Positions 1 to 28,153 of a stretch of DNA of 28,153 nucleotides are shown here, piece by piece. The notes below the pieces were generated by a model, which saw only the letters and a list, made by a program, of their open reading frames with translations, was not told where the DNA came from and searched no databases. Position numbers and translations under genes: made by a program. The DNA is from a virus, in IMG/VR virus record IMGVR_UViG_3300025840_000189, positions 1 to 28,153 of that record; one strand, 5' to 3'. Numbering within the stretch: the first letter of the stretch is position 1; every line of letters starts with the position of its first letter.

Positions 1-2
1 TT

Positions 3-161
3 ATCAATGAATATCACTATGTCAAAGACTATAATATTCCACTTGGAAAATCACTTAATGAAACTGATGCAATCAAATTGGATTACTTTACAATTATTAA
101 AAATGAACTCGCATCAGTAGTAAGACATAAACAGGAAAAAGATGGCAGATCAAAAAGTTAA
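3..161 (+). CDS. Tail assembly chaperone, C-terminal part (partial)
   Basis: This is an open frame entering from the left edge and encoding 52 residues (INEYHYVKDYN... to ...EKDGRSKS), with no start codon in the window. It overlaps the tape measure start by 20 bases, the usual place of the distal part of a gpG/gpGT-type chaperone. The N-terminal part lies at the other end of the window (27823-28107). I infer that this segment is the frameshift-made extension or a separate T-like ORF, and that the contig was opened inside this locus. On direct circular joining this frame is in register with the zero frame after the 28105 stop, not with the -1 frame. A base may therefore be missing or extra at the junction, or the two parts are separate genes. 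Confidence 0.6.
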   Translation: MNEYHYVKDYNIPLGKSLNETDAIKLDYFTIIKNELASVVRHKQEKDGRSKS

Positions 162-1629
162 TATAAAAGTAACAGCACAAGGTGCTAAAAAAACACAAAA
201 TGAGTTAAGAGGTGTTGAAGGTGCTATTAGTAAAATGGGTAAAGCTGTTGGAATTGCATCTACTGCTTATTTTGGTGCTACAGGATTAATTAATGGTTTT
301 AGTACAGCAATACAACTAGCAGGTAGACAGGAACAAGCTGAGAGAGCATTAGAGGTAGCTTTAGGTAGAACATCACAATCATTACTTAATCAAGCATCAG
401 CTTTACAAAAAGTAACTACATTCGGTGATGAGGCTATTATATCACAACAAGCATTTCTAGCATCATTAGACTTTACTGAGACACAAATAAAAGATATTAT
501 AAATGCCTCTGTGGATTTATCTGAGGCTACAGGTATCAGCTTAGAATCAGCAGTAAGAAATACAGCCAAAACATTCTCTGGTTTATCTGGTGAGCTTGGT
601 GAATTAATACCACAGCTTAGAGACTTAACTACTGAAGAAATGAAAGCAGGAGAGGCTGTTAAAGTAATGGCTGATTTGTTTGGTGGTACTGCTCAAGCAC
701 AGGCTGAGACACTTACAGGAAAAATAGAACAGATGAAAAATGCTGTAGGTGATGCAGGTGAGGCTATAGGTAGTTTACTTGCTCCTGTAGTAATAAGCGT
801 TGCAGGTGGTATAGCATCTTTAGCAAATGCCACAGGTAGTTTAGTAAATAATTTTTCTGATATTATAGATGGTAATTCTTTAGCATCTGCTGAGTTTGAA
901 TTATTAAATACAGAAATGGAAGATTTTAAAAAGGTTACTGAAGAATTAGGATTTTATTCGTTACTTGAAATGAATAATCAGATAAATGACTTATTAAGTA
1001 CAATGCCAATAGTAACTCCAGAAGTTCAGAAATTAATGGATCAACAGACTATTTTAGCTCAAGCAATGAATGAGGCAACTAAAGAAATAATAAGACAGAA
1101 AGAGGTATTAGATTTAGATGATGAGATTGAGCAAGGTGAAAGATTAGCTGAATCAACTAAAAATAGAGTAATTGCTGAAATGGAATTAGCTAAAGTTAAA
1201 CAAGCTCAAGTAGCAGAAGATTTAAAAAATACTGCTTTAGGTGAGAAATCAGCATTATCTGCAATGAAAACAGCAGTAAGAGCAGAAACAATGGAGGCTA
1301 TTGCAGGTTATATAGCTAGTGTTTTAAAAGGTGTACCATTTCCATTTAATATAGGTTTGGCATCAGCAGGTGGTGCTTTAATTGGTGGTATCATGGACAC
1401 AGCTTTAGGGGCAGTAAAAGCAGAAACAGGATTTGAGGGAGTTGTTACTAAACCTACTTTATTTTTAACAGGTGAGAATAATAAACCAGAACAAGTATCT
1501 GTAACACCTTTAGGTGGTGAATCAGCATCTGGAATTACAGTAAATATATCAGCACCACTTGTAGATGAAACAGTAGTAGAGTCAATTATACCTGCTATAG
1601 AAAAAGCAAAGAGAATGAATCTAGCATGA
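142..1629 (+). CDS. Tail tape measure protein
   Basis: This 495-residue protein should set tail length and be threaded through the tail tube. The N-terminal 200 residues are Ala/Gly-rich amphipathic helix with a hydrophobic stretch near residues 33-48. They include the KTFSGLSGELGELIPQL-like region typical of tape measures. Charged helical segments follow (about 290-375), then a Gly-rich hydrophobic region (about 385-425) that could be the membrane-active part. It is short for the family, predicting a short tail. The position between the chaperone and tail-tip genes is canonical. The start is preceded by AGGAAAAAG, and the stop overlaps the next gene by ATGA. Confidence 0.9.
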   Translation: MADQKVNIKVTAQGAKKTQNELRGVEGAISKMGKAVGIASTAYFGATGLINGFSTAIQLAGRQEQAERALEVALGRTSQSLLNQASALQKVTTFGDEAIISQQAFLASLDFTETQIKDIINASVDLSEATGISLESAVRNTAKTFSGLSGELGELIPQLRDLTTEEMKAGEAVKVMADLFGGTAQAQAETLTGKIEQMKNAVGDAGEAIGSLLAPVVISVAGGIASLANATGSLVNNFSDIIDGNSLASAEFELLNTEMEDFKKVTEELGFYSLLEMNNQINDLLSTMPIVTPEVQKLMDQQTILAQAMNEATKEIIRQKEVLDLDDEIEQGERLAESTKNRVIAEMELAKVKQAQVAEDLKNTALGEKSALSAMKTAVRAETMEAIAGYIASVLKGVPFPFNIGLASAGGALIGGIMDTALGAVKAETGFEGVVTKPTLFLTGENNKPEQVSVTPLGGESASGITVNISAPLVDETVVESIIPAIEKAKRMNLA

Positions 1630-4028
1630 GTTTAACTTTACCATCAGCATTTACAACTAAAACAATATTAAAAGAAAATTGGCTTGTTCAATTATGGTAT
1701 GATGATGAGGCAGAGGATAAATTTAGAGGATTATCTTTTTATGATACTAGAGTTGAGGGAACAGATACAGTAGATTATAAAGGATGTATTTTAAACAAGC
1801 CTACAATTAGAGAATCAATCAACTTAGAAGATTCAACAGCTAAAACATCTAATGTATCTATAACACTTGCTAACTTTATAGATAATGATGGTGAAAAATT
1901 TTCAAGAAAATTATTAAATGGTACTAATAAGTTTTTAAATAGGTCTGTAAAAATATACATACAGCCAGATGATACTAATGATCTATATTCCTGTTTGCTT
2001 GTTTACACAGGTAGGCTTACAACTATTTCTCAGACTACTGATAAAATTAGTTTAAATATAGTAGCACAAAGAGCGTGGGATAATATATCTATACCTACAA
2101 CCAGAACTGCTACAAATATTCCTGTGCCTGTTGTTTATGGTAATTATACAAATAATGCACAAAATACTTTTCAAGATGCTATAACAGTTTACCCCATGCC
2201 AAAACTAAGGACAGATGGGGATGATATTTATTACGCAACACCTAAATCTTATGGTAGTGGATGCTTTCCTCATTACTATGATGATAATATTAAAAAATTT
2301 ATTATTATGGGGCAGTATGGAAGTGGAACAAGTACATTAGATTCTGATAATGCTATCGTAGTAGATAACAGATTAAATAGAGGTGTATATTATTTAAGAC
2401 CTACAAAAGTAAAAGATCATACTGATTGGGATGGTTCTAGTCCAGAAAATGTTATAGATACAAATACAACAAGTTCTACAACTCAAAATATTGCATTTTC
2501 TGTTAGTGGGTTAGGTGGTACAAATACAGTAAGAAAAACCTTAAAACTTTCAATGCCTCAGATAAAAGGTCAATTTTCAAGTTTAAAACTACAATTAAAA
2601 GGTAGTGTAGTTATAAATACAGCATCATATAATTCTGGTGCTAGTTCTATTATTAGTTTATCTGATACTACTTTCGCAAATAATACAAGCGATCCTAATA
2701 ATCTTGGTACTACTTACATATCTAAAGATCAAACTGCAACCACAGGAACATATAATACAAGTGGAGCAGGTGCAGGTAGTGCTTACACAGAATTAAATCT
2801 ATATGATAAATATGAAAGAAAAACAGATAGTGGTAGAGATTTAGATGGAGCAATATCTGCAACAGATTATATTATTAAAATAGATAGCTCATCTGATGAT
2901 TTTAAAGCAGGAACAATTATTAAAATAGATGATGAACTAATGAAGATTGTAAGCAGATTTCCACTTACTACTTTATTTATTGTTGAAAGAGGTTACTCGT
3001 ATTCCACATCTGCAACACATTCAGATAATACAGATATATATATTATTGATGAAGGTAGTTACACATTACCATCAGAAATAAATATACAGGCATTAGTATA
3101 TGCAGTAAGTGCTAGTAGTAGTGGATCAATATCATTAGATGTTGATTTTGTTCTTGAAGATTTCTATTTAGTTATAGGTGTAGAAAATGCAGTAGCTAGA
3201 GAGCCACAGGCAACACAGGAAAGTATAGAACAGACAGATTTATTATACGCATCTGGTGATGGACTTACAGAAACATATTCTGGTTCTAATGGTAATGCCT
3301 ATGAGATACATGAACAGCATCGTGATTTAATGAAAAGATTTACAAACTATACAGGAACACCAACAGGGTGGAGCGATTTAGATAGTGCTAGAAGTTGGCA
3401 GAGTAGATATTGGATATTAGAATCAACACCACTTATAGACCATTTAGAAAAGCTACAGTATGAGGGTGGTTTTATTGCACGATTTAATGGGCAGAACGAA
3501 TTTCAATATATATTTATAGCAAATTCACCATCAGTTAATGCTACTTTAGATGCAGATGATATATCAGATATAAGTGTATCTACTGTTGATTTCTTTTCAT
3601 TAGTGTCAAAGATGGATATAGAATATGAATTGCATCCTGCTGAAAGTAAATACAATACAAGCGTAACATCTACTAATTCATCTACCAGAACAGAGTATAA
3701 TATACAATCTGCTGAAAATACTAAAAATATTAAGTTAGATGCTTATGTTAGTCCTACTATCCCATCAAGTGCATCATCTAATAAGAATGATGATTTTTAT
3801 AGTTATTATAATCATATTGTAGGATCACCAAGAACAATAATTAATTTTACTGTGGTCAATCCTAATTACTTTGGGTTAGATGTAGGTGATGTGATAGGTT
3901 TTGATGGACAGGATAATTTTGATAATGTTCTTATGGTGTTTGCGAGTTCATGGGATGATTTTAGTTTTATGATTACAGATGTTAGTAGGTCAGTAGGAAG
4001 TTTAAAAATTACAGCTAGGGAGATTTAA
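1626..4028 (+). CDS. Tail tip / baseplate hub-like protein
   Basis: This is an 800-residue beta-rich protein directly after the tape measure, where siphoviruses encode the Dit/Tal or central tail hub. The first 160 residues (strands around KGCILNKPTIRESINLEDS and the LVYTGRLTTIS segment) resemble hub domains that read out tail-tip geometry. The middle (about 270-510) is Ser/Thr/Asn-rich and looks like an inserted beta module. Residues about 600-800 return to a hub-like pattern ending in SLKITAREI. It starts on ATGA overlapping the tape measure stop and is followed without a gap by the next gene. The exact hub class is inferred from position and composition. Confidence 0.7.
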   Translation: MSLTLPSAFTTKTILKENWLVQLWYDDEAEDKFRGLSFYDTRVEGTDTVDYKGCILNKPTIRESINLEDSTAKTSNVSITLANFIDNDGEKFSRKLLNGTNKFLNRSVKIYIQPDDTNDLYSCLLVYTGRLTTISQTTDKISLNIVAQRAWDNISIPTTRTATNIPVPVVYGNYTNNAQNTFQDAITVYPMPKLRTDGDDIYYATPKSYGSGCFPHYYDDNIKKFIIMGQYGSGTSTLDSDNAIVVDNRLNRGVYYLRPTKVKDHTDWDGSSPENVIDTNTTSSTTQNIAFSVSGLGGTNTVRKTLKLSMPQIKGQFSSLKLQLKGSVVINTASYNSGASSIISLSDTTFANNTSDPNNLGTTYISKDQTATTGTYNTSGAGAGSAYTELNLYDKYERKTDSGRDLDGAISATDYIIKIDSSSDDFKAGTIIKIDDELMKIVSRFPLTTLFIVERGYSYSTSATHSDNTDIYIIDEGSYTLPSEINIQALVYAVSASSSGSISLDVDFVLEDFYLVIGVENAVAREPQATQESIEQTDLLYASGDGLTETYSGSNGNAYEIHEQHRDLMKRFTNYTGTPTGWSDLDSARSWQSRYWILESTPLIDHLEKLQYEGGFIARFNGQNEFQYIFIANSPSVNATLDADDISDISVSTVDFFSLVSKMDIEYELHPAESKYNTSVTSTNSSTRTEYNIQSAENTKNIKLDAYVSPTIPSSASSNKNDDFYSYYNHIVGSPRTIINFTVVNPNYFGLDVGDVIGFDGQDNFDNVLMVFASSWDDFSFMITDVSRSVGSLKITAREI

Positions 4029-4784
4029 ATGGCTAAAAAGTTTTATTATGATTCAGTTAATTTATCAGATGCTACAATATCAGCAGGTACTTATAGTAGT
4101 GGTACATTTACTTTAAATAATGGTGCTGTAACTAATGAGCATTATATAATAGATCAATCTATAGGACAGGCTGTAACAAGTTTTGATGTAGGAAATATGA
4201 TTAGAATAGATTTAGGCAGTTCTTATAGTGGTTCTGTTGATTTTTTATTACATCATAATAATAATACAAGTGGTGATACTGATAATCTAGGTTTTTTTAA
4301 TTCAAGTTCTGGTACAAGCACAGGATCAAGAACAGATTTAGATACTACTACACCATTTGGATGGAGCTTAATAGGTATTAGTAATTCTAGTAGATATCAA
4401 TTTATTGAATCACAAGAGGGTACATTTGGTGGTTTAACAGAAGTAATTATTGGATCAGCTTTAACATTTGAAAATGAGCCAGATATAGGTATAGCTACAC
4501 AGGAAATCTTTGCTACAGACCTAAATACATCGCTTGGTGGTGTAGAATATGCTAATAAGAGACACGAACCTAAAACGACATTTCAACTTAACTTTAGTAA
4601 TATATCACAAACATTTAAAAACAATCTGGTCAATTTTGAACAGGATGTTACCAACTTTAAAAAATTCGTGTACTATGATGATTCTAGTTATCATTATGTA
4701 CGCTTAGACTCACCTATAAAATTCACAGAAGTAGCATTTGAACGATTTAGTGCCTCTCTAAAATTACGAGAGCAACTCAGTTAA
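4029..4784 (+). CDS. Minor tail / distal tail protein
   Basis: This 251-residue protein is the last gene of the tail module before a strong terminator. The N-terminal 120 residues are Ser/Gly/Thr-rich beta (resembling a jelly-roll or carbohydrate-facing domain). The C-terminal half (TEVIIGSALTFENEPDIG onward) has the charged beta pattern common in tail-tip proteins. GGGAG lies upstream of the ATG, which follows the previous stop directly. It may act with the 800-residue protein at the tail tip in host contact. No enzymatic motif is visible and the assignment rests on context. Confidence 0.55.
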   Translation: MAKKFYYDSVNLSDATISAGTYSSGTFTLNNGAVTNEHYIIDQSIGQAVTSFDVGNMIRIDLGSSYSGSVDFLLHHNNNTSGDTDNLGFFNSSSGTSTGSRTDLDTTTPFGWSLIGISNSSRYQFIESQEGTFGGLTEVIIGSALTFENEPDIGIATQEIFATDLNTSLGGVEYANKRHEPKTTFQLNFSNISQTFKNNLVNFEQDVTNFKKFVYYDDSSYHYVRLDSPIKFTEVAFERFSASLKLREQLS

Positions 4785-4798
4785 TATATTACGCTACC

Positions 4799-4853
4799 AA
4801 TAACCCATGATGTAACGAATCCTGTCTATCGCTACATTGTGGGTTATTTTTTT
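4799..4853 (+). terminator. Rho-independent terminator ending the tail operon
   Basis: A 20-base stem (4799-4818 with 4829-4848) contains two G-T wobbles and one mismatch, with a 10-base loop, and is followed by seven T (4847-4853). It lies 15 bases after the last tail gene. It is the strongest terminator visible in the window and separates the late tail transcript from the early promoter just downstream. Confidence 0.92.
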
Positions 4854-4863
4854 ATTTATTTTA

Positions 4864-4892
4864 TTGACTCTAATTATTAGTATTATTAATAT
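4864..4892 (+). promoter_or_regulatory. Sigma70-like promoter for the early genes
   Basis: TTGACT (4864-4869) and TAATAT (4887-4892) are separated by exactly 17 bases. They sit right after the terminator and ahead of the first early gene. The predicted transcript start, about 4898-4901, coincides with the first arm of the inverted-repeat leader, so the structured RNA would sit at the very 5' end of the transcript. Confidence 0.7.
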
Positions 4893-4899
4893 TGTTATA

Positions 4900-5005
4900 G
4901 ATGAATACTAAAATAAATAATAATTTGAACATCACCGAGGGTTCTTTCGGCTACCCAAGCCTACAGTATTCATCGCCCTCGGTGGTTTCAGAGAAAGATG
5001 AATAC
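4900..5005 (+). promoter_or_regulatory. Structured 5' leader, pseudoknot / switch candidate
   Basis: Two perfect inverted repeats are interleaved. GATGAATACT (4900-4909) pairs with AGTATTCATC (4965-4974), and CACCGAGGG (4933-4941) pairs with CCCTCGGTG (4976-4984). The order A-B-A'-B' is that of a pseudoknot. A small hairpin GGCT-ACCCA-AGCC (4949-4961) lies between. GATGAATAC recurs at 4997-5005 beside the GAGAAAG ribosome-binding site, so 4966-4974 could pair upstream or downstream, exposing or masking translation of the gene at 5009. An in-frame ATG at 4901 lies inside the first arm and has no Shine-Dalgarno, so I read this stretch as RNA rather than coding. Confidence 0.6.
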
Positions 5006-5008
5006 AAA

Positions 5009-5200
5009 ATGAAAAAAAGACATTTACAAATTGATAATCCTAATTTATCATCATCTAATTTTTATGGAACTAATGATAGTGTTTGTGGAACAGGTACAGT
5101 TTTATCTATTTCAAAAGATGATTTTTTAAAAACTCCAGAAGATAGAAGATGTAAAAAATGCTCTCATCTATACAGAATATCTACGAAAGGGGGTAAGTAG
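5009..5200 (+). CDS. Small cysteine-containing protein, first early gene
   Basis: This is a 63-residue protein from ATG 5009 (MKKRHLQIDNP...). It has SVCGTG and RRCKKC near the C-terminus, a three-cysteine pattern suggesting a small metal-binding fold. The frame is open back to ATG 4901 (99 residues). That upstream part translates the structured leader and lacks a ribosome-binding site, so I prefer 5009, where GAGAAAG lies upstream. A five-codon mini-ORF (ATG 4998) ends on the 5009 start (ATGA) and might couple translation. Function is unknown. As the first gene after the early promoter it may act in host takeover (inference). Confidence 0.6.
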   Translation: MKKRHLQIDNPNLSSSNFYGTNDSVCGTGTVLSISKDDFLKTPEDRRCKKCSHLYRISTKGGK

Positions 5201-5201
5201 G

Positions 5202-5357
5202 ATGGAAGGTAGGATGGTAGTTTATTTATATTGTAATGTTTGTGGTGAAAAGAAACACACTAAATATATTGGTGTTGTTTATGGTAGTCATACCTGCACA
5301 GAGTGTGCTGATAACATGGGTGAGAAATGTCAACAAGTTGGCTTTCAACATTTATAG
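5202..5357 (+). CDS. Small zinc-finger protein
   Basis: This 51-residue protein carries a CNVCGEKKH motif near the N-terminus and CTEC near residue 32, spaced like a four-cysteine zinc ribbon. AAGGGGG at about 5187-5193 gives a good ribosome-binding site for ATG 5202; ATG 5214 is an alternative. It lies between the previous stop and the HNH gene in a closely packed run. It could be a nucleic-acid or protein adaptor, and no specific function can be read. Confidence 0.65.
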   Translation: MEGRMVVYLYCNVCGEKKHTKYIGVVYGSHTCTECADNMGEKCQQVGFQHL

Positions 5358-5363
5358 GGGGTT

Positions 5364-5801
5364 ATGATGGATAAAAGAACTTGTACTGAATGTTTATCTG
5401 TATTACCTATAATTGATTTCCCTAAGTCTGGTGGTGGTGGCAGAGGTGGAGTTGATGCTAATGGGAATCCATATCGTAGGCATCAATGTAAGCCATGTCA
5501 TTGGGAAAGAAAGAAAAAGCTACCTAGTGGAAGGCATGGTAAGGCAAAACTATTAAGAGAATATAAAGAAAAATGCTCTTGTTCTATTTGTGGATATTCT
5601 AAAGAATCGAGAGGTAAAAAGTTTAGTACATGGGTATTAAACTTTCACCATCATAATTCTAATAAGTTTGCTAATGTTGGTAATATGATCAAGAGATATG
5701 GTTGGAAAAGAATATTAAAAGAAATAAATAAATGTATTGTGATATGTTTTAACTGCCACATGGAGTTACATGGTCATGCAGTACATGAAATCGAGGTATA
5801 A
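5364..5801 (+). CDS. HNH endonuclease with N-terminal zinc finger
   Basis: This is a 145-residue protein. C7, C10, C42 and C45 form an N-terminal zinc-binding pair. The HNH core has C73 and C76, an HHH cluster at 95-97, and C128, C131, H132 and H136 near the C-terminus. This ββα-metal fold nicks or cuts DNA. HNH genes in phages are often homing enzymes or packaging and recombination nucleases. Here it sits among early genes, away from the terminase, so a free-standing homing or host-directed role is as likely as a phage replication role. AGGGGGTT precedes the start, and ATG 5367 is an alternative. Confidence 0.8.
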   Translation: MMDKRTCTECLSVLPIIDFPKSGGGGRGGVDANGNPYRRHQCKPCHWERKKKLPSGRHGKAKLLREYKEKCSCSICGYSKESRGKKFSTWVLNFHHHNSNKFANVGNMIKRYGWKRILKEINKCIVICFNCHMELHGHAVHEIEV

Positions 5802-5804
5802 TAA

Positions 5805-6263
5805 ATGATTAAATACATACTGAATCTATTTACTAGTGATAGGTTAGCAGATAGCGATGACCGAAATGCAGTCATCGAGTGTTCTAGCAGAGCCTTAACA
5901 TTCGATAAAACTAAAAGTGGCTATCAAAAGGTATGTGATGAGAGAGTTGGGGGTTTTATATCCTTCTTGTTGCCAGAGGACTCCGCAAAGTATTCTGGTA
6001 TTGCTCCTAACTCTCTCGCTGATTTAGTAAAATCAAGACTAGGTATAATAAGATTTTTAGCATCTGGTGAAATGGGAGATTTAGATAGAATCCAGATAAT
6101 GCAGTTATTTGATGAAATAGATAACCAAGTGGAGAAAATAGAATATGATGTCAATCAGTACATTAGACAGCCTAAAGGCTTTCGCAAAGAAACACAAGAA
6201 AGCAATAGGATGCACAGAGCAAGAATATCAAATGATTTTGATGATTTTGAAGAAGTATCTTAA
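5805..6263 (+). CDS. Hypothetical early protein
   Basis: This is a 152-residue soluble protein that I do not recognise. It begins MIKYILNLF and has a mixed central domain (GGFISFLLPEDSAKY). A long predicted helix follows (about 90-120, rich in Asp/Glu/Ile) and the tail is charged and acidic (DDFEEVS). GAGGT lies ahead of the ATG, four bases after the HNH stop. It belongs to the same early transcription unit as its neighbours. Confidence 0.65.
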   Translation: MIKYILNLFTSDRLADSDDRNAVIECSSRALTFDKTKSGYQKVCDERVGGFISFLLPEDSAKYSGIAPNSLADLVKSRLGIIRFLASGEMGDLDRIQIMQLFDEIDNQVEKIEYDVNQYIRQPKGFRKETQESNRMHRARISNDFDDFEEVS

Positions 6264-6264
6264 A

Positions 6265-6345
6265 ATGATTAAAACAAAGTCTGTAATAGACCAAGATATT
6301 GAAGTAGAAAGATTAGAAAAATTGGTAAGAACATTAAATGACTAA
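6265..6345 (+). CDS. Possible 26-residue protein
   Basis: ATG 6265 opens a short frame (MIKTKSVIDQD... to ...LEKLVRTLND) between two genes and ends overlapping the next start by 8 bases. The composition, a charged helix with spaced Leu, fits a real miniprotein. The frame stays open further upstream to 6145, but that part is out of frame over the previous gene and is probably a shadow. The ribosome-binding site is weak, so this is tentative. Confidence 0.35.
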   Translation: MIKTKSVIDQDIEVERLEKLVRTLND

Positions 6346-6589
6346 GAATGTACATCACGATTTTAGGTATCATGCTGAGATACGATATGAAACTGAGAAA
6401 GGTTTTGCTTTTACAAATGCAATGGGAAATAATTTTTATGATTTTATTAAAGATTGTAGAAGTAGAATAGATTATGTAAAAGATAGACAACCACAATTAG
6501 TTGAGGCTTTGCGTGATCCAAATGGAGAAAATATTAATATTACATATAAAGTTATAACAATCTTAAAAATGGAGGATAATAATGGTTGA
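6338..6589 (+). CDS. Hypothetical early protein
   Basis: This is an 83-residue mixed alpha/beta protein (MTKNVHHDFRYHAEIRYET... ending KMEDNNG) with no motif I recognise. It starts inside the end of the preceding small frame. It ends overlapping the ATG of the next membrane protein, whose ribosome-binding site GGAGG lies within its last codons. This indicates translational coupling in the early operon. Confidence 0.6.
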   Translation: MTKNVHHDFRYHAEIRYETEKGFAFTNAMGNNFYDFIKDCRSRIDYVKDRQPQLVEALRDPNGENINITYKVITILKMEDNNG

Positions 6590-6698
6590 TTTTTTAAATG
6601 ACTTACTAGATTATATGATGTATTGGGTACAGCGTATAGCACCATATTTTATATGTTTCTGGTTAGGTTTTGTATTAAACGAACTAATAAGACTTTAA
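6582..6698 (+). CDS. Single-span membrane miniprotein
   Basis: This is a 38-residue protein. An acidic, aromatic N-terminus (MVDFLNDLLDYMMYW) leads into a hydrophobic segment around residues 20-33 (APYFICFWLGFVL) and a short tail. A strong GGAGG at 6571-6575 with a 6-base spacer supports the start, which overlaps the previous stop. Candidate roles are membrane targeting of phage functions or interference with a host membrane protein. Its place among early genes makes a holin role unlikely. Confidence 0.65.
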   Translation: MVDFLNDLLDYMMYWVQRIAPYFICFWLGFVLNELIRL

Positions 6699-6720
6699 TT
6701 AACAAAAGTAGGAGAGAAAT

Positions 6721-7350
6721 ATGGCTTTTCAAATAAAGAAAGACCTTCACTTAAACACAGGTATTTATCTGAAGTTGTTAGATGATCCAACAAATGCGAA
6801 AACAGAAGAGGATAATTTTGGCAACACTAAGTATACCTTACCAATTGAAATGGCAGGACATGATATTACTGATGGTTCTGGTGTTAAATGGTTTCAAAAT
6901 GCTGAAGGTAATTGGATAGAACTTAGATTAGGTAAACAAACTGATTTTGAGTTTAGTGGTGCATTATATAAGAAGTTGGTAGGTAATCCATCTGGTAGCA
7001 CAGTACAAGTGATGTTAAAAGAGATGGAAGGAAAACAGGGTAAATATGCAGGTTGGACTGTAATGCCTATGAGTAGTGGTAGCACAGAATCATCAAATAA
7101 GCCTCAAAAAGCATTCTCTAACGCTAGTTTAGGTATCACATGGGGTATGTGTATTAATAACGCTACACAGATAGCTATTAATCAAGGTATCAAAGATAAT
7201 CTAGGTGAGCAGATAGAACAGATAGCTAGGGAATTGATGGAAGTAGCTGTAAATGGACTTGTGAGATGGGAACAAGGTGAACAAGAAAAAGACCACAATA
7301 ACAGTCCTAATGAAGTAGAAGAAAAACCAAAGGATGATCTACCCTTTTAA
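6721..7350 (+). CDS. SSB-like single-stranded DNA-binding protein
   Basis: This is a 209-residue protein. The N-terminal about 115 residues form a beta-rich region (LPIEMAGHDITDG...YAGWTVMP) that could be an OB-like fold. A linker and a helical part follow (about 140-190), then a Glu/Asp/Asn-rich tail ending exactly in DDLPF. That acidic, Pro-Phe C-terminal tip is the hallmark by which bacterial and phage SSB proteins recruit partners. The next genes encode a NinG-like protein, a nuclease and an initiator, which fits a replication/recombination unit. GGAGAGAAAT precedes the ATG. The fold is inferred; the tail is seen directly. Confidence 0.6.
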   Translation: MAFQIKKDLHLNTGIYLKLLDDPTNAKTEEDNFGNTKYTLPIEMAGHDITDGSGVKWFQNAEGNWIELRLGKQTDFEFSGALYKKLVGNPSGSTVQVMLKEMEGKQGKYAGWTVMPMSSGSTESSNKPQKAFSNASLGITWGMCINNATQIAINQGIKDNLGEQIEQIARELMEVAVNGLVRWEQGEQEKDHNNSPNEVEEKPKDDLPF

Positions 7351-7700
7351 TGAAAAAAGAACTCATAAATAAGTTAGATAATGCTTGGTCTAATAGGATT
7401 AGGCAGTATGGCAGGTGTGAAGTATGTGGAAAGACTAATAGGTTAAATGCACACCACTTTTATTCTAGGTCAATTAGAGTATTAAGGTGGGATATAGACA
7501 ATGGATTCTGTCTATGCGTGGGGTGTCATGTATTTAGTCCTAATTTTTCTGCACACAAAACACCTGCTGAGTTCTTTGAGTGGGCAGTAGAGAAAAGAGG
7601 TAGAGAGTGGTATGATGATCTTAAAAATAAAAAGAATACAATAAAAAAGATTATAGATGCAGATTTTGATCTAATAATGGGGAGTTTATTAGATGAGTAG
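7350..7700 (+). CDS. HNH-type, NinG/Rap-like recombination protein
   Basis: This 116-residue protein has C23/C26, H35/H36 in an LNAHHF segment, N51, and C56, C59, H60 (CVGCH), then H69. This HNH/zinc arrangement is like the lambda NinG (Rap) group of structure-specific nucleases acting on recombination intermediates. The start overlaps the last base of the SSB-like gene stop (TAATG), and the end overlaps the next nuclease gene, indicating a coupled recombination cassette. A generic HNH endonuclease is the alternative. Confidence 0.65.
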   Translation: MKKELINKLDNAWSNRIRQYGRCEVCGKTNRLNAHHFYSRSIRVLRWDIDNGFCLCVGCHVFSPNFSAHKTPAEFFEWAVEKRGREWYDDLKNKKNTIKKIIDADFDLIMGSLLDE

Positions 7701-8145
7701 TTTTCAAGAGTCTTTAGTAGTTGGTAAAGAAAGCGAGAAAATCGTTTTAAATCGCATAAAACATAAATACCCTAATGCTTATATTAAAGATGGATATTTT
7801 AAAGATTATGATATATTTATACCCGAAATAGATACATCTGTGGAAGTTAAGAAAGACTTTAAATCACAACATACAGGTAATGTAGTAATAGAAATACAAA
7901 TGAATGGCAAATTATCAGCATTAAGCACTACTAAAGCAGATTGGTGGGTATTTCATTTAGATGATGAGGAATTTATATTTATTAAGCCAGAACAGATTAG
8001 GAATATGATACATAGGGAAAAATTAAATCCTGTTGAATTTGTAGGTAAGGGTGATTTTGCTAGTAAGATAGCTTATTTAGTTAAAAAAGATATTTTATTT
8101 GTTTATGGTAATCATTTAATGATTAGAAAGTTATTTTATGTCTAA
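7693..8145 (+). CDS. PD-(D/E)XK-family nuclease, possible resolvase
   Basis: This is a 150-residue protein. A glutamate in the first helix (E15), D40 in KDYDIFIP, and E51-V-K53 on the next strand make the classical D...EXK active site. A further strand and a WWVF element follow (about 84-87). Small phage proteins of this type act as Holliday-junction resolvases or exonucleases on host DNA. Its position between the NinG-like gene and the initiator, with short overlaps to both, supports a role in processing replication or recombination intermediates. Confidence 0.65.
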   Translation: MSSFQESLVVGKESEKIVLNRIKHKYPNAYIKDGYFKDYDIFIPEIDTSVEVKKDFKSQHTGNVVIEIQMNGKLSALSTTKADWWVFHLDDEEFIFIKPEQIRNMIHREKLNPVEFVGKGDFASKIAYLVKKDILFVYGNHLMIRKLFYV

Positions 8146-8995
8146 TGGTTGGATAAAACTGCATCGTAAGATACAAGATAACCCTATCTGGGATAAACCA
8201 GAGCAGTTAAAAGCATGGCTTGATCTACTATTAATGGCTACACATAAAGAGCGTACAAAGTTTATTAAAGGTGAAGAAGTTATATTACAGCAAGGTGAAA
8301 TAGATGCCTCATTTAGATACCTATCTAAGCGTTGGAATTGGAGTATAGGTAAGGTTCAGAGGTTTATAAACCTGTTAAAAAAGTGTTCAATGATTGAAGT
8401 AAAAACGGATACAGGTCAAAATGTCGTAAGTATCTGTAATTACGCAACTTACCAGATTGAAGAAAATCAAAACGATACACTAACGAGTACAGCACCGATA
8501 CAGAACCGATACAAAAACAAGAATGATAAGAAAGAAAGAAATAATATATATGCTCAAGAGTTTGAAAAACTTTGGTTATTAGTACCAAAAAAAGTTAGTA
8601 AAAAGAAAGCCTATCAAAAGTATATACTCGCTGTTAAAAAGAAAGACCATGATGAGATTTACACAGCTTTTAAAAACCAAGTTGATAATAATTGGAAGGA
8701 TACTGATCCAAAGTTTACACCTGCCTTAGATGTGTGGTTAAATAATGAAAGATGGGATGATGCTGTGATTAAACCTACAGTACAGACTATTAATAAAAAG
8801 AACCAATTTAGATTACTGCCATCTGGTATGTATAAGGGGTACTGTGCAAAGTGTGCTGATAAGATGTTCTTAAAAGCAGATGAGTTTTATAAGAGTAGTC
8901 CTTGCTGTGGGGTTGAATTTGTACCAGAACAGCCAAAAGTTTACAAGGGTAAAGATTACACAGAAGAAACACTTAATCAAATAATGGGGGGATAA
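8138..8995 (+). CDS. Replication initiator / replisome organizer-like protein
   Basis: This is a 285-residue protein. The N-terminus NGWIKLHRKIQDNPIW is characteristic of phage replisome-organizer/DnaD-like proteins. A winged helix is predicted around 55-105 (SFRYLSKRWNWSIGKVQRFI). A basic linker (about 122-135) leads to a helical domain ending in TPALDVWLNNERW, a motif typical of the C-terminal half of such initiators. A C-terminal zinc ribbon uses C236, C239, C256 and C257. It should bind the phage origin and load host helicase. No phage helicase or polymerase is present to share that task. Confidence 0.75.
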   Translation: MSNGWIKLHRKIQDNPIWDKPEQLKAWLDLLLMATHKERTKFIKGEEVILQQGEIDASFRYLSKRWNWSIGKVQRFINLLKKCSMIEVKTDTGQNVVSICNYATYQIEENQNDTLTSTAPIQNRYKNKNDKKERNNIYAQEFEKLWLLVPKKVSKKKAYQKYILAVKKKDHDEIYTAFKNQVDNNWKDTDPKFTPALDVWLNNERWDDAVIKPTVQTINKKNQFRLLPSGMYKGYCAKCADKMFLKADEFYKSSPCCGVEFVPEQPKVYKGKDYTEETLNQIMGG

Positions 8996-8996
8996 T

Positions 8997-9248
8997 ATGA
9001 GTTTATTTAGAGATCAAGTTAAAATAGCAGAGAGAGTATATAATTACTACGATTCTCAAAATAGAATGACTAAAAATCAAAAAAACTTTACTAATAAAGA
9101 AAAAGACCACATGAAATACTGCACTAAATGCAGAAAGGTCTGGGAAGATAGTAAAAGAATAAGAAGTGATTTAAGTAATAATATTAAATGGTATAAAGAT
9201 TTTCCTTCTTATGGTAAACCCAGAGAAACCTGTGTGAAGTGTAAATGA
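8997..9248 (+). CDS. Small zinc-binding protein
   Basis: This 83-residue basic protein has CTKC (residues 42-45) and CVKC at the C-terminus, a four-cysteine zinc-finger pair with a spacing of about 35. A GGGGGG run precedes the ATG, and the stop overlaps the next gene (ATGA). I do not recognise a family. It could be a partner of the following PP-loop enzyme or a DNA-binding accessory, based only on context. Confidence 0.6.
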   Translation: MSLFRDQVKIAERVYNYYDSQNRMTKNQKNFTNKEKDHMKYCTKCRKVWEDSKRIRSDLSNNIKWYKDFPSYGKPRETCVKCK

Positions 9249-10021
9249 AGATTATAAGTCTTGGTATGGGTGTACAATCCACAGCATTATATCTTATGAG
9301 TTCTTTAGGTTATATAGAAAGAGCAGATTATGCTATTTATGCTGATTTAAAGAGTGAGAAACCAACAACAGATAATCTTGTTAAATATTTACTTGATTGG
9401 CAAAAATACAATGATGGTATAGAAATACTAATTGAAGATGCTGATATATATGCAGATGTTATTAATGGTGTAAATAGTGATGGAAAACCTTTTGTAACTA
9501 TACCTGCTTTTTCAGAAAGTGGTGGAATGGTACAAAGGCAATGCACAGGTGAATACAAGATTAAGACAGTTAAAAACAAAATTAGAGAGTTGCATGGATT
9601 AAAATATAAGCAAAGAATGAAACCTACTGAATTGTGGTTGGGTATTAGTACAGATGAGATTGAAAGAGCTAAAGTATCACAGATGTATAATGTAGAGTAT
9701 AAATATCCACTTATTGATAAGCAGATAAGTAGAGCTGATTGTATTACATTCTTAGAAGAAAGAAGTTTTCATAATGTAGATAAATCAAGCTGTGTGTTTT
9801 GCCCATACCAACAAAATAAACAATTTAGAGAAATAAAGGAAAAATATCCAGAGCAATGGAGTAAGATTGTTGAAGTAGATAAAGCTATAAGGGATAAAAG
9901 CAGAAAAGGTAAAGAAGATAGATTGTATTTACATCGAAGTTTAAAACCTATTGATGAGGTATATTTACAAGAAAATCAAGAAGAACTATTTATGTGTGAG
10001 GAAGGATTTTGTGGATTATGA
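9245..10021 (+). CDS. PP-loop (PAPS reductase-like) ATP-pyrophosphatase family enzyme
   Basis: This is a 258-residue protein. The N-terminal SLGMGVQST loop (5-13) is a variant of the SGGxDS pyrophosphate loop of adenine-nucleotide alpha-hydrolases. QRQCTGEYKIK (97-107) with C100, C166 and the CVFC pair (183/186) give the cysteine set typical of the phage branch of this family, possibly an Fe-S or zinc site. Family members activate substrates with ATP for sulfur transfer, PAPS reduction or nucleic-acid thiolation or modification. With no sulfur-assimilation partner here, modification of phage DNA or RNA is the more likely use (inference). Confidence 0.75.
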   Translation: MKIISLGMGVQSTALYLMSSLGYIERADYAIYADLKSEKPTTDNLVKYLLDWQKYNDGIEILIEDADIYADVINGVNSDGKPFVTIPAFSESGGMVQRQCTGEYKIKTVKNKIRELHGLKYKQRMKPTELWLGISTDEIERAKVSQMYNVEYKYPLIDKQISRADCITFLEERSFHNVDKSSCVFCPYQQNKQFREIKEKYPEQWSKIVEVDKAIRDKSRKGKEDRLYLHRSLKPIDEVYLQENQEELFMCEEGFCGL

Positions 10022-10167
10022 TTATTATAAACTTATATGAGATTATTATTAATCTATTAGCATTTGCTACAGCTTTGGTTTTAATACCTTTGGGGTTATT
10101 ACTATGGTTTTTTATTGGAACATTTATTTATAACTTAATATGGGATTATTGTGGACAAAGAGATTAA
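10018..10167 (+). CDS. Membrane miniprotein
   Basis: This 49-residue protein is dominated by one long or two short hydrophobic segments (about residues 9-41), with WDYCGQRD at the tail. The ATG overlaps the preceding stop (ATGA), the pattern of coupled translation throughout this phage. No family is recognised. Confidence 0.6.
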   Translation: MIIINLYEIIINLLAFATALVLIPLGLLLWFFIGTFIYNLIWDYCGQRD

Positions 10168-10279
10168 AGAAATACTAAAAGAAGTGAGTGAGCTTTTATC
10201 TGAGCAAGGTCACTTTAAATTAATAGATTTAGAAAGAGTTAGAAAGTTAAACTCTAAAATAGAAGAATTGCTAAGATAG
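10151..10279 (+). CDS. Small charged helical protein
   Basis: This is a 42-residue frame starting at GTG 10151 inside the end of the preceding gene (DKEIKEILKEVSEL... to ...KIEELLR). It is almost entirely amphipathic helix with heptad-spaced Leu/Ile, suggesting a coiled coil. The start codon is uncertain because no strong ribosome-binding site is visible. It is the last gene of the early block before a 144-base leader. Confidence 0.5.
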   Translation: MDKEIKEILKEVSELLSEQGHFKLIDLERVRKLNSKIEELLR

Positions 10280-10340
10280 CAATATATTAATCATTTAAAC
10301 TTATGAAAGGAACTACTTTGGTATCTTATTAAGTTTGATG

Positions 10341-10396
10341 AGTAATATTACTAAATGAAAAGAAGTGGTGGGTGGATTGGCGTTTACCCACTACTT
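10341..10396 (+). promoter_or_regulatory. Palindrome and hairpin leader ahead of the HTH regulator
   Basis: A perfect 12-base palindrome, AGTAATATTACT, lies at 10341-10352 and could be an operator. An 11-bp stem with one wobble follows (AAGTGGTGGGT 10363-10373 with ACCCACTACTT 10386-10396, 12-base loop). The real start of the downstream gene at 10424 has AGAGGT just upstream, so the hairpin lies in the 5' untranslated region. The in-frame ATG at 10355 would place the hairpin in coding sequence and lacks a clear ribosome-binding site. Confidence 0.5.
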
Positions 10397-10423
10397 TACC
10401 CTAACCACATACTAGAGGTAAAC

Positions 10424-10717
10424 ATGAACAAAATAGAACCATGCGAAATGTGTGGCAGATATGATGGAGATCATAAAGAAAGATGGGATATTAAGGAATT
10501 AGAGAATAATAAAATGAATCTCTTATTAGCAGGTATCTTATTCGCACAAGAGGCTACACATAGGCAAATAGAGCTATTTATGGCTAAATACTACATAGGT
10601 AGGGAATCTTATGATGATATAGGCAGGGATTTCCAGATAAGTAAACAATCTGTAGCCAAAACAATAGATAGATCATGCGATATATTAACCAATATTATCA
10701 ATAGATTAAGTGGTTGA
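10424..10717 (+). CDS. Sigma-region-4-like HTH protein, candidate late regulator
   Basis: From ATG 10424 this is a 97-residue protein. CEMCGRYDGDH near the N-terminus may bind zinc. A helical core (about 33-57) is followed by SYDDIGRDFQISKQSVAKTI (62-81), a helix-turn-helix of the sigma-70 region 4/ArpU type. Phage late-gene activators of this size are commonly encoded just before the packaging genes, as here. AGAGGT supports the 10424 start; the frame runs back to 10355. The noncoding stretch immediately downstream, with repeated GGTTGAC, is its most plausible target (inference). Confidence 0.65.
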   Translation: MNKIEPCEMCGRYDGDHKERWDIKELENNKMNLLLAGILFAQEATHRQIELFMAKYYIGRESYDDIGRDFQISKQSVAKTIDRSCDILTNIINRLSG

Positions 10718-10973
10718 CGAATTTGATGCTTTTTTAACCTTCGAGGTTGACATTTAAAAACTTTTTTTATTTTTTTAACTCTAGCAATATTAGAGTTTAT
10801 ATATTTTACCCCTTTATTTTACCCCCCAAATAGTGCAAAATTGGTTGACTTTTACTACTATTTATAGAGGCTTAATCGTGCCTCACTCGTTACGGAGTAA
10901 TGATTATAAGACCAAGATGGTTGTTTAACGATAGACAGGAAACGATGTAAGTTGTAGCTACAGCTTTTTAAAT
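10718..10973 (+). other. Noncoding control region before the packaging genes
   Basis: This is the largest gene-free stretch. GGTTGAC occurs at 10712-10718, 10745-10751 and 10843-10849, the second continuing to TTGACA. Long T-runs lie at 10762-10776. ATTTTACCCC is repeated at 10803-10812 and 10816-10825. Hairpins include 10777-10797 (7 bp), 10867-10884 (GAGGC/GCCTC) and 10888-10902 (6 bp with one wobble, GGA loop). No -10 box lies at proper spacing from the TTGAC boxes, so an activator-dependent promoter is more likely than a simple sigma70 promoter. The AT-rich repeats also allow a replication origin. Confidence 0.5.
10950..10969 (+). terminator. Weak terminator-like hairpin
   Basis: AGTTGT (10950-10955) pairs with ACAGCT (10960-10965) around an AGCT loop, and five T end at 10969. 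It sits four bases before the next ATG. It could attenuate late transcription or be chance; the stem is only 6 bp with one G-T pair. Confidence 0.3.
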
Positions 10974-11147
10974 ATGGAAGATAAGGGAGTATCACTTAAT
11001 GTTGAGTTGGTTGGGATCAAGAATCTTAAAACCACTCATAATTGGAGATTAGAGTTTGATGTATTTGAAGTCGAATCTGATAAAGTAAAGGATTTGATGG
11101 ATATGTTAAATAAAACATTAGCAATGGGATTAATCACACATGACTAA
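10974..11147 (+). CDS. Small hypothetical protein before the terminase
   Basis: This is a 57-residue protein. A beta strand region (GVSLNVELVGIKN, NWRLEFDVFEV) is followed by an amphipathic helix (SDKVKDLMDMLNKTLAMG). It ends overlapping the small terminase-like gene start by 8 bases, indicating coupling. The fold looks complete and soluble, but I do not recognise it. It opens the packaging operon. Confidence 0.6.
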   Translation: MEDKGVSLNVELVGIKNLKTTHNWRLEFDVFEVESDKVKDLMDMLNKTLAMGLITHD

Positions 11148-11472
11148 AGAATCGGGGGTTAATCGGGGGACTAATGGTCAATTTCGTAAAGGTCATAACA
11201 TAGGTAAAGATACTAGATTTAAACCAAACAATAATGCTAACCCTAATGGTAGAAGGGGTGCATTATCCGATATTATTAATGTCATCTTTGACGAAATAGA
11301 ACCAGATGGCAAATCCAAAAAAGAAAAAATGTTAAGAAAAGTTTATCGCATGGCAATGAATGGTAGTTTAGGTGCTGTTAATTATTTAAGTGATAGAACA
11401 GAAGGTAAAGCCAAAGAGATAAGGGAAGTAACTAACAAGAATGAACCAATTAAAATAATTACTATTGATTAA
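11140..11472 (+). CDS. Terminase small subunit-like protein
   Basis: This is a 110-residue protein. The N-terminus is basic and Gly/Asn-rich (GTNGQFRKGHNIGKDTRF, NPNGRRG), resembling DUF5681-type phage proteins. A helical domain follows (about 41-85) with KMLRKVYRMAMNGSLGAVNYL. Such proteins directly precede the large terminase in many phages and act as the DNA-recognition subunit. Here the large-subunit gene starts within its last codons. The small-terminase role is inferred from family resemblance and position. Confidence 0.6.
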   Translation: MTKESGVNRGTNGQFRKGHNIGKDTRFKPNNNANPNGRRGALSDIINVIFDEIEPDGKSKKEKMLRKVYRMAMNGSLGAVNYLSDRTEGKAKEIREVTNKNEPIKIITID

Positions 11473-12673
11473 TTGGCAAATAAACGAGATACGAAAAGAA
11501 ATAATCCAGAGTCCAGAACGGATGAAGGTTGTTGTAGCAGGAAGAAGATGGGGCAAAAGTATCTTATCGGTTCTGTGGTTACTTCACGAAGAGATACAGC
11601 CAGAAGAACGCAGGTGGTTTGTTGCACCAACATACAGACAGGGGAAGATGGTAATATTTCCGATGTTGCGTTCTGTATTTCGACAATGGCAGGGAGCTAT
11701 AATCAACGAGTCAGAGTTATCTATTAAGCTACCTAATAATGCAGAGATTTCAATTAAAGGTGCAGAGCAAGAAAACAATCTTAGGGGAGCAACTTTAAAT
11801 AAAGTAGTAATGGAAGAGTTTAGTTACATAAAACCTAATGTATATGAAGAGATTATCTATCCTATGCTAACAACTACACAAGGTGAGACTTTGTTTATTG
11901 GTACACCTAACTCATTTGACCATCTATATGATTACTATCTTAAAGGTCAATCAGATGATCCAGATTGGAAGTCATGGCAATACACTACAGTACAGGGTGG
12001 GTTTGTAACACAAGAGGAAGTAGATAAAGCAAAAGCAACAATGGATGAGGTTACATTTAAGAGTGAGTTTATGGCTGATTTTGTATCTACAGGTAATAGA
12101 GTAGCTTATAACTTTGATAGGAAGATACATATTAAACAGGCTAAAGAGTTATCACCTAATTTATTCTGGGGTATTGATTTCAATGTAGATTATATGTCTG
12201 CTGTACTAGGTTGTGAATATACAGATGGTTCTATACACTACTTCCATGAGATAAGACAAACAAATAGCAACACAGAGCAAATGGCTGTAGCTATGAAGAA
12301 GGTAGCTCCACATATACCATGTTACCCAGATAGTGCAGGTTCAGCCAGATCAACTACGAGCCATAAATCAGATCATCAGATACTTAAAGATTATTCTTTT
12401 CAAATAATAGCAAAGAAATCTAACCCACCTGTAATAGATAGGATCAATGCACTTAATAGAATGTTAAAGGATGCTAATGGTAGGGTTAAGATGACAGTTG
12501 ATCCATCCTGTAAATATTTAATAAAAGATTTAGAACAATGTCAAAGAGATAGAGCAGGTAAGATAGAAAAGACTAAAGATATATCTCTTACTCATGCTCT
12601 GGATGCCTGTAGTTATTACATAGCATTAAAGCATCCTATTGTAAAGCGTGTAGCTGTGAGTACAGAATGGTAG
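11465..12673 (+). CDS. terL: Terminase large subunit
   Basis: This 402-residue packaging motor combines ATPase and nuclease. It has Walker A GRRWGKS (26-32), Walker B with acidic pair KVVMEEF (113-119) and a coupling motif GTPN (146-149). The RNase H-like nuclease domain has D238 (GIDFN), D289 (PDSAGS) and D380 (HALDAC). The predicted start is TTG 11465, overlapping the previous gene; WQ at residues 4-5 supplies the adenine-binding glutamine, so the later ATG (residue 20) is unlikely. It is slightly short for the family but all motifs are present. It acts with the portal at 12830. Confidence 0.93.
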   Translation: MINWQINEIRKEIIQSPERMKVVVAGRRWGKSILSVLWLLHEEIQPEERRWFVAPTYRQGKMVIFPMLRSVFRQWQGAIINESELSIKLPNNAEISIKGAEQENNLRGATLNKVVMEEFSYIKPNVYEEIIYPMLTTTQGETLFIGTPNSFDHLYDYYLKGQSDDPDWKSWQYTTVQGGFVTQEEVDKAKATMDEVTFKSEFMADFVSTGNRVAYNFDRKIHIKQAKELSPNLFWGIDFNVDYMSAVLGCEYTDGSIHYFHEIRQTNSNTEQMAVAMKKVAPHIPCYPDSAGSARSTTSHKSDHQILKDYSFQIIAKKSNPPVIDRINALNRMLKDANGRVKMTVDPSCKYLIKDLEQCQRDRAGKIEKTKDISLTHALDACSYYIALKHPIVKRVAVSTEW

Positions 12674-12819
12674 AGTTTTTGTTGGGTATAGTAGTAGGAA
12701 TCATTATCACTTTCATATTCTTACACTATTATGGTAAGCATTTAGATTTACGAAAGAAAGAACAGATGGGGGAGTTCATCAGAGAATATACAGAGGCTAA
12801 TAATTATGCCACATCTTAA
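12667..12819 (+). CDS. Single-span membrane protein
   Basis: This 50-residue protein overlaps the end of terL by 7 bases. Residues 4-22 are strongly hydrophobic (FLLGIVVGIIITFIFL), followed by a charged helix (GKHLDLRKKEQMGEFI). A membrane gene between terminase and portal is unusual. It may have been retained by coupling to terL translation. No function can be assigned. Confidence 0.6.
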   Translation: MVEFLLGIVVGIIITFIFLHYYGKHLDLRKKEQMGEFIREYTEANNYATS

Positions 12820-12829
12820 AGGTTTATAA

Positions 12830-14152
12830 ATGGAATTACATGATAAAATAATGCTCCCAGACCTCGGTAAAGAGGCTGTTTTGCGTTCAGTTAAAGAGGC
12901 TGAATATAATGCACTAGATGATATTATAGCTGAAAAGAACACATCCTTAGACTTCTATTACAATAGAAACTTAGATGATCATATATCACAGTATTTTAGT
13001 TCAGAGTCCTTATCTCAGATTCCACCTGTGATTATGTCATTAGTTAAGAGGTTTGCTAAGAGTAGATTGATGTTACTTAAACAACCTGCTGAAAGATTTA
13101 TTAATGGTGAGTTCAATGATTATTATGCTGAGAAAGCTCACAACCTAGATAGTAAAGTAAGAGAGTTTGGGGAACTATCTTGGCTGTTAGGTAGCTGTCA
13201 TCTACAGAGTATGTATAATGAAAAGATGCAACGCATTGAATATAAACTGCATCCTATTGTTAAAGAGTATATATATGATGGTGAAGTATATGGCATGAGC
13301 TATGAGATACATAGAGATCATAATGGTGATAGACAGTTCGTATTCTGGAGTAAGCCTATGGATGGTGAGCAGGGTATGCACTTTCGTTTTAAGCTAAATG
13401 GTGCAATGTTTCCGATAGGTAATAACATAGAGATGGTAAATCCTTATGATGTTATCCCTATTACTAAAGTAGAGTTCAATACAAACGCATACGATGTTAC
13501 AAGGTGTGCCATTCATGCTAGTAACGCATGGACAGAGATAATGATAGCCACTAGGCTTATGATGGGTTCACCTGTGATTACAGGGTTAGATTCAGAGATA
13601 CCACCTTATATGAAGTTTGGTATCGATAGGCTTATCGCACTTCCAGAGGGTGCTAATATGCAGTATGTAAGTCCTAATGCTAATCTGATCCAGATGATAC
13701 AATCCGTAAAAGATTTAATTAATCAAGTAGGGCAGAATCATAGCTTAACAATTAGATGGGGTGAATCATCAGCACCTCCAAGTGGTGAGGCATTAAAGAT
13801 TCTATCTGTAGATAATATAGAAACCAGAGAGTCTGATATTCCAATCTTTAGAGATTTTGAGCATGAAAGATATATGATAGATAGGGAAGTGTTAAGAGTG
13901 CATGAGGGTGCTAATCTATCAGAGAATTACAGCGTAGACTATCCAGAGGTGGGTTTTCCTATGACATGGACAGAAGAACGCAATAAACTAGAGTTCTTGA
14001 TGGAGCATAATCTTATTACTAGGGAAGAGCTTATTAGAAAGTTCAATCCAGATATAGATGAGGCTGAACTTGCTATGAAGATGGAAGAGTTAGAACCAGA
14101 GCAACCAGAACAACCTGCTAACAAGTTATTAGAGGCATTACAGCGTGGCTAA
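12830..14152 (+). CDS. Portal protein (SPP1 gp6-like)
   Basis: This 440-residue protein lies between terminase and the MuF-like protein. The pattern fits portal proteins: an N-terminal helical region with SLVKRFAKSRLMLL, a beta-rich wing (about 130-215), a long helical stem (ANLIQMIQSVKDLINQVGQ around 285-305) with an SSAPPSGEALK segment, and a charged C-terminal crown (EELEPEQPEQPANKLLEAL). As a dodecamer it would form the DNA gate at the head vertex. The last bases overlap the next gene start. Confidence 0.85.
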   Translation: MELHDKIMLPDLGKEAVLRSVKEAEYNALDDIIAEKNTSLDFYYNRNLDDHISQYFSSESLSQIPPVIMSLVKRFAKSRLMLLKQPAERFINGEFNDYYAEKAHNLDSKVREFGELSWLLGSCHLQSMYNEKMQRIEYKLHPIVKEYIYDGEVYGMSYEIHRDHNGDRQFVFWSKPMDGEQGMHFRFKLNGAMFPIGNNIEMVNPYDVIPITKVEFNTNAYDVTRCAIHASNAWTEIMIATRLMMGSPVITGLDSEIPPYMKFGIDRLIALPEGANMQYVSPNANLIQMIQSVKDLINQVGQNHSLTIRWGESSAPPSGEALKILSVDNIETRESDIPIFRDFEHERYMIDREVLRVHEGANLSENYSVDYPEVGFPMTWTEERNKLEFLMEHNLITREELIRKFNPDIDEAELAMKMEELEPEQPEQPANKLLEALQRG

Positions 14153-14915
14153 AGAAACAGCATCACTAGAATACGCTAAAGCAGTAGAACGAGTACAGAA
14201 AGAGCTTGTAGAGCAGATATTTGACCTACAAAAGCAGGGACTCAGTAAGAATGAGATACTACTCGTATTGCAGGGGTTGGATATGGAAGATATTATCCTT
14301 AACCAACTTAACCTAAATGCTGATATAGATAAGCTAATGCTAGAGTATGAAAATGTATTAGGTGCTATGGAAATGACAGGTGCAGTTACAGCAGAGTCCT
14401 TAACAGCTTTAAGAGAGATGGATAGAAGTTTTTATATTAAACAGGCAGGTAGTATAGGTGAGGCTATTAAGAAAGAAGTAGCAAGGGGAGTTATAGCAGG
14501 TGCTACTGAAAGAGAGATAGCAGATGGTATTTTAAGGGGTGCAGGTGGCGTTTTAAGGGCAGATCAAGCAGAAACCCTAGCTAATACTGCTCTGAATCAA
14601 TTTGAGCGTAATGTTAAGGTAGAGATGGCAGAGTTTGATGATCCTAATGCGAAGTATGTTTATATAGGTGTTATAGATAGTAAGACCAGAGATATATGCT
14701 TACTAATGGCTAGTGTAGGAGCATTAACCAGAGCAGAGATAGATGCTAGGTTTCCAAATACTTTTTCTAATTCAGCAGGATATAATTGCAGACATCATTG
14801 GAGAAAACAAACATCAAGATCAAGGGAGTTAATGAAGCCAGAAAAAGCATCTTCTTTTATAGATAAAAAGAAAACATTTAACCCTGTAACTGTAGAGGGT
14901 ATCAAGGTTGGGTAA
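14145..14915 (+). CDS. MuF-like minor head protein
   Basis: This is a 256-residue protein starting at GTG 14145, overlapping the portal stop by 8 bases. A helical N-terminus (1-160) precedes the Mu gpF motif: D178-x-x-T181-x-x-x-C185 in VIDSKTRDICLLM, then a loop and NCRHHWR with C215, H217 and H218. This family joins the portal during head assembly and may be ejected with DNA. Cys/His spacing agrees with a metal site. Confidence 0.82.
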   Translation: MAKETASLEYAKAVERVQKELVEQIFDLQKQGLSKNEILLVLQGLDMEDIILNQLNLNADIDKLMLEYENVLGAMEMTGAVTAESLTALREMDRSFYIKQAGSIGEAIKKEVARGVIAGATEREIADGILRGAGGVLRADQAETLANTALNQFERNVKVEMAEFDDPNAKYVYIGVIDSKTRDICLLMASVGALTRAEIDARFPNTFSNSAGYNCRHHWRKQTSRSRELMKPEKASSFIDKKKTFNPVTVEGIKVG

Positions 14916-15420
14916 GTTAGCTAATATACCAAAATTTGATAAAATGTTTTGGAGAGATGTAGGTGATGAATTAACTGATGAAATTATTGCTAATACTAGA
15001 GAAAGAGGTAGGGATGTTCATGGTAAAAAGTTTAAAAAGTACAAAACGCATACACCTTTTTGGTTTACTAAAAAAATAAAGGGTAAAGCTGTAAGAATAT
15101 ATGCAGAAGATTATCCAACTAGAAAACCAAAATTATTTAGAGGTACTTCAAGTAATAAAGTTGATTTAACACTTACAGGAGATATGTTAAATGGATTATC
15201 AACAAAAGGATTTACTGATGATAGTGTTATTATAGGATGGAGTGGTACTAATGCTAAAAAAGTACAATGGAACGCAGATATGGGTAGGGAAATAACCACT
15301 AATAGAAAGCCATTAAGTAATAAAGCGTTAAAACTAACATTCAAACTTATGAACAAAAGAATTAAAAGAAATGCAGATAAAGAAACTGCAAAGCCTATCA
15401 ACTTAAAAATAGGCAGATAG
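14908..15420 (+). CDS. Virion morphogenesis / tail completion-like protein
   Basis: This is a 170-residue very basic protein. RERGRDVHGKKFKKYK and LTLTGDMLNGLS are typical of the phage virion-morphogenesis (Mu gpG / P2 gpS-like, HK97 gp10-like) family, which completes heads or tails. TTG 14908 is the best start because the frame overlaps the MuF gene by 8 bases. Its location between MuF and scaffold, rather than beside the tail genes, is slightly unusual. Confidence 0.6.
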   Translation: MGKLANIPKFDKMFWRDVGDELTDEIIANTRERGRDVHGKKFKKYKTHTPFWFTKKIKGKAVRIYAEDYPTRKPKLFRGTSSNKVDLTLTGDMLNGLSTKGFTDDSVIIGWSGTNAKKVQWNADMGREITTNRKPLSNKALKLTFKLMNKRIKRNADKETAKPINLKIGR

Positions 15421-15443
15421 ATTTCATTAATATGGAGGAAAAA

Positions 15444-15992
15444 ATGGAAGAACAAGTACAAGAGAGTGTACAAGAGTTGGCTACTGAAAGCCAGAACAAT
15501 ACAGACAATATAAGTGATCGTGAGTCTGAATTGTTGCGTGAGGTCATGCAAAAGAAAGAACGATTACAGAAAGCAGAATCTGAAATAGCTGAACTTAGGA
15601 AAGCTCAAGAGGCTGAGAGGCAGAAACAGTTGGAAGAAAATGAAGAGTGGAAAACACTCGCAGAAGAAAGAGCCAAACAGCTTAGTGAACTTACTCCTGT
15701 AGTGGATCAGTATAAAGCTGAACGCACAGCAGAGAAAGAGAAACTGCTTTCAGACTTCCCAGAAGAAGATAGGGAAGATTTTAAGGAATTGAATCTAGCA
15801 CAGCTTAGATCAGTTCATGGTAAGATAATTAAAACAAAATCAAATATTCCAAGTGTAGATACATCAGATTCTACAGGGATGCAGGGTTATGCCACATTAA
15901 AAGAGGCTGTAAAAGACCATGTATCTGGGAAGATAGATAGAACCACTTATGAGCAAATTAAAGAAAAGTTCACATCTAGAATCGGTAGATAA
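15444..15992 (+). CDS. Scaffolding protein
   Basis: This is a 182-residue protein from ATG 15444. It is highly charged and nearly all helix, with a long coiled coil (about 25-95, Glu/Lys/Gln-rich), few aromatic residues and a C-terminal basic segment (YEQIKEKFTSRIGR) suitable for binding capsid subunits. It directly precedes the capsid genes, the scaffold position. GGAGG at 15434-15438 lies five bases before ATG 15444. ATG 15432 would include the ribosome-binding site in the coding region, so I reject it. Confidence 0.8.
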   Translation: MEEQVQESVQELATESQNNTDNISDRESELLREVMQKKERLQKAESEIAELRKAQEAERQKQLEENEEWKTLAEERAKQLSELTPVVDQYKAERTAEKEKLLSDFPEEDREDFKELNLAQLRSVHGKIIKTKSNIPSVDTSDSTGMQGYATLKEAVKDHVSGKIDRTTYEQIKEKFTSRIGR

Positions 15993-16215
15993 TAACCCTA
16001 CAACAGGCTTAGAGATTGAAGGGGATATTAAATCTGCTATTACGAAAGATAGAGAGCATATCTATATGGTGGGAAATGAAGAAGTACCTTATGAGGAAGG
16101 CTTTAGAATGTCTGTAGGACAGGAAAAAGTACCATTCTCTGATATAAGATCAACTTTCTCTCATATTTCACAAGATAAGTGGGATTCTATATTTGGAAGG
16201 AAGGAAAATAAATAA
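15949..16215 (+). CDS. Hypothetical protein between scaffold and capsid
   Basis: This is an 88-residue frame overlapping the scaffold end by 44 bases in another frame, and ending on the capsid start (TAATG). From residue about 14 (VDNNPTTGLEIEGDIKSAI...) it looks like a genuine acidic soluble protein with a YMVGNEEVPYEEGF beta pattern. ATG 15949 lacks a Shine-Dalgarno, and no other early start exists in frame. Coupled re-initiation or frameshifting from the scaffold gene is possible. It could be a capsid accessory or decoration protein. Confidence 0.55.
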   Translation: MSKLKKSSHLESVDNNPTTGLEIEGDIKSAITKDREHIYMVGNEEVPYEEGFRMSVGQEKVPFSDIRSTFSHISQDKWDSIFGRKENK

Positions 16216-17102
16216 TGGCAACAGGAGATAGTGGGAATTACGCAGGTAGCCTTTTAGAGGTTATTGAGGCAGAGGCTATTCTTAAATTTAGTGAGGCAAG
16301 TGTATCTGTGCCTTTGGTAAAGCAAAAGAGTGAACCAAAAGCAGATCAGATTACTTTCGTAGCTTATAACGCAGGTTCTAACAAAGTAACATCAGCAGAT
16401 GTTGATGCTACAGCAGAGGGTACAGTAACCCCATCTACAGCATTGGATTCTGAAAAGAAAACAATCACTTTAGATATGTATAGTGTTATGCTACCTATCT
16501 ATGATGAGGCTAAGTTATCAAACGCTGATGATGTATATGCTAACGCAGGTGCATTAGCAGGTAATGCAATGGCATCTAAGTTAGACTCATTAGTAAACGC
16601 ACTCTATGATGGTTTTTCAAACGCTGTAGGTGCTAACAATTCAGCTTTAACTGTAGATAATCTTTTTGATGCTCTATCTAGTTTAAAGCAGAACTCAGCA
16701 CCGGGGCAACCTCATGCAGTTTTAGAGCCTAGACAGATATGGGGAACTTATGGAGTACATAATGACCTAGTAACATCTGCTCAATTTGCAGGTGCAGGAA
16801 TACAAGATGAAGGTGCTAGAAATGGATTTGTTTCCAAGATAGCAGGTATTGATATGTATTCTTCACCAGAGTTTACCATTACTGATAATGATGGTGGAAG
16901 TTCTGGTACTGCATCATCTGTTAAGGGTGGTATTTTCGTATCTGAGGCTATCGGATTCGGTTATGCAGGTGAAATGATGAGAGTTGAAGAGTATAGGGAA
17001 GGTTCTTTCCTACGCTCTAACATTGTTGTATCTAGTTTCTGTGGTGCTACAGAAATCATAGATGGATATGGTGTTGAGGTACTTTCTCAGATCATAGCTT
17101 AA
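16215..17102 (+). CDS. Major capsid protein (HK97-type fold)
   Basis: This 295-residue protein follows the scaffold module. The pattern fits a small HK97-type capsid: an N-terminal arm (GDSGNYAGSLLEVIEAEAI), an E-loop-like region around 40-70, a helical P-domain with DDVYANAGALAGNAMASKLD, and an A-domain with IAGIDMYSSPEF and GFGYAGEMMRVEEYREG. GGAAGG upstream gives good translation. It should form the icosahedral shell. The family call is by context and pattern, not by alignment. Confidence 0.85.
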   Translation: MATGDSGNYAGSLLEVIEAEAILKFSEASVSVPLVKQKSEPKADQITFVAYNAGSNKVTSADVDATAEGTVTPSTALDSEKKTITLDMYSVMLPIYDEAKLSNADDVYANAGALAGNAMASKLDSLVNALYDGFSNAVGANNSALTVDNLFDALSSLKQNSAPGQPHAVLEPRQIWGTYGVHNDLVTSAQFAGAGIQDEGARNGFVSKIAGIDMYSSPEFTITDNDGGSSGTASSVKGGIFVSEAIGFGYAGEMMRVEEYREGSFLRSNIVVSSFCGATEIIDGYGVEVLSQIIA

Positions 17103-17119
17103 TAGCTAATCAATAATAT

Positions 17120-17141
17120 GGGGGGTGGGCAACTGCCCCCC
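17120..17141 (+). terminator. GC-rich hairpin after the capsid gene
   Basis: Six G (17120-17125) can pair with six C (17136-17141). An alternative inner pairing is GGGC (17127-17130) with GCCC (17135-17138). No T-run follows (TACTTAAAATAAAAG), so it is an incomplete terminator. It may lower read-through or protect the capsid mRNA 3' end, giving more capsid than downstream protein. Confidence 0.5.
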
Positions 17142-17163
17142 TACTTAAAATAAAAGATTTAAT

Positions 17164-20100
17164 ATGCCAGATAATATTAACGAAAAAATAAAAGAACAAT
17201 ATGATCACGATAATAGTGGGGGTTCACTTAATACTAATTTAGGTGATTTTTTAGATTCTGAAGGTGCATCTGGTACTTCCAATAACTCTAAATGGAGAGA
17301 TTGGGCATCTGGTACAGGCACTAGCTTAAATACAAGACTATTCCACAAGCATGGTGGTTCTGGCTCATTTATGACCAGATGGAAGAATTGGATAGCATTT
17401 AGTTCAACTCATTCCTTCAATTTCGATGGTTCTAATGATTATTTAGAATTTGAAGATGAATTTGTTTTTAGTGGTGCATTTACTGTGTCGTTTTGGGTAA
17501 AACATAATTCAAGTGGTGCTGAATATGTACTTGGCAAGGCAAGTGGTGACCAAGATTATTTTTATGTACACCCAACAAGTCCAAGATGGAGGATAGCTAA
17601 TAATCTTATACTTTCTGATACAGATATGGCAGTTGGTGTATGGCATCATGTATTAGCTGTAAGAGATTCAAGTGATAATTTTATATGGTACTTGAATGGT
17701 TCTCTTGCAACTGTATATAATGGAAGTTCTTATGTAACAACAGGTGTTACAAGGTCTGGTGATTTTGATGTAAAGTATCTTGGTAGAAGTTTAAATATTT
17801 ATGGAGAAATTCAATTAGATGAGGTTGCATTTTGGGATACTGCTTTAAGTGCCTCAGATGTTACTTCCATATACAACAATGGTAAGGTAATTGATCTTAG
17901 TAAATCAGCATCATACGGAACGGACAGGACAGGTAATCTTAAACTTTGGTTACGCTGTGGAGACAAAGCAGAACCAGAATCCACTACTGCAATCGCAAGA
18001 CAGGACTTCTATTTAGACTTTGATGGTACGGATGATTATGTGAGTGTTGCAGATGATGATGATTTATCATTTGGTATTGGTTCAGCAGACACCCCATTTA
18101 GCATATCTGCATGGATTAATCCTGTAGATGCGACAGGGTTTCCAATAATATCAAAAGGAATTTATAATACAAGTGCTGAGTATATATTTTGGATAAATTT
18201 AGGTAACACATTATCATTTGAACTGTATGATGAAAGTGTATCAAATACCTATGAATTAGCTTACTATAATTCTTCTTTAGCAAGTTATGAAGGTTCTTGG
18301 TTTCATGTTTGTGCTACTTATGACGGAAGAGGGGGAACAAGTGCAAATGCAGGAATAAAATTATATATTAACGGAGAAAATGTTTCAACTACTCTTTCAG
18401 GAGCAGGCACTTATGTTGCAATGGAAAATCTCGGTGCAGATGCTCATATAGGCAGGTATGATAGTTATTATGCAGATGGTAAGATTTCAAACTTAGCAAT
18501 ACATCAAACAGCACTCGATGCTCAAACCATTTCACAGATGGCAAAATCGAGGTTTATTCCTGTAAGAGACAATCGCTTTTCTGTAGTGGATTTTGATGGT
18601 AGTAATGATTATATCGATTGTGGTACAGGACTTGGTACATCACTTGGAGATGACTATGCAGGTAGTTTAACAGTTTCTCTATGGTTTAAAGCAGATGTAA
18701 CAAGTGGGAATGATGGTTTATTTAATATTGGAAGTTTTAGCAATACACAGGGTGAGTTTTCAATTACATTAGAAAGTAACATATTAAGATTTAAATTGAA
18801 TGCAGTTAGTTGGAATATAAATCATACCTCATTTACATCAACTGATTGGAATCATGTAGTTTGTGTTTATAGTGTAGGAAATGAGTCTAATTCAAAAATG
18901 TATTTAAATGGTGTATCAGTAGGAACAGCAAGTGGCACATTTCCATCTGCGTCTGATATGGATTTTAGTGGTCTAAAAACCATTATTGGTGCTTATTATT
19001 CTTCTGGGTATCCATTTGATGGTTCTATATCTTCACTTGCAGTTTACAATGTAGCCAAATCAGCAGAAGAAATCTACGCTATCTATCAGCAAGGAATTAC
19101 TTATGATGAATCTTCACTTAGTGGGTTGGTTGGTTATTGGAGAATGGGCGATGACACAAGTAAAGCATATCCTACCATAGCAGATTCAAGTTCTAACTCA
19201 AACGATGGTACTATCACAAATGGTGCATCAGATGACATAGCACAGCAAATGGTTGCAGGATATGATTTAGGTGCATTTGATAGTAGTTCAGAAGAGTTAA
19301 TACAAAGAGTTCTTAATTCAGATTTTTCTAATGGAGATACAAATTGGACTTTAAGTAGTGCAAGTGTCGTTAATAGCGTATTAGATGTTAATGTAGGTAA
19401 TTATACATATTTTGTAACACAATCAAGTATAAATCAATTTTTAGCAAATAAATTATATAAAATAGAAATAGATATAACAGAATATACTTCTGGAACTTTT
19501 ATATTATATGCTACAAGTACAAATATTGCAAGTGGTGTAAGTGGAGCAAGTACACACACTTTTTATTACCAAAATGATGCAAGTGATAAATATATTAGGT
19601 TATTCTCACAAGGTTCGGGATTTGATGGTAAAATTAATAGCATTTCAGTCAAAGAAGTCCTACAATCAGAAGTATCAGATACTTACCCTGCTTTAATCGA
19701 TGTAACCGAGCCTGTTCTTGGAGTGGATTTAGTTGATAATCTAACTACTTCTGGGTTTGCAGATAATGGTGATGGTTCAACTATAAGCAATATTACAGGT
19801 GGGGTATCTATTGCAGATGATAGTGGTGCATCTGATATGGCATGGTTCAGAGACAGTTATTTATTATCTTCTGATTTGTCAGTAGGAAAAACTTATAAAG
19901 TTCAATTTAATGCTTATCGTAATAGTTCTGGAACTCCTCAAATAAGAGTAAGAGATGGAGCTTCTAATACTGATATTTCAATAACTGAAACAGATACTAC
20001 ATATACTCATTATATGGTTGCACAACACGCTACGGATGCTTCAATACGCTCAATAAATAATTCAAGTGGTTCTATTGTTTACCTTACTAATCTTTCTCTT

Positions 20101-20934
20101 GAAGAATTACAAGGCAATGTCGGCACAATGACAAATCAAGACTCTGCTGATTTAGTCTATTCCTCAGTTCTACCAGACCAATCCTTTCTCACAGGAGTAA
20201 ACTCTGCGTATAACTTTATAGACTTGGATGGAAGTAATGAATATATTGATTGTGGTGATGGCACTTCACTTGATACTGTTTCACAAAGGACATTTTCTAT
20301 GTGGTTTAAAAGAGATGGAACTACTACAGACTTTTTAGCATCAAGAGATGATGGTGGTTCTAATAGAATGTGGTCATTATATATTTACGCTAATGTATTA
20401 AGTTATGATTTTAAATTAACAGGTAATGTAGGAAAATTTACAGCAGGAAGTGCAACTATATCTGCTGATACTTGGTATCATGTACTATGGACAAATGATG
20501 GCACTAACCAAGTGCTTTATCTAAATGGTAGTGTTGATGGTACAAGTTCACACGCAGGTACTATGCAAAATGCAGATATTTCTTTGTATTTAGGAAGAAG
20601 AGTATCATCCTATTTTAATGGTAAAATTGGTCAAACAGCTATGTGGAATAAGGCACTTTCAGCAACAGAAGTTAGTGCAATCTACACTTTAGGTAGACAT
20701 GGTAACCTACTTGATAGTTACTCAGATAACTTAGTTGGCTATTGGGCAATGGGTGCTTTAGATGCTAAAACAGGATTAAGTGATGTGGGTGATGGTACTA
20801 TCTACGATAGAAGTGGAAACTCAAATCATGGTACTGCTACCAATACAGAATCAGCAGATTTAAAAAGTTCACCAAACGCAGAACCTAATGGCTATGCAAA
20901 AGGTGATACTAATCGTTCAACAACAACACCTTAG
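17164..20934 (+). CDS. Multi-LamG adhesin-like virion protein
   Basis: This 1256-residue protein has four LamG (concanavalin-like) jelly rolls. They begin at about 83 (FNFDGSNDYLEF), 281 (FYLDFDGTDDYVSV), 472 (SVVDFDGSNDYIDC) and 1016 (NFIDLDGSNEYIDC), each with the W-H-V and YLNG strands and a closing V-A-x-W/Y element. Two further beta modules, about 715-832 and 855-982, resemble CBM4/9-like carbohydrate-binding domains. The N-terminal 75 residues hold a KWRDWASG / RWKNWIAFS repeat, perhaps the virion anchor. LamG domains bind glycans, so this is probably a head fibre or tail appendage contacting cell-surface polysaccharide. No catalytic motif or signal peptide is seen. Confidence 0.8.
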   Translation: MPDNINEKIKEQYDHDNSGGSLNTNLGDFLDSEGASGTSNNSKWRDWASGTGTSLNTRLFHKHGGSGSFMTRWKNWIAFSSTHSFNFDGSNDYLEFEDEFVFSGAFTVSFWVKHNSSGAEYVLGKASGDQDYFYVHPTSPRWRIANNLILSDTDMAVGVWHHVLAVRDSSDNFIWYLNGSLATVYNGSSYVTTGVTRSGDFDVKYLGRSLNIYGEIQLDEVAFWDTALSASDVTSIYNNGKVIDLSKSASYGTDRTGNLKLWLRCGDKAEPESTTAIARQDFYLDFDGTDDYVSVADDDDLSFGIGSADTPFSISAWINPVDATGFPIISKGIYNTSAEYIFWINLGNTLSFELYDESVSNTYELAYYNSSLASYEGSWFHVCATYDGRGGTSANAGIKLYINGENVSTTLSGAGTYVAMENLGADAHIGRYDSYYADGKISNLAIHQTALDAQTISQMAKSRFIPVRDNRFSVVDFDGSNDYIDCGTGLGTSLGDDYAGSLTVSLWFKADVTSGNDGLFNIGSFSNTQGEFSITLESNILRFKLNAVSWNINHTSFTSTDWNHVVCVYSVGNESNSKMYLNGVSVGTASGTFPSASDMDFSGLKTIIGAYYSSGYPFDGSISSLAVYNVAKSAEEIYAIYQQGITYDESSLSGLVGYWRMGDDTSKAYPTIADSSSNSNDGTITNGASDDIAQQMVAGYDLGAFDSSSEELIQRVLNSDFSNGDTNWTLSSASVVNSVLDVNVGNYTYFVTQSSINQFLANKLYKIEIDITEYTSGTFILYATSTNIASGVSGASTHTFYYQNDASDKYIRLFSQGSGFDGKINSISVKEVLQSEVSDTYPALIDVTEPVLGVDLVDNLTTSGFADNGDGSTISNITGGVSIADDSGASDMAWFRDSYLLSSDLSVGKTYKVQFNAYRNSSGTPQIRVRDGASNTDISITETDTTYTHYMVAQHATDASIRSINNSSGSIVYLTNLSLEELQGNVGTMTNQDSADLVYSSVLPDQSFLTGVNSAYNFIDLDGSNEYIDCGDGTSLDTVSQRTFSMWFKRDGTTTDFLASRDDGGSNRMWSLYIYANVLSYDFKLTGNVGKFTAGSATISADTWYHVLWTNDGTNQVLYLNGSVDGTSSHAGTMQNADISLYLGRRVSSYFNGKIGQTAMWNKALSATEVSAIYTLGRHGNLLDSYSDNLVGYWAMGALDAKTGLSDVGDGTIYDRSGNSNHGTATNTESADLKSSPNAEPNGYAKGDTNRSTTTP

Positions 20935-20943
20935 AGGAAAATT

Positions 20944-21372
20944 ATGAGTGAAGAAGTAACAAACAGATGGTCAGATGACTATAGTGGTAGGTGGCAAAAC
21001 AGGGCATATATGATCGTGCCTGTAGCTGATATTGATTCAGCAGATGCACCTACAGACTCAAATACAGTAGCACAGATAAAAGCATGGATGGATAGCTATG
21101 GCTATGAATATACCTCAGATATGAGCAAATCAGAGCTATTAGGAGCTATTCCTGTATCTAATGCCTTTATAGCTAATGCAATACAATCAAGTAAAGAAAC
21201 GCTTAGAAAGAACAACGGAGATGAGGGAGATAGTTCTAAAGCATTACTCAAGTTTCCTTGTGATAATGATGTAGATAATGATCCTGCCATGTTTAGCTCT
21301 TATGATAAGTATTCACACGCTCAGATAATGGATATATTGTCTGGCGATGAGTGGAGTTCATCTATTGAGTAA
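20944..21372 (+). CDS. LEM/HeH-like small virion-associated protein
   Basis: This is a 142-residue acidic protein. Residues about 40-68 (TVAQIKAWMDSYGYEY..SKSELLGAI) match the helix-extended-helix (LEM/SAP-like) pattern often found in phage head-completion and connector proteins. The C-terminus is acidic and Ser-rich. It follows the LamG gene by nine bases with GAGG upstream of the ATG. The next gene begins inside its end. It may attach the LamG protein to the head, which is inference from adjacency. Confidence 0.55.
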   Translation: MSEEVTNRWSDDYSGRWQNRAYMIVPVADIDSADAPTDSNTVAQIKAWMDSYGYEYTSDMSKSELLGAIPVSNAFIANAIQSSKETLRKNNGDEGDSSKALLKFPCDNDVDNDPAMFSSYDKYSHAQIMDILSGDEWSSSIE

Positions 21373-21373
21373 T

Positions 21374-21892
21374 ATGTGCAGTTGTATTTATAATTGTATT
21401 TGCAGTAAAAAGGGAAATAGTCTTGCTGAGTTCGCAGTTACTATGGCTATCATGGCTACTTTGGCAACTACCTCTGCTCCTGCTTTTAGTCGTATCGGTG
21501 AGGGAGCTAAAGCTAAACAAACTAAGGCTAATCTGGAGAAAATAGTTAAAGCATCCCAGATGTGGTACAACCAACAGGTAGAAATAAATGGCATGGGTAA
21601 ATTCCCTTCACAGCCTCATAGAACAGTAAGCATAGGTGAGGTCAATGATTACAATAATAATCGCAGAATAGAGGTAAATGAGGTGTTAGAAGGTACTTAT
21701 GTGCCTGTATTTAGTGATACTAGCTTTCTGCATTTATTTGACAATGACACAATCAGATCACCTTATCAAGATGGTAGATATTTATATGCTATTGTAGGAG
21801 GTTCTGGAACAGGGAACAATATAGTAAGTCCTATTTTTGTTGTAGTAGATCAAGAAAACCCAGAAGATTTTTATAAGTATTACAAACCATGA
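21374..21892 (+). CDS. Type IV prepilin-like protein
   Basis: From ATG 21374 this is a 172-residue protein with a Cys-rich leader (MCSCIYNCICSKKG). The sequence NSLAEFAVTMAIMAT follows: G14 would be -1 and E19 +5 of a prepilin-peptidase site, followed by the hydrophobic N-terminal helix. Residues 35-60 continue the amphipathic pilin helix. A variable beta-rich C-domain ends in DFYKYYKP. This is the class III signal layout of pilins and pseudopilins, so host PilD-type peptidase could process it. ATG 21347 in frame gives a 23-residue leader; neither start has an ideal ribosome-binding site. Its role may be host pilus interference or a virion filament (inference). Confidence 0.7.
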   Translation: MCSCIYNCICSKKGNSLAEFAVTMAIMATLATTSAPAFSRIGEGAKAKQTKANLEKIVKASQMWYNQQVEINGMGKFPSQPHRTVSIGEVNDYNNNRRIEVNEVLEGTYVPVFSDTSFLHLFDNDTIRSPYQDGRYLYAIVGGSGTGNNIVSPIFVVVDQENPEDFYKYYKP

Positions 21893-22008
21893 ACGAAGAT
21901 TTTAAAGATTACATCCAGATTATTCTATTCTTACTATTTGTGTTAGGTGGTTTAATCCTTCTAGGTAGTTGTGATGGAGGTTGGTCTATTGCAGGTTATG
22001 AGGTATGA
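21889..22008 (+). CDS. Small membrane / lipoprotein-like protein
   Basis: This is a 39-residue protein with hydrophobic residues 9-26 (IQIILFLLFVLGGLILLGSC). The end of that segment, LGSC, fits a lipobox, and only about 12 residues follow (DGGWSIAGYEV). It overlaps the previous gene and its stop overlaps the next start (ATGA). It could be a lipoprotein, such as a very short o-spanin-like partner, or a plain membrane peptide. The acidic N-terminus (NEDFKD) is atypical for a signal peptide. Confidence 0.5.
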   Translation: MNEDFKDYIQIILFLLFVLGGLILLGSCDGGWSIAGYEV

Positions 22009-22313
22009 GTGATGAGAAACAGAAAACATACAGGAGCTATGGGGTTACGACATTATCTGATAATCTCATCGTATCTTTCAATGTTAGGTTTATTATTAAC
22101 TGCATTATTGCATTCTCTATTTTTGGTTGGACAGTCTTTACTTATGAGCAGAGACTTAGAGAGGCTGAATCAGCAATTATCGAACATTCACAACGACTTG
22201 ATGACCTCAAGTCAATACATGATGCTGAGATAGAGGAAATTCAAGCATGGTACAAGAAATCCTTAGAGGTCGATTTAAATCCTTTAAATATTTTAAAAAG
22301 AAAGAGAAAGTAG
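22005..22313 (+). CDS. Membrane-anchored coiled-coil protein, spanin-like
   Basis: This is a 102-residue protein. A soluble N-terminus (1-27) is followed by a transmembrane helix (about 29-47, FIINCIIAFSIFGWTVF), a coiled coil (about 50-85, with EQRLREAESAIIEHSQRLDDL) and a basic tail. This topology resembles inner-membrane spanins such as Rz. It follows a lipobox-like miniprotein and precedes the endopeptidase region, consistent with lysis. An overlapping second frame also encodes a hydrophobic peptide (starting at 22009). The spanin role is inferred. Confidence 0.55.
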   Translation: MSDEKQKTYRSYGVTTLSDNLIVSFNVRFIINCIIAFSIFGWTVFTYEQRLREAESAIIEHSQRLDDLKSIHDAEIEEIQAWYKKSLEVDLNPLNILKRKRK

Positions 22314-22378
22314 TATTAACAGAAGATGACATTAATCATAATTACTTTATTAACAGGGAGCTACGGAGAGTTCGATGA
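22247..22378 (+). CDS. Small basic protein
   Basis: This is a 43-residue protein, rich in Lys/Arg/Phe at the N-terminal half (RGRFKSFKYFKKKEK) and ending RELRRVR. GAGGA at 22233-22237 gives a good ribosome-binding site. It overlaps 67 bases of the preceding gene in another frame, and its stop overlaps the next start (ATGA). The overlap chain argues that it is translated. The basic, aromatic composition suggests membrane-surface or nucleic-acid contact. Confidence 0.5.
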   Translation: MVQEILRGRFKSFKYFKKKEKVVLTEDDINHNYFINRELRRVR

Positions 22379-22698
22379 TTGAAACATTTGCAGATGCTTA
22401 TTTACAAATTGGAGCAGTTGGTTTTTGCCTCTGCTTGTTTGGGTTTATGATACTGAACCTTATTAAATCGCAAAAGGAACAATCAGATGATTTAGAGTCT
22501 ATTAGAGCAGATTTAAGCCAAATGGCTAGTGAGATAAATAATACAATGAATATCTGTGTAAAGTTGATTGATTCTATTAACATTTTTAAAGCCTCTCTAG
22601 ATGACAAACTAGATAGACGGCATGAAAAGATGACGGAAACTATAGATGAGCTAAGTAATCAGATTAATTATATGCAAGGTAGGATAAACGGAAAGTAA
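22375..22698 (+). CDS. Membrane-anchored coiled-coil protein, holin-like
   Basis: This is a 107-residue protein. A short N-terminus leads to a transmembrane helix (about 12-31, IGAVGFCLCLFGFMILNLI), then a long coiled coil (about 33-105) of charged heptads. Topology and size resemble small phage holins of the BhlA type and membrane coiled-coil lysis proteins. CGGAGAG precedes the ATG. It lies two genes after the spanin-like protein in the same overlapping run. Confidence 0.55.
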   Translation: MIETFADAYLQIGAVGFCLCLFGFMILNLIKSQKEQSDDLESIRADLSQMASEINNTMNICVKLIDSINIFKASLDDKLDRRHEKMTETIDELSNQINYMQGRINGK

Positions 22699-22970
22699 TG
22701 GCAGAATCTAAAGGCATATCAGACTCAAGCAGTTTAAAAATCTCACTACCTATGATTATACAGGCAGTAGGGTTTATTGGTGCATTAGTATATGGTTATG
22801 GACAGCTTAACACTAGAATACAATTCTTAGAGGTTGAGAGTCAGCGTACAGCTAATTATATAAAAGAAATGAAAGAACAACAAGATGATCCTATTCCTTC
22901 TGATGTAAGGCAGGATATTATCTTAGAGTTTATTTTAGAAGATATTGAAGAGTTAAAGGAAAATCTTTAA
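22698..22970 (+). CDS. Membrane-anchored coiled-coil protein
   Basis: This is a 90-residue protein with a polar N-terminus, a hydrophobic helix (about 17-36, SLPMIIQAVGFIGALVYGYG), a coiled coil (about 37-60, with QLNTRIQFLEVESQRT) and an acidic C-terminus (ILEDIEELKENL). The layout repeats that of the two preceding membrane coiled-coil genes. TAATG overlaps join it to both neighbours. A holin or lysis-accessory role is likely from context. Confidence 0.55.
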   Translation: MAESKGISDSSSLKISLPMIIQAVGFIGALVYGYGQLNTRIQFLEVESQRTANYIKEMKEQQDDPIPSDVRQDIILEFILEDIEELKENL

Positions 22971-23107
22971 TGGATAGTTTAAAAGTATCATTTGCAAGTT
23001 TATTTAATTATGGTTTATCAATAGCTGAAGTAAGTCTAATCTTACAATGTTTAGTAGCTGTGATGACCATTATTTATTTAGGATATAAAATAAAAAGGGA
23101 GATATAG
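22970..23107 (+). CDS. Membrane miniprotein
   Basis: This is a 45-residue protein with an amphipathic N-terminus (MDSLKVSFASLFNYG), a hydrophobic helix at about 21-38 (VSLILQCLVAVMTIIYLG) and a short basic tail (YKIKREI). It starts on the stop of the preceding gene and is directly abutted by the next. It is a small single-span protein in the lysis block and a candidate holin or antiholin. Confidence 0.55.
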   Translation: MDSLKVSFASLFNYGLSIAEVSLILQCLVAVMTIIYLGYKIKREI

Positions 23108-23332
23108 ATGTTAGGGAAAGCAATATTAGCAAAAGTATTAGATGAGGCTAGAGATAAATACACAGATGGTATTATCGAGCATATACAATCTGATGAGTTC
23201 AAAGAGGATTTAGCTGAGAAAATAAATAAAAAGATTGATATACCTTTTGTATCTGAAGAAAAAGAACAGATATTCTTTGAAAAGTGTGTTGATCTTGTTA
23301 CTGATGTACTTGAAGGATTAGCTAAAAAATAA
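23108..23332 (+). CDS. Small helical hypothetical protein
   Basis: This is a 74-residue acidic, helical soluble protein (MLGKAILAKVLDEARDKY... to ...VLEGLAKK). The start abuts the previous stop, and GGGAG lies upstream inside the preceding gene. The end shares a base with the next start (TAATG). No motif is recognised. It lies between membrane miniproteins and very basic proteins. Confidence 0.6.
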   Translation: MLGKAILAKVLDEARDKYTDGIIEHIQSDEFKEDLAEKINKKIDIPFVSEEKEQIFFEKCVDLVTDVLEGLAKK

Positions 23333-23613
23333 TGGCTCGTGACCCCAGACTAAAACGCTTTGGACTTAAAGGTTTTAACATCCCTAAAAGAACTCCTAAG
23401 CATAAGACTAAAAGCCATGTTGTATTAGCTAAAGTTGGTGCAAGAACTAAATTAATTAGATTTGGTCAGCAAGGTGTTAGAACAAACATGACAGTAGCTC
23501 AAAGAAGGGCATTTAAGGCTAGACATCGCAAGAATATAGCCAGAGGTAAGCTAAGTCCTGCATGGTGGGCAAATAAGGTTAAATGGAGTCCAAGTAAAAC
23601 TAGGAGTAAATAA
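23332..23613 (+). CDS. Basic phage protein (DUF6321-like)
   Basis: This is a 93-residue strongly basic protein. The pattern ARDPRLKRFGLKGFN, HKTKSHVVLAKVGARTKLIRFGQQGVRTN and SPAWWANKVKW recurs in many phages of aquatic bacteria (family resembling DUF6321, from memory). Function is unknown. It probably binds nucleic acid or the virion interior. It begins and ends in TAATG overlaps, in the same operon as the endopeptidase. Confidence 0.65.
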   Translation: MARDPRLKRFGLKGFNIPKRTPKHKTKSHVVLAKVGARTKLIRFGQQGVRTNMTVAQRRAFKARHRKNIARGKLSPAWWANKVKWSPSKTRSK

Positions 23614-23708
23614 TGCCATCACATTATGGAAAAAAAGCTCATAAGAGCAAAGGAAAGAAAAAGAAAAAATCAATGTTTAAATTTGGTAAAAAAAGGAAAA
23701 AGAAGTAA
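23613..23708 (+). CDS. Lysine-rich 31-residue protein
   Basis: ATG 23613 overlaps the previous stop, and the stop overlaps the next start (TAATG at both ends). Of 31 residues, 15 are Lys and one is Arg. Its C-terminus (MFKFGKKRKKK) resembles the N-terminus of the following endopeptidase (MPRFGKRSKQR), suggesting a local duplication. The extreme charge suggests DNA condensation or interaction with anionic membrane, wall or LPS. Confidence 0.6.
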   Translation: MPSHYGKKAHKSKGKKKKKSMFKFGKKRKKK

Positions 23709-24088
23709 TGCCTAGATTTGGTAAAAGATCAAAGCAAAGGATGGTAGGTATTGATCCAAGATTAAGAGAGGTCTTAGATAGACTTATTGATATTATGGAT
23801 GTAACTATCATTGAAGGAATAAGATCACCAGAGAGGCAAGAAGAACTGCTTAAAAAGGGTGCTACAAAGACTAAATACAGTAAGCATCTTGAAGGTAAAG
23901 CTGTAGACCTAGCACCATATCCAATAGATTGGGATGACAGGGAAAGATTTCATTACATGGGTGGTATGATCAGAGGAATAGCAAAGCAGTTAGGTTATTA
24001 TGTTAGATGGGGTGGTGATTGGGATTCTGATGGTGAGATCAAGGATAATAACTTCGATGACTTAGTACATATAGAGATTATAGGATAA
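23708..24088 (+). CDS. M15-family peptidoglycan endopeptidase (endolysin)
   Basis: This is a 126-residue protein. A basic N-terminus (1-12) leads to a small M15 peptidase domain. EGIRSPERQEELL (36-48) is the substrate-binding helix region. SKHLEGKAVDLAP (58-70) supplies zinc ligands H60 and D67, and DDLVHIEII (117-125) supplies D118 and H121. This family (VanY/L-Ala-D-Glu endopeptidase type, as in the T5 endolysin) cuts peptide bridges of the cell wall. No signal peptide is present, so holin-type release is expected, in agreement with the membrane proteins upstream. Confidence 0.85.
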   Translation: MPRFGKRSKQRMVGIDPRLREVLDRLIDIMDVTIIEGIRSPERQEELLKKGATKTKYSKHLEGKAVDLAPYPIDWDDRERFHYMGGMIRGIAKQLGYYVRWGGDWDSDGEIKDNNFDDLVHIEIIG

Positions 24089-24238
24089 TTGTTTAGTCAT
24101 TGCATAAAAATAGATAGAATTTGTCCTTTTGCAACTAAAGAGCAAGATTTTGATTATTGTGGATTAGCCACAAATGAAAACAGGATACAGCTAATGGCTA
24201 AGTGTCCTAAGAAACCTAAAAAACGATGGGGGAGATAG
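24089..24238 (+). CDS. Small four-cysteine protein
   Basis: This is a 49-residue frame starting at TTG 24089, one base after the endopeptidase stop, with AGGAT upstream. C5, C12, C24 and C39 could bind a metal. The C-terminus is basic (KCPKKPKKRWGR). Its stop is four bases before the phosphoesterase start. The family is unknown; it may be a nucleic-acid-binding mini-finger. Confidence 0.5.
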   Translation: MFSHCIKIDRICPFATKEQDFDYCGLATNENRIQLMAKCPKKPKKRWGR

Positions 24239-24242
24239 TTTT

Positions 24243-25004
24243 TTGAAAAGAGCAATAGTAATACCAGATCAACACTTTCCAATACATGATCAAAGTGCTG
24301 TAAATGTGGTTCTACAAGCCTTAGAGCTTATTAAACCAGATATATTTATAAACTTAGGTGATGTTTCTGAGGCAGAAAGCGTTTCTGCATGGAGGTACAA
24401 GGGTAAGAAATTACCACCTTTGGAGTTTCAACTACCTTTAATTGATGAAGAATTAAAACAGATAAATGAAGGTATAGATCAATTTGATGCTGTATTAGAT
24501 AAGATAGGATGTAAGGAAAGGTATATTTGTGCAGGAAACCATGATGAATGGTTTGATAATTTTGTAGAAAGATACCCATACATGAAAGATTATACTTTTA
24601 GAAAAGCCTGTAGATGGGATGAAAGAGGATATAAATACCTGCCTTATAATAAACCTTTAAAATTAGGAAAAGTTAATTTTATACATGGAGCATACGCTAC
24701 TACATACCATGCAAAAAAACATCTGGAGGCTTATGGAAGTAATATCATCTATGGGCATACCCATGATATACAACGCCATACGCTTACTAAATTGGATTCT
24801 GGAACGATTGGAGCGTGGTCTATGGGTTGTTTAAAGGATATGAGTGCAGAAAAGAATAAGTGGTTAAGAGGTAGGCTACATAATTGGAATCATGCTTTTG
24901 GTATTGTTACTTGGTTTGATAAACCTAGAGGCAACTTCCAAGTAGATACTATTGAAATAGTAAAAGGACAGGCAACTGTTTGGGGAGAAGTAATAAATGG
25001 ATAA
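24243..25004 (+). CDS. Calcineurin-like metallophosphoesterase
   Basis: This is a 253-residue protein. All metal-binding motifs are present: D9/H11 (PDQH), D40 (GD), GNHDE (98-102), H148 (FIHG) and GHTHD (171-175). It should hydrolyse phosphomono- or diesters, or nucleic-acid or nucleotide substrates. The start is TTG 24243, with GGGGGAGA ending eight bases upstream; no better ATG covers motif I. It lies between the lysis and connector genes rather than the early block. A role in DNA metabolism or protection from host signalling nucleotides is possible (inference). Confidence 0.85.
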   Translation: MKRAIVIPDQHFPIHDQSAVNVVLQALELIKPDIFINLGDVSEAESVSAWRYKGKKLPPLEFQLPLIDEELKQINEGIDQFDAVLDKIGCKERYICAGNHDEWFDNFVERYPYMKDYTFRKACRWDERGYKYLPYNKPLKLGKVNFIHGAYATTYHAKKHLEAYGSNIIYGHTHDIQRHTLTKLDSGTIGAWSMGCLKDMSAEKNKWLRGRLHNWNHAFGIVTWFDKPRGNFQVDTIEIVKGQATVWGEVING

Positions 25005-25218
25005 GAATACAAAGTTTATGCAAGTATTTAATGAAGAGATAGAACTAATGAACACTTTTGAGAGTTTAAATAAGTGTATAGAGCTATCTAAACAAATAAC
25101 ATTAACAGATTTAATATCACCAAGTTCTAAAACAACAGGTGAAGTTGCTGAACTTATATATAGGTTACAGAACTTAGTAGAGTTTGAGGTTTTAGACTTT
25201 AACCATAATGAGGCTTAA
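24997..25218 (+). CDS. Small helical hypothetical protein
   Basis: This is a 73-residue protein overlapping the phosphoesterase end by 8 bases. It is helical and acidic (QVFNEEIELMNTFESLNKCI, AELIYRLQNLVEFEV) with no motif I recognise. Its stop abuts the ATG of the head-tail connector, and its last codons contain that gene's GAGG ribosome-binding site. Confidence 0.55.
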   Translation: MDKNTKFMQVFNEEIELMNTFESLNKCIELSKQITLTDLISPSSKTTGEVAELIYRLQNLVEFEVLDFNHNEA

Positions 25219-26211
25219 ATGAGTACATACGAGGCATCATATTGTTCACAATCAGATGTAAAAGCTATTTTACCAGAGTTAGGCAAGTATAATCAACGAT
25301 CTATACTAGCTCCTAATTGGGTAGCATCTGGAACTAATCATCTATTCTATCTACATTCAGCAGGTGGTAGTGGATATAGCGTATTATTTAAAGATGGTAA
25401 GGATTTAGGTGCTGAGCATGGTTCTGAACCATCATCAGATGGACAATGGAGATATGTAGAGGCTGATGGTAGATTAGAGTATTATAATCATGGTGGAAGT
25501 GCTAACACACTTAATGGTAGTGTATGGGAGTTTGGTGAAGATCAAGATGCTAACCTTACTAAAAACATAGCAAGAGCCTCAGATTTCGTTAGAAGTATGT
25601 CTGGGGGTATGCCTATCTACCCTAGAAAGGGTGTAGGTAACGCATCAGCAACAGGTAATGATTACCCAGAACTTATTGTAAGATGTACAGCGTATGTATG
25701 TGCTAGTTTTATCACAGAAAGCTATGATGAGGAACTATCTAATAGATTAATGGCTAAAGTAACAAACGAAGATAATACAGGCTTTTTAGATAGGTTAAGA
25801 GGTGGTGAGATAACTATAAGCCAACAAGAATCCTTACAAAAGAATAAAGGCATAGTAAGAAGAGTATCTGTAAATGCCTCATCTACATCAGATATTGTAG
25901 ATGTTCGTGGTAGACCTACAGCTAGATGGGATTTAATTAAAATTAAGATTACAACAGCAGGAACACTTACAAGAGGCACAAACTCCACAGTTAGATATTC
26001 AACTTTCGGTAGTAGCTCAGATGGCTTACAAGTAGATGAAATGGTACAGAATGAAATAGTAACAGGTGGATGGGATCATGTTGGAAGGGGCATGTTCTGT
26101 AGGTTTAGTGCAGGATCGGTAAATTTAAATGATACTTGGGAAATGGAAATCTCTGGTGAGGTAGGGCAAAATGATACTCCAATTAAAATCTCATATCTTG
26201 AACGAGTATGA
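25219..26211 (+). CDS. Head-tail connector / adaptor protein
   Basis: This is a 330-residue protein. The first 28 residues (SQSDVKAILPELGKYN) and the helical bundle at about 112-205 (LTKNIARASDFVRSM... YVCASFITESYDEELS... GFLDRLRGGEI) fit the HK97 gp6 / SPP1 gp15 adaptor fold that binds the portal ring. A beta-rich insert at about 30-110 and a beta C-terminal domain (about 215-330) make it much larger than common adaptors. It precedes the tail terminator and tail tube genes, the standard order. Confidence 0.7.
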   Translation: MSTYEASYCSQSDVKAILPELGKYNQRSILAPNWVASGTNHLFYLHSAGGSGYSVLFKDGKDLGAEHGSEPSSDGQWRYVEADGRLEYYNHGGSANTLNGSVWEFGEDQDANLTKNIARASDFVRSMSGGMPIYPRKGVGNASATGNDYPELIVRCTAYVCASFITESYDEELSNRLMAKVTNEDNTGFLDRLRGGEITISQQESLQKNKGIVRRVSVNASSTSDIVDVRGRPTARWDLIKIKITTAGTLTRGTNSTVRYSTFGSSSDGLQVDEMVQNEIVTGGWDHVGRGMFCRFSAGSVNLNDTWEMEISGEVGQNDTPIKISYLERV

Positions 26212-26624
26212 TAGATTATTCTAATAAGATATTTGAAGTAATAGATCAAGTCCATCACATTGTGGCTAAAGAGATGTCTATACCTATTTTTATGGACTCA
26301 CATCAAGGTAATCACAGCATCTTGATACAGCCTATCAGCGACAATCTATTAGAAGTATTAAGCAAAGGACAAACAAGAACCTATACTATACTTATATCAT
26401 ACGAATTAAATACAGGTGGTAATTACACCGAAAATACTTTTAAACAGGTGGCAAATGTAGCAGAACATATTAAACGCTTATTTGCACCAGATAACAATGC
26501 TAATAATAATACTACTTGGCATGGTGGTGAAGTTGAATCAATCGAATACGAAAGAGATGAAGAAGATGAAAGCAAAGTAAGAGCATTATTAACATTTAAC
26601 TGTACAAACTTAGAGGCTTTATAA
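26208..26624 (+). CDS. Tail terminator / completion protein
   Basis: This is a 138-residue protein. An N-terminal helix (NKIFEVIDQVHHIVAKEM), then strands (IFMDSHQGNHSILIQP, RTYTILISYEL), a helix (VANVAEHIKRLFAP) and a final strand pair (KVRALLTFNCT) match the alpha/beta fold of lambda gpU/HK97-type tail terminators. These cap the tube and join it to the head. It overlaps the connector by ATGA. The family is inferred from fold pattern and position. Confidence 0.65.
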   Translation: MIDYSNKIFEVIDQVHHIVAKEMSIPIFMDSHQGNHSILIQPISDNLLEVLSKGQTRTYTILISYELNTGGNYTENTFKQVANVAEHIKRLFAPDNNANNNTTWHGGEVESIEYERDEEDESKVRALLTFNCTNLEAL

Positions 26625-26797
26625 TGAAATATATTAAAACAGATAAGTTCTACGAATTAAACGCAATGAACAACTTTCAAGGGTTAGGGCAGGACAATTT
26701 TCAAGCCTTTGAAAGAGGTGAAGAGGTTGAATTAGATGATGCTCCAAAAGAGTTAATTAGTGGAAAATACATCGAAGAAGTGAAAGGTAAAAAATAA
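26624..26797 (+). CDS. Small tail-module protein
   Basis: This is a 57-residue protein with TAATG overlaps at both ends. It has a charged, mixed composition (FYELNAMNNFQGLGQDNFQAF, EEVELDDAPKELI). Small proteins at this position, between terminator and tube, occur in many siphoviruses without known function. No membrane segment or cysteine is seen. Confidence 0.6.
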   Translation: MKYIKTDKFYELNAMNNFQGLGQDNFQAFERGEEVELDDAPKELISGKYIEEVKGKK

Positions 26798-27807
26798 TGG
26801 CAACATATTCTGGAAAACAATTTGAGGCTTACATAGCAGAGTCATCAAGTAATTTTGGCGTAGCATCTGTCTCTGGCACACTTTATAAAATGAGACTTGC
26901 ACAAGTTAATGATATTGACTTTAGTGCAGGTGTTCAACTAACTCCTGTAGAAAGAACAGGACAAAGGGTACTAAGACCTACAGACCACATAGCTGTGAGA
27001 AGTGGTGGTACATATACATGGTCTTTTAGTGATTATATCGTAGAGAATGAGGCTTTATTACAGCTTTTATTATCTATGGTAACAGAAGATAGTTCACCTT
27101 CTGTGTCTGCTCAAATATTAGGAAGTGCAGGTACTTTATCTTATCAAAATAACGCATCTACAGGAATATATGGTCATGTTGTGATAAGTAGTCCAGATGC
27201 AGATAAAGATAGATTAATGCACTCAGCTATATTACAAGAACTTACTTTATCAATGAATCCTACAGCAAATGGTGGAAGGCTTACAGCAAGTGGAACATTT
27301 TTCTCTGGCTATCAGCCTGTAATAGGTACTGAGGGAACATCACCAAATGCTACAGCAGTAGATTATACTAAAGGATTTTTTGATTGTACTACTCAGACAT
27401 TTCAATCAGAGGGTGATAGTGCTGTAGGTGTTTTAGCTAATAGTTTTGATTTAACTATATCTAATCCTGCTACAAGAGTAGGTTTTACAACAATAAATAG
27501 TATAGATGGAGAGCCACAATCATATAATAGAGGTAATCAAATTAATGTAACAGGTAATATATCTGTAAAGATGGATGATAATTCAGTTACTATGGTAAAC
27601 AACTTTTTAGGTGGTACTAGTACAAACATATCACTTGGAAATGGTGGTGGTGGTAGTGATGGTGAAAATATTGATTTTGACATACCTACTGCAAAATTCA
27701 CAGGGCATGAGTTAGATACAGCTAATGAAAATGGTGTATTTATTAATCTACCATTTCAAGCTACAGCAGATGGTTCTGGTGCTTTGGTAACTATTATAGC
27801 AACTTAA
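26797..27807 (+). CDS. Major tail tube protein
   Basis: This is a 336-residue beta-rich protein with many Gly, Thr and Ser (FSAGVQLTPVERTGQRVLRP, LTLSMNPTANGGRLTASGTF). Its size, composition and position between tail terminator and chaperone fit the siphovirus tube subunit. A Gly/Ser/Asp-rich segment (about 281-292) may link to a C-terminal domain. It would polymerise around the tape measure. The next gene follows after 15 bases with GGGGGAGG. Confidence 0.8.
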   Translation: MATYSGKQFEAYIAESSSNFGVASVSGTLYKMRLAQVNDIDFSAGVQLTPVERTGQRVLRPTDHIAVRSGGTYTWSFSDYIVENEALLQLLLSMVTEDSSPSVSAQILGSAGTLSYQNNASTGIYGHVVISSPDADKDRLMHSAILQELTLSMNPTANGGRLTASGTFFSGYQPVIGTEGTSPNATAVDYTKGFFDCTTQTFQSEGDSAVGVLANSFDLTISNPATRVGFTTINSIDGEPQSYNRGNQINVTGNISVKMDDNSVTMVNNFLGGTSTNISLGNGGGGSDGENIDFDIPTAKFTGHELDTANENGVFINLPFQATADGSGALVTIIAT

Positions 27808-27822
27808 TAACAGGGGGAGGAA

Positions 27823-28107
27823 ATGAAAATAGAAGTTGATGGTCATATCATACAAATAAAACCTATATCTTATGTGGATAGGTTAGGATTACAGGGAGAG
27901 TTTGCTGATGTATATGCTAATGGTACAGATAATGTTTCACAAAAGAAGTTCAATCTACTATTAGGACATACAGCAGAAATCGCTTTTAATAACCCAGATG
28001 ATTCACTTAAAGAATATCCTTATGAGGTGCAGTTAAAGATACTTACTAATATTATGAGTGAGTATTTAGGTTTGTCTGATAACCAAAAAAAATCCGATGG
28101 GGTTTAA
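27823..28107 (+). CDS. Tail assembly chaperone, N-terminal (gpG-like) product
   Basis: This is a 94-residue protein after the tail tube gene, ending NQKKSDGV. The helical pattern (VDRLGLQGEFADVYANG, LKEYPYEVQLKILTNIMSEY) and position fit gpG-like chaperones that hold the tape measure. Eight A (28085-28092) make the slippery stretch A-AAA-AAA on CAA AAA AAA. A -1 slip reads IRWGLSYAVWFWFLQPDE and stays open to the window end. The C-terminal part at window positions 3-161 would complete a longer GT product. GGGGGAGG precedes the start. Confidence 0.75.
   Translation: MKIEVDGHIIQIKPISYVDRLGLQGEFADVYANGTDNVSQKKFNLLLGHTAEIAFNNPDDSLKEYPYEVQLKILTNIMSEYLGLSDNQKKSDGV
28085..28092 (+). promoter_or_regulatory. 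Candidate -1 ribosomal frameshift site
   Basis: Eight consecutive A lie at the end of the gpG-like frame and contain A AAA AAA in the correct phase. A short stem (TCTGG with CCAGA, about 28123-28141) follows about 30 bases later. Programmed -1 slippage in this gene is a well-known feature of siphovirus chaperones. The open -1 frame after the site supports it; the break at the window edge prevents full confirmation. Confidence 0.6.
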
Positions 28108-28153
28108 GTTATGCTGTGTGGTTCTGGTTTTTACAGCCAGACGAACACGAACA

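Follow-up and report, generated by a model that had tools for sequence, protein, structure and literature searches.

A covarying three-strand leader at the start of the predicted early mRNA in a clade of uncultured phages, a probable bistable control of translation

The window, the whole 28,153-nucleotide stretch of IMG/VR record IMGVR_UViG_3300025840_000189, contains a tail gene (4029-4784) followed by a terminator, a promoter and a leader that occupies approximately the first 110 bases of the predicted early mRNA and ends at a small cargo gene beginning at 5009. The features of this segment are as follows.

4799-4856, plus strand: intrinsic terminator closing the tail-gene operon upstream (stem 4799-4818/4829-4848 followed by a T run), nearly invariant in relatives
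4864-4892, plus strand: sigma70-type promoter TTGACT-N17-TAATAT, with a predicted transcript start at 4899-4900
4900-4909, plus strand: A, the predicted 5'-terminal strand (putative anti-anti-Shine-Dalgarno, SD), holding the start codon AUG1 and covarying with A'
4901-5008, plus strand: leader ORF from AUG1, free of stops and in frame with the cargo gene
4924-4942, plus strand: B, 5' arm of the central hairpin, with the core CACCGAGGG at 4933-4941
4949-4961, plus strand: inner loop hairpin GGCU/AGCC; most relatives have a similar hairpin of different sequence
4965-4974, plus strand: A', putative lock strand (anti-SD), complementary to A and A2, supported by covariation
4975-4992, plus strand: B', 3' arm of the central hairpin, with the core CCCTCGGTG at 4976-4984, supported by folding and covariation
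4991-4997, plus strand: purine-rich SD-like GAGAAAG; relatives have AAAGG or GGAG there
4997-5005, plus strand: A2, second copy of A between the SD and the start codon, alternative partner of A'
5009-5200, plus strand: variable first cargo gene, 63 aa
5189-5204, plus strand: cassette linker GGGGGTAAGTAGGATG, comprising the cargo gene end, an SD and the next gene start

The initial annotation had described interleaved inverted repeats in the order A-B-A'-B', and every coordinate was borne out. The A strand at 4900-4909 (GATGAATACT) has its exact reverse complement in A' (4965-4974) and the B core at 4933-4941 has its own in B' (4976-4984), with two loops of 23 nt and a 1-nt linker (4975) between A' and B'. 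Likewise confirmed was the repeat of A beside the ribosome-binding site, where GATGAATAC is present again at 4997-5005, just 5' of the start codon at 5009. The central hairpin proved longer than originally noted, pairing 4931-4942 with 4975-4986 and then 4924-4929 with 4987-4992, and its loop encloses an inner hairpin (4949-4952/4958-4961). Folding of 4899-5030 yielded -28.3 kcal/mol compared to -18.0 ± 3.3 for shuffled sequences (z-score -3.2), with no shuffle equaling the native value.

The promoter proposed in the same annotation is present, and equivalents lie 5' of AUG1 in all 16 leaders of the phage clade described below, in which the -10 hexamer ends 6-8 nt before AUG1 and AUG1 sits at leader position 3. 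In all 16, promoter spacing places the predicted 5' end of the transcript 0-3 nt before AUG1, which lies inside A. The terminator preceding the leader (AACCCATGATGTAAYGAWTCCTGTCTATCGYTACATTGTGGGTTATTTTT, window 4796-4856) is almost invariant, loop included, and recurs near-invariant in L005-L009, L011, L012, L014 and L015; the adjoining tail proteins are just ~62-71% identical, and the terminator is thus conserved beyond the need of a plain terminator.

The upstream tail gene was used as bait for relatives, which provided 20 loci and later 53 with alignment. The same layout was found in 15 further records of a single clade of uncultured phages (16 with the window), as one leader copy per record, located directly 3' of the tail gene or, in L013, beside a divergent integrase and an HTH-type regulator. 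One record (L001) carries an identical copy of the window's leader. The leaders of the 16 records fall into five sequence types.

Type F1: GATGAATACT (window, L005, L011)
Type F2: GATGATAACATT (L008, L009, L012, L014, L015)
Type F3: GATGAGACT (L006, L007, L013)
Type F4: GATGATAATGAA (L016)
Type F5: AGATGATAACC (L076-L079)

These types mix with distant terminases. F1 leaders accompany terminases 98% (L005) and 27% (L011) identical to that of the window, and F2 leaders accompany terminases with 96% (L008) and 29% (L009, L012) identity. Since a given leader type can thus accompany widely divergent terminases, the element behaves like a portable module for expression within a mosaic group of phages. 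Two records with terminases ~61-62% identical to the window's (L002 and L010) are without the leader. These two have another conserved hairpin 3' of the tail gene (GAGGGGTGG ... CACCTTCTTGTTT ... CCACCCCTC; L002 ~3470-3545, L010 ~3815-3900), for which there was no Rfam match.

Searches of cultured phages returned no relative of the tail gene and none of the leaders, and host genomes held no relative of the tail protein. The pattern GATGATAAY..RTTATCATC..GATGATA had 17 matches in IMG/VR, 10 of which are true leaders, all from this clade; the other seven lack the hairpin and were dismissed as chance matches. In MAGs, the 12 pattern matches included none in a convincing leader, and the three flagged by a scan for the leader architecture were all weak. 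Since its only known carriers are uncultured phages, the element appears to be undescribed.

The A, A' and A2 strands change together across the five types, and B changes with B'. Pair counts were taken from an in-register alignment of the stems from nine distinct leaders, an automatic whole-leader alignment having been set aside because it misaligned the F3 and F4 stems. For the A:A' and B:B' helices, pairing holds in 99.3% of cells, both partners change in 12 of the 17 pairs, and covariation scores 0.791, compared to 0.228 ± 0.040 for shuffles, which ignore phylogeny. The alternative combination of B:B' with A':A2 pairs in 94.1% of cells, with both-side changes in 13 of 17 pairs and a score of 0.732 (shuffles, 0.215 ± 0.041). 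The alignment is anchored on GATGA/TCATC and the evidence sits in the variable columns; sliding the partners by 1-3 columns lowered the A:A' and B:B' score to 0.10-0.20. Within the B:B' core, every cell is paired and all eight pairs show compensatory changes. The covariation check proposed in the initial annotation thus revealed strong covariation of both stems and of A2, and the leader structure is real and conserved.

Predicted energies of cognate duplexes range from -12 to -18 kcal/mol, the exception being A':A2 of L016, compared to mostly -1 to -10 kcal/mol for duplexes between unrelated types. The A:A' and A':A2 duplexes are nearly balanced in most leaders, often within 1 kcal/mol of each other (-13.2/-12.3 kcal/mol in the window, -14.5/-14.4 in L006, -15.2/-15.1 in L008 and -15.6/-14.4 in L076), and less so in L007 (-17.7/-13.5) and L016 (-15.4/-9.5). 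Furthermore, A' holds some bases that pair only with A and others that pair only with A2, as illustrated by L076, where its 5' GG pairs with A and its 3' UCC with the SD GGA of A2. As these bases are specific to each partner, neither pairing simply follows from the other, and both look separately selected. By complementarity, a single A' strand is thus predicted to have a choice of two partners, the start of the message (A) and the first gene's ribosome-binding site (A2), and the two resulting helices are mutually exclusive and each backed by covariation, as expected of a bistable leader.

These data also bear on another proposal, in which the A:A' tip and hairpin B would shield the early mRNA from 5'-dependent decay and A2 would merely be an A-like ribosome-binding site. 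In every leader A does coincide with the tip predicted for the transcript, and A:A' is strong, but shielding accounts neither for the covariation of A2 with A' and the A' bases that pair only with A2, nor for the open reading frame described below, and we regard it as quite improbable.

The frame beginning at AUG1 runs to the AUG of the cargo gene with no stops in 17 of 17 leaders, compared to 2-6 stops in each other frame. The distance between the two AUGs is 102, 105, 108 or 111 in types F1-F4, which places the leader in frame with the gene. In F5 it is 110 and the leader stop overlaps the gene start (UAAUG), so that the leader frame meets a stop only at the cargo AUG, directly on it in F5 and overlapping it in L129, the similarly organized locus described below. 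Indels between alignable leaders are of 3 or 9 nt, multiples of three, and the pooled pN/pS is 0.51 in the AUG1 frame compared to 0.66 and 1.14 in the other frames; the four leader differences between the window and L011 are all synonymous in the AUG1 frame. From these patterns, the leader is very probably translated as well as structured, rather than a plain UTR. The initial annotation had considered that conserved amino acids in the frame at 4901, coupled with stems not preserved by covariation, would speak against an RNA element. The first part has some substance, given that this frame is open everywhere and under mild amino-acid constraint, but the stems nonetheless covary.

This mild constraint leaves room for a functional N-terminal peptide and raises the alternative that the leader acts at the protein level, with a 34-37 aa peptide from AUG1 being attached as an N-terminal tag to a variety of cargo proteins and the RNA pairings doing no more than tune its expression. 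The frame, open in all leaders and fused to the cargo in F1-F4, agrees with such a tag, as do the recurrent residues (NN, TEG/DMG, SS, K-acidic) and the mild purifying selection. Against it, the F5 peptide is not fused, the unrelated L129 ORF ends in ATGA, the peptide sequences diverge widely between types and L002 has the same cargo without any leader. We therefore deem a protein tag unlikely.

The gene 3' of the leader differs in nearly every record, being mostly unrelated, and the leader persists. The 63-aa gene of the window has one close relative, in L002 (90% identity), and the homology begins exactly at the ATG, with unrelated DNA upstream in L002; hence, 4900-5008 constitutes a module separate from this gene. 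The cargo proteins are diverse and soluble-looking, with 63-108 aa, and none matched a functional family in PHROGs. Most cargo genes end in the linker GGGGGTAAGTAGGATG, which gives a C-terminal -GGK. The near-invariant linker was also observed in L005 (4240, 4437), L009 (4187-5104), L011 (4213, 4410) and L013 (5568). One and the same gene end precedes different genes from phage to phage, and many small proteins terminate in -GGK. On this comparison, the linker resembles a boundary at which single genes could be exchanged exactly. Elsewhere in the window, the early region encodes a PAPS-reductase-like gene (9245-10021; phrog_424, E 2e-36), and 21347-21892 encodes a predicted phage protein with a type IV prepilin-like N-terminus (KKGNSLAEFAVTMAIMATLATT...), unusual beside a tail module.

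The exact change of cargo from the ATG onwards, together with the common linker of the cassettes, could also point to an attC-like site, recombining as folded DNA and swapping the downstream cassettes. An integron would have one such site per cassette, whereas here each record has a single leader and none lies between cassettes; moreover, linker homology suffices for exchange, and the element is located at a promoter with its frame preserved. The probability of this explanation is very slight.

The A, A' and A2 strands, located at +1, +66 and +98, might instead be immunity-type repressor sites on DNA that change with their repressor. Three copies near an early promoter would suit such operators, as would the HTH-type regulator and integrase divergent from the leader in L013. 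However, in the records where A matched, exact copies outside the leader amount to one extra, in L270. The motif is thus essentially confined to each record's leader, so the A copies are not dispersed operators. Moreover, A' is inverted in every case and enclosed by the loop of hairpin B, whose arms change in compensation, and both the reading frame and the phase of indels are kept. Repressor sites are accordingly a very improbable explanation of the three strands.

The initial annotation had also listed ligand sensing among its options, and it had recognised no known riboswitch class. The latter agrees with the Rfam 15 covariance models, none of which matched the window, L016, L076, L008, L013, L129 or L014 at the gathering threshold. 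A ligand or metabolite riboswitch is unlikely, as there is no conserved unpaired pocket; the elements that recur across types are limited to GAUGA within A and a loop-1 stretch, AAUAAU.

We also scanned for the A..B..A'..B'..A2..ATG architecture independently of sequence, with the window scoring 18. Markov-randomised sequence (~7.7 Mb, as four 1.94-Mb replicates scanned under the ATG condition) gave no match at a score of at least 16, and Markov controls derived from other phage sequence (~2.3 Mb in two replicates of 1.17 Mb) gave one match of 16, one of 17 and none of 18. A chance origin of the window architecture is excluded. Among the scanned loci outside the clade, L129 (a 40-kb phage contig, minus strand, ~4680-4565) presents the same A/B/A'/B'/A2 plan in unrelated sequence, also with a score of 18. 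Its A (GAACTGGTA) begins ~6 nt after a TTGCAA-N17-TAGATT promoter, at the predicted +1, its B is AATAGACGC and its A2 lies directly before the ATG. The two duplexes are predicted at -14.4 and -14.3 kcal/mol, the leader AUG lies about 15 nt further in, and a 29-codon leader ORF ends in an ATGA overlap with a CxxC-rich gene of 108 aa. Relatives of this cargo are without the leader, and hence L129 is without covariation support of its own; its similar plan is only suggestive of a wider design. The architecture match in L229 was rejected as a GATGAT repeat on the antisense side, and a further 1.17 Mb of other phages contained no convincing new case.

Taken together, the covariation, geometry, balanced energies, open frame and variable cargo read from these sequences lead us to infer, with a probability of about 0.7, that the element is a bistable mRNA leader controlling translation at the 5' end of the phage early operon. 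In one state, A:A' would close entry at AUG1 and free the gene's own ribosome-binding site. In the other, A':A2 and B would form an SD-sequestering pseudoknot, with AUG1 left open for leaderless-type initiation. A ribosome starting at AUG1 would read through the stop-free leader and strip A' and B' off A2; in F1-F4 it would then run on into the gene as an in-frame fusion, and in F5 it would stop on the gene AUG (UAAUG) and restart. In either state the cargo would keep a single route of access, and the absence of stops before the gene AUG fits a lock opened by ribosome passage. The benefit to the phage may be a delay, a choice between isoforms or the avoidance of double loading. The input would most likely be ribosome access and timing during transcription, with no ligand, and the lock would act alike for any downstream cargo gene. 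A broader and more tentative reading, which we consider possible but doubtful, is that these leaders define a new class of cargo-independent phage translational gate in which the mRNA exposes one of two starts at a time, and which, counting L129, would have arisen at least twice.

Several known systems share parts of this design. Riboswitches that sequester the SD in an H-type pseudoknot, such as SAM-II and preQ1-II, use a loop strand to bind the SD region 3' of a hairpin, as A' is predicted to do with A2, but the present leader has no Rfam match and no conserved ligand pocket, and its loop strand can alternatively pair with the predicted 5' end. A leader ORF, alternative stems and a hidden SD are likewise combined in the macrolide (erm/cat) translational attenuators. 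In contrast to these, the phage leader has no conserved stall peptide, and the competition by its A strand would take place where translation of the leader ORF begins.

The hok/mok/Sok type I toxin mRNAs adopt alternative structures with coupled covariations, and translation of hok requires the mok leader ORF (PMC2891591). They resemble the phage leader, on the mechanism proposed here, in their competing, covarying helices involving the 5' end, in regulated access to the ribosome-binding site and in the translation of a downstream gene through an upstream ORF. Unlike them, the leader has A' in a hairpin loop close to A2, a predicted nearly 5'-terminal AUG and diverse cargo with no Hok-like membrane toxin, and a consensus scan of the opposite strand of the window leader (4900-5009) found no promoter match. 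In the AapA/IsoA toxin mRNAs of H. pylori, successive metastable hairpins sequester the SD in a mutually exclusive manner (PMC6733600). Mutually exclusive anti-SD pairings during transcription would be common to both, but in AapA/IsoA several anti-SD strands compete for one SD, whereas here one anti-SD strand has two partners. In E. coli, leaderless-type initiation is documented at 5'-terminal AUGs of mRNAs that carry an SD-led gene further downstream; both starts are used, and the upstream ORF is able to influence expression of the gene that follows (PMC4965119). The arrangement predicted for the phage mRNA, with two such starts, is alike, but the parts of that report considered here describe no covarying lock strand complementary to both start regions. 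The leader would work like a bistable translational attenuator and belongs to none of these families.

Natural mRNA switches with three covarying strands are few, and here both conformations are backed by evolution, beyond folding software. The element is, moreover, apparently translated itself, works with many downstream genes and depends on an AUG predicted to lie almost at the 5' end. If the proposed mechanism is correct, it would offer a compact, portable means of testing how leaderless initiation competes with Shine-Dalgarno initiation within a single mRNA. It may also reveal how expression of the first phage gene is timed.
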